Shown here: piece after piece, positions 1-40,152 of the stretch
Layout: each line of letters starts with the position of its first letter
Numbering within the stretch: position 1 is the first letter of the stretch
Source: a virus
Strand: one strand, 5' to 3'
IMG/VR virus record: IMGVR_UViG_3300048597_000667
Location: 1 to 40,152 of that record
DNA length: 40,152 nucleotides
Translations under genes and position numbers: made by a program
The notes under the pieces: generated by a model
What the model saw: only the letters and a program-made list of their open reading frames with translations
The model's database searches: none
What the model was told of the DNA's origin: nothing

Positions 1-255
1 CTATAAATATTGGGTGGCTAGAGTCCCCGATCTACCTACCGTGCCAACGGCTGTCCGAGTGTTGACAATCTCTCCCCGCTCACTGATACGCCCTCGAAAT
101 TCTAGCGGGCCATTAAGTAGTCCGCCGACAATCTCGACCTTGAACCACAGTGGTTTATTCTTAGGCGCCGCGGAGAGGTCCAGCTTTTTCCACTGTCCGC
201 GACGGGTGTGTCGCCACTCAATCCCGAGAACGTCTGTCCAAGCTTCCTGGCTCAT
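1..255 (-). CDS. Hypothetical protein, last gene of leftward operon
   Basis: A complete 84-residue frame, ending in TAG at the window edge. Its ATG overlaps the integrase stop in an ATGA arrangement (252-255), so it is translationally coupled to int and is very probably real. The protein is basic at the N-terminus, with no signal peptide, membrane segment or motif I recognise. It lies between int and the expected left attachment site, where small accessory genes are common. No function is assigned. Confidence 0.6.
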   Translation of the reverse strand: MSQEAWTDVLGIEWRHTRRGQWKKLDLSAAPKNKPLWFKVEIVGGLLNGPLEFRGRISERGEIVNTRTAVGTVGRSGTLATQYL

Positions 256-1271
256 TCTGGCGGCTCCACGATTCTCAATTTACGGCTGTACGTTCGGTGC
301 ATCTTATCAGACCGATGCCCCGCATCCTGCCTCTTCTGGTCACTGTAGCCCGAGGCCTTGAGGTCATGGTAGGTGAAGCGCTCCCCGCCCTGGGCTACCC
401 AGTCCCGCATCGCCCGGCCCCAGGCTGTCTGGAAAGCGTTCTGACGGATCGGCAGGCCTCGCTTGTTGTGGATCAGGAATACCCCACCGATCGGGCTGGG
501 CGCCTTCGGATTGTACGCCGCGCACATTTCCAGCGCGGCCTTGAGCCGTGGCGTGATTGCAGTAATTTCACCCTCCGAGCCTTTCGACCGGGATAGGCGC
601 AAACCCTCTGGCAAAATATCTGACTTCTTGAGCTTTGAAACTTCCCCCCAGCGACCACGACATAGGTAAGCAAGCTCCATGAAGAGGGGTATATAACCGG
701 TGGTGGTTGCCTTAAAGGCCGCGAACTCCGCTTGAGTGACATATCTGGTCCTCGCTTCCTGTTTGTTCAATTCGACCCCGACGCAGGGGTTCTCGGGCAC
801 GTGTTCGTAGCGATTCAGTGCCCAGTTCCAAGCGGCCTTGAGGTATTGCACCTGGCGATTCGCGGAGATCGGCGCGTGATACTTGTCCAGGTACTTCTGG
901 ATCGCGGTGCGCTTGATCTTGACCAGCAGCGCGCCGCCGAACGGCTTTCCATTGGCCATCGGGTAGGCCAGCAGGATCGATCGATACCCCTCGTAATCCT
1001 CCCGGGTGCGTGGTTTCAGGGCCTTGAACTTCGGGCTGGCGTGGTACTCGCTGAGCAGCCAGCGAAGCGTGTTGTTCTCCTGGCGCGTCTCGCGCTCGTA
1101 GGCCTCGTACACCTGCGCCACCGTGGAGTCGGTAGGGCAGAGGTTCACTTCCTTGCCGTACTTCCTGGCGCCGTTCTCCATGCCCAGATAGGGCCGGTAA
1201 ATAAAACCGTATGTTCGCCGGTAGACAAATTTGGGCAATGCGGCATTGATACGGCGGCGGGTGCGGCTCAT
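252..1271 (-). CDS. int: Phage integrase, tyrosine recombinase
   Basis: A 339-residue tyrosine recombinase that would catalyse site-specific integration and excision of the prophage, presumably at the tRNA-Arg whose 3' end lies at the right end. An N-terminal arm and core-binding SAM-like region (about 60-170) precede the catalytic domain. Visible active-site elements are Arg in the RWGEV motif near 208, His302 in YHDLK, His319 in AGHRS and the nucleophile Tyr328. The usual HxxR box reads HDLK, with Lys at 305, a variant I recall from a subgroup of phage integrases. The ATG overlaps the upstream DUF4224 stop (ATGA, 1268-1271). As last-but-one gene of the leftward operon, it sits where lambda int sits relative to pL. 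Confidence 0.95.
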   Translation of the reverse strand: MSRTRRRINAALPKFVYRRTYGFIYRPYLGMENGARKYGKEVNLCPTDSTVAQVYEAYERETRQENNTLRWLLSEYHASPKFKALKPRTREDYEGYRSILLAYPMANGKPFGGALLVKIKRTAIQKYLDKYHAPISANRQVQYLKAAWNWALNRYEHVPENPCVGVELNKQEARTRYVTQAEFAAFKATTTGYIPLFMELAYLCRGRWGEVSKLKKSDILPEGLRLSRSKGSEGEITAITPRLKAALEMCAAYNPKAPSPIGGVFLIHNKRGLPIRQNAFQTAWGRAMRDWVAQGGERFTYHDLKASGYSDQKRQDAGHRSDKMHRTYSRKLRIVEPPE

Positions 1272-1495
1272 GAGAAATCTACGTCCTCGGCATTTTCCTT
1301 GAACAAGTATTTCTCTATAGCAGAAAGCGTGGTAATCGGCCTCTTTTTCGCATCGCGATCCCAGCGGATGCGGCGGTCATTCAGCCACTTGATCACCTGG
1401 CACTCCTGGCTGGCATTCAGGAACGCGCGCAGCTCGTCGTAACTGATAAGCGTGCTGGGGGGCCTGATCTGCGGATGGCGGAGGTGGTCGGTCAT
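1268..1495 (-). CDS. DUF4224-like small protein beside int
   Basis: A 75-residue protein. The ATG at 1495 was chosen because it overlaps the preceding stop (ATGA, 1492-1495); an ATG at 1525 would extend well into the upstream gene. The central stretch with YDELRAFLNASQECQVIKWL followed by a basic segment fits the DUF4224 family, commonly encoded immediately upstream of phage integrases. By position it could be an excisionase or recombination directionality factor, but that is inference; the family has no settled function that I can state. Confidence 0.7.
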   Translation of the reverse strand: MTDHLRHPQIRPPSTLISYDELRAFLNASQECQVIKWLNDRRIRWDRDAKKRPITTLSAIEKYLFKENAEDVDFS

Positions 1496-1788
1496 GCTTC
1501 CTCGCGTGGCTTGCTGTCTCTGCAATTATTCCTGTAGAAACCGAACTCCATCCCGCACACCCCGGCCATGTCTTCAGGTGGGTGAAACTTCATCTTGTGG
1601 CCCTTCGCGCACGGGTTGTATTCGTCCAGATCGTCGTCACTAAGGTCGCCAGCGGGTATAAAATGCACGCAATCATCACACCACTGCTCTGGCGGCTCCT
1701 TTGCAGTTCGGGCTCGCTCCCGCCGGGCCAGCTCCGCCAATAATTCATCGTCTCCATGTTCATGCAGGCTCAAGATTTGACTCCGCAT
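1492..1788 (-). CDS. Small Cys-containing hypothetical protein
   Basis: A 98-residue acidic protein. After an N-terminal helix rich in Glu and Arg it has cysteines in a CDDC pair and two later single cysteines plus one near the end, so it may bind a metal. The family is not recognised. It overlaps the DUF4224 gene by ATGA and follows the zinc-ribbon gene by a 6-base gap. The Shine-Dalgarno sequence is weak, so translation probably depends on coupling. Confidence 0.6.
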   Translation of the reverse strand: MRSQILSLHEHGDDELLAELARRERARTAKEPPEQWCDDCVHFIPAGDLSDDDLDEYNPCAKGHKMKFHPPEDMAGVCGMEFGFYRNNCRDSKPREEA

Positions 1789-1794
1789 CGTTCA

Positions 1795-2313
1795 TCAATA
1801 CGCAATGCCATTCGGGCATTCCTCGTCGGGTATCTCGTGCCACCGGATGCACCGGCGGTAGATGTTCTTTCCGTTCACGATATGCAGCCCTTCGGCATGG
1901 ACAGGGGTGCAGATCACCGGCCCGACTGGCTGGCCGTCTTCGCCCTCGTAGAACAGGACAACAATCTCTCCCGGCGCCGGCATGTTCGCCAGATCGTCGT
2001 TGTTTTTGGGGTAGTGCCAGCCGGGGGTGAGCCAGAGCCGCTTACAGATTTCCAGGTGATCCTGCGCAATTAGATGTAACTCTTTATTCATTGCCGCCGA
2101 TTCTTCGGGGGTAAGTTTTGGCAGTCGTGCGAACCCGAATGGATCGCGCTCCCGATTCCAGACTTCTAGTGGCGCTCCAGCCTTGCAATCAGCACACTCC
2201 AAAGCATCAACCTCTTCGTGGTCAATAATCCAGAAGTTAGAATCGAGGCGATTGCTGCCGCAGGAGGGGCAGGGATTCGGCGTAACTATGTATTGAGCGG
2301 CGGTCTCGGTCAT
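1795..2313 (-). CDS. Lar-like zinc-ribbon protein with C-terminal extension
   Basis: A 172-residue protein. The N-terminal 55 residues show CPSCG, then CADC about 25 residues on, followed by a WNRE motif. This is the layout of the Lar restriction-alleviation family (two CxxC pairs and a terminal WN). About 110 more residues follow, including an IRWHEIPDEE segment reminiscent of DUF551-type phage proteins. Lar proteins modulate type I restriction; whether this one does is unknown, since the ribbon alone is widespread. It starts inside the HTH gene's stop (ATGA, 2310-2313). Confidence 0.6.
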   Translation of the reverse strand: MTETAAQYIVTPNPCPSCGSNRLDSNFWIIDHEEVDALECADCKAGAPLEVWNRERDPFGFARLPKLTPEESAAMNKELHLIAQDHLEICKRLWLTPGWHYPKNNDDLANMPAPGEIVVLFYEGEDGQPVGPVICTPVHAEGLHIVNGKNIYRRCIRWHEIPDEECPNGIAY

Positions 2314-2561
2314 TTGGAAATCCCATCTTTTGGTTCTTCGGTTGGTGCTCTTTTTCCAGAAAGTAATTCACCGTTACCTGGCGCGCCGATAGTAGCCAGA
2401 GCAACAACCGCTGACCTGCGGAAATACTTCCGATTGCGGATTCTCACTGCCGGCGCAATGATTCCGTCACGCTCCCAGCGCCAAAGAGTTGTGGGTGTGA
2501 TGCCGCCCAAAAGGCGGCGCGCGTCTGTTGAAGAAATAAGCGGGTCATCGATTATGTCCAT
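2310..2561 (-). CDS. MerR/AlpA-like helix-turn-helix protein
   Basis: An 83-residue DNA-binding protein starting at the ATG at 2561, which has GAGGAA nine bases upstream; an ATG at 2588 would lie inside the upstream gene. Residues 10-50 (SSTDARRLLGGITPTTLWRW, then a KYFRR segment) form a winged HTH of the MerR/excisionase (HTH_17) type. By position in the integrase operon it is a candidate excisionase or transcription regulator, competing for that role with the DUF4224 protein. Confidence 0.75.
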   Translation of the reverse strand: MDIIDDPLISSTDARRLLGGITPTTLWRWERDGIIAPAVRIRNRKYFRRSAVVALATIGAPGNGELLSGKRAPTEEPKDGISK

Positions 2562-2565
2562 GTGG

Positions 2566-3417
2566 TTAGTTCCTCGGTGCGCTCGCAAGCTGCCCGTTTT
2601 TCCTCATTCGTTGTATTGCCAAAGCAGCGCTAATATTTTTCTTTGTAGTAACAAGGCGCGGGTGCGTATCCATTATGGAATCCCGCCATACCTTTGCGGT
2701 GCTATGCGGCAAACCTGGCCAGAAATTATTGTAAATAACGGTGTCGAATCGCTGTTTCCCGGCAAGGCTTCTATAGGATGTAAAGTAAGGATTCGCACGC
2801 TGGTTCATATATTCAAGTACGCTGCCAGCTAACTCCGGCGAAATAGCTTCACCCTCTCTAAAACCTTTTCCGCGCGCGTAGTGATCCGTCAATTCTTCAA
2901 ATAGTGCAGAGTAAAGGATTTGACCCCTGTGTTTTGAAATGTCCGGGGATCTGAGTTTTTGCTCGGCGATCAACTCCATGGCCCCGGCGCCTTCCCGGCC
3001 CCTCAACAGGTTAAAGGCGACCACGGTGTTATCCTTAAAAGCGGGCGAGTACATCAAGGCGCCCAGCATTGTCATCACTTCTTGCGAAAAGCCTGACATC
3101 ATATCCGCGAATACGACACCCACAGGCCTGTCATGCGGCCATGCTGCCAATATGTCCATCAAGTTCCCATGAATTGCGACCTTCCCCTCCGCTCTGATTT
3201 TTTTCACAACAGCCATATCAATATCTACTGCCAATAAGTTATTTGGGTTAAAGCCTTTGCTTACGGCCACCGGCCGATCGCTGTCATCTGACGCGGAAAG
3301 ATACAGCACGAGCGCATCCTTTTTATTTGGGACTCTCTTGGCGATTTCGTTCCAGCAACGCCGACGCCAGTTCCGCTTTTGGCCGGCCGCATAGTAGGTG
3401 TCGTGCTCACGCAACAT
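2566..3417 (-). CDS. Rossmann-like protein of unknown function
   Basis: A 283-residue protein. The ATG at 3417 was chosen because AAGGGA lies seven bases upstream; it overlaps the Avd-like gene's end by 11 bases. Residues about 30-115 alternate beta strands and helices like the first half of a class I methyltransferase: a hydrophobic strand with LYLSASDD, then LLAVDID (an acidic end of strand 2), then VVFADMMSGF. This suggests a nucleotide- or SAM-binding Rossmann fold, but I see no complete catalytic motif. There is no YxDD box or other reverse transcriptase motif. The base composition looks more AT-rich than the neighbours. It directly follows the diversity-generating cassette, so a role there is possible but unproven. 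Confidence 0.6.
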   Translation of the reverse strand: MLREHDTYYAAGQKRNWRRRCWNEIAKRVPNKKDALVLYLSASDDSDRPVAVSKGFNPNNLLAVDIDMAVVKKIRAEGKVAIHGNLMDILAAWPHDRPVGVVFADMMSGFSQEVMTMLGALMYSPAFKDNTVVAFNLLRGREGAGAMELIAEQKLRSPDISKHRGQILYSALFEELTDHYARGKGFREGEAISPELAGSVLEYMNQRANPYFTSYRSLAGKQRFDTVIYNNFWPGLPHSTAKVWRDSIMDTHPRLVTTKKNISAALAIQRMRKNGQLASAPRN

Positions 3418-3844
3418 CGTCATTTCCCTTGCAGTACAGCGTGATTGCATCCAAATAGTCTTGTGGTATCGGCACTACATCTAACCGAATTCCCCTGAAG
3501 TAATCGCCCTCCGCAAACCCGCCGGCGCACCGACCAACCTCTTCGGCATTGCGGATAAGCGACTCGAACTGCGCAAAACTTTTGAATGCTTTGACCAGGC
3601 TGCCCATTCTCAGGCTCAGCTTTAATTCATCGATGGCCCACACCAGCTCCGTGACCCAGTGCGCTTGGCGCGATCTGTCACGCCAGGCGCGGTGGCATAT
3701 CCGCAGTACCTCGGCGGCTTGTGCCCGCATATCACTACCGATTGAATACTTGTGATAGCGCGCGAAGTCCCGAACGGCTGTCTCGATATCGACGAGCAGC
3801 CGCTCGGCTTTCTTCGCGATGTCCGGGAGCTGGTGTGGCTTCAT
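3407..3844 (-). CDS. avd: Avd-like accessory variability determinant
   Basis: A 145-residue helical protein. A central pattern with an FARYHKYSIG segment, a long amphipathic helix, a WAIDELKLSLR helix and a closing EEVGRCAGG motif matches the four-helix-bundle S23/Avd family. In diversity-generating retroelements, Avd is the basic partner that binds reverse transcriptase and template RNA and is needed for mutagenic homing. It lies 25 bases downstream of the second variable-protein gene on the same strand, the usual place for avd. The upstream region lacks a good Shine-Dalgarno sequence. A generic four-helix-bundle protein of the S23 type is the alternative, but the neighbouring variable repeats favour Avd. 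Confidence 0.8.
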   Translation of the reverse strand: MKPHQLPDIAKKAERLLVDIETAVRDFARYHKYSIGSDMRAQAAEVLRICHRAWRDRSRQAHWVTELVWAIDELKLSLRMGSLVKAFKSFAQFESLIRNAEEVGRCAGGFAEGDYFRGIRLDVVPIPQDYLDAITLYCKGNDDVA

Positions 3845-3869
3845 GTAAAAGACTCAGAAAACCAAAAAG

Positions 3870-4226
3870 CTACTGACCGGCGCGCACCGCACGGACGCAC
3901 GCGCGGTCGTAGCGGAGGGAGTCGTAGACAAGGCCGTAGGAGAAGAGCACGACCCAAACCGCCGCTTCGTTCCATGCAGTGGGCGTACTCGACCAGTACC
4001 AATTTGACTCGGTATCGGGAAAGACCTCTACATCAATCGCGGGCGCTTCGCGGGTGTGGTCCGCCAGCGAGAATAGCTCCTTGATGGTCGGCAGGCGCCA
4101 GCCTTCACCAAGCACCTTGAGCGCGTCCTCGTAGGTAACATCTTTGGCAAGCGTTTCCTTGGTCCAGGTGAGGCCGGTTTCATTATCGGTGATGGTGCCG
4201 TCTTCGTTCTGTGTAAATTGGGGCAT
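3870..4226 (-). CDS. DUF1566-type variable protein 2 (DGR target)
   Basis: A 118-residue protein starting at the ATG at 4226, preceded by GAGGAAACGACA; an earlier ATG at 4262 lacks that support. It is one DUF1566/Lcl-type C-type-lectin-like domain: an N-terminal GLTWTKE segment, then GEGWRLPTIKEL, then a WYWSST motif and a C-terminal variable segment closing in ACVRAVRAGQ. This fold is a typical target of diversity-generating retroelements, displaying variable side chains on a binding surface. There is no signal peptide, lipobox or tail-fibre domain. Its last 93 nt pair with the upstream paralogue in a way diagnostic of adenine mutagenesis. The ligand is unknown. Confidence 0.85.
   Translation of the reverse strand: MPQFTQNEDGTITDNETGLTWTKETLAKDVTYEDALKVLGEGWRLPTIKELFSLADHTREAPAIDVEVFPDTESNWYWSSTPTAWNEAAVWVVLFSYGLVYDSLRYDRACVRAVRAGQ
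3872..3964 (-). repeat. DGR variable repeat, copy 2
   Basis: A 93-nt block covering the end of the second variable gene. Compared with 4265-4357 it has 15 differences, all in first or second positions of nine codons whose third base is C or T in both copies (for example CGC/GAC, TCC/GGC, TAC/CTC, CTT/TAT). The first 32 plus-strand nt, which encode the C-terminus and the stop end, are identical and GC-rich, as expected of an initiation-of-mutagenic-homing region. Confidence 0.85.
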
Positions 4227-4262
4227 TGTCGTTTCCTCTGGGTTGGATTCAAAAAGACACAA

Positions 4263-4676
4263 TTACTGACCGGCGCGCACCGCACGGACGCACGCGTCGT
4301 CGTCGCGGCGGCCGCTGCAGACATAGCCGAGGCCGAAGAGCACGACCCAAACCGCCGTGTCATTCCATGCGCACTCGGTGCTGGTCCAATACCAGGTGCT
4401 TTTCGTGTCGGGGTATTTTTCAACGTCAATAGCCGGATTATGACGGGAGAGGTCGAGCAGGGACTCCAGCTCAAACCGGGTTGGCAACCTCCATCCTTCG
4501 CCAAGAGCCTCAACTGCTGCCAAGGCTGCTTTGTAGTCGACCTCCTTCCCGTCCAAAAGCGTGTCGCTCCATTCGAGCTCGTCAACGACTTGCGCGACAG
4601 AGGCCGCCTGCTTTTCCGCTGGCCGGATGGTGATATGGACCGAGTCTCCTACAGAACTGACTTCGATTTGATTCAT
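4263..4676 (-). CDS. DUF1566-type variable protein 1 (DGR target)
   Basis: A 137-residue protein starting at the ATG at 4676, with CGAGGAAACACC just upstream, the same leader type as its paralogue; an ATG at 4715 overlaps the HNH stop but has no such site. Residues 1-45 form a short unrelated leader, then come GEGWRLPTRFELESL, a WYWTST motif and a variable C-terminus ending ACVRAVRAGQ. It is paralogous to the next gene through the DUF1566 domain, but the N-terminal parts have diverged while the C-terminal block is homogenised. It carries no export signal, so it acts in the cytoplasm unless released by lysis. Confidence 0.85.
   Translation of the reverse strand: MNQIEVSSVGDSVHITIRPAEKQAASVAQVVDELEWSDTLLDGKEVDYKAALAAVEALGEGWRLPTRFELESLLDLSRHNPAIDVEKYPDTKSTWYWTSTECAWNDTAVWVVLFGLGYVCSGRRDDDACVRAVRAGQ
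4265..4357 (-). repeat. DGR variable repeat, copy 1
   Basis: Counterpart of 3872-3964. Upstream of the block the two genes differ at silent third positions as ordinary paralogues do; inside it no third position differs at all. That boundary places the 5' limit of recent homing near the codons for the AVWVV segment. Nine codons are inferred to be AAC or AAT in the missing template. Confidence 0.85.
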
Positions 4677-4711
4677 GGTGTTTCCTCGTGAAAGTGAACG
4701 TTGTGGATTGT

Positions 4712-5515
4712 TCATGCGCGAGCCCTCTGGTTCGCCCTGGTCACGAGCTCCGCTGTCAGGATCGCGGCCTTGCGCGCCTCGCCGGTCGTCTCGTTCATTT
4801 TGGTTTTGTTCATGTACTGCAATGCTGCCCGCGGCACGCAGCGCAGGTTTTCGATCTGGACGTTGGCCCTGTCGCCATCGAGGAACACGACTGCATGACC
4901 TTCTGGTATCGGGCCGTTGGCGGCTTCCCAGATCAGGCGGTGCTCAAAAGCCCACCGGCGCGCAGGCATCAGCGAGGGGTCGTCTGTGACTTTGCGCTCC
5001 ATGTAACCATCCTTGCTGATTCGGGTGGATCCGATGGGCACATAATTTCGAGCCAGGTGCGGTGGCCTACCCTTCTTGAATCGCGTCTCTGCAGACCTCC
5101 CGCCCGCCTGCCATCCCTTCACACCCTTGTTTGGCGGCACCTGCCCGGGCTGAAACTGCCCTGTTCGGCCGCATTTGACGCCGTGGTTTTTGGTCAGGGC
5201 GTACAGCTGTTTTCTGGTGTAGCTGGTGCCGAATTCCTTGTTGAGCAAGTGCAACACGTCCGTCAGCGGCATTCTCGGGTATGCGTCCTTGATGAATTCA
5301 AAGTGCGCGGCCGTGAACAAGCGTAACGCGCCCTTCTTCGTGCCAGGCTTTCTGCCAGAGCGAATGCCCTCGCGCCGCAGCGTGCTTTTGATTCCCGTCA
5401 CGGTGCGTTGCTGGCCCCACCTAACGTTGAATGCTGCGGTCAGCTCTGCGCACGACATCGAGGCGCAATGCTCACGCAACCAGGAGACCTGCTTGGCGGT
5501 GTAGGGCTGCCTCAT
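4712..5515 (-). CDS. HNH endonuclease with N-terminal HTH-like region
   Basis: A 267-residue protein. The N-terminal half has two stretches resembling sequence-reading helices (residues about 5-50 and 70-110, the latter with YTRKQLYALTKNHGV). A basic linker precedes a C-terminal HNH domain: a WAFEHRLIWE segment supplies His, followed by IPEGHAVVFLDGD and NLRCV, giving the H-N-N pattern of phage and homing HNH nucleases (HNH_3). It probably cuts DNA, as a free-standing homing endonuclease or for phage purposes. The ATG overlaps the preceding stop (ATGA, 5512-5515). Confidence 0.85.
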   Translation of the reverse strand: MRQPYTAKQVSWLREHCASMSCAELTAAFNVRWGQQRTVTGIKSTLRREGIRSGRKPGTKKGALRLFTAAHFEFIKDAYPRMPLTDVLHLLNKEFGTSYTRKQLYALTKNHGVKCGRTGQFQPGQVPPNKGVKGWQAGGRSAETRFKKGRPPHLARNYVPIGSTRISKDGYMERKVTDDPSLMPARRWAFEHRLIWEAANGPIPEGHAVVFLDGDRANVQIENLRCVPRAALQYMNKTKMNETTGEARKAAILTAELVTRANQRARA

Positions 5516-5745
5516 TTCGTGTCATCGAGGCCGAGCATGGCCGGGGCAGTCCCGCCGCATTCCCTCTGGATACGGAAGGCCTCCAGTGCCAGCTTGGCGT
5601 TGCCGACGATTTCCCGGGCCACGTTGGCCACGGCCTTGCCGCGCTCTATCTCCTGCTTCAGCTCGTCGCCCGCCAGGGATTCATCGCCCAGGCGCTCCAG
5701 CTGTGCGAACAAATGGTCGTTCAGGTCTATAAGTTTGTTCTTCAC
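5512..5745 (-). CDS. Small helical phage protein
   Basis: A 77-residue protein read from a GTG at 5745 that overlaps the previous stop as GTGA; an ATG at 5787 would overlap that gene by 46 bases. The LIDLNDHLFAQLERL start, followed by an acidic helix and a KLALEAFRIQ helix, resembles a conserved phage family seen in many prophages, whose function is unknown to me. It appears wholly alpha-helical, with no membrane segment. Confidence 0.7.
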   Translation of the reverse strand: MKNKLIDLNDHLFAQLERLGDESLAGDELKQEIERGKAVANVAREIVGNAKLALEAFRIQRECGGTAPAMLGLDDTK

Positions 5746-6059
5746 CTGCTGGCCCTCAAATACTGCGACCAGTGCTGGCCAAACCATGATCTGAAAGCCC
5801 TATAGAAATGCTCGACGTCGGCATAGCCGCATTCACTGGCCAGCCGCTTGGCGTTGATGTTAGGGCGCTCTGCAACTGCAGCCTCGACACGGCGTTTCTT
5901 TTCTGCTTTCACCAGCGCTTCCAGCGTGGTGCCTTCCTCGCGCAATCGGCGGCGCAGGGTCGTGCTGCTCATTTGCATGTGCTGCATGACGTCTGCGGTG
6001 TAGTTCCGGCGCAGGGTAGCGAGGGCAAGATAATCAGCGACTCGTTGCGTGGTCGTCAT
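5742..6059 (-). CDS. AraC-like helix-turn-helix protein (left operon)
   Basis: A 105-residue protein. The ATG at 6059 overlaps the stop of a tiny upstream gene (ATGA, 6056-6059). It consists of little more than an AraC-type DNA-binding domain: first HTH with MSSTTLRRRLREEGTTLEAL, linking helix KAEKKRRVEAA, second HTH with AKRLASECGYADVEHFYRAF and a closing WSQY. No ligand-binding domain is present. It probably regulates phage or host transcription. A second protein of the same design lies in the right operon (10383-10745). Confidence 0.8.
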   Translation of the reverse strand: MTTTQRVADYLALATLRRNYTADVMQHMQMSSTTLRRRLREEGTTLEALVKAEKKRRVEAAVAERPNINAKRLASECGYADVEHFYRAFRSWFGQHWSQYLRASR

Positions 6060-6175
6060 AAAGCGACCCACCCGACGACCACGGCAGCAACTGCCATCAC
6101 CATCACTGCCCGAATAAATACCAGCGCAACGTGCTCGCATTCGCAGGGGGACAGACTGTGTCGCTGGAACTTCAT
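6056..6175 (-). CDS. Tiny membrane protein, 39 residues
   Basis: It starts MKFQRHSLSPCECEHVALVF and ends in a hydrophobic Val/Ala-rich helix. The ATG overlaps the upstream stop and its stop overlaps the next start, both as ATGA, so it sits exactly in a gap between two coupled genes. One transmembrane helix (about residues 16-38) follows a short polar segment with a CxC pair. Small early membrane proteins of phages can act in exclusion or host takeover; no function is assigned here. Confidence 0.6.
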   Translation of the reverse strand: MKFQRHSLSPCECEHVALVFIRAVMVMAVAAVVVGWVAL

Positions 6176-6387
6176 ACCAACCGCACCCCGCGCTGGCGCT
6201 CCATGAGCTGCAGGTGGTTGTGGCGTTCGGCGTGGGCGATCAGCGTACGGCGCCGGTAGGCCTCGGCCTTTTCCCGCACCTGCTCTTCGCTGTATCCGAA
6301 GAACGTGCCGTCAGCGGTGGTGAGCTGGTGCCAGGTGGGGCTGATTTGCCGGTGCCCGATGATGACCGGCTTGCGTCGAGTGTTCAT
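6172..6387 (-). CDS. Small basic hypothetical protein
   Basis: A 71-residue protein. The ATG at 6387 overlaps the previous stop (ATGA, 6384-6387); an ATG at 6405 would overlap more. It is rich in Arg and His, has an HQLTTADGTFFGYSEEQV stretch, then a helix ending in RQRGVRLV. No family recognised. It is the second gene from the leftward promoter. Confidence 0.6.
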   Translation of the reverse strand: MNTRRKPVIIGHRQISPTWHQLTTADGTFFGYSEEQVREKAEAYRRRTLIAHAERHNHLQLMERQRGVRLV

Positions 6388-6527
6388 GCGGCCTCCCTTG
6401 CCCACTGTTCGCAGTGCGCGTCGGTAGCGGCCTTGATGTCGAATGTTTTGGGATCACCTGGAAGCGGGTAGTAGTCCGCATCGGTGACGATCAGGGTGAT
6501 GGGTATCTGCAGAAGGTTGTTGTTCAT
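6384..6527 (-). CDS. First gene of leftward operon, 47 residues
   Basis: It reads MNNNLLQIPITLIV at the start and ends EQWAREAA. A strong ribosome site (GGAGCAGGG) lies just upstream of the ATG at 6527, about 27 bases after the predicted transcription start. It occupies the place of lambda N but is not arginine-rich, so it is not an N-type antiterminator by sequence. Function unknown. Confidence 0.6.
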   Translation of the reverse strand: MNNNLLQIPITLIVTDADYYPLPGDPKTFDIKAATDAHCEQWAREAA

Positions 6528-6560
6528 TTCCCTGCTCCGGTTTTATTGGGGCTGGGATGA

Positions 6561-6600
6561 ATACTAGCCGCGCTATTAATTAGTGTCAATAGCGCCGCTA
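6561..6600 (-). promoter_or_regulatory. Leftward early promoter with paired operators
   Basis: On the minus strand, a -35 TTGACA (6584-6589), a 17-base spacer and a -10 TAGTAT (6561-6566). Two 11-base palindromic sites flank it: TAGCGGCGCTA just upstream of the -35 (6590-6600) and TAGCGCGGCTA overlapping the -10 (6565-6575), with centres 25 bases apart. The same design recurs at 7711-7750, so these are very probably repressor/Cro operators. Confidence 0.85.
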
Positions 6601-6654
6601 GTTATTATAAGGAATATTTCACAGCAGGGGTGAGAACGCGCGTCAGGTGGGCAC

Positions 6655-6678
6655 AAAAAAGCCCGCACTGGGCGGGCT
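6655..6678 (-). terminator. Intrinsic terminator
   Basis: Minus-strand hairpin with arms AGCCCGC and GCGGGCT, a five-base loop and a run of six T. It lies just after the 6698-7003 gene and closes the immunity-region transcript before the leftward promoter. Confidence 0.85.
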
Positions 6679-6697
6679 GGATTTTGGGGGCGGCTAA

Positions 6698-7003
6698 CTA
6701 GTAGTTGCTGAGGGCTTGCTCTGCCTCGATGTCCCGCTCTGAGCAGTGCAATACCATCGCGAACCCATATTTCCGCATGCGATCCAGGCATGCCGATACA
6801 ATGGGGCCGTGCTCCGCATTGAGAGCGTTTAGCTTTGCGACAGCTTCAATGTCGCGGTCTACACAATGCTTCACCATGGTCGCTCCGTACTTGGTCATTG
6901 ATTCACGGCAGCGCGCCATGATCTCTTGCTTCACGTCCTCCGTTGCCGCGAGGCTATCGATGAAAAGGAAGCTTGCGAAGAACAACCACGATTTTTTACT
7001 CAT
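6698..7003 (-). CDS. Exported repeat protein next to the repressor
   Basis: A 101-residue protein with a signal peptide (basic MSKK, a hydrophobic stretch, then SLAAT, so cleavage is likely near residue 20). The mature part holds two copies of a 30-residue unit, each with one early Cys, a KYG motif, HC and an RDIEA or ERDIEA segment, four cysteines in all, which suits a small disulphide-stabilised periplasmic protein. AAGGAGAG precedes the ATG. It lies downstream of the repressor on the same strand, as rex genes lie after cI, so it may be expressed in lysogens. A role in superinfection exclusion or lysogenic conversion is inference. Confidence 0.75.
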   Translation of the reverse strand: MSKKSWLFFASFLFIDSLAATEDVKQEIMARCRESMTKYGATMVKHCVDRDIEAVAKLNALNAEHGPIVSACLDRMRKYGFAMVLHCSERDIEAEQALSNY

Positions 7004-7130
7004 ATCCGAACTCTCCTTATCAGATGTGTTTCAAATGGCGACAGGTCGCCGTCGTGAGTTTGCTAAAACGATAGTCTGGGCTATTTTCAAATTGTCACCT
7101 GCCCATGAGGGCCGACAACATGGAATGTTT

Positions 7131-7331
7131 ATGTCTAATAAGAATCTTGAACAGGAAATCGCCCAAGTGCTATCGAAGCAAACCCCGGCGCAGTTAGAGG
7201 AGGCGTACGCGCTCGTCGTCAAACTGGTCATTGCTAACGGCCTGCCTCCTCCGCCTTCTCCACAGCGGCCCGCAGCATCGCCAGAAACCACTCTTGCTGG
7301 TCCTCTGGTAGACGGCTCGCCTGTGCCATGA
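7131..7331 (+). CDS. Possible small gene antisense to repressor end
   Basis: A 66-residue frame, MSNKNLEQEIAQVLSKQTPA and onward, with a plausible amphipathic helical first 40 residues, then a Pro-rich tail that overlaps the 3' end of the repressor gene on the other strand. Its first 100 bases fill an otherwise empty stretch (7004-7233). The ribosome site is weak (GGAATG) and I see no family match, so it may be a chance frame. Confidence 0.3.
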   Translation: MSNKNLEQEIAQVLSKQTPAQLEEAYALVVKLVIANGLPPPPSPQRPAASPETTLAGPLVDGSPVP

Positions 7332-7680
7332 TTTCCGCCGCGCGCGAGGATGTCGCGGCTAGGGCGTAGGCTTTAGGTGCGAAGCGCGGGGAAACCTCTG
7401 CCGCCTCAAATCCGACGATGGCGGCCAGCACTTGAACTATATCCGCGTTCAGTTTGGTATCGCTGCTGGTGCTGATGTATTGCCAGATGGCGCCTTGCCC
7501 CACCTCATCACCCCTGTGCTGGGCGACCAGCTCTCCGAGCTTGGTCTGGGTTAACTTCCCCTGACCGGGATGCGCGGCCTGCCACGCTGGGGCATGCCTT
7601 TCAATCAGATCCCGGAGCCGGGCTTTTTCTGCCCGTTCCTCATCTGTCAATGCTGGTCTGGTCTTTTTCGCCATTTTCAT
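7234..7680 (-). CDS. CI-like repressor, HTH only
   Basis: A 148-residue protein. After a basic N-terminal segment, residues about 45-105 form an XRE/CI-type HTH: LTQTKLGELVAQ, then QGAIWQYIS, then LNADIVQVLAAIVG and SPRFAP. The C-terminal 45 residues are a short helix. There is no LexA/S24 peptidase domain, no Ala-Gly cleavage site context and no Ser-Lys dyad, so RecA-stimulated self-cleavage is not expected. It is divergent to cro with two palindromic operators between them. A GGAG lies ten bases before the ATG. Confidence 0.85.
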   Translation of the reverse strand: MKMAKKTRPALTDEERAEKARLRDLIERHAPAWQAAHPGQGKLTQTKLGELVAQHRGDEVGQGAIWQYISTSSDTKLNADIVQVLAAIVGFEAAEVSPRFAPKAYALAATSSRAAEIMAQASRLPEDQQEWFLAMLRAAVEKAEEAGR

Positions 7681-7710
7681 AGTGAATAGCTCCGCTGGTT
7701 AAACAACAAC

Positions 7711-7750
7711 TAGCGCGGCTATTGACAATGAGAAATAGCGCCGCTAGTAT
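7711..7750 (+). promoter_or_regulatory. Rightward early promoter with paired operators
   Basis: -35 TTGACA (7722-7727), 17-base spacer, -10 TAGTAT (7745-7750). Palindromes TAGCGCGGCTA (7711-7721) and TAGCGCCGCTA (7736-7746) have centres 25 bases apart, the geometry found at the leftward promoter. The predicted start of transcription (about 7757) coincides with the ATG of cro at 7758. Confidence 0.85.
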
Positions 7751-7757
7751 TTTCCAC

Positions 7758-7949
7758 ATGACACAGAAAACACTTAGCGAATACGTCGAAGCCCATGGCC
7801 AAACCGAGACTGCAAGGCGTGCAGGCCTGTCTCAGGGAGCCATATGGCAAATGCTCCAGAACGGCAGACGGGTGTTCGTCACTGAAATTGATGCAGAAAC
7901 GGTTGAACTTGAAGAAGTCAAACCGATAAAGCGCAGCACCGTTGCATAG
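7758..7949 (+). CDS. cro: Cro repressor
   Basis: A 63-residue protein similar along its length to lambda Cro: TLSEYVEAHGQTETARRAGL as the first helices, QGAIWQML as the recognition helix, GRRVFVTEI as the beta hairpin and an EEVKP C-terminus. It would bind the TAGCG-type operators and favour lytic growth. The ATG at 7758 lies about eight bases after the -10 box, so the message probably has no leader, as is known for lambda cI from pRM. An ATG at 7722 lies within the -35 box and cannot be the start for this promoter. Confidence 0.9.
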   Translation: MTQKTLSEYVEAHGQTETARRAGLSQGAIWQMLQNGRRVFVTEIDAETVELEEVKPIKRSTVA

Positions 7950-7956
7950 AAACTTC

Positions 7957-7978
7957 CCCGTCTCCTGACGGGTTTTTT
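7957..7978 (+). terminator. tR1-like terminator after cro
   Basis: Perfect six-base-pair stem CCCGTC/GACGGG with a TCCT loop and six T. It lies between cro and the CII-like gene, as tR1 does in lambda, so later rightward genes would need read-through or antitermination. Confidence 0.85.
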
Positions 7979-8026
7979 GTATCCAAATTCCTAGAGGAAA
8001 CTCAAGGAAAGTAGAGGAAACAGAAA

Positions 8027-8368
8027 GTGGAGCAAATCACGATTAACTACGACGCTGGCCAAGTGGATTCCTATGCCACGGCGCGTGAGTTTGTCGCGCA
8101 CCGCGCTCATTGCCAGGGCCGGCCGCTGAAAGCGATCGCGGCTGATATGGACCTGTCGCCCTCAGACCTTTCCAGAAAGTTCGCACAGGCGCCAGGCGAT
8201 TCCCGGCGGTTCACGCTGGACGACTTTGAGCGCTACATCGAGACGAATGAAGACGTCGAGCCGGTGTTGTATCTGGTTGAAAAGTACCTGACGGGGAGTG
8301 ATCGCATAGCGGCGCTAGAGGCCGAAATTGCTCGCCTCAAGAGGGGCGGCGTCAAGGTAGTGAGTTGA
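8027..8368 (+). CDS. CII-like regulator with HTH and coiled coil
   Basis: A 113-residue protein from a GTG at 8027 preceded by GAGGAAACAGAAA; two copies of TAGAGGAAAC lie in the leader. Residues about 35-70 (LKAIAADMDLSPSDLSRKFA) form an HTH, followed by a segment like those of phage regulatory CII proteins and a C-terminal coiled coil (IAALEAEIARLK) suited to oligomerisation. Its position, directly after cro and its terminator, supports a CII-type lysogeny activator, but direct similarity to lambda CII is not evident. Confidence 0.65.
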   Translation: MEQITINYDAGQVDSYATAREFVAHRAHCQGRPLKAIAADMDLSPSDLSRKFAQAPGDSRRFTLDDFERYIETNEDVEPVLYLVEKYLTGSDRIAALEAEIARLKRGGVKVVS

Positions 8369-8508
8369 TGCCAGCGGCATGAAGTAGCCGCCTTCAGCCG
8401 GGGATCCCCACCGGCGGCGAAACGGGAAGCCGGGTTATTGCAAGTGACCTAGTAGCGGTTGGCCGCCGTGGCGATCAGGCCATTTATATAACAGCGGGGG
8501 AGTCACAA

Positions 8509-8670
8509 ATGCTGAAACTCAAAAGCACCGGCCAACAAGTGTTCGAGGTGCCTGTGGCATCTCGCGAGGGCTATTTGCATGTGTTGCGACCATTCGCGCA
8601 TGTGTCGCGCGCCGGCAATCGCGGCGAGGTGATTCTGGTGCGCAGGGATCGGCTGCTCAAGGCGGAGTAG
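8509..8670 (+). CDS. Small hypothetical protein, 53 residues
   Basis: It starts MLKLKSTGQQVFEVPVAS and ends RRDRLLKAE; a GGGGGAG ribosome site lies upstream of the ATG. It appears to be a small beta-rich basic protein. No family recognised. It sits between the CII-like and replication genes. The 140 bases before it contain a ten-base palindrome GGGGATCCCC (8400-8409) and no other gene I can support. Confidence 0.55.
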   Translation: MLKLKSTGQQVFEVPVASREGYLHVLRPFAHVSRAGNRGEVILVRRDRLLKAE

Positions 8671-8723
8671 CGGCAGCAACAGCAGAAGCGGTTGGCAATA
8701 AAAATTATCGGGAGATTGGCGGA

Positions 8724-8999
8724 GTGAGCGCAAAAGCAACGGCCTGGGCATGGGACCAGGTGATGAAGTCGCATTCATCGAAACTGGTTCTGCTGTGCCT
8801 GGCGGATTCACACGACGCCTGCAGTGGTCGGATCGATACCGACCTCGGGCATATCACCCGCATGACTGGCCTTGCCACGACGACCGTCAGAACGGCGCTG
8901 GCTGGGCTGCAGAAGCGCGGCCTGGTGGTGGCTACGGGGCATTCGGTATCGCCGCCCGGGTTCAATCTCGAAATGGCCCAACAGCAGCCAATTGCTTGA
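8724..8999 (+). CDS. Winged-helix protein of replication module
   Basis: A 91-residue protein from a GTG at 8724 with GGCGGA upstream. The pattern HSSKLVLLCLADSHD, then HITRMTGLATTTVRTAL and LQKRGLVVATG is a winged helix of the HTH_36 type found at the N-terminus of phage and plasmid replication proteins. Its stop overlaps the TTG start of the initiator. It probably binds DNA in replication; it may be a split-off domain of the same ancestral protein. Confidence 0.7.
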   Translation: MSAKATAWAWDQVMKSHSSKLVLLCLADSHDACSGRIDTDLGHITRMTGLATTTVRTALAGLQKRGLVVATGHSVSPPGFNLEMAQQQPIA

Positions 9000-10087
9000 C
9001 CGCGATCAATGACAGGTACGCGATCGTCCCCATCGAGTCGTTCTACGACAACGATCTGACGCCGGCGGAATTTCGGATGCTGTCGGTGCTGTATTCCTTC
9101 CGCGACAAGAACGCGAACACCGTCTGGCCCAGCCTCGATGCGATCGCTGAGCGGGCCGGGTACTCCGACATCACCCAGGTGTCCCGCATGACGACAAAGC
9201 TGGCCAATAAGGGCTGGCTGAACAAGTCGAAGCGCAAGCGTGTGAGGGGTCCGAACGTCTACGAGCTGACTGTTCCTGATCGCATTCAGCTTGGCCGTAA
9301 CAGTCAAGTTGACTCTCTGCGTCAAGTTGACATTTCAGAACGTGCGGTGGGTGCTTCACAAAGTCAAGTTGACGCAAACAGTCAAGGTGACATTTCAGAA
9401 CAGAATTCCACAGTCACCTTGGCGCAAACGGTCAACAGTCAACTTGACCGTGACGGTCAACTCTCTAGTGAACAGACCATTAGGAACATACCAATACTTC
9501 AACAGTATTCAGAACCTACCGGTTCTGCCGCTGGCGCGGCGAAGCCTGTTGATAAATCCCGACTGGAGCGACTGGAGCGATTTTACGACGCCGACGACCA
9601 GGACCCGCAATCAGACGCCGACAACCTGTTCACCGTGGGGGTGAAGGTCCTGTCGAAATACCAGATTCCGGAGAAGCGCGCCCGCTCGATGTTCGCGATC
9701 TGGCAACGGGAGGCTGGGCTGGGGGTGACGCTTGAGGCCCTGACTGAATTCGTCTGCACCACGCCGCCCAGCGATCCGATTGCTGCGATAACCACGCTGG
9801 TCAAGAACCCGAGATCGGCCATGCCGAAGGACTGGGCGCCATCACCGGCCGCACTCGCGCAGCTCCATTCGTTTGGTATTCCGCCCGAAGTGGCGAACGC
9901 GGCACGGGCGTATTTCAAGCTGTGGGTTTTGGAGCGGGAAATCACGAGCGCAGATTTCGACGGATGGTTCGTGCGCTGGTGCGCGCGTGATTACGAGGAT
10001 GCCGAGCTGGACGTTCACCGGATGAAGGGGTGGTACGGCAACGCGGTGCAGAAGGAATTCAGGGAACCAGCAGGGGGAACACTATGA
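8996..10087 (+). CDS. Replication initiator, O-like with DnaT-type C-terminus
   Basis: A 363-residue protein. The start is taken as the TTG at 8996 overlapping the previous stop (TTGA); there is no good ribosome site, so coupling is likely. Residues 10-90 hold a winged helix (LTPAEFRMLSVLYSF, then SLDAIAERAGYSDITQVSR). Residues about 100-170 are low-complexity, encoded by the iteron cluster. The C-terminal third contains a WAPSPAALAQLHSFGIPPE segment and WFVRWCARD, the pattern of the DnaT C-terminal domain that helps load the host helicase. Like lambda O, it carries the origin within its own gene. Confidence 0.8.
   Translation: MTAINDRYAIVPIESFYDNDLTPAEFRMLSVLYSFRDKNANTVWPSLDAIAERAGYSDITQVSRMTTKLANKGWLNKSKRKRVRGPNVYELTVPDRIQLGRNSQVDSLRQVDISERAVGASQSQVDANSQGDISEQNSTVTLAQTVNSQLDRDGQLSSEQTIRNIPILQQYSEPTGSAAGAAKPVDKSRLERLERFYDADDQDPQSDADNLFTVGVKVLSKYQIPEKRARSMFAIWQREAGLGVTLEALTEFVCTTPPSDPIAAITTLVKNPRSAMPKDWAPSPAALAQLHSFGIPPEVANAARAYFKLWVLEREITSADFDGWFVRWCARDYEDAELDVHRMKGWYGNAVQKEFREPAGGTL
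9303..9461 (+). repeat. Origin iterons inside the initiator gene
   Basis: GTCAAGTTGAC or close variants occur at 9303, 9321, 9363, 9381 (GTCAAGGTGAC) and 9438 (GTCAACTTGAC), with a degenerate copy at 9414 and a half site at 9456. Each is near-palindromic. The pair at 9303/9321 is repeated as a 60-base direct repeat at 9363/9381, with 18-base spacing inside each pair. An AT-richer stretch follows at about 9470-9525, fit for unwinding. Confidence 0.8.
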
Positions 10088-10386
10088 CGGCAAGGGCAAG
10101 ACGCACCGATCCACCGAGCTCGCACGGCGCTATCCGTGACCTGTTCGACACAGGCCGGCAGGGCGAGCAGCACGTGGCTGCCCGGCACCTGGTCGAGCAG
10201 AACCCCGGCAAGAGCTACCTGCGCCTGCACGAGATCCACGTCCAGGAGAGCGAGCGCCCCGGCGGGAGGCTGATATTCAAGAACCCGCCCGCACTGATGC
10301 GCCGGCTGGGCGAAGTGGCCGTGAAGGGCACCCCGGCTTACTGCTCGATTGCCGATCGCAAGATTTCGTCATGGTGGCCGAAATGA
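10084..10386 (+). CDS. Hypothetical protein, replication module
   Basis: A 100-residue protein starting in an ATGA overlap with the initiator stop. The N-terminus has an RRTDPPSSHGAIRDL segment typical of small phage proteins, then helices and a basic C-terminus. The layout suggests a DNA-associated winged helix but no family is clear. Coupled translation with its neighbours supports it as a real gene. Confidence 0.6.
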   Translation: MTARARRTDPPSSHGAIRDLFDTGRQGEQHVAARHLVEQNPGKSYLRLHEIHVQESERPGGRLIFKNPPALMRRLGEVAVKGTPAYCSIADRKISSWWPK

Positions 10387-10745
10387 ACGGGCGCTATAAC
10401 CCAAACCTTCCGCTCGCAAACGATCAAGTGATTGCCCTGGTTCGCGACTACCTCCAGAACAGCGACCTGCATCGAACCTGCGGAGACTTCTGCGAATCCA
10501 TCGGCGTACCGTCCACGACCGTGCAGTTTCGGCTCAAGCAGGGTGGCACCTGCTGGCGAACCCTGGTGCGCGAGGAAAAGTCGCGCCGACTTGAGCTGAT
10601 CCTGCAGGAGCCCGGAAAGCTGGACCCGGGCGACGCTGCGGAGCGGCTGGGATTTGCCGAGACGACGACGTTCTACATGTTTTTTAGCTCAACGATGGGC
10701 GAAACCTATACGGCGTACCGGCAGCGGACGTTGTGCAATTTCTAA
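10383..10745 (+). CDS. AraC-like helix-turn-helix protein (right operon)
   Basis: A 120-residue protein; the ATG at 10383 overlaps the previous stop (ATGA), which is preferred over one at 10371. It has the same two-HTH architecture as the left-operon protein at 5742-6059: VPSTTVQFRLKQGG with WRTLVREEKSRRLEL, then DAAERLGFAETTTFYMFFSS and a TYTAYR end. No sensory domain. It is a probable transcription regulator; the two may be old paralogues acting on the two early operons. Confidence 0.75.
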   Translation: MNGRYNPNLPLANDQVIALVRDYLQNSDLHRTCGDFCESIGVPSTTVQFRLKQGGTCWRTLVREEKSRRLELILQEPGKLDPGDAAERLGFAETTTFYMFFSSTMGETYTAYRQRTLCNF

Positions 10746-10773
10746 TTTCACGTGGAACAAATGGGGGTGGAAC

Positions 10774-10995
10774 ATGCGTAGCGAATCACTGGTGAGGCTG
10801 GATGCGGAACCGGCCCGGCAATTCAACAACGAGCAACTTCGCCAGGAGCTGGCCGCACAGGTCAACGAGTACCTGGCACGCGGGGGTGCAATCCAGACCA
10901 TTCCCAGCCACGTGGCGGTCCGGCCGACGCTGCGGTTCGACCTGGGCCCGACCAGCGACAGAACGCGCGCGTTCCAGTACGGCCGGGGCCGGTAG
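10774..10995 (+). CDS. Small hypothetical protein
   Basis: A 73-residue protein with GGGGGTGG just upstream of the ATG. It is helical at the N-terminus (FNNEQLRQELAAQVNEYLA), then has IQTIPSHVAVRPTLRF and a basic tail. The middle part resembles small phage proteins with a transcription-related helix, but I cannot name the family. Confidence 0.6.
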   Translation: MRSESLVRLDAEPARQFNNEQLRQELAAQVNEYLARGGAIQTIPSHVAVRPTLRFDLGPTSDRTRAFQYGRGR

Positions 10996-11144
10996 TGGAC
11001 GAGGCCGACTTCTGGGACCTGGTGTTTGCCTGCGCGATTGCCGGCGGTAGGAGCCTGGTTGCCGCCGTTGGCGTGGCAGACGACGCACTCGAGATCAGGA
11101 GGCTGCGGCGTGGCGAAGAAAAGCCCGACGAAAGCGGAACGTGA
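10995..11144 (+). CDS. Small hypothetical protein, 49 residues
   Basis: It reads from a GTG at 10995, sharing a base with the previous stop, to a TGA at 11144. It begins VDEADFWDLVFACAIAGG, helical, and ends in a charged tail. A VGVADDALEIRRL segment could be a short HTH. Support is position and coupling only. Confidence 0.45.
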   Translation: MDEADFWDLVFACAIAGGRSLVAAVGVADDALEIRRLRRGEEKPDESGT

Positions 11145-11400
11145 TCACCTTGCCAGGGTGGCGGCACTGGGATGTATAGCCTGCCTGAACTTGGGGTATA
11201 CGGGCACGCCGGCCGAGATTCACCACATCACGAAGGGGGCGGGAATGGGACAAAAAGCGAGCCACTTCGAAACCATACCGCTGTGCTTCCATCACCACAG
11301 CGCGCAGGGGCAGGACGGATTTCACAAGTACCCGGAGACCTGGCAACTGAAACACGGCCGGGAACTGGACCTACTGGAGCAGGTGAGGGGGATGCTGTGA
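11110..11400 (+). CDS. Ref-like HNH nuclease
   Basis: A 96-residue protein from a GTG at 11110, overlapping the previous gene. The order KAERDHLARVAALGCIAC, then IHHITKGAGMGQKASHFETI, PLCFHHHSAQG and WQLKHGRELDLL is that of the RecA-dependent nuclease Ref of phage P1 and its prophage relatives (C-terminal HNH domain). Ref cuts at RecA-coated displacement loops; this short version keeps the HH, HHH and Cys positions. It may serve phage recombination. Confidence 0.85.
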   Translation: MAKKSPTKAERDHLARVAALGCIACLNLGYTGTPAEIHHITKGAGMGQKASHFETIPLCFHHHSAQGQDGFHKYPETWQLKHGRELDLLEQVRGML

Positions 11401-11816
11401 GCGCACTGGATCGCCAGGTCGGCGGGCAACATTACAAGTCCCTGGCGATACAGCCGGTGGAGTTCATCATGGCCAACCAGATGAATTTCAACGAGGGGAA
11501 CGTCGTCAAGTACGTGACCCGGTGGCGAGAGAAGGGCGGCATCGAGGATCTGCGCAAGGTTCGGCACTACCTGCAGTTCATCGAGGAAGACACCGACTAC
11601 ACGGAGATGCTGGCCCTGGTGCGCAGCTGGTGCTACGCCGGCGCCTGGTGGCGCAACAAGATCACTGCCGAGAAGTACATCACCGAGAACAAGCTGGGCC
11701 TGGAGGAAGGCGGCGTGGTGCGTCACATCACGGCCTGGAGCAACTCTGGCGCCAGATACGAACTCACTGCAGCGATCAAGTGGGCAGACGAGCTGCTCGC
11801 CAAGGCAGCGGCATGA
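11397..11816 (+). CDS. DUF3310 protein
   Basis: A 139-residue protein from a GTG in a GTGA overlap. Residues 5-65 match DUF3310: a DRQVGGQHYKSLAIQPVEFI segment, then EGNVVKYVTRW and GIEDLRKVRHYLQ. The domain is found in phage nucleotide-kinase-related proteins such as T7 gp1.7. About 70 further residues (from LALVRSWCYAGAW) have no match I know. A role in nucleotide metabolism is possible. Confidence 0.75.
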   Translation: MSALDRQVGGQHYKSLAIQPVEFIMANQMNFNEGNVVKYVTRWREKGGIEDLRKVRHYLQFIEEDTDYTEMLALVRSWCYAGAWWRNKITAEKYITENKLGLEEGGVVRHITAWSNSGARYELTAAIKWADELLAKAAA

Positions 11817-12184
11817 GCGCACTGGAGAAAAGTCTCACGCTGCAGATCCGCGCGCGGCAGCTGCCCCTGCCAGAAAAAGAATACCGCTTCGCCATGCACC
11901 ACGTCGGCGGCGGCGAAGGCATCCGAAAGCGGCTGAAGGCCGCAGGGCTGAAAGACTGGCGGTTCGACTTCGCCTGGCCAAGCCAGATGCTGGCGGTGGA
12001 AGTGGAGGGCGGCGCATTTACGGCAGGCCGGCATACCCGCGGCGCCGGATTTCGAGAGGACTGCATCAAGTATCACCACGCAATGATGTTGGGCTGGACG
12101 GTGTACCGCTGCGAGGCCTGGCTGGTGCAGCACGGGCATGTGATGGATTTCCTGAAGCGATTCCTTAAACCGGAGGCAGCATGA
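11813..12184 (+). CDS. PD-(D/E)XK-type nuclease, VSR-like
   Basis: A 123-residue protein starting in an ATGA overlap. The segment WRFDFAWPSQMLAVEVEGG gives Asp, then Glu-x-Glu, as in small VSR/DUF559-like and phage Holliday-junction-resolving nucleases. RHTRGAGFREDCIKYHHAM and LGWTVYRC follow, typical of this group (the nuclease acts on a branched or mismatched site, then a Trp-containing strand). By position it could replace RusA or Rap as the recombination nuclease. Confidence 0.75.
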   Translation: MSALEKSLTLQIRARQLPLPEKEYRFAMHHVGGGEGIRKRLKAAGLKDWRFDFAWPSQMLAVEVEGGAFTAGRHTRGAGFREDCIKYHHAMMLGWTVYRCEAWLVQHGHVMDFLKRFLKPEAA

Positions 12185-12381
12185 AGAATCCCAAAGTAGT
12201 GTTTTTCAAAGACGCGAAGAAAAAATGGCGCTGGAGCCTGGTTGCGGCGAATGGCCGGAAGCTGTGCACGCCTGGCGAATCCTTCAGCAGCAAGTTCAAA
12301 GCAGAGCAGAATTATGAGCTTGTTGCCACGCTGCTTTTCAATGACAGATTGAACGACAGCGTGAACCGGGTTTACGAATGA
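12181..12381 (+). CDS. DUF1508/YegP-like protein
   Basis: A 66-residue protein in an ATGA overlap with the nuclease stop. It has FFKDAKKKWRWSLVAANG and a later GESFSSKFKAEQNYEL, resembling the YegP fold (F-kD..-G-x-Y-R-W-rl-A-NG). A single, somewhat extended unit with an unusual C-terminus. Function of the family in phages is unknown. Confidence 0.65.
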   Translation: MKNPKVVFFKDAKKKWRWSLVAANGRKLCTPGESFSSKFKAEQNYELVATLLFNDRLNDSVNRVYE

Positions 12382-13730
12382 GCCAGCGTTCGGAGCTGTA
12401 CTGCCTGCGCTATGCCGTTCCGCTGATGGCGCTGATCGTATGGTGCCTGCTCTACGGTGTGCCTGGGTTCGCGTTCTCCGAAGTGCCGCCGGGTGACATG
12501 CAATGCGCCGAGGTCACAGGCGACGATGGCGATTCCGCGACTGACGACACGCCATACCCTAATGATCGGTTTATCTATATCCGCTGCACGTTCCCGCCGA
12601 TCATTTCCAAGTATGTCCGCAGCGATTCTTCTCATTCGCAATACGCCGTCATCATGGTGCCGCGCTACCCGCTCAGGAAGCTGGGCTGGACGATCAAGAC
12701 AGACGGATACAACGCTCGCCCCACAAATTGCAATACCTGGCCGGACGCGGATTACAACGCCATCGTCATGCGCCATTGCCCAGACCATTACCCCGATGCT
12801 GCGATCTATCAGGGCAGCAGTGGCACGGGCTCCTGGGGCGGTCCAGTGGCTGGTGAGAACCCGCTCGGATGGCGCATGGCCGCGGTGATGAAATACGTTT
12901 CGGACAATTACGGGCACCTGCTGGACAAGGGCGCAGGCGCAACTCTGCTCGGGTGCTCCTACGGTGGCAGCACATCGATCCTGCAATCCATGCTGATACC
13001 TGATCCGTGGGCGCGCGCGCTGGTGAACAAGGTCAGAGCGTGTGTGCCGCCGACGCTGATGGTCAAGCAAGAAGCGCCGCAGGGCAATTACTGGCGCGAT
13101 GGGAATATCCGGCAATCGTGGGGCGCATTCGATTGGACGCTGGCCGATGTTCGCAGATACGCCAACCCCTACGCCTACCACCGGATCAACGGCAGCCCGG
13201 CTGACACTGCGGTGGTGTTCGATCTGGCATTTTTCCGCGATGTGTGTGATGCGCAACAGGTAGCGTGCTTCGGCACCTGGCACAACGCCGGGCACAGCAT
13301 TGCGGAGCCCGGTGTAAATCTGCCATTCGGTGATCTTTTCAGCGGACTGGATTCACAAGCGCGGCTCGACAGGCCGCTGATCGTTTTCACTGATTCATCG
13401 GCAAATTACTGGGGGCCGCGTGGACACTACAATCTTGGGCTGGAGTATCACACTGCTGGAATTTCTGACACGGCCAACAGGCTGGCTGTTCCTGTTCGGT
13501 ATCTACATCGCACTGGCATGGGCGGTGGAATACCGGATCAGCCGGCGGCGGCGACGTTCTCGATCACCCTTCGACGCATCCCGTATTTCAATCCACGACC
13601 TGGCGAAACCCTCGTTTATCGACTGGCTGGCTTACAAGGCAGCACGACCGCCGGCGCAGGAGAAGTCACCATCACAGGACTGACGCTGCAATCCAGCGAC
13701 CAATACACAACTTTGGAGATATTGAGATGA
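12378..13730 (+). CDS. Exported alpha/beta serine hydrolase
   Basis: A 450-residue protein with a signal peptide or anchor (hydrophobic residues about 12-33, Ala-rich end at GFAFS). A nucleophile elbow, GCSYGG with Ser194, and a TWHNAGHSIAEPG segment with candidate catalytic His near 301-305 indicate an alpha/beta hydrolase; an acid residue is not placed. Eight or more cysteines suit periplasmic or extracellular location. The C-terminus (TLVYRLAGLQG, then VTITGLTL) looks like a small beta domain. The substrate is unknown. It overlaps its neighbours by ATGA, so it belongs to the early or middle transcript, where such an exported enzyme is unexpected; it may be cargo that alters the host surface. 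Confidence 0.75.
   Translation: MSQRSELYCLRYAVPLMALIVWCLLYGVPGFAFSEVPPGDMQCAEVTGDDGDSATDDTPYPNDRFIYIRCTFPPIISKYVRSDSSHSQYAVIMVPRYPLRKLGWTIKTDGYNARPTNCNTWPDADYNAIVMRHCPDHYPDAAIYQGSSGTGSWGGPVAGENPLGWRMAAVMKYVSDNYGHLLDKGAGATLLGCSYGGSTSILQSMLIPDPWARALVNKVRACVPPTLMVKQEAPQGNYWRDGNIRQSWGAFDWTLADVRRYANPYAYHRINGSPADTAVVFDLAFFRDVCDAQQVACFGTWHNAGHSIAEPGVNLPFGDLFSGLDSQARLDRPLIVFTDSSANYWGPRGHYNLGLEYHTAGISDTANRLAVPVRYLHRTGMGGGIPDQPAAATFSITLRRIPYFNPRPGETLVYRLAGLQGSTTAGAGEVTITGLTLQSSDQYTTLEILR
13420..13683 (+). CDS. Possible membrane protein overlapping the hydrolase gene
   Basis: An 87-residue frame from a GTG at 13420, with GGGGG upstream, lying entirely within the hydrolase gene in another frame. It has a hydrophobic span (GWLFLFGIYIALAWAV), a strongly basic cluster after it and a soluble tail, the design of a small inner-membrane protein. 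The hydrolase frame is intact and conserved-looking through the same bases, so this could be a shadow. Confidence 0.3.
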   Translation: MDTTILGWSITLLEFLTRPTGWLFLFGIYIALAWAVEYRISRRRRRSRSPFDASRISIHDLAKPSFIDWLAYKAARPPAQEKSPSQD

Positions 13731-14104
13731 TCAAGATCGACGGAAAGAAGCCTGCCCGCAAATCCACGCTGGTGACTGGAAAAGGTGTTATTTCGCAGCG
13801 ACTCACAACCGATGACGGCAACAGCACGGGCTACTTCGGCGCGGCCGCGTCTAGCAACTCGGGCGGGCTGACGCGGCGCATGTGGATCAGCGACGCACCA
13901 GGTGGCGAGCCGATTGCGAAGAAAGCCAGCGTGACCGGTGTCGAGCCAAAGCTGTCATTTACGCAGAACAACCCGACGAACAGGTCACAGGTGAAGCTGA
14001 AGCCGAACCGCACCTACTACCTGAACCACAGCCAGCACGAGTTCACGACCAAGCCGACCGCCAGCAGCTCGATGATTCGTAGTTGCTCGATTGGGGGTGC
14101 GTAG
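13727..14104 (+). CDS. Hypothetical beta-rich protein of cargo region
   Basis: A 125-residue protein starting in an ATGA overlap with the hydrolase stop. It is basic at the N-terminus, then has Ser/Thr/Asn-rich strands (STGYFGAAASS, then KLKPNRTYYLNHSQHEFTT). No signal peptide. The KLKPNRTYYLN segment resembles the ends of small phage beta proteins (for example of decorator type), but no family is certain. It joins the two exported proteins in one transcript. Confidence 0.6.
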   Translation: MIKIDGKKPARKSTLVTGKGVISQRLTTDDGNSTGYFGAAASSNSGGLTRRMWISDAPGGEPIAKKASVTGVEPKLSFTQNNPTNRSQVKLKPNRTYYLNHSQHEFTTKPTASSSMIRSCSIGGA

Positions 14105-16083
14105 TGGAAGCCTGGGCGCGGAGTCTGCTGGCGATCATTGTCCTGCTTTTCGTTTTGGTATTTACGGGGGTGGCGCTGGCGCAACCCCCGCAGTTTGTCG
14201 GGTGCGATGAAATCAAGCCCATTCCCCTGGTTTACACGCGCCAGCCGAGACCGTCCGAGCGGATTAACGCGCAGATTGAGGATTCGGCCAACTGGAGCCA
14301 CGTTTCAGATATAGCCAGAATTTACACGTTTACCGAAAGCGATGTAGTGCTGGACACTGGCGGCAAGATCGAAGTCATCCACGACTGTACGGGCGTTTCT
14401 GAAATCTGCGCGGCGCAGGAGGCTAGGGTTAGCCCTGACGGCAAGAGGATCGCCTATTCGGTATCACGCGGCACTCGCCTGATGCCGATTATGTGGTCGG
14501 GTATCAACACGAAGCTGACCGAATTTACTTCAACCACTGCGGAGCTATGGCTGTATGACATACCAACCAAGCAGAAGCGTCGAGTCTCAGCGGGTCACAT
14601 GGATCGCAGTCCCGATTGGTGCGGAGATGATTGTCTGGTATTCACAAGCGATAGGGCTGGGTATTTCCCGCCAAGCGCCCACCACGGTGACGACTACCAA
14701 TACAAGTCCATGCAGGTCTACCGCGCAAAAGTTACCGAGGGAGATATAACCGACATTGAAAATTTGACACCTCACGAACTATTCGCGCTTGCCCCTGTAG
14801 TCCTGCACAACGGGGACATAACGTGGAGCAGTTGGCAGGGCAACTACCCGCGCAAGCCGGGAACGCCGCAGAACTCATGGTCGATATGGGCGATGGACAG
14901 CAACGGCGCTAACGGGCGGGCGATTCTAGGGATGCACGGCGGGCCTACGCTGGAAAATTACGAGTTAATCAAGGGTTGGGTAGACCCTGCGCGGGCAGGG
15001 GAGGGCACGATCACAGTAAAAGGCTTGAGGGGCTGCGGTGAGATTTGGAAGGGCAAGATTGCGTGTGCCAATTACTATCGCGGGAATAAATTGGGTGCCA
15101 ACGGTAATGGAATTTCGTTCCCCTACCGCCGTGATGCCGAGGGCAGTTGGTATCTGAAAAATATCGAAGCGGCTGACATCTACCGGACGACACCCAACGC
15201 CAAGCTACCCGCGACAGGTCGCTTTTTCCCCAGCAAGGCAAAAAACATCACGCCATTCGGCGAGAGCCAGGACGCCAACTCACCCAAGTTTAGCAAGGAA
15301 GGGCGCGCGGCGGGCACAGCAGGATACTTTGCGCCGTGGCTGCACGGCAGCAAATTTTACATCTTCAACTGGAACAGGGGCTACTGTTACGAGGCCTTGC
15401 CTATCAACATGATTACAAGGCAGGCGATGGGCGGGGAGCTTACCTGCTGGAAAACTATTAGGCTGGCGATCAAAGAAGTGGTATCGAATCCGTGGACAGA
15501 CTCCATACCGCTCGCCTGTAGTGATGAGGCGTTTCACTGTTGGGATGCGCGGGCGGTTGTTGAGTACGCCAAGCTGTTCGGACAGGCAGCGCCAGAACGT
15601 AAGCCCACAATTCCTGATGGCAAGTGCTTCCTGCAAGTGGTTGATGTGCGAAAGGCTGAAGTATTGGGATGGCCGGGAGCCACCGAACAGGAGCGGATAA
15701 CGTGGCAGGGCAACGCGCAGCCTGCCTATTCCGAGCTTATTAAGACGGGACAGTTCTGTATCACGCCTGTCAGCCAGTGGACGAAGGTGCCGCTTGCGGG
15801 GAATCCGTTAGCCGCTGTAATGGGGTTCCCGTGGTACGGCGCAAAGCAATGCCAGAAGCCAGAGGAAGACGGCTCGCTACGCATGGAAGTGGAGTGCAAT
15901 CAGGCAATGCTTATGGGCGCTATTGACGTTTACGGCAACACGATAGCCACAGACAACGCCACACACTCACTCAGGCCAGGGGAAACACGCACCTGCCTCG
16001 GCTGTCACGTTCACTCGGAGGAACACGGCGGCGGGCGTGATGCGGCCGCGGAGTTCGCGAAAACAATCGCAGGACAAAAATAA
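14104..16083 (+). CDS. Exported beta-propeller protein with c-type haem motif
   Basis: A 659-residue protein from a GTG at 14104 (sharing a base with the previous TAG). A long signal peptide (LLAIIVLLFVLVFTGVALA) is followed by a large domain with TolB/WD40-like blades: ARVSPDGKRIAYS, AELWLYDIPTKQKRRVS, SPDWCGDDCLVFTSDRAG. Near the end RPGETRTCLGCHVHSEEHGG contains CxxCH (Cys631, Cys634, His635), the covalent haem c site. Propeller plus C-terminal CxxCH recalls proteins of the hydrazine-synthase-alpha-like group found in many non-anammox bacteria. It would act in the periplasm; partner and reaction are unknown. A cytochrome-like protein in a prophage is unusual. Confidence 0.7.
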   Translation: MEAWARSLLAIIVLLFVLVFTGVALAQPPQFVGCDEIKPIPLVYTRQPRPSERINAQIEDSANWSHVSDIARIYTFTESDVVLDTGGKIEVIHDCTGVSEICAAQEARVSPDGKRIAYSVSRGTRLMPIMWSGINTKLTEFTSTTAELWLYDIPTKQKRRVSAGHMDRSPDWCGDDCLVFTSDRAGYFPPSAHHGDDYQYKSMQVYRAKVTEGDITDIENLTPHELFALAPVVLHNGDITWSSWQGNYPRKPGTPQNSWSIWAMDSNGANGRAILGMHGGPTLENYELIKGWVDPARAGEGTITVKGLRGCGEIWKGKIACANYYRGNKLGANGNGISFPYRRDAEGSWYLKNIEAADIYRTTPNAKLPATGRFFPSKAKNITPFGESQDANSPKFSKEGRAAGTAGYFAPWLHGSKFYIFNWNRGYCYEALPINMITRQAMGGELTCWKTIRLAIKEVVSNPWTDSIPLACSDEAFHCWDARAVVEYAKLFGQAAPERKPTIPDGKCFLQVVDVRKAEVLGWPGATEQERITWQGNAQPAYSELIKTGQFCITPVSQWTKVPLAGNPLAAVMGFPWYGAKQCQKPEEDGSLRMEVECNQAMLMGAIDVYGNTIATDNATHSLRPGETRTCLGCHVHSEEHGGGRDAAAEFAKTIAGQK

Positions 16084-16466
16084 TGGGACAAGCACTGGCG
16101 AGGGCACACATGGGACTGGCAGAGATAAAAACAACGGAATGGCTGCTGATCAACTGGGGCAGGTGGGCGTTTTCAAACCGCAACCTCAGCCTGTACTACA
16201 AATCGATCGAGCCTTTTGAGCGAATGCGCGCGGCCCAGCCGCCCAGCCCGATGATCAGTGATGCCGAGGCCATTGTGATCGATGAGGCGGTTTCCGCACT
16301 GATGATCGCAAGGCCAGAGGCGGGCGAGGCACTGGCGCGGTATTTCTTGGGAGCAAAAACATACCGATCACTCGCTCGCGATATGGGCAAGCACCATGCC
16401 CAAGTGGCGCAGCTGGTCGACTCGGGAAAGATGTGGGTGGAGGGTCGCATCGCTGGCCGGTTTTAG
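16083..16466 (+). CDS. Late antiterminator Q family
   Basis: A 127-residue protein; the ATG shares a base with the preceding TAA. It has TEWLLINWGRWAFSNRNLSL, a PPSPMISDAEAIVIDEAV stretch, and a sigma-like C-terminal HTH (TYRSLARDMGKHHAQVAQLV). This is the phage antitermination Q protein family (as in phage 82-type Q). It would let RNA polymerase from the late promoter directly downstream pass the two terminators at 16561 and 16682 and transcribe the lysis and structural genes. Confidence 0.85.
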   Translation: MGQALARAHMGLAEIKTTEWLLINWGRWAFSNRNLSLYYKSIEPFERMRAAQPPSPMISDAEAIVIDEAVSALMIARPEAGEALARYFLGAKTYRSLARDMGKHHAQVAQLVDSGKMWVEGRIAGRF

Positions 16467-16493
16467 CTTGTCATGCCATTTTTCTGGGGCCTG

Positions 16494-16522
16494 TTGTGCT
16501 GTACTGACGGAGAGTGTATTTT
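16494..16522 (+). promoter_or_regulatory. Candidate late promoter
   Basis: TTGTGC (16494-16499), 17-base spacer, TATTTT (16517-16522), placed just after Q and 39 bases before a terminator, the pR'-tR' arrangement of lambda. The boxes are imperfect, so position is the main support. Confidence 0.5.
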
Positions 16523-16560
16523 TCAGGCATGTTGGGGTTTTGCCCCTGCTGGAAATACAG

Positions 16561-16585
16561 AGGCTCGCATTTGCGGGCCTTTTTT
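16561..16585 (+). terminator. tR'-like terminator
   Basis: Hairpin of AGGCTCGC and GCGGGCCT with an ATTT loop and one T-G wobble, followed by five to six T. It lies about 35-55 bases after the predicted late start and would end the short leader RNA unless Q is present. Confidence 0.8.
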
Positions 16586-16681
16586 GTTTACGGGTCAAGT
16601 CTCAGTCTCACCCTCTGGCGCTATGGCGCAATCGACGGGACCGCTGACCCTCTAATCCGGTAATCCCCACCGGTAACCATG
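16586..16681 (+). other. Structured late leader without gene
   Basis: No open frame of note. A GGGTCA (about 16591) can pair with TGACCC (about 16644), enclosing a GCGC-TATG-GCGC hairpin; then CCGGT-AATCCCC-ACCGG forms a five-base stem with a seven-base loop. The two arms recall tRNA arms but no complete cloverleaf can be drawn. Confidence 0.4.
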
Positions 16682-16707
16682 AGCCCGCCTTGTGCGGGCT
16701 TTTTTTT
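16682..16707 (+). terminator. Second late terminator
   Basis: AGCCCGC/GCGGGCT stem, CTTGT loop, seven or more T. The stem is the same as that of the terminator at 6655-6678. It precedes the lysis genes, so it is a second barrier for Q-modified polymerase. Confidence 0.85.
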
Positions 16708-16729
16708 GGCCAGAAAATGGAAAAGCGAG

Positions 16730-17068
16730 ATGCCAAACGACGACACACCGAGCGGCCTCGGGCGGGTTTTGTCCGTGCTATCGGTCGAGTTTCTCGGCCT
16801 GTTGATGTTGGTGGGGATTTCCTGGGGAACGCTGACCAGTAAAGTCAGCGGCCTCGAAAGCGCAGTAGAGGACCAGAAAAGCATCACTGCGCAGGAAGTT
16901 GTCCAGACGAAGCAAGTCACGGACGACCTGAGCAAGGAAGTGAACCAGATCAATCGGAAGGTCGATGTTCTCGGGACAAACCAGGAGCATTTCAAGGCGC
17001 AGATCAATCGCGTCGATGACCGGCTGGAAAAGATTCAGGACATTCTGGAGCAGCAGGGCAACAAATGA
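16730..17068 (+). CDS. Membrane-anchored coiled-coil protein of lysis module
   Basis: A 112-residue protein from the ATG at 16730; an upstream ATG at 16679 would read through the terminator hairpin. One transmembrane helix (about 15-40, SVEFLGLLMLVGISWGTL) is followed by a long heptad-patterned coiled coil to the end. This shape is common next to endolysins and could be a spanin-like or holin-accessory protein. It overlaps the endolysin gene by ATGA. Confidence 0.65.
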   Translation: MPNDDTPSGLGRVLSVLSVEFLGLLMLVGISWGTLTSKVSGLESAVEDQKSITAQEVVQTKQVTDDLSKEVNQINRKVDVLGTNQEHFKAQINRVDDRLEKIQDILEQQGNK

Positions 17069-17451
17069 TGAGGCTGATCGTTCACTGCTCTGACTCTCCC
17101 CATGGTCGCGGCGACGACGCTTCAACTATCCACAGCTGGCATCTGCAGCGCGGCTTCGATGGCATTGGATATCACTATGTCATTACTGAGGACGGCACGC
17201 GTCAGGCCGGCCGTCCTGAATACTGGACTGGCTCGCAGGTTAAAAATTACAACAAGGGATCAATCGGCATTTGCCTGATCGGCCGCGAAACATTTACGCC
17301 GGAACAGCACAGCGAGCTGGTGGTGCTACTGCGCGAACTCCGCGGCCGCTATCCCGGCGCCGAGATATTGGGCCATTACCAGCTTGATCCCGGCAAGACC
17401 TGCCCGAACATTGAGATGCCGGTTTGGCTGAAGGATCACGGTTTTGTATGA
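17065..17451 (+). CDS. Endolysin, T7-type amidase
   Basis: A 128-residue N-acetylmuramoyl-L-alanine amidase of the Amidase_2/T7 lysozyme type, cutting peptidoglycan at lysis. Zinc ligands are visible: His7 in IVHCSDSP, His104 in GHYQLDPGKTCPN and Cys113 in the same motif. Tyr in IGYHYVI and Lys in PGKTCPN match the catalytic residues of the family. No signal peptide, so release needs the holin encoded next. Confidence 0.9.
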   Translation: MMRLIVHCSDSPHGRGDDASTIHSWHLQRGFDGIGYHYVITEDGTRQAGRPEYWTGSQVKNYNKGSIGICLIGRETFTPEQHSELVVLLRELRGRYPGAEILGHYQLDPGKTCPNIEMPVWLKDHGFV

Positions 17452-17981
17452 GCAAGTTTGATTGGAAAAAGACGCTGGCCGCAGTGGCCCCGGCGTTGGC
17501 TACTGCGTTGGGCGGGCCGATGGCTGGTGTCGCGGTCGGCATGGCCACGAAAACGCTCGGCATCGAGGGCGACGAGGATGCGCTGGCCGTAGCGGTGGCG
17601 TCCGGAGATCCGCAGATACTGGTCAAGCTGAAAGAAGTCGACAACAACTTCAAGCTCGAAATGGAGCGCCTGAGCGTCGATCTGGAGCGCATCCACCAGG
17701 GCGACAGGGTATCGGCCCGTGATCTGGCCAAAGTCGACATGCGGCCGCAGATCGCGCTGTCTGTGGTGTTCATTGGCGGCTATTTCGCGGCAATGTTCGT
17801 GCTGCATGGCGTCCTGTTCGAAACGAAAGACATCAACGGCCAGCTGATGGCGTTGTTTGGTTCCCTGATTGGGGTGTTTACCCGCGAGCTGAGCGGGATT
17901 ATGCAGTTCTGGTTCGGCAGCAGCGCAGGATCGCAGAAGAAGACCGGCGAGCTGGTGAACGCTGCCCGGGGTAGTCAGTGA
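17448..17981 (+). CDS. Holin-like membrane protein
   Basis: A 177-residue protein starting in an ATGA overlap with the endolysin stop. A hydrophobic Ala/Gly-rich N-terminus, a helical coiled stretch (LKEVDNNFKLEMERLSVDLERI), then two membrane helices (about 103-125 and 133-160). This layout is typical of the putative holins of tailed phages of gammaproteobacteria that follow an amidase gene. Direct evidence for pore formation is absent. Confidence 0.7.
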   Translation: MSKFDWKKTLAAVAPALATALGGPMAGVAVGMATKTLGIEGDEDALAVAVASGDPQILVKLKEVDNNFKLEMERLSVDLERIHQGDRVSARDLAKVDMRPQIALSVVFIGGYFAAMFVLHGVLFETKDINGQLMALFGSLIGVFTRELSGIMQFWFGSSAGSQKKTGELVNAARGSQ

Positions 17982-20125
17982 ATACTGCATTTCCCTTTGC
18001 AGTCGGCATCACCCTGTGCGATGACAACACGACGGATTATGTATTTGAGTCCTCGCCCGTGGGATTCGGCCCGCTGCCTGTTTCAGCGCTGGACGGCCAG
18101 AAAGTAGAGTTTTTTGTAAGGTATCCAGACAACACAACCTCGGGATATGAACCAGGCTGGGGCGTATACACGCACTCGACCAGAACGATCACGCGCGATG
18201 TAATAGGTCAATCCAGCGCCGGCGATGGCGTTGCGGTCAATTGGGGAAGTTCGGCGCCTAAGTATCTCGTCATGGTTGCGTCTGGCGCATCCCTGGCCAA
18301 CATGGCGCGCATATTTTTGGCGCTTGAGCCGTGGGAGGACATTCTCGCCGGGTCGACGACTCAATCGAACGGCGGCACGCTTGCGTATTATCAGGGCACG
18401 CCGCCGGCGGACACCGATCGCGTACTGGACTGGAGCCGCGCGGAGCCGGGAACGGGCTCAGAAGCCTGGCGCCAGGTTGTGAAGGCAGAGGAATACACGG
18501 ATTACGATGATGCTGTGCCGTATGTTGGCACACCACGAAGCATTGAGGTGTCATCGGTTTGGACGCCGCTGGGCAGCATCAATCATGCCTTTGCGACGCA
18601 ATTGGCGGCCCTGACGGGTCGTCGGGTGCGCACGGTCCATTGTTTTCGCGGCGCGACGTCACTGGCTGACCCCACCTACGGGTGGCTGTATAACCCATCG
18701 GCGACCAACTCGGTCGCGAAAGTGTTTGCTGATGCGGTCGATGCGGCCATCACGCAGATGCACACGGACGACCCGCGTCAGTCGAGCGTCACAAAGTTGC
18801 ACGTTTATATCATGGCGCATGGCGAAAATGATGCGCTTGCGGGCGAAAGCGGCAGTCCATTTTATGGGTCTTCAAGCGCCCGATATGGGCGTATTCTGGC
18901 AGATCACATCGAGGCGCTGAGAGACCCTGATCGCTGGAACATAGCAGACGAAAACACTGTCATTATACTGAACGACATCCCTGAGCCACTTAGGGAGAAA
19001 GAGTCATCACAAAGCGTCGGCGTCAACGAGTTCGACGGCCACGCCCAGGCCCAGGCGCTTATTGGAAGCCGTTGTTTTGTTGTCAGCACCGCTGGTATTC
19101 CGACGCAGGATGATCAAATCCATTATTGGGGCGAGGGCGCCGACGAGCTGGGCGTTCGCGATGCGAATACGCTGCTAACACCCTCTGCGTCCAATGCAAA
19201 TTTCGGCGGGGCGTTCCGCCTGGCGAAAGTCAACACATGGCCTTTGGCCATTTATGCGTGGGAGACCGACAGCGCATCAGCACCGTCGTCCAGTAGCTGG
19301 CGATTCAATGTCGCTCAAAATGAGCTGAAGATACACAACACGACAGCTGCATTGGGCGACATGGTGTCGCGCGGCCTCGGCCATTTTCAAATTGGCGACC
19401 TTATACGAATGGAGCGGCAGGATAACGCCGCAATCTACGTCGACATACGCATTACCGGCGCCGCGGTCAATAACACGACGTATTTTACCTATCCGTGCGA
19501 CATTGAGGCCGAAGCCGGCACCAGAACCGCGACATCGTTCCTGCTGCTACCACAGAACACCGGCTGGCACGACGGGGAAGCATATGTAGCGGCGACTCCA
19601 CACCGTATTCAAAGTGCCGGGCTGTCACTGGCAAACCCAGAAACCGATTACACCGGCGGGGCTGGAGTAACAAGTGGCGCAGAAGTAAATCGGGATTTCC
19701 ATTACTTGATGGCCAGGGCAGGCGGCATAATGGAAAGAAGTGCCCAGCTCGCTGTCAGGTCAGGATCTCGGCGGACAACCGACGCGACAGCCAATCAGAC
19801 ATTGCTGCGCTCCTATCACTTTGAGGATGGGCGCGTCGAATACATCAATGCAAAGGTGTGTTACAAAGTTCCGGCAAACGGCAATGTGGGCGTGTTTGAT
19901 CTTCACGCTATCATCCGAAGGACTGGAACGACGACATCAGCAGACTGGGCGCCAGCGGCGACCGTGCTGGTGGACGAGGAAGCACTGGCCACAGATCCCA
20001 ACATCGTCGCGCTAACATTCAGTGGTGTGCTGGAGGGCTGGATTGTTCGCGTGACTGGCAAAGCGGCCACCACAATCGATTGGATCTGTGAAGTCGAAAC
20101 AATCGAAATTCCGACATTAGCATGA
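17978..20125 (+). CDS. Tail fibre/spike with SGNH-type esterase domain
   Basis: A 715-residue protein from a GTG in a GTGA overlap. The N-terminal 120 residues look like a tail-attachment domain. Residues about 190-400 contain YIMAHGENDA, then a DQIHYWGEGADELGVR block, the GxND and DxxH blocks of SGNH hydrolases such as sialate O-acetylesterases. The C-terminal third is beta-rich, suited to trimeric receptor binding. It probably deacetylates a surface polysaccharide during adsorption. It lies right after the lysis genes, apart from the tail-tip genes at 34-38 kb. Confidence 0.75.
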   Translation: MNTAFPFAVGITLCDDNTTDYVFESSPVGFGPLPVSALDGQKVEFFVRYPDNTTSGYEPGWGVYTHSTRTITRDVIGQSSAGDGVAVNWGSSAPKYLVMVASGASLANMARIFLALEPWEDILAGSTTQSNGGTLAYYQGTPPADTDRVLDWSRAEPGTGSEAWRQVVKAEEYTDYDDAVPYVGTPRSIEVSSVWTPLGSINHAFATQLAALTGRRVRTVHCFRGATSLADPTYGWLYNPSATNSVAKVFADAVDAAITQMHTDDPRQSSVTKLHVYIMAHGENDALAGESGSPFYGSSSARYGRILADHIEALRDPDRWNIADENTVIILNDIPEPLREKESSQSVGVNEFDGHAQAQALIGSRCFVVSTAGIPTQDDQIHYWGEGADELGVRDANTLLTPSASNANFGGAFRLAKVNTWPLAIYAWETDSASAPSSSSWRFNVAQNELKIHNTTAALGDMVSRGLGHFQIGDLIRMERQDNAAIYVDIRITGAAVNNTTYFTYPCDIEAEAGTRTATSFLLLPQNTGWHDGEAYVAATPHRIQSAGLSLANPETDYTGGAGVTSGAEVNRDFHYLMARAGGIMERSAQLAVRSGSRRTTDATANQTLLRSYHFEDGRVEYINAKVCYKVPANGNVGVFDLHAIIRRTGTTTSADWAPAATVLVDEEALATDPNIVALTFSGVLEGWIVRVTGKAATTIDWICEVETIEIPTLA

Positions 20126-20796
20126 TCGGGGGGGGCGCTACCGGGACCGACGTCGTCGGTGGATTTTTGCTGTATGGCGTCCAAAGGACTGCCTCCGGTG
20201 CAGTATCGGCGCAAAGCGCGAGCGCGGCGGGGACAGCAAAGCGCATCATCACCGCGGTCGGAAGCCCACAGGCTCAGGCGGCTAACACCAGCGGCACTGC
20301 CGAGCGAGAAATCACTGCAGGCGGAACGCCACAGGCCCAGGCAGCAACCGCTGCGGGCACGGCAGAGCGCCAGATCACATCTGCCGGGGCAGTAAGCGCC
20401 CAGGCCGCGACCGCAGCAGGATCAGGCTCAGTCGATAGCGCGGGCGAAACGTCTGGCACAGGATCGCCACAGGCTCAGGCGGCGACTACCGCCGGCACGG
20501 CGATCAGGACCATCACCGGCGCGGGAACACTCGCGGCAAATGATGCTTCCGCTTCGGGCACAGGCAGCACGCCGGATGTCGTAACCGGTACAGGCTCTGC
20601 ATCAAGCGCCGCAGCGGCAACAAGCGGCCTGGCGATCAGGACCATCAAGGGATCAGGCGCCGTACAGGCGCAGCGCGCTTTGGTCATAGGGGCAGATGTG
20701 TACATCCCGTCGCCCGATATGTATACCGTTCCACGCGAAAACCGCACCAGCATCATTAACCGAGAAAACCGCGCAACCAGGGTGGCACGACGATGA
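20122..20796 (+). CDS. Repeat-containing fibre-associated protein
   Basis: A 224-residue protein starting in an ATGA overlap. From about residue 20 to 185 it has imperfect 25-30-residue repeats of the form QAQAA-x-x-x-GTAER-x-ITA-x-G, rich in Ala, Gly, Thr. The last 25 residues (DMYTVPRENRTSIINREN) resemble a short tail found at the C-terminus of phage fibre-accessory proteins. It is probably a structural rod or adaptor. The repeat number could vary by recombination. Confidence 0.6.
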   Translation: MIGGGATGTDVVGGFLLYGVQRTASGAVSAQSASAAGTAKRIITAVGSPQAQAANTSGTAEREITAGGTPQAQAATAAGTAERQITSAGAVSAQAATAAGSGSVDSAGETSGTGSPQAQAATTAGTAIRTITGAGTLAANDASASGTGSTPDVVTGTGSASSAAAATSGLAIRTIKGSGAVQAQRALVIGADVYIPSPDMYTVPRENRTSIINRENRATRVARR

Positions 20797-20948
20797 TAGC
20801 CGAGGGCGGAACAGTAACAGGCAAAGGCCAGGTGATTCGGGCAGATGGCACGGTGATTGATTTCACGGTGACCAGCGACCCACTGACCAAAGAGCAGGCC
20901 GACACATTGAATCAAGAGGAAATCGACAATGGCAATCACACACGGTAG
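20793..20948 (+). CDS. Small protein, 51 residues
   Basis: It starts MIAEGGTVTGKGQVIRADGT with coupling to the repeat protein (ATGA) and overlaps the next gene's start. A short beta segment followed by an acidic helix (KEQADTLNQEEID). No family recognised. Confidence 0.5.
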   Translation: MIAEGGTVTGKGQVIRADGTVIDFTVTSDPLTKEQADTLNQEEIDNGNHTR

Positions 20949-21297
20949 CGCGATCCGCGACGTACTCTGCAACGCGGTGGTTGATGCGCTGGATACTGGC
21001 GGGGCAGGCACGCTGGAGTTCCAGACCTCTGGCAATGTCGAGGTTGCAACGCTTACGTTCAGCGCAACGGCATTCGGTGCAGCAAGCAGTGGCACAGCTA
21101 CGGCCAACTCGATTACCAGCGACACAAGCGCGACTGGTGGCACAGTAGCCAAGTTCGTCGCCAAGTCTGGCGCTGGCACAACGATCTTTAGTGGCGCTGT
21201 GTCCACATCGGGCAGCGATATCAACCTCTCCAGCCTGGCAATCGGGGTCGGTGATACGGTATCAATCAGTTCGCTCACGTACTCCGCGCCTGCCTGA
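20929..21297 (+). CDS. Putative virion beta protein
   Basis: A 122-residue protein with GAGGAAA before the ATG. The start (MAITHGSAIRDVLCNAVVDAL) and Ser/Thr/Ala-rich beta body are characteristic of small proteins encoded between fibre genes and terminase in many prophages. Probably structural; exact role unknown. Confidence 0.65.
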   Translation: MAITHGSAIRDVLCNAVVDALDTGGAGTLEFQTSGNVEVATLTFSATAFGAASSGTATANSITSDTSATGGTVAKFVAKSGAGTTIFSGAVSTSGSDINLSSLAIGVGDTVSISSLTYSAPA

Positions 21298-21578
21298 TGT
21301 CAGTTCAAACCTTCACAAAAGACCCACAGGCAGAACTTCCCTATTCACTGAATTGGGCAAGCTGGCTTGATGGCGACACGATATCAACCAGCGAATGGGC
21401 CGCGTCCGGATCTGATGATGCGCTTATTGTGGAAAGCGATAGCAACAGTACAACAGTGTCGACAGTGGTTTTATCCGGCGGAACAGTGAATCGAAATTAC
21501 ACCGTTACGAACACCATCACGACCGCTGCGGGCTACACAGACGAACGCTCCATAACTATTCAGGTTAGACAACGATGA
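21297..21578 (+). CDS. Fibre-tail adaptor-like protein
   Basis: A 93-residue protein; the ATG shares a base with the preceding TGA. The order KDPQAELPYSLNWASWLDGD, then STSEWAAS, VVLSGGTVNRNYTVTNTI and DERSITIQV is well known from small phage proteins annotated as fibre or fibre-tail adaptors. Complete length for the family. Confidence 0.75.
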   Translation: MSVQTFTKDPQAELPYSLNWASWLDGDTISTSEWAASGSDDALIVESDSNSTTVSTVVLSGGTVNRNYTVTNTITTAAGYTDERSITIQVRQR

Positions 21579-21754
21579 GGCTTTCCGAGTTGTCAGGAAT
21601 TTATACATACACTTTCAAATGTGTAAAAAAAGTTGACACAAGTGTAAAAAATCCTGACATCGCGGGTCCTTCCCAGCGTTTCAGCGTGCGGGTACGCGGA
21701 CGCGCGGAATTCCGCTAGAGACAAGGGGCCCAATCCCGGGTTTCGACTTCTACC
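21579..21754 (+). other. Gap before terminase, possible cos or promoter region
   Basis: An AT-rich first half contains GTGTAAAAAA twice (about 21621 and 21647), with ACACTTTC-AA-ATGTGT dyad character and a TTGACA. The second half is GC-rich with a GCGGAATTCCGC palindrome. It lies directly before the terminase genes where cos sits in lambda, but no cos sequence can be recognised by eye. Confidence 0.4.
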
Positions 21755-22312
21755 ATGGCCAAGCTCACACCCCATGCAACCGCCGACTTCACAGAGGTCG
21801 GGCTACACGAGGCCGCGGCCATCCTCGGCAAGAGCGTCGTCACGCTGAAGTCGTGGTTCAACCTGGGGTGCCCCGTCATCGAGCGGGGGGGTAAGAGCAA
21901 GAAATGGCGCATCTATCCGGCCGCGGTAATTGCCTGGCGCGAGGACAAGATCGCGCAGGACGCGGTGGGCGACACCCAGAGCCTGGACTATGAAGAGGCC
22001 CGGCGCCGGGAGATGGCGGCAAAGGCCGCGCTGCTGGAATTGGATCTTGCCCAGCGCCGGGGCCAGCTGGTCGAGGTAGAACACATTGCCGACCTGGTCG
22101 GCGAAGAGTACGCAAACGTCCGGGCCCGAATACTGGGACTGCCGACCCGCCTGGCGCCGCAGGTTGCGGGGGTGTCGAGCCTCCCGGAGCTCCGGGCAAT
22201 TATCGAAGCGGGCATCACTGAGGTTTTGGAAGAATTAACGGCCGATGGAATCTATTCAGGCTACGCAAGCGCTACAGAGAGCGATCCAGAAGAAGAGGGC
22301 GGCGAATCTTAA
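21755..22312 (+). CDS. Terminase small subunit, Nu1-like
   Basis: A 185-residue protein. Residues 15-60 form a winged HTH (LHEAAAILGKSVVTLKSWFN, CPVIERGGKSKKWRI) as in lambda gpNu1, which recognises cos. A charged helix (YEEARRREMAAKAALLELDL) and a C-terminal helical region for contact with the large subunit follow. It overlaps the large subunit gene by 68 bases. Presence of an Nu1/gpA pair implies cos-type packaging. Confidence 0.85.
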   Translation: MAKLTPHATADFTEVGLHEAAAILGKSVVTLKSWFNLGCPVIERGGKSKKWRIYPAAVIAWREDKIAQDAVGDTQSLDYEEARRREMAAKAALLELDLAQRRGQLVEVEHIADLVGEEYANVRARILGLPTRLAPQVAGVSSLPELRAIIEAGITEVLEELTADGIYSGYASATESDPEEEGGES

Positions 22313-24110
22313 ACCACCGCCCCGGCTGACAGTCAGCGAGTGGGCTGATACCTTCCGCCGGTTGTCGCCAGAGTCGAGCGCCGAACCCGGCAGGTGGTCA
22401 ACATCCCGGGCCGAATACCAGCGCGGGATCATGGATGCGGTCAGCGATCCGTCGATTGAGACGGTGGTGGTGATGTCCTCCGCCCAGGTCGGCAAGACTG
22501 AGATGCTGAACAACCTGGTCGGGTATCACGTGCACCAGGACCCGGCGCCGATCCTGCTGCTGCAGCCGACGCTCGAGATGGCACAGGCCTGGTCGAAGGA
22601 CCGGCTGGCGCCGATGCTGCGCGATACCCCGTCACTGCGCGGCAGGGTCAGGGCGCCGCGGAGCAAGAACAGCAACAACACGCTGCTGCACAAGGTTTTC
22701 CCGGGTGGCCATATCACCATGGCGGGAAGTAATTCCCCGGCCAGCCTGGCATCGAGGCCGGTGCGGATCGTGCTGTGCGACGAGGTGGACCGGTATCCGG
22801 TATCCGCCGGCACAGAAGGCGACCCGGTCAACCTGGCACGCAAGCGGACGGCGACCTTCTGGAACCGGACAATCATCCTGACCAGCACGCCGACCGTGAA
22901 GGGGGTGTCGCGGGTCGAGATGGAGTTCGGGCAGTCGGACCAGCGGTATTTCTTCGTGCCCTGCCCGCATTGCGGTGCGCACCAGCGACTGGTCTGGTCC
23001 AGCGTCACCTGGCTGAAGGATGAGGCCGGGAAGGGCCTGCCAGAGACGGCGCAGTATGCGTGTGAGCACTGCGCAGGCCTGTGGACCGAAACCGAGCGGC
23101 ACCTGGCGGTGAAGCGCGGCGAGTGGCGAGCCACTGAGCCCACGAAGAACCGGGCGGGCTTCCACCTGTCGGAGCTGTACAGCCCCTGGTCGACGCTGGA
23201 AAGCATGGTCGCCGCCTTTCTGGAAGCGAAGGGCCGGCCCGAGCTGCTCAAGACATGGGTCAACACCAGCCTGGGCGAGACCTGGGAGGAAGAGGGCGAG
23301 ACCGTCGACGGCGTGGGATTGTACGGGCGCCGCGAGAAGTACCCGGCCGCAGTGCCCGAGCGCGCACTGCTACTGACTGCCGGCATCGACGTCCAGCGCG
23401 ACCGGATCGAGATGGAGGTTGTCGCCTGGGGCGAGGGCGAGGAAAGCTGGAACGTCGACTACCGTGTGCTGCCAGGCGATACCGCCCGGCCCGAGGTGTG
23501 GCGGGATCTCGATGACTGCCTGGGCGTGACCTACACGCACGAAACCGGCACAGAGTTCCACATCACCAGCGCGCTGATCGATTCCGGTGACCAGACGACC
23601 ACGGTCTACCAGTTCGTGAAGCCGCGGCAGGGCCGGCGGATCTTCGCCGGTAAGGGTATCGCCGGACCTGGCCGGCCGGTGGTCAAGGTCTCCCGGAAGC
23701 TGAGCGGGAAGAAGTCGCGGGACGTGGATCTGTACCAGGTCGGTGTCGACGACGCCAAGGGGATCATCTACGCCCGTCTGGCGATCGAAGAGGCCGGCCC
23801 CGGATATTGTCACTTTCCGATGGAGCGGGATGCCGAATTCTTCGCCCAGCTCACGGCTGAAAAGCTGATGACAAAGTTCTACAAGGGCTATCCGCGCAAG
23901 GAGTGGGTCAAGACCCGGCCGCGCAATGAGGCGCTGGATTGCCGGGTGTTGGCCTTTGCCGCGCTCAAGATACTGAATCCGGTCTGGTCCGCCATCGAAA
24001 AGCGCGTGAACAAGAAGCCGGTGGAGAAGAAGGAACCGGAGCTGCGGCGGACCACGCAAAAGCCGCGCCCGATGCGCAAAAAACGAAACTGGGCCACTGA
24101 TCTGGGCTGA
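22245..24110 (+). CDS. Terminase large subunit, gpA family
   Basis: A 621-residue packaging motor and nuclease of the phage lambda gpA type. Walker A-like SSAQVGKTE lies at about 78-86, a Walker B IVLCDEVDRY near 180, and a TSTP coupling motif follows. A Cys-containing element (CPHCGAHQRL, then CEHCAG) is typical of the family. LTAGIDVQRDRIE opens the nuclease domain; further acidic positions lie in LIDSGDQT and NEALDC. Length is normal. It overlaps the small subunit, indicating coupled synthesis. Confidence 0.95.
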   Translation: MESIQATQALQRAIQKKRAANLKPPPRLTVSEWADTFRRLSPESSAEPGRWSTSRAEYQRGIMDAVSDPSIETVVVMSSAQVGKTEMLNNLVGYHVHQDPAPILLLQPTLEMAQAWSKDRLAPMLRDTPSLRGRVRAPRSKNSNNTLLHKVFPGGHITMAGSNSPASLASRPVRIVLCDEVDRYPVSAGTEGDPVNLARKRTATFWNRTIILTSTPTVKGVSRVEMEFGQSDQRYFFVPCPHCGAHQRLVWSSVTWLKDEAGKGLPETAQYACEHCAGLWTETERHLAVKRGEWRATEPTKNRAGFHLSELYSPWSTLESMVAAFLEAKGRPELLKTWVNTSLGETWEEEGETVDGVGLYGRREKYPAAVPERALLLTAGIDVQRDRIEMEVVAWGEGEESWNVDYRVLPGDTARPEVWRDLDDCLGVTYTHETGTEFHITSALIDSGDQTTTVYQFVKPRQGRRIFAGKGIAGPGRPVVKVSRKLSGKKSRDVDLYQVGVDDAKGIIYARLAIEEAGPGYCHFPMERDAEFFAQLTAEKLMTKFYKGYPRKEWVKTRPRNEALDCRVLAFAALKILNPVWSAIEKRVNKKPVEKKEPELRRTTQKPRPMRKKRNWATDLG

Positions 24111-24129
24111 CCAGTCAGTGAGTGTATGC

Positions 24130-24151
24130 GGTCACTTCGGTGGCCTTTTTT
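24130..24151 (+). terminator. Terminator or attenuator after terminase
   Basis: GGTCAC-TTCG-GTGGCC hairpin with a UUCG tetraloop and six T, in the gap between terminase and the next gene. Since late genes continue, it may attenuate or be bypassed by Q-modified polymerase. Confidence 0.75.
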
Positions 24152-24164
24152 ATGGGCGGACGAA

Positions 24165-24749
24165 ATGCAGAACCAGTTCGATAATTATCCGGATGCAGTG
24201 CCGGCGGAGCTACCGGCCGGCAGCCGGTGGGCGTGGTCCCGGTCCGACATCACTGCGGTATACCCGACGACAGCATATACCCTGAAGTTCCGTTTCAGCC
24301 TGCTGATCGAACCCTACACGATGGAAGAGATCACGGCGGGCAAGGTGTCCAGCGCGCACGTGGTCACGGTTTCACACGACAGCACCGGCGGCTATGCCGT
24401 GGGCGAGTACACCTGGCAGGCGGTGGTCGTCCGGGATTCCGACAGCGAGGAAGTGGTCGTCGACTCCGGTCTGGTCACTGTCCTGGCGGATATCGGGGCC
24501 AATCCTGGCATTGCATCGAGCTGGGTATACCAGACGCTCCTGGCGATCCGCGCGAACCTGCAGGCACAGGCCTCCAGCGCACAGCTTCGGATATTGATCA
24601 ACGGCCGCGAGCTGCAGAACCGGACTTATACCGAACTGCTGGAGCTGGAGCGGGACTTTGCACGTCGCTGGCAGGCAGAACGGCGCGCCCTTGATCGTAA
24701 GGCGGGCCGCTCTCCCGGTGGCCGGGTGCTCGTGAAGATGAGCGCCTGA
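24165..24749 (+). CDS. gpW-like head-tail joining protein with N-terminal domain
   Basis: A 194-residue protein; the ATG at 24165 is preferred over 24126, which would lie before the terminator. The last 55 residues (LRILINGRELQNRTYTELLE, then Arg-rich helix and GRVLVKM) match the gpW pattern, and the position between terminase and portal is that of lambda W. The first 130 residues are an added beta-rich domain (YPTTAYTLKFRF, EYTWQAVVVRDSDSE), seemingly an immunoglobulin-like fold. Such a fusion would link a decoration or adsorption domain to the connector. Confidence 0.65.
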   Translation: MQNQFDNYPDAVPAELPAGSRWAWSRSDITAVYPTTAYTLKFRFSLLIEPYTMEEITAGKVSSAHVVTVSHDSTGGYAVGEYTWQAVVVRDSDSEEVVVDSGLVTVLADIGANPGIASSWVYQTLLAIRANLQAQASSAQLRILINGRELQNRTYTELLELERDFARRWQAERRALDRKAGRSPGGRVLVKMSA

Positions 24750-24750
24750 C

Positions 24751-26232
24751 ATGGGCTTTTTTGATCTGTTCCGCAGCCCGGCACCCGTTGTAGAGCGCTC
24801 GATGGCGCCAAACCCGCACCGCAACCCGCGCGTGCGCAGCGGCTTTTTCAGCACCGAGGTAAACCGGCTGCTGCACGGCTGGGATACCAGCAGCAATTCG
24901 ATTGATTACTACCTGCGCGGCGAGCTCACCGGCCTGCGCGCGCGGTCGCGAAAGATGGTGCGCGCGAACCCTTACGGGAAGCGCTTCATCGCAATGATCA
25001 AAAGCAATGTGGTCGGCCCGAACGGGGTGACGATCCAGGCGCAGACCACGCGATTCAGGCAAAACGAAGGGCTGGTGCTGGACACCCGGGCCAATGAGGC
25101 GATCGAGGCCGCGTTCCTGGACTGGGCCCTGTATCACTGCGACTACACCGGGAAGTCGACCTGGATCGACCTGCAAAACATGGCGATCAGCTGCGCGGCG
25201 CAGGATGGCGAGTTTCTGTTCCGCAAGATGTACGCCGGCAAATACGGGTATCAGCTGAAGTGCATCGACCCCGAGCTGCTGGACATCCAGAAAAACGAGA
25301 AAACGAAAAACGGCGAGATTCGCCTCGGCGTGGAATACAACGCCGCGGGCCGCGCGATCAATTACTGGTTTCGTGAGCTGAACAGCGGACTGTACAACTC
25401 CGGGAAGTCGATCGCAGTCCCGGCCGGCCAGATCATTCACGGGTTCATCAGTGAGTGGCCAGACCAGTCGCGCGGCGCACCCTGGATGCACGCCAGCCTG
25501 GAGCGTGGCAAGCACCTGGAGAAATACGAAGAGGCCGCGATCGTCAAGGCGCGGTCCACCGCTGCTACCTTCGGGGTGATGACGTCGAACGGCGGCGAAG
25601 ACTCCTATGCCGGCGATGAGGATGCGGGCGACGGCGTGACGCTGGACCAGTACGAGGCCGGGACCATCAAGGACATCGGCGATCGGACGTTCCAGAACGT
25701 CGACAGCTCCTACCCGCACCAGATGTATGCGGCGTTTGTGAAAAGCCAGCTGCAGGGTATCGCCTCTGGCCTGGGCATTTCGTACCACTCGCTCGCCAAT
25801 GACCTGGAGGGCGTGAACTACTCCAGCATTCGCGCCGGGGTGCTGGAGGATCGCGAGGTATTCAAGGGCCTGCAGAACTGGTTCATCCGGTCGCTGGTCC
25901 GCCCGGTGTACGACGACTGGCTGGTGTTCGCGCTCACAAAGCAGGCCATAAAGATCGGCACCGTGCCGCTGTCGCGAGACGTGAACGACTACCGCGGCGC
26001 GCATTACCAGGGGCGGCGCTGGGCATGGGTTGACCCACAGAAAGATGGCGCCGCCAACAAGCTGGCGATCGATGAGCGGCTGAAGTCGCGCAGCCAGATC
26101 ATGCGCGACGCGGGCGACGATCCCGAATCGACCTGGCTGGAAATCCAGCGCGAGGAACAACTGCTCGAGAAGCTGGGCATCCAGCCCATCGTGAAAGAAC
26201 AACAACCCGTCGAGGATAAAGCCGATGAGTGA
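24751..26232 (+). CDS. Portal protein, lambda gpB family
   Basis: A 493-residue portal that forms the dodecameric DNA gate of the head. The N-terminal LRARSRKMVRANPYGKRFI, then VVGPNGVTIQ, DGEFLFRKMY, LKCIDPELLD, and later GISYHSLANDLEGVNYSSIR are hallmark segments of the lambda portal family. Length and position after W are normal. Its stop lies eight bases inside the next gene. Confidence 0.95.
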   Translation: MGFFDLFRSPAPVVERSMAPNPHRNPRVRSGFFSTEVNRLLHGWDTSSNSIDYYLRGELTGLRARSRKMVRANPYGKRFIAMIKSNVVGPNGVTIQAQTTRFRQNEGLVLDTRANEAIEAAFLDWALYHCDYTGKSTWIDLQNMAISCAAQDGEFLFRKMYAGKYGYQLKCIDPELLDIQKNEKTKNGEIRLGVEYNAAGRAINYWFRELNSGLYNSGKSIAVPAGQIIHGFISEWPDQSRGAPWMHASLERGKHLEKYEEAAIVKARSTAATFGVMTSNGGEDSYAGDEDAGDGVTLDQYEAGTIKDIGDRTFQNVDSSYPHQMYAAFVKSQLQGIASGLGISYHSLANDLEGVNYSSIRAGVLEDREVFKGLQNWFIRSLVRPVYDDWLVFALTKQAIKIGTVPLSRDVNDYRGAHYQGRRWAWVDPQKDGAANKLAIDERLKSRSQIMRDAGDDPESTWLEIQREEQLLEKLGIQPIVKEQQPVEDKADE

Positions 26233-28072
26233 CCACAAGAAAGACATGGAGGGCGCGCTGGAGCGCAGCTTCTCCATTCAGGAGCGCGCCATCGATGAAG
26301 AGGCCCGCACCGTAGAAATCGCCTTCAGCTCCGAGGAACCGTACGAACGGTACTTCGGGACGGAGGTGCTCGACCATAACCCGCAAAGCGTGAGGCTTGA
26401 CCGGCTGAAAACCGGCGCTGCGGTTTTGGTGAACCACGACACCGGCGATCAGGTCGGCGTTGTGGAATCTGCTCGCATCGATGCGGACAAGAAGGGGCGG
26501 GCTGTAATCCGCTTCTCCAAGTCCGCGCGAGGGCAGGAAATCTTTCAGGACGTACAAGACGGCATCCGGGGGCTGGTAAGTGTGGGCTATCGAGTCCACA
26601 AGTACAGCGTTCAGGAGCGCAAGGGGCAATCCGATCTGGTCACTGTGACCGATTGGGAACCCTACGAGCTCTCCATCGTTGCCATCCCAGCCGACGCATC
26701 TGTCGGCGTCGGGCGTTCTGCGAATACAACTGAAACCGCACCAACCATTAGACAAGAGGCAACAGCCATGAGTGAAGCAAACCCGGTCGCACAGGAGACC
26801 AAAACCCCTGTATTCGACGAGTCCGCAGAGCGGTCCCGCATCCGTACCGAAGAAGTCAAGCGCCGCAGCAACATCGATGCGCTGGCTGACAAGTACGAGC
26901 TCCCCGAGCTGGGCCGTCAGGCCGTCATCGAGGGCTGGGAAGTTCCCCAGTTCAACGAGAAGGCGCTGGAAGAGATCGGCAAACGCAACAACGCGGCTCG
27001 TGAGAAGTCCAAGCACGACGGCAACGTGGATCTGTCCAACAAGGACCAGAAGCGCTTTAGCATCGTGCGCCTGATGGACGCGCTTTCCAACCCGAACGAC
27101 CGCGCGGCTCGTGAGCGTGGCGCGTTTGAGCTGGAAGTTTCGGCGGCCGCCCAGCGCGGTTTCGGCGGCGACTTCAAGTGCCGGGGTGAGTTCGTGCCCG
27201 CGTCATTTATGATGATGGCTCGTGACCTGTCGGCGGGCACGGCAACGGACGGCGCCGAGCTGGTGGCGTCCAACCTGCTGGCTGGTAGCTACATCGAGGC
27301 CCTGCGCAATAACATGTCGATGATGAAAATGGGTATCACCTTGCTGCCAGGCCTGATCGGCAACGCGGAAATCCCGCGTCAGACCAGCGGCGCAGCGGCG
27401 ACATGGATCAGCGCCGAGGATGGCGATTCTACCGAGGGCGAAGCACAGTTCGACCAGGTGACGCTGGCGCCGAAGGACCTTGCGTGCCACACCGAAGTCA
27501 CCCGTAGGCTGTTGATGCAGTCCACTCCTGCAATCGAGGGGATCGTGATGCGCGACCTGGCCATTGCCCAGGCACTGGGCATCGACCTGGCTGTGCTGTA
27601 CGGCTCCGCTTCCAGCGGCCAGCCGCGCGGCATCAAGAACCAGACCGCCGTGAACACGCTGGACCTGGCCGCTGCTGCCCCGACCTACGCGGAAATCATC
27701 CAGATCGTGAAAAAAGTCCTGGAAGACAACGCGCTGATGGGTTCTTTGGGATGGATGATCTCGCCCGCAGGTTGGGAAGACCTTTGCACCACGCCGAAGC
27801 AAGGCTCTGGTGTTGAAGGCAACTTCATCCTGGGTGACAACGGCAAGATCGCAGGCTACGGTTATGGGGTCTCCAACCAGGTCACTGCTGAAGAATACTT
27901 CTTCGGCGACTGGTCGCAGGTGTTGCTGGGCGAGTGGGGCGGCATGGAAATCAATGTCGACCCGTACACCCACAGCCTGAAAGGGAAGATCCGCTACATC
28001 ATGTTTAAGACTGTCGATGTGGCGGTGCGTCATCCTGAGTCCTTCTGCTACGCCCACGACGGCATAGCCTAA
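26225..28072 (+). CDS. Fused prohead protease and HK97-fold major capsid protein
   Basis: A 615-residue fusion. Residues 1-165 are an HK97-type prohead serine protease with His in VLVNHD and Ser in GLVSVGY. Residues about 182-290 are a charged helical stretch serving as scaffold (delta-like). From about 300 on is an HK97-fold capsid subunit (VPASFMMMARDLSAG, then AEIPRQTSGAAATWI, GWMISPAGWED). An internal ATG at 26768 with AAGAGGCAACAGCC upstream starts exactly at the scaffold-capsid part, so the capsid may also be made alone. Confidence 0.9.
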   Translation: MSDHKKDMEGALERSFSIQERAIDEEARTVEIAFSSEEPYERYFGTEVLDHNPQSVRLDRLKTGAAVLVNHDTGDQVGVVESARIDADKKGRAVIRFSKSARGQEIFQDVQDGIRGLVSVGYRVHKYSVQERKGQSDLVTVTDWEPYELSIVAIPADASVGVGRSANTTETAPTIRQEATAMSEANPVAQETKTPVFDESAERSRIRTEEVKRRSNIDALADKYELPELGRQAVIEGWEVPQFNEKALEEIGKRNNAAREKSKHDGNVDLSNKDQKRFSIVRLMDALSNPNDRAARERGAFELEVSAAAQRGFGGDFKCRGEFVPASFMMMARDLSAGTATDGAELVASNLLAGSYIEALRNNMSMMKMGITLLPGLIGNAEIPRQTSGAAATWISAEDGDSTEGEAQFDQVTLAPKDLACHTEVTRRLLMQSTPAIEGIVMRDLAIAQALGIDLAVLYGSASSGQPRGIKNQTAVNTLDLAAAAPTYAEIIQIVKKVLEDNALMGSLGWMISPAGWEDLCTTPKQGSGVEGNFILGDNGKIAGYGYGVSNQVTAEEYFFGDWSQVLLGEWGGMEINVDPYTHSLKGKIRYIMFKTVDVAVRHPESFCYAHDGIA

Positions 28073-28079
28073 GCCACCC

Positions 28080-28101
28080 ACAGGGGGCCTCCGGGCCCCC
28101 T
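28080..28101 (+). terminator. GC-rich hairpin after capsid gene
   Basis: AGGGGGC-CTCCG-GGCCCCCT hairpin with no clear T run. It may stabilise the capsid message or act as a weak terminator. Confidence 0.5.
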
Positions 28102-28120
28102 ATCCCTTGAGGGTTCAAAC

Positions 28121-28519
28121 ATGAATATCAGTCAAATGAACGTCGTGGAACTGGCGCCGATGGCCGTTCGCACGTCGACCCTGACGGGCTCTGGCTTCGA
28201 CCTGAGCGCGTATTCTGGGTTCTGTCACGTCATCCTGCAGAGCTCTGCGGCAACGGTCGGCACAAACCCCACGCTGAACGTGAAGCTCCAGCATTGCGAC
28301 ACGTCTGGCGGAAGCTACGAGGACATTACCGGCGCGGCATTCACGCAGGTGACAAATGCTGCAGATACCACGCAGATGATTACCATCAAACCCGACGAGC
28401 TGAAGCCGTATGTGAAGGTTATTGGCACGATCGGTGGCACCAGCACGCCAACCTTCGGCTTCGGGGTGTCTATGGTGGGATGCCTGCAGTCTGGCCGCAA
28501 CAGTTCGCAAGCGGTGTGA
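28121..28519 (+). CDS. Head-associated beta protein
   Basis: A 132-residue protein with a TTGAGGG site before the ATG. It is beta-rich with SGFDLSAYSGFCHVILQSSA, then LKPYVKVIGTIGG. This matches the type of small head-decoration or head-closure-associated protein following capsid genes in gammaproteobacterial prophages. No export signal. Confidence 0.65.
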   Translation: MNISQMNVVELAPMAVRTSTLTGSGFDLSAYSGFCHVILQSSAATVGTNPTLNVKLQHCDTSGGSYEDITGAAFTQVTNAADTTQMITIKPDELKPYVKVIGTIGGTSTPTFGFGVSMVGCLQSGRNSSQAV

Positions 28520-28521
28520 CC

Positions 28522-28755
28522 ATGAAGATCACCATTTTGAAATCCACCGTTTGCGGTGGGCTCCCGGTTAAGCCGGGGGATGTGGTGGAGGCGTCGGCAA
28601 AGGACGCCTTTTATCTCACGGCGACCAAGGCCGCGATCGCCACGCCAGACGAAGAGCTGGCAGACGATGCGCCTGCTGAGCGAAAGACGCGAGGCAACAA
28701 GAAGTCTCCGGTCAATCGTATGGTTGACGAGGACGATCTGGAAACCCGTGACTGA
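28522..28755 (+). CDS. Small head protein
   Basis: A 77-residue protein starting with an ILKSTVCGGLPVKPGDVVEA segment; the C-terminal half is charged (AERKTRGNKKSPVNRM). This follows the pattern of small phage proteins with a KPGDVVE(A/V) core next to head-tail connectors. It overlaps the next start by eight bases. Confidence 0.6.
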   Translation: MKITILKSTVCGGLPVKPGDVVEASAKDAFYLTATKAAIATPDEELADDAPAERKTRGNKKSPVNRMVDEDDLETRD

Positions 28756-29041
28756 TTTTCAGGCGGCGGTTGACGAGGTCTATGCCACCCTGGGGGTGGA
28801 GGCCACGTATACGGACCGGGACGGCGCAACCCAGTGCCTGACGGCCATCATCGAGCACGACCTGCAGCAGTTCGGCAACGTGGCGGACATTGCGGGGAAA
28901 ACGGCCGTGGTGAGTGTGCGCGTCAGTGAGCTGGCGGAAAGGCCCCGGCGCGGCGAGACCTATACGGTCGGCACGACGGTCTACACCGTGGACTCCATCC
29001 CGTATGCCGACGACCTGGAACACCGGGCGCTCGTGACGTGA
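28748..29041 (+). CDS. Head-tail attachment protein, FII-like
   Basis: A 97-residue protein from a GTG at 28748. The layout of an N-terminal helix, central beta strands, then a RRGETYTVGTTVYTVDSIPY motif near the end matches lambda gpFII, which closes the head and joins the tail. Position between head proteins and the Z-like protein agrees. Confidence 0.8.
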   Translation: MTDFQAAVDEVYATLGVEATYTDRDGATQCLTAIIEHDLQQFGNVADIAGKTAVVSVRVSELAERPRRGETYTVGTTVYTVDSIPYADDLEHRALVT

Positions 29042-29655
29042 TCGGGTACAGCGTCGAGGTCGACCAGGACCAGGTTGCCACCGCGCGGTCGCTGTTCGAA
29101 TTCATTGGCGGAAATTCAGCCGATGCGCTTCGGGTGGCGATCAATAAGACAGCGCCGAAGATCAAGACGCTGTCGAGCAGCGAGATCCGCACGCAGGTGC
29201 GTCTGTCAGCCTCCTATGTTGGCGACAAGATCACGATCACCAAGGCCACCAAGCAGAAGCTGGAAGGCCGGATCAAAACCGCATCCCGCGGCCTGTTGCT
29301 GTCGAAGTTTTCGACGGACACGCAAGTGGCGGGCGAAAAGGTCTCCTGGCTGCTGCCACCGCCGATGCCGCCCCGGGGGATTAAGGTCAAGGTCAAGCCC
29401 AGCGGCACAACGAAGTCGCCGGGGCCCACCACGTTTTACATGGTGCTGCCAATCAGTCGGGCACTGGCCATCGTGAAGCGAAAAACGACGCCGGGGCCGC
29501 GGGGCGGGAACATTGATGTTCTGTATGGCCCGAGCATTTCGCAGGTTTTCAGCGATGTGCGCCAGGATGTTCTGCCCGCGGCGGGCAAGGAGCTGACGGC
29601 GCAGCTGCTGGACGCGATGCGCTACCTGTTAGTGAAACAATACCCGGTCGAATAA
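29038..29655 (+). CDS. Minor tail protein Z-like
   Basis: A 205-residue protein from a GTG in a GTGA overlap. DALRVAINKTAPKIKTLSS and VRLSASYVGDKI, later YMVLPISRALAIV and a C-terminal helix (QLLDAMRYLL), are typical of the gpZ/HK97 gp10-like tail completion family. It lies between FII-like and U-like genes, as in lambda. Confidence 0.8.
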   Translation: MIGYSVEVDQDQVATARSLFEFIGGNSADALRVAINKTAPKIKTLSSSEIRTQVRLSASYVGDKITITKATKQKLEGRIKTASRGLLLSKFSTDTQVAGEKVSWLLPPPMPPRGIKVKVKPSGTTKSPGPTTFYMVLPISRALAIVKRKTTPGPRGGNIDVLYGPSISQVFSDVRQDVLPAAGKELTAQLLDAMRYLLVKQYPVE

Positions 29656-30072
29656 ATGCCCACATCCATCAGAGAACAACTACTCGCCGCCATTACCACG
29701 GCGGTCGACGGGGAATATGGCATTCCTGCGCCCGATGACGAGCGCGATCTGCCGGTGACCATCGTGCAGGACGGCCCGGACCAGGCAACGCCTGACGTAT
29801 ACGGCCAGACCAATATTGTGACGGTTGTGGCGATTGCCACGGCTGCAGCGGCGGCGGACAACGACCGGGATGCGATGCGCGCCCAGGCGAACGAGCTGCT
29901 GGCGCAGATTGTTGAAACCATGCACACAGATGAGACCTTCGGGGCATTGGCTGACGGTATTGAGTACACCGGCGGCGGCATCCAGACCGAGGTCGGAAAA
30001 TTCGTGTTTGCGGAGGCCCAGTTTGCCGTCAGGTGGCATCACCTGCGCGGCGACCCCTACGCACTCGAATAA
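29656..30072 (+). CDS. Tail terminator, gpU-like
   Basis: A 138-residue protein. An N-terminal helix with a charged SIREQLLAAITTAV segment, a DLPVTIVQDG strand, a long central helix and a closing FAEAQFAVRWHHLRGDP motif fit the tail terminator (U) family that stops tube growth. The position just before the tube protein agrees. Confidence 0.75.
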   Translation: MPTSIREQLLAAITTAVDGEYGIPAPDDERDLPVTIVQDGPDQATPDVYGQTNIVTVVAIATAAAAADNDRDAMRAQANELLAQIVETMHTDETFGALADGIEYTGGGIQTEVGKFVFAEAQFAVRWHHLRGDPYALE

Positions 30073-30114
30073 GGAAGCCGCGCCCGAGCAACGCTTCAAA
30101 CAGCAGTAAAACCC

Positions 30115-30136
30115 AACCCGCCCCGGCGGGTTTTTT
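30115..30136 (+). terminator. Intrinsic terminator before tail tube gene
   Basis: AACCCGCC/GGCGGGTT hairpin and six T in the gap before the tube gene. It could tune head versus tail expression. Confidence 0.8.
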
Positions 30137-30159
30137 GTTTTCAACTTGAGGAAATTCCC

Positions 30160-31155
30160 ATGGGACAGCCTATTGTTCGTTACGAATCGGGCCAAACGTC
30201 TTACGCCTTCGACGAGGCGGACGATAGTGGTGATCAAACCACTTTTACGGCTCCTTTTTCACCCATTTCCCGCGTGTCCGGCTATGCGCCGGTCGTCGCG
30301 CCCTACGGCCTGAAAACCGGCGGGGCGATCACGGTCGGGTCAGGCAATGACAACGTCGCCGTCGCGGCGATGACGCTGGTCGCGCCAGGCATGACGGGCG
30401 CCAATGCCGACGGCGTTGTCTCGGTTGCCGCTGATACCACCGTTGCGGTATCGCGTGGCGTGAGCTCCGACACGCACATGATCACATCGATCACAGTGGA
30501 TGCCACAGGAGCCATCACGCCCGTGGCAGGAACCGACTCGACGGCGTTCAGCGAAACGCGCGGCGCTGCGGGTGGCCCTCCGTTCATCCCGGTGGGCTCC
30601 ATCGAGATCGGCCAGGTGCGCACCACGTCAGTCACGGCGGCGCCAGTGACGGCTGCGGAAATCTTCGTGGTTCCCGGCCTGCACCGTGAGCGCTCTGACT
30701 ATCCGGTTTATGACCTGGACTACGCGACCGGCGAGATCACCTTCGTCGATGCCCTGCCCGAGATCCACACGGGCAGTCTGCCGAAGAAGGTCTACATCAA
30801 GGGGGCAACACCGTTGTTCGCGCCGATCCCGAAGTCCAGCAACTGGGTGCCCGCTGAGGCCACCTACAGCATCAGCTCGACCGATACATATGACGGCCCG
30901 GTGGGAAGCTCCGCCTCGTCACTGGGGCAGGCGTCGTTTTCTGCGGTGCTGACGGACGGCATTACGGATAACTTCGTGTCGCTGAAAGGCCAGAACCTGT
31001 GGTTTGAGTTCCGCCCGGATCGCGACGTTTCCGTGCCCAAGCAGCTCACCCAGGGGATATTCGGCATCTCCCGATCGTTCCCCGCAGGCGGTGGCAGCGT
31101 CTCGGCCACCTGCACGGTAACCCCGACAGACGCCACTGTTGACGTGGCTTCTTGA
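30160..31155 (+). CDS. Major tail tube protein
   Basis: A 331-residue beta-rich protein between the U-like and G-like genes, the place of lambda gpV. After about 200 residues without a clear motif, the VYDLDYATGEITFVDALPE segment and a C-terminal GQASFSAVLTDGITDNFVSL stretch are consistent with tail tube proteins. It is larger than lambda gpV (246 residues), so an Ig-like insertion or extension is likely. Confidence 0.7.
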   Translation: MGQPIVRYESGQTSYAFDEADDSGDQTTFTAPFSPISRVSGYAPVVAPYGLKTGGAITVGSGNDNVAVAAMTLVAPGMTGANADGVVSVAADTTVAVSRGVSSDTHMITSITVDATGAITPVAGTDSTAFSETRGAAGGPPFIPVGSIEIGQVRTTSVTAAPVTAAEIFVVPGLHRERSDYPVYDLDYATGEITFVDALPEIHTGSLPKKVYIKGATPLFAPIPKSSNWVPAEATYSISSTDTYDGPVGSSASSLGQASFSAVLTDGITDNFVSLKGQNLWFEFRPDRDVSVPKQLTQGIFGISRSFPAGGGSVSATCTVTPTDATVDVAS

Positions 31156-31628
31156 TGGACCTGCAGAAATTCCTCAACGCGTCTCTGTCCCTACGGACGG
31201 AGACCGTTGAGGTTCCCGAATTAAAGGACTTTTTTGGCGATGCGGAGCCGAAATGGACCGTGCGCGCGCTGACAGCCGCTGAGCTGGGGCGCGCCAATAT
31301 CGCGGCAGATCGCGGCCAGGAGAACCTGAAAGCGCTGATCGAAGCCATGGCAGGCACCGGCGACAAGGCCGAGGCCTTGCGCAAGGCTGCAGGGCTGTCT
31401 GACCAGGACGTTCCGGCGGACGTCTCGCGCCGCATCGAGGTGCTGGCCGCCGGGTCCGTAGATCCGGTGCTGGGGGTGGAAAACCGCGACGTCGCGGTGC
31501 GCCTGGCCGAAACCTTCCCCACAGTGTTTTACAACCTGAGCACGAAGATCCTCTCCCTGACCGGCCAGGGCGCTGAGCTGGGAAAGCCGAAGCCCTCTGG
31601 CAAGACGTCGAAATCCGCTCAGTCGTGA
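31155..31628 (+). CDS. Tail assembly chaperone G
   Basis: A 157-residue protein starting at the ATG that shares a base with the tube stop (TGATG). VEVPELKDFFGD, WTVRALTAAELGRANIAAD and a helical body fit phage tail assembly chaperones. Like lambda gpG it ends shortly after a slippery site and is also made as a longer GT form. Confidence 0.85.
   Translation: MDLQKFLNASLSLRTETVEVPELKDFFGDAEPKWTVRALTAAELGRANIAADRGQENLKALIEAMAGTGDKAEALRKAAGLSDQDVPADVSRRIEVLAAGSVDPVLGVENRDVAVRLAETFPTVFYNLSTKILSLTGQGAELGKPKPSGKTSKSAQS
31580..31586 (+). other. Programmed -1 frameshift site GGGAAAG
   Basis: G GGA AAG lies in the correct phase of the G frame, identical to the lambda G-T slippery heptamer. A slip by -1 leads into an open frame to 31762. 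Confidence 0.9.
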
Positions 31629-31762
31629 TGCTGTGTGCCGAGCGGGGCCGCTTCCTGTTTGAGGCCCGCCCGGACATTTTCCCGGAGGGCTACCTGACAT
31701 CGACAGAGCTCTCGATCTGGGGCCTGTATTACAAAGAACGTGAAGACTCGCGGAAAAACTGA
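31587..31762 (+). CDS. T part of the GT frameshift product
   Basis: After the slip the reading becomes AEALWQDVEIRSVVMLCAER and continues to a TGA at 31760-31762, adding about 58 residues. The WQDVE start and the closing LSIWGLYYKERE are common in T-domain partners. The GT protein (about 201 residues) would recruit the tail tube to the tape measure. The TGA shares its last base with the tape measure ATG. Confidence 0.85.
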
Positions 31763-34365
31763 TGGCTGATGCACAGACAACGATCGACCTGATATTCAAC
31801 GGGGTGGATAAGACAGCCGCCGCAACGCAGGCCGTACTAAACAATGTCGGGAAGTTTTCCGGAAGCCTGCAGACTGCTACCCAGCCCATTGCCGACTTCA
31901 CCGTTGGCGCCCTGAAAGTCGAGGCCGGGCTGCTGGCAGCGGGCGCGGCAATGACGGCCTTTGCTGTGAAAACCGCCGGCGAGTTCGACAGCTCTTTCAA
32001 TCAGATCAGCACATTGATTACGGCCTCGGGGGGCGATCTGGCCGGGTTCCGCGAACAGATACTCGACTATGCATCGACATCGAGCAAATCAATGGATGAC
32101 GTTACCAGCGCCTTCTCGGCCGCGCTGGGCGCGGGGGTGGAGTACGGCGATTCTATTGGGCTGATCACCACTGCGGAAAAGCTTTCGATTGCTACCCGGG
32201 CCGACCTGAAGGGCACCACAGAAACACTGGTCTCCACCCTGAACGCCTACGGCATGGAAACCCAGGACGCCGGCCGGCTGGCCGACCTGATGTTCCAGAT
32301 CATCAAGGACGGCAAAATCGAGATGGACGATCTGGCGCGCTCCCTGGCGCTGGTAACGCCGGTAGCAGCGGCCGCCGGGATCGGCATGGACGAAGTGGGC
32401 GCGGCCATTGCCACACTCACCGCGGCGGGCATGCAGCCCAGCGTCGCAATCGAAGGCCTGCGCAGCGCGATCAGCAACATCATCAAGCCCAGCGAGCAAG
32501 CGAAGGACATGGCCGAACAGCTGGGAATCCAGTTCGACAGCAACGCGCTGAAGAGCAGGGGCTTTGCCGGCGTGCTGGAGGATGTGCAGAAGGCCACCGG
32601 CGGCAGCGCGGACAAAATGGCCATTCTGTTCGGCGACGTCACCGGGCTTACCAGCGTGCTGTCGCTGGCCGGCCCCCAGGCGGACAAGTTCCGCGCGACC
32701 GTGGCCAGCATGGGCGACTCGGCCGGATCCGTGGCGGAAGCCTACGCCAAAATGGGGGAGAACATCGAAAATGCAACGCAGCGGGTGCGCAACGCTTTCG
32801 AAGCACTGCTGATCAGTATTGGCGATCCTCTCCTGGACGAGTTCGGCGGCGTGGCTGATGCGATGGCTGCGATCTTCCTGGCAATTGGCGACTCTGCAGA
32901 CACCGGCGCTGTGAAGGCGGTGGTTGATTTCATCGAGCAGGAGTTCCAGGGCCTACAGACTACGCTGGAAACCGTGGCCAGGAACTTGCCCGCCGCGCTG
33001 GAAAAGGCGGACCTGTCCGGGTTTACAGATGGCGTGAAGGCGGTATCGGATGCCGTCAAGCTGCTGTTTGGCGAGCTGGACCTTACTACCGTGGACGGCC
33101 TGGCCGAAGCGATAACACTGGCCGGCCAGGCGTTTAATGGACTGTCTCAGTACACTGCCGGCGCCATAGAATCTTTCAAGCCACTGATCGATCAGATCAT
33201 AAAGTTGGTCGATGGAATGCGCGACATCGATCCGGAGCTGGTCAAGGCATTCGGCGGGTTCGGTGGCGCCGCCACACAAGTGAACCTGTTTTCGAGCGCC
33301 CTGGGCAGCGCCGTTGGCTATCTTGGCGCCGTGGGCGGGCTCGGGTTAATAGGCCGCTTTGGTGTGCTCACGCCATTACTGACGGGGGCGACGCAGGCCT
33401 TCCTCGGGATCACCGCCGGGCTGTCCAGTATCGCCGCGCCGGCAGTTGCGGCGGGCGGCGCGGTGGGCGTGCTCACCGGCGAGCTGCTCAAGTGGATTGA
33501 ACACGCCGAAGAGATGGAAACCCAGGTGGCGGAAATATTGAACGCGCCGGTTAATGCCGATGTGTACGTCGCAGCGATCCAAGAGGCGGACGCTGCAATG
33601 GTCGCCATGGGCAAATCCGCACAAAGCACGGCCGGGAAGGTGTTCAACTTTTCCACCGGCATGATGGAGGCAGACGATACCCTGCACGAAATCACCGTGA
33701 CAGCGCGGATGTGGGGCGAGACTGTCGATGAAGCCACCACGCGGCAGGAGCTGGCCGCGGCATCCACGGAGGACTGGGCTAAGGGCCTGGACTACACCCG
33801 GCCACTGTTCGACGTGCTGACTGGCAAGGTGATCGGGTTTGCTGAAGCCGCCGGAAACATCGATGACGCGATGAACGCCGCGACCGCCGCGACAGAAAAA
33901 TTCAATTTGGAAGCGGAAAAACTGAAGTCACAGGAGGCGCTGAAGATCATCGAGGCCGCCACTGAAATCACTGTGGCCAAGATCGAGGCCGATGCGGCGA
34001 AAACCGTGGCGGCCTTTGATTCGATAACAACCGCCATTGTGAACACCGGCGACGTGCTGAGCGAGCTTTACGGCCTGCTGGGCGATGACAACATCTCGAA
34101 ACTGGACAAGCTCGATATCTCCCGGCAGATCAAAGACGAAGCCGAGGCCAGGGAACGGCTGCTCGACAGGCAGGACAAAATGCTGGCCGCGCAAACCAGC
34201 TTGATGCAGGCCCAGGCCGACGCCCTGCGCAACGGCGGCGCGCTGATCACCATCGACGGCGCCGGCCTGCAGCCACATCTCGAGGCCTTCATGTTCGAGA
34301 TACTGGAGAAGCTCCAGGTGCGCGTTAACGCTGACGGCCTCGACATGCTGCTGGGTGCGGCATGA
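31762..34365 (+). CDS. Tail tape measure protein
   Basis: An 867-residue protein that sets tail length. The N-terminal part (about 70-350) is a TP901-type core with SLALVTPVAAAAGIGMDEVG and LTAAGMQPSVAIEGL, hydrophobic segments at about 510-570 and a long helical C-terminal part. At the usual ratio of about 0.15 nm per residue the tail would be on the order of 130 nm. It is smaller than in many siphophages. Confidence 0.95.
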   Translation: MADAQTTIDLIFNGVDKTAAATQAVLNNVGKFSGSLQTATQPIADFTVGALKVEAGLLAAGAAMTAFAVKTAGEFDSSFNQISTLITASGGDLAGFREQILDYASTSSKSMDDVTSAFSAALGAGVEYGDSIGLITTAEKLSIATRADLKGTTETLVSTLNAYGMETQDAGRLADLMFQIIKDGKIEMDDLARSLALVTPVAAAAGIGMDEVGAAIATLTAAGMQPSVAIEGLRSAISNIIKPSEQAKDMAEQLGIQFDSNALKSRGFAGVLEDVQKATGGSADKMAILFGDVTGLTSVLSLAGPQADKFRATVASMGDSAGSVAEAYAKMGENIENATQRVRNAFEALLISIGDPLLDEFGGVADAMAAIFLAIGDSADTGAVKAVVDFIEQEFQGLQTTLETVARNLPAALEKADLSGFTDGVKAVSDAVKLLFGELDLTTVDGLAEAITLAGQAFNGLSQYTAGAIESFKPLIDQIIKLVDGMRDIDPELVKAFGGFGGAATQVNLFSSALGSAVGYLGAVGGLGLIGRFGVLTPLLTGATQAFLGITAGLSSIAAPAVAAGGAVGVLTGELLKWIEHAEEMETQVAEILNAPVNADVYVAAIQEADAAMVAMGKSAQSTAGKVFNFSTGMMEADDTLHEITVTARMWGETVDEATTRQELAAASTEDWAKGLDYTRPLFDVLTGKVIGFAEAAGNIDDAMNAATAATEKFNLEAEKLKSQEALKIIEAATEITVAKIEADAAKTVAAFDSITTAIVNTGDVLSELYGLLGDDNISKLDKLDISRQIKDEAEARERLLDRQDKMLAAQTSLMQAQADALRNGGALITIDGAGLQPHLEAFMFEILEKLQVRVNADGLDMLLGAA

Positions 34366-34706
34366 ACGTGTTCGTATCGGCCCCGGTGTTCGACCTGGTC
34401 GGCACGGCCCACATTGCGGCGTTGCCGTCGTCTGACTTTGGCACGCTGGTGCGCCGCGCGAACAAGGTGGCGACGCTGGACGGCGGTGTGGCGGTCAACG
34501 ATTTCGGCTACACCGCGGCGGACCGGGATTTTCGCATCAACTTCAAGCCTGACCCCGAAATGGACCAGACCCTGCGTTACCTGACCCGCACATACAGTTT
34601 TGTGCACGTCAGCACGTCCGAGGGGTTCTACAAGGCCATTCCGTCCTATATCACCGGCGCGGACCGCGCAACCCTGACGCTGTCGATCACCGAGCAGCTC
34701 GCATAA
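34362..34706 (+). CDS. Minor tail protein, M-like position
   Basis: A 114-residue protein in an ATGA overlap with the tape measure stop. GGVAVNDFGYTAADRDFRIN and a beta-rich remainder. It lies where lambda M, a distal tail protein, follows H. Family not certain. Confidence 0.6.
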   Translation: MNVFVSAPVFDLVGTAHIAALPSSDFGTLVRRANKVATLDGGVAVNDFGYTAADRDFRINFKPDPEMDQTLRYLTRTYSFVHVSTSEGFYKAIPSYITGADRATLTLSITEQLA

Positions 34707-34715
34707 GGAGACCCC

Positions 34716-35108
34716 ATGCCAGCCCCATCAGCCATTACCTATTCACTGGACGCACTGATCGCTGCGCACCAGGAAGTTGCAGACCTGATAGACGGAGGGG
34801 CGGGGGCGGGCAAAATACTGCTGCGCAATTCCTCCGATACGTTGCTCGCGGAGATTCCCCTGGATGACCCTTGCGGCACGGTAAGCCCTTCGACCGGCCG
34901 GCTCACGCTGGATATTGCCGGGCCTGACACCAGCGCAAACGCTGCAGGAACCGTGGCCTATGCCGAGATCTGCGACTCGGACGACACTGTGGTGGTTTCG
35001 ATGCCTGCGCAGCAGGGCTCCACGGCCGTTTCTGGCAGTATCGTGATGAATACCCTGGTCGTGACCGCCGGCGGTCCTGTGAACGTCATTTCGGCATCGC
35101 TGGGGTAA
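34716..35108 (+). CDS. Putative tail protein
   Basis: A 130-residue protein with AAGGAGA before the ATG. An ILLRNSSDTLLAEIPLDDPC segment, then beta strands (VVVSMPAQQG, GSIVMNTLVVTAGG). Such proteins with an early helix and beta sandwich occur in tail-tip clusters of prophages. No specific role assigned. Confidence 0.6.
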   Translation: MPAPSAITYSLDALIAAHQEVADLIDGGAGAGKILLRNSSDTLLAEIPLDDPCGTVSPSTGRLTLDIAGPDTSANAAGTVAYAEICDSDDTVVVSMPAQQGSTAVSGSIVMNTLVVTAGGPVNVISASLG

Positions 35109-35111
35109 GCC

Positions 35112-35747
35112 ATGGCAGATGAAACATTAACGGACCTGACCGAATTCACAGGCCTTATTGCGCCCGACGACTGGCTTTACCTGGTAGACAAGTCAGACAC
35201 CACGGAAAACGCTGCAGGCAGTTCGTTCAAGGTGAAGGTGGGTGCTTTGGTCAACCGAGTACTGCTGGCCGTGATCACCAATACAACGGAGGGAGAGTTT
35301 GATTTTACGTCCATTCCCAGCGGCTTCAATAACCTGGTGATTGTTGGCCAGATTCGGGGCGAGGTCGCCGCGACGGAGGCCACTTTGCGCGTTTTTCTGA
35401 ACACAGATACCACAGACGCGAACTACCACGTCCAACAGATCTCTAACAACAATGCGGTAATAAATGTCAACGAAGCGTCTACCGCTTTTGCCGGCGTTGT
35501 GCCGGCGGCGTCCTCCCCGACCGATTCGTATGGCGAGGTGGAGTTCATCATTCCCCACTACACCCTTTCCAGGCTAAAAGTCATCAAGTGCAGCTTTGAC
35601 TCCTATCTGGATACTGACAAGATCCGCAACGGGCGAGCCATGATTGTGTCGGCGATTACCGCCGCCATCACCCGCGTCAGGATCCGCGACGTGAACGACC
35701 CCACCAGTCAACTATTCGGGACGCTGCGACTGTACGGTGAAATGTAA
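35112..35747 (+). CDS. Tail fibre-like protein
   Basis: A 211-residue protein. The start LTDLTEFTGLIAPDDWLYLV, with a VDKSDTTENAAGSSFKV continuation, is a sequence often found at the N-terminus of phage tail fibres. The rest is a beta-sandwich-like region with IRDVNDPTSQLFGTLRLYGE at the end. It may be a short fibre at the tail tip. Confidence 0.65.
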   Translation: MADETLTDLTEFTGLIAPDDWLYLVDKSDTTENAAGSSFKVKVGALVNRVLLAVITNTTEGEFDFTSIPSGFNNLVIVGQIRGEVAATEATLRVFLNTDTTDANYHVQQISNNNAVINVNEASTAFAGVVPAASSPTDSYGEVEFIIPHYTLSRLKVIKCSFDSYLDTDKIRNGRAMIVSAITAAITRVRIRDVNDPTSQLFGTLRLYGEM

Positions 35748-36565
35748 TGTCCGCGTTTTTGCTGCAGTCCGGTGACGGCCTACTCCTTCAAACCAGCGAC
35801 GCGCTACTCCTCCAGGTATTAAGCCCCGAGGGCATCATTGAGGCTCCCGGGCCGCTTTATGATCCCAACATTGCCGCATTCCAAATACTCGCCGTGCAGA
35901 GCTTCGGCCTTGTTGAACTTCCCGGCCCGCTCGTCTTTGGCAACATCGTTGCCCGGCATCAGTTTGGCATCGTCACTGCCACCAGTCCGCTGGGCGCCGC
36001 GTCTATGCTGGCGCACTCCGATTTTGCCGGTGGCATTTCAGATCTCGATGTAGATTCGTATGTCATGGACCTGACAACGCCCGGGGGTGTGGTCAGGGTG
36101 CCCATGTCCTCCTGGCAGGCGACCCTGCAGTCTGGCCGGTCCAACTACCTGCAGTGTGTTGTGTCGGCGGCGCAGGAGTGGGCTGACGACATTGCCGATG
36201 CCACGGTGTTCACGATTTATCGATCCGTCACGCTGGAGGGGCAAGCGCTCGAGCACGAAATGGGCCATGCCCCGGTGACCTACCAGATCGACCAGGGGCC
36301 GAGCCGGTACACGGCGACCATCAGCGGCTATACGGACGGCTACCCGGTTGTAGATGACCCCGAGCCGCTCTTCGACCGCACGCTGTTTTCGATACGATCG
36401 ATCACGACCACGGCCTCGGGGTATCGCGTTCGGTGCGCTGTCGACTGGCTGTTGCGCCCTGGCCAGCGGGCGTTCATCGACGATTCGCGCTCGTTCGTGG
36501 TGGCCTATATCAATTACTACGTTGCCCAGGGCGATGCCTATATGGACGTGGGCGAGCGTGGGTAA
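35747..36565 (+). CDS. Tail tip protein
   Basis: A 272-residue protein; the ATG shares a base with the previous TAA. The opening LLQSGDGLLLQTSDALLLQ has LLLQ repeats known from several phage tip proteins. A later part (VMDLTTPGGVVRVPMSSWQA, then YTATISGYTDG) resembles hub-like proteins that sit before the main tip protein. Overlaps the next gene by eight bases. Confidence 0.6.
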   Translation: MSAFLLQSGDGLLLQTSDALLLQVLSPEGIIEAPGPLYDPNIAAFQILAVQSFGLVELPGPLVFGNIVARHQFGIVTATSPLGAASMLAHSDFAGGISDLDVDSYVMDLTTPGGVVRVPMSSWQATLQSGRSNYLQCVVSAAQEWADDIADATVFTIYRSVTLEGQALEHEMGHAPVTYQIDQGPSRYTATISGYTDGYPVVDDPEPLFDRTLFSIRSITTTASGYRVRCAVDWLLRPGQRAFIDDSRSFVVAYINYYVAQGDAYMDVGERG

Positions 36566-38357
36566 GGGCACCATTGTCGGGGAGTTGGGGGACGGCCTTT
36601 ACAGCCTGAAACTCGACTATGGCAAGGCCGAGCTGGACGCGAAGATTGACCGGCTGACGGATCGCCAGGCTGAGCTGGAGGACGAGGCCGACACGCTGGA
36701 AAGCGAGCGCATCAATGCGGCAAACGCTGCAGCTGCCGCCACTGCAGCATTGAATCCACTGATCACAGCCTACTCCGCCGCCCTGATTGCAGGGCTTCCC
36801 GGCACTGAGGAAAAGGAGGCAGTGATTGCCCAGCAGGAAGCCTCCGGACTGGCGCGAAATGCGCTACAGCAGGCCGAGACAAAGGCCAACCTGAACAAGG
36901 CAGCGCTCAGCGCGGTGAAAAAGCAGATCAGCTACCTGCAGGGCCTTGATCTGGATAAAACGATCAGCGCCTGGTGTGTGGACCTGACGGAAAACGCGAC
37001 CGGGGAGGTGGGCACGATCGAGGTGCCCGGCGAGCCAAAAACGACGCTGATCGTCCCCGACTGTGCCCCGCCATCGCCAGAGGACGGCGAAATTGTCGCG
37101 CGCGCACTGCAAAGCCCCGAGCAGGTCTACCTCAACGCGGCCATTTTGCCTGGCTGGCAGAAATATCGGCCCACCTACCGCATCGGCACAATCAGCAATA
37201 TCGATACCGGCACCGACACGGCCAGCGTCGCGCTATCGACAGCGAAGTCCAGTGCCCAGAATTTAGATATCAACCAGGACACGCTGCTGTCCAGCGTCCC
37301 GGTCGAGTATATGAATTGCCACGCCAGCGCGTTTCTGGATGATGACGAGGTAGTCGTCAAGTTCGAAGGGCAGGACTGGAACAACCCCAAAATAATAGGC
37401 TTCCGCTCTAACCCTCGTTCCTGCGCGCCACACGACGTGTGGTTTTTGGTCGAGGTGGCACAAATTACGGAGACGCAACAAGAAAACATGGGGTGGAAGT
37501 TTCAGGGCTGGCCGGTCACGGAAGGCGGGCCCATTGGAGAGCCCTTCCCGCGTTATTATGTGACACCCGGCGACATTATAGGCAGTGAGCGAGCAGGCCG
37601 GCAGCTGAACTATAGCCTCAAACTGCACCCCGACCCAAACTCGCAGGGCAGCTATAACCCCACCAATTCTCTGTTTCTAACAGCCTCGCTGCGCATTCGT
37701 TTCGATACCGCATGGACCAGAAAAAAAGAAACGGACCTGCTTTACAAAATCGACAGCAACATTGAGATACTGTCGCATGATGTATGGCATGACCTGGACC
37801 CGGAAACGGGCACCATCCTGCCAGAGGGCGGCACCTTTGCGGCTGGGGCTTTTGTCTCTGATTACAATGTTACCCCATGGGAGATATACGGCCCGACGGG
37901 ATGGTCGCTCGATCCGGCCTGGATACCGCAAGTATCGCCCCTGCCATGGCGTGTGGTCGATTCGTTTGGTAATGGCGAGATAATAACCGATCCCCTGCTG
38001 GACACTTATTACGGCACCCAGCCCGATGATTACAAGTATTTCATGGCGGGCTGGTCCGGCCTGAACTGGGACAGGCGCCGCATCTTTTACGAAAACGATC
38101 TGGACCACGCCAGCGAGTGGTTGCTGCAGGCTTTCAATCCGCCCCAGAACATTACGCTGGATGTGAACGGATCCCCGATAGAGTACGTATTCGTCCGCAT
38201 CGGGGGCGCGCCTAAATGCGAGCAAGAATTCCGCATCATCAGCCCGGCCACGCCGCCGTCAGTATTGGGCCTGATCGGTACGCGGGACACTATCACTTAC
38301 CCTTACCAAACGAATGGAGAGGGCCAGCTCGCTGTGCTGTACCAGCGCGCGCCGTGA
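36558..38357 (+). CDS. Tail tip or receptor-interacting protein with coiled coil
   Basis: A 599-residue protein from a GTG at 36558. GELGDGLYSLKLDYGKAEL, then a coiled coil of about 130 residues (about 20-145), a segment with IEVPGEPKTTLIVPDCAPP, and a beta-rich C-terminal half ending in YPYQTNGEGQLAVLYQRAP. The arrangement is seen in tip proteins of some marine and soil siphophages. It is the last phage gene before the attachment site; no chaperone or separate fibre follows. Confidence 0.65.
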   Translation: MGKGTIVGELGDGLYSLKLDYGKAELDAKIDRLTDRQAELEDEADTLESERINAANAAAAATAALNPLITAYSAALIAGLPGTEEKEAVIAQQEASGLARNALQQAETKANLNKAALSAVKKQISYLQGLDLDKTISAWCVDLTENATGEVGTIEVPGEPKTTLIVPDCAPPSPEDGEIVARALQSPEQVYLNAAILPGWQKYRPTYRIGTISNIDTGTDTASVALSTAKSSAQNLDINQDTLLSSVPVEYMNCHASAFLDDDEVVVKFEGQDWNNPKIIGFRSNPRSCAPHDVWFLVEVAQITETQQENMGWKFQGWPVTEGGPIGEPFPRYYVTPGDIIGSERAGRQLNYSLKLHPDPNSQGSYNPTNSLFLTASLRIRFDTAWTRKKETDLLYKIDSNIEILSHDVWHDLDPETGTILPEGGTFAAGAFVSDYNVTPWEIYGPTGWSLDPAWIPQVSPLPWRVVDSFGNGEIITDPLLDTYYGTQPDDYKYFMAGWSGLNWDRRRIFYENDLDHASEWLLQAFNPPQNITLDVNGSPIEYVFVRIGGAPKCEQEFRIISPATPPSVLGLIGTRDTITYPYQTNGEGQLAVLYQRAP

Positions 38358-38467
38358 GGCAGGGCTCCCCATAAACCGCGCCAAGCTATTGATTAATTCG
38401 ACCACTTTCAGCCTTTCTCACCATAAAGAACCAGCGCAACCCGCTGAATTACTTCACATGGGCGGCG

Positions 38468-38514
38468 GGCTACGAACCAGGCGGTCACACGTTCGAATCG
38501 TGTCAGGCGCGCCA
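38468..38514 (+). other. attR: 3' part of tRNA-Arg(ACG)
   Basis: From an anticodon loop CTACGAA (38470-38476) on, the bases match a tRNA-Arg: T arm ACACG-TTCGAAT-CGTGT, acceptor end CAGGCGC, discriminator G and CCA. No 5' half precedes it; instead phage sequence continues up to the loop. This is the sign of integration into a tRNA with the crossover at or 5' of the anticodon loop. The complete tRNA should lie left of position 1. Confidence 0.85.
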
Positions 38515-38566
38515 TTTAAACAAAAAAGGCCACCCCCAAAGGGTGGCCTTTTTTGTTTAAATGGCG
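38510..38566. terminator. 26-bp perfect inverted repeat, bidirectional terminator
   Basis: Arms 38510-38535 and 38541-38566 are exact reverse complements around a CCAAA loop. They contain GGCCACCC/GGGTGGCC with A and T runs on both sides, so transcription can end in either direction. The left arm begins inside the tRNA's CCA end. Confidence 0.9.
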
Positions 38567-38585
38567 TGTCTGGCCGAAAGAGCGT

Positions 38586-38698
38586 GCCCGTTCGACAAAT
38601 TGCGCAGCAATTTGAACCGAGCCGCGCAGCGGCGAAGCCCGCAGGGTCACAACAGCCGCCAGGCTGTTGTGAGTCATCGTGTCAGGCGCGCCGGACCG
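38586..38698 (+). repeat. tRNA-associated tandem repeat, unit 1
   Basis: It starts GCCCGTTCGACAAATTGCGC and ends with a 17-base copy of the tRNA 3' end (ATCGTGTCAGGCGCGCC). It contains three small inverted repeats: AAATTGC/GCAATTT, GCCGC/GCGGC and ACAACAGCC/GGCTGTTGT. No coding frame of note. Confidence 0.8.
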
Positions 38699-38820
38699 GC
38701 CCGTTCGACAAATGCGCCAGCATTTGCACCGAGGAGCCGGGGGGCGCCTGGCCCGGCGAAGCCCGCAGGGTCACAGCAGCCCCCAGGCTGTTGTGGGTCA
38801 ATCGTGTCAGTGGTCCGGCA
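38699..38820 (+). repeat. tRNA-associated tandem repeat, unit 2
   Basis: An imperfect copy of unit 1 with the same start and the shared GCGAAGCCCGCAGGGTCACA. It ends with ATCGTGTCAG and then diverges. The small hairpins are kept by paired changes (AAATGC/GCATTT, CAGCCcccaGGCTG). Confidence 0.8.
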
Positions 38821-38826
38821 ACCTCA

Positions 38827-40152
38827 TCACCGCGCATTGCCCCCGTGCGTGGCCAGCAGCACGATCAAAAACAGGATGATCCCGGTCATGATCACGGTAT
38901 CGAGAATGCCCAGGGTATGGTCTTCTTCCAGTAGTGAAGAAAGCGTGTAGAAGGTAGGGAAGAGGAACAGCAGTAGCAGCATATTGGATACAGTGAATTG
39001 CAGCGGCAACTCCGGGTGGGCGGGATTCAGGAATGTCTGGTACACGGCGATGCACAGCAGCGTGTAGGGCAGTACCAGGAACATGACTTGGGTGATCCCG
39101 CCGAACGCATTTGCCAGGGCAATGCCGTATTCCCGCTTCCGGTGTGACTGCCAAAGGATGACGTACTCGCTCATGCCGGCGAACAGCGCGAGGATCAACG
39201 CCGTCAATATCGGGTTGAAGTGCAGTTCGCTCAACATGGTATCCGCGAACAGCGACACCTGGTGCCCGCCAATGAACGCGCCCAGTGCGCCGGTAAAAAA
39301 CAGCAGGGCGATCAAGCGCAGCGAGCTGGGCCTGATGTTTTCATAAACGCTGTCCAGCCGCTGCTCTATGTCGCTACTGGACATGTCCAGGTTTTCCCGG
39401 ACCTCTTCTTCCTCCTCGGCATAACTGGTCACCAACTTGTAGACGTAAACGCCAAATATGCACAACAGAATGAGGCTGACGAAGACGAGATCGATGGCGT
39501 CAAAGGCGTCTTTTTCCTGTCCCGATGAGCTGAAGGCCAACATGACGAGGCCCAGTATCAGCCCCATGGACCCGCCCCCGATCAGTATCTGGGTGCCGGC
39601 CTCTGTAATCGGCACGGGCATCACGTACTTCCCGTATTTATCCTTGGGCAGGAAGTAGGAGTAGAGGCTGAATACCAGCGCGTTGTTGTAGATGGTGATC
39701 AGCGCGATGACGAACGCCGTTAACGGGCTGACGGGAACGATGAAGGCGATCACCACCAGTTCCGGGGTGGTGGACAGAATTTCCGACAGGGTTCCGGCGG
39801 TGTAATGGTTCCAGTGCAAACGCGCTGCCAGTCGCTCCGTCGCGGTGACCAGTATCTCGCAGGCCGCCATCAGTACAACCAGCCCCGCGACCAACTGAAT
39901 CAGGGCGATCACTACCAGTGGGATTGCCGGAAAAGCCGAGACCAGGATGTACTGCCCGCCGCTGAGCGCAAAGCCAATTGCCAGGCGTACGAGCCAGGGT
40001 GGTGCGGCGGGAAAACGGTGGATAGTGCCCAGCTTGACGATCGAGAGCCGGTCAGGGTCTATACCGCTTTCCCTGAGTGCCTCGTCGACGTAGGGCGCGG
40101 TCTCGGGCAGGCCCGCAGTGGCGACTTCACTCTTGTGTCGACTATTGGACAT
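38827..40152 (-). CDS. CaCA-type cation/calcium antiporter (host gene)
   Basis: A 441-residue inner-membrane protein whose ATG coincides with the window edge, so the true start may lie outside. After about 60 cytoplasmic residues there are about ten membrane helices in two halves, joined by an acidic loop (AEEEEEVRENLDMSSSD). The first half has an alpha-repeat-like GTLSEILSTTPELVV, the second FAGMSEYVILWQS and LANAFGGITQVMF, the inverted repeats of sodium/calcium exchangers. It probably exchanges Ca2+ or a like cation for Na+ or H+. It is the only host gene in the window and is transcribed toward the tRNA repeats. Confidence 0.8.
   Translation of the reverse strand: MSNSRHKSEVATAGLPETAPYVDEALRESGIDPDRLSIVKLGTIHRFPAAPPWLVRLAIGFALSGGQYILVSAFPAIPLVVIALIQLVAGLVVLMAACEILVTATERLAARLHWNHYTAGTLSEILSTTPELVVIAFIVPVSPLTAFVIALITIYNNALVFSLYSYFLPKDKYGKYVMPVPITEAGTQILIGGGSMGLILGLVMLAFSSSGQEKDAFDAIDLVFVSLILLCIFGVYVYKLVTSYAEEEEEVRENLDMSSSDIEQRLDSVYENIRPSSLRLIALLFFTGALGAFIGGHQVSLFADTMLSELHFNPILTALILALFAGMSEYVILWQSHRKREYGIALANAFGGITQVMFLVLPYTLLCIAVYQTFLNPAHPELPLQFTVSNMLLLLFLFPTFYTLSSLLEEDHTLGILDTVIMTGIILFLIVLLATHGGNAR

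Follow-up and report, generated by a model that had tools for sequence, protein, structure and literature searches.

Which element wrote the 3' ends of two adjacent phage genes, and what became of it? The question is raised by the window, by which we mean the whole stretch of DNA analyzed here, 40,152 nucleotides of IMG/VR virus record IMGVR_UViG_3300048597_000667. We consider it probable that the region 3870–4715 comprises the two diversified targets of a temperate-phage diversity-generating retroelement (DGR), whose core of template repeat (TR) and reverse transcriptase (RT) was recently lost.

Paired variable repeats in two DUF1566-type genes

The target genes, their variable repeats (VRs) and the elements that follow them are located as listed below.

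4263–4715, minus strand: VR2 target gene, Lcl_C/DUF1566 (C-type-lectin-like), 150 aa (PF07603, E=1.3e-20)
4266–4352, minus strand: VR2 core, 87 nt, variable codons followed by an invariant IMH-like 3' end, GCGTGCGTCCGTGCGGTGCGCGCCGGTCAG
4241–4262, minus strand: T-tract element after VR2 (TTGTGTCTTTTTGAATC...)
3870–4262, minus strand: VR1 target gene, Lcl_C/DUF1566, 130 aa from TTG (PF07603, E=4.6e-26)
3873–3959, minus strand: VR1 core, 87 nt
3848–3869, minus strand: T-tract element after VR1 (CTTTTTGGTTTTCTGAG...)

The VR2 target has an alternative start at a second ATG about 39 nt into the gene, and an ATG at codon 13 of the VR1 target is a likelier start than the TTG. The 3' ~90 nt of the two genes differ at 15 bases, all of which occupy codon position 1 or 2. 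The earlier note, which was made from the sequence alone, had assigned these 15 differences to nine listed codons, and re-comparison reproduced them exactly. It had further stated that the remainder of the block is identical, including silent sites, and that the genes diverge upstream like normal paralogs. Both statements hold: third positions are identical at 29/29 sites in the VR core, whereas upstream, where the targets are ordinary and rather diverged paralogs over 71 aligned codons, 24/71 are identical and 47/71 differ (Fisher p = 9e-11). The spread of differences over codon positions in the VR block likewise departs from that found further upstream in both genes (p = 1e-4). Near the edges of the block, the only differences are GCG/ACG at the 5' edge and the stop codons TAG/TAA. 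CTC at core codon 5 and GAC at codon 18 are common to both VRs, and related TRs mostly carry AAC or AAT at these places; either the TR of this element differed there, or both copies mutated alike.

An AlphaFold model of the VR1 target (pLDDT 86.5) finds its best PDB match in 8q4e, the C-terminal domain of Legionella Lcl, and the predicted structure is a C-type-lectin-like fold, in line with known DGR targets. As in such targets, the VR lies inside a C-type-lectin-like C-terminal domain, as indicated by PF07603 and by the model with its PDB match. Both targets are bare domains with no obvious anchor and are situated on the integrase side of the phage; in the related locus L006, the targets flank putative RecT, exonuclease and SSB-like genes, read from their translations. 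Because of these three features, a tail-fiber role is not evident.

A doubled T-tract, approximately TTTTTG-N2-TTTTTGA, is conserved in the 22 nt that follow the stop codons of VRs in L002, L006, L018–L025, L047, L052, L102 and other related loci. The motif TTTTG occurs at most 22 nt past the stop at 31/47 VR ends, 0/15 TR ends and 46/609 other ORF ends, in counts whose rows are related, so that a p-value would be overstated. A hairpin or cruciform resembling that of phage BPP-1 was found downstream of the VRs neither in the window nor in RT-bearing relatives. Since the RT-bearing relatives lack it too, a downstream hairpin is not a defining feature of the window's clade. In BPP-1, the hairpin/cruciform is located where the clade has its T-tract (PMC3240598). 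The doubled T-tract could be a candidate homing signal of the clade; a literature search found no paper naming the element.

Template repeats of related loci and the absent core

Scans with the window Avd and VR1 gathered more than 40 related loci (denoted by L numbers), most of which are ordered VR (often two adjacent), avd, TR, RT. The two-target order with the Avd-TR-RT architecture is recurrent, for example in L018, L047, L006, L049, L052 and L053. The TR of L018 reads GTT TGG GTT GTG AAC TTC AAC AAC GGC AAT GTC AAC AAC AAC CAC CGC AAC AAC AAC GGC TGC GTC CGG GCG GTG CGT GCC GGT GAG. Adenine occupies 15/15 window-variable sites in the TRs of L018, L047, L002 and L102 and 14/15 in that of L006, in which CAC CAC replaces the AAC CAC of the others and renders one site C. 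A related TR contains 22 adenines in 87 nt, and the coincidence of 15/15 variable sites with them has a hypergeometric p of ~6e-12. The window codon pair CTC/CGC, in which the first C is constant, fits the CAC at that place in most related TRs. Inside the relatives, TR–VR differences number 10–14 at adenine sites and are otherwise confined to the constant 3' ends, GAG in TRs and CAG in VRs, with one extra exception in L002. Both window VRs also end in CAG, an IMH-type 3' end unlike the GAG of related TRs.

The VRs thus show the difference pattern that marks a DGR, each departing from its partner only at template adenines, where the adenines are those of related TRs in place of the absent TR of the element itself. 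The adenine-mutagenesis signature proposed in the earlier note is supported by these five TRs, and the alignment with homologous loci that it had called for places related TR adenines on the window-variable sites. Its predicted template of AAC/AAT codons does exist in homologous loci such as L018, but no copy resides in the phage record.

A complete DGR has a TR in the same genome and a DGR-type RT. No TR was found in the 40152-base record, in which the best third copy of the repeat reaches 51% at invariant sites. Likewise, Pfam searches, tblastn with RTs of relatives as queries, and a profile of 45 RTs of the clade, run at full sensitivity with filters off, all detected no RT in the window. 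Relocation of the RT elsewhere in the window was dropped after the Pfam and profile searches. Since both TR and RT are absent, the two DGR targets stand in the window with no visible retroelement beside them. Exact-pattern scans of genome and viral collections for the VR/TR block of the window gave no match, and INPHARED phages matched neither the phage DNA nor the Avd protein.

The junction inside avd and rival histories

The surroundings of the targets contain the following features.

3407–3844, minus strand: avd (accessory variability determinant), 145 aa (PF22296, E=1.2e-7; phrog_3206 'Avd protein of DGR', 1.1e-14; NF033474, 6e-9)
3515–3521: breakpoint, the end of DNA homology to complete DGRs (the L102 alignment begins at 3519)
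2566–3450, minus strand: orphan ORF, 294 aa, at the position taken by TR and RT in relatives
4712–5515, minus strand: HNH endonuclease (PF13392, 1.7e-17; phrog_1891, 5e-67)
5512–5787, minus strand: small ORF paired with the HNH gene; the same pair adjoins the DGR in L022, L053 and L055
252–1271, minus strand: phage integrase, left end of the prophage (PF00589; phrog_1, 1e-36)
38461–38513, plus strand: tRNA 3' remnant read from the sequence, T-arm ACACG-TTCGAAT-CGTGT plus acceptor strand

The avd gene, which was absent from the earlier note, adjoins the VR1 target directly downstream and is 71–76% identical to avd of L018, L047 and L006. It scores below the Pfam and NCBIfam curated cut-offs, and the five RT-bearing relatives tested also fall below the Pfam cut-off. 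The core of this DGR accessory gene is present and its C-terminal quarter is replaced: codons 1–109 are homologous to Avd of RT-bearing relatives, and the last ~36 codons are foreign. DNA homology stops abruptly inside the gene at about 3519, and G+C drops from about 58% to about 50% past the breakpoint (lower over 2301–3500). The reading frame of avd stays open across the junction and its end overlaps the 294-aa ORF, an arrangement normal for an operon. For this ORF, no family, phage, plasmid or PDB relative was found, and viral contigs and 369 gammaproteobacterial genomes were also without one; matches to PDB sequences were at chance level, and its fold prediction (pLDDT 39) was unusable. 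A Rossmann-type methyltransferase, suggested by its appearance and a sub-threshold match to an rRNA methyltransferase model (E=0.1), is only a guess. A divergent RT was dropped as a candidate, as no RT profile matched the ORF even with filters off. On the other side of the targets, the HNH gene and the small ORF belong to the DGR neighborhood, because in L022, L053 and L055 their homologs closely follow the RT; the HNH homolog is so placed in L059 as well.

Decay of the core is also observed among the relatives. L043, L044 and L060 keep their VRs with a truncated avd and no RT found, and the RT matches of L019, L032, L033 and L046 are truncated. The VR pair of L043 has third-position differences, i.e., drift. 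In L058 (8324–9895, plus strand) and also L057, an in-frame D12-class N6-adenine DNA methyltransferase (PF02086, 7e-9) takes the place of the catalytic middle of the RT; the L058 ORF keeps the TR and the initial ~134 positions of the RT profile, and two VRs are left alongside the TR.

These observations are consistent with the following history. The ancestral operon would have been VR2-VR1-avd-TR-RT, an order seen in relatives and presumed for the past of this phage. The last ~30 codons of each target would have been replaced by mutagenized cDNA from a single TR, with template adenines read as any base, leaving the target DNAs identical outside AAC/AAT-type codons. Recombination at about 3519 would then have fused the first three quarters of avd with unrelated DNA, removing TR and RT and most likely fixing both VRs at their last written state, so that they would now be inactive. 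The loss is likely to be recent, because the two copies still agree at every base other than the adenine sites.

The phage and its host bear on the alternatives. Among the genes of the record are those for an integrase, a terminase, a portal, an HK97-type capsid and tail proteins. The tRNA 3' remnant is the probable right attachment site, judging from its sequence; beyond it lies a host Na/Ca exchanger gene. Neither a complete tRNA nor a left attachment site was found in the record. An unusual cargo gene in the lysis-side region (14083–16083, plus strand) encodes a 666-aa protein that matches PF18582 (E=1e-7; HZS_alpha, the middle domain of hydrazine synthase alpha) and has a CxxCH motif close to its C-terminus. 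The metagenome-assembled genome (MAG) G566 is the nearest host genome found, with 87–90% DNA identity over the host gene flank, and because of this identity the host appears to belong near G566, in the order of the L018 genome.

Two points count against the reading of the VRs as orphans. The missing left attachment site means that the phage genome may extend beyond base 1, and the lack of non-adenine drift would also fit a DGR active from another location. In one alternative, the phage keeps only targets and Avd, and a TR and RT encoded by the host chromosome or by another prophage would continue to rewrite the VRs in trans. Besides the lack of drift, this reading would account for an avd frame intact in its homologous core and for the IMH-like end and T-tract retained at both targets, and remote VRs are known in DGRs (PMC4891356, PMC8144416). 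We nevertheless hold it to be unlikely. G566 contains only an RT of the group II intron type, and none of six genomes of its family, G566 included, has a DGR RT of the clade, an argument that is weak because these are drafts and proxies for the host strain. Among 294 genomes of the order, likewise drafts and weak in this respect, the inferred template is matched best by a single DGR, in G524; the TR of this DGR (L102) is 87% identical to it and differs from the window VRs at 11 non-adenine sites, one being the constant GAG/CAG difference. A host-borne trans-acting core thus receives no support from these genomes, all of which are proxies for the host strain. A satellite DGR, in which an RT-less minimal set of two targets, Avd and homing signals would be kept through diversification in trans by the TR and RT of the host or a co-resident prophage, is quite unlikely; if a trans-acting core were found, DGR targets would behave as satellites.

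It is improbable that this phage has its TR and RT to the left of the recorded sequence, or that the assembly produced a chimeric join at 3519. The missing left attachment site and the linear form of this IMG/VR entry would permit either. However, the RT directly follows avd in almost all relatives (in L020 it lies upstream), the avd frame crosses the junction and overlaps the next ORF in an operon-like manner, and the lower G+C over 2301–3500 suggests imported DNA, not a random mis-join. Gene conversion between the paralogs combined with diversifying selection on nine codons, with no retroelement involved, could homogenize the 3' ends, but it predicts neither adenines at the variable sites in the templates of other genomes, nor the neighboring avd, nor the CAG/GAG end difference. 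Contradicted by the related TRs, it was dropped as highly implausible. Recent loss of the TR-RT core stays the probable history of the two targets.

Significance and comparison with known systems

The window would show one end-state of phage DGRs, in which targets and avd survive and other DNA has replaced template and enzyme, and the breakpoint of core loss can be read to a few bases. As RT loss with retained targets recurs in the clade, surveys anchored on the RT would miss such RT-less targets.

The DGR of Bordetella phage BPP-1 (mtd/VR, avd, TR, brt) shares with the window a C-terminal VR in a C-type-lectin-fold protein, adenine-specific differences, an IMH-type 3' end and an avd adjoining the target. 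In contrast to BPP-1, the window has two targets, neither TR nor RT, a chimeric avd tail, a T-tract element in place of a GC-rich hairpin after the VR, and targets on the integrase side instead of in the tail module. DGRs with DUF1566/Lcl_C targets, including elements with several DUF1566 targets, have been reported in microbiomes and proteobacteria (PMC4159848, PMC6642488); they have the same target fold as the window, in which the core is lost. In Treponema denticola, orphan DGR targets occur in genomes devoid of RT and TR (PMC4891356). These are likewise VR-bearing remnants, whereas the window lies in a phage, carries two targets, retains most of avd and has a mapped breakpoint. Close counterparts, L018 (gammaproteobacterial MAG 8_bin.35) and the IMG/VR loci L047 and L006, share the VR, VR, avd order, but in them both a TR and an RT of full length lie no more than a few hundred bp from avd. 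The VR, avd, the fold of the targets and the presence of several DUF1566 genes among them all have precedents in DGRs, and the window is a truncated DGR, not a new system.
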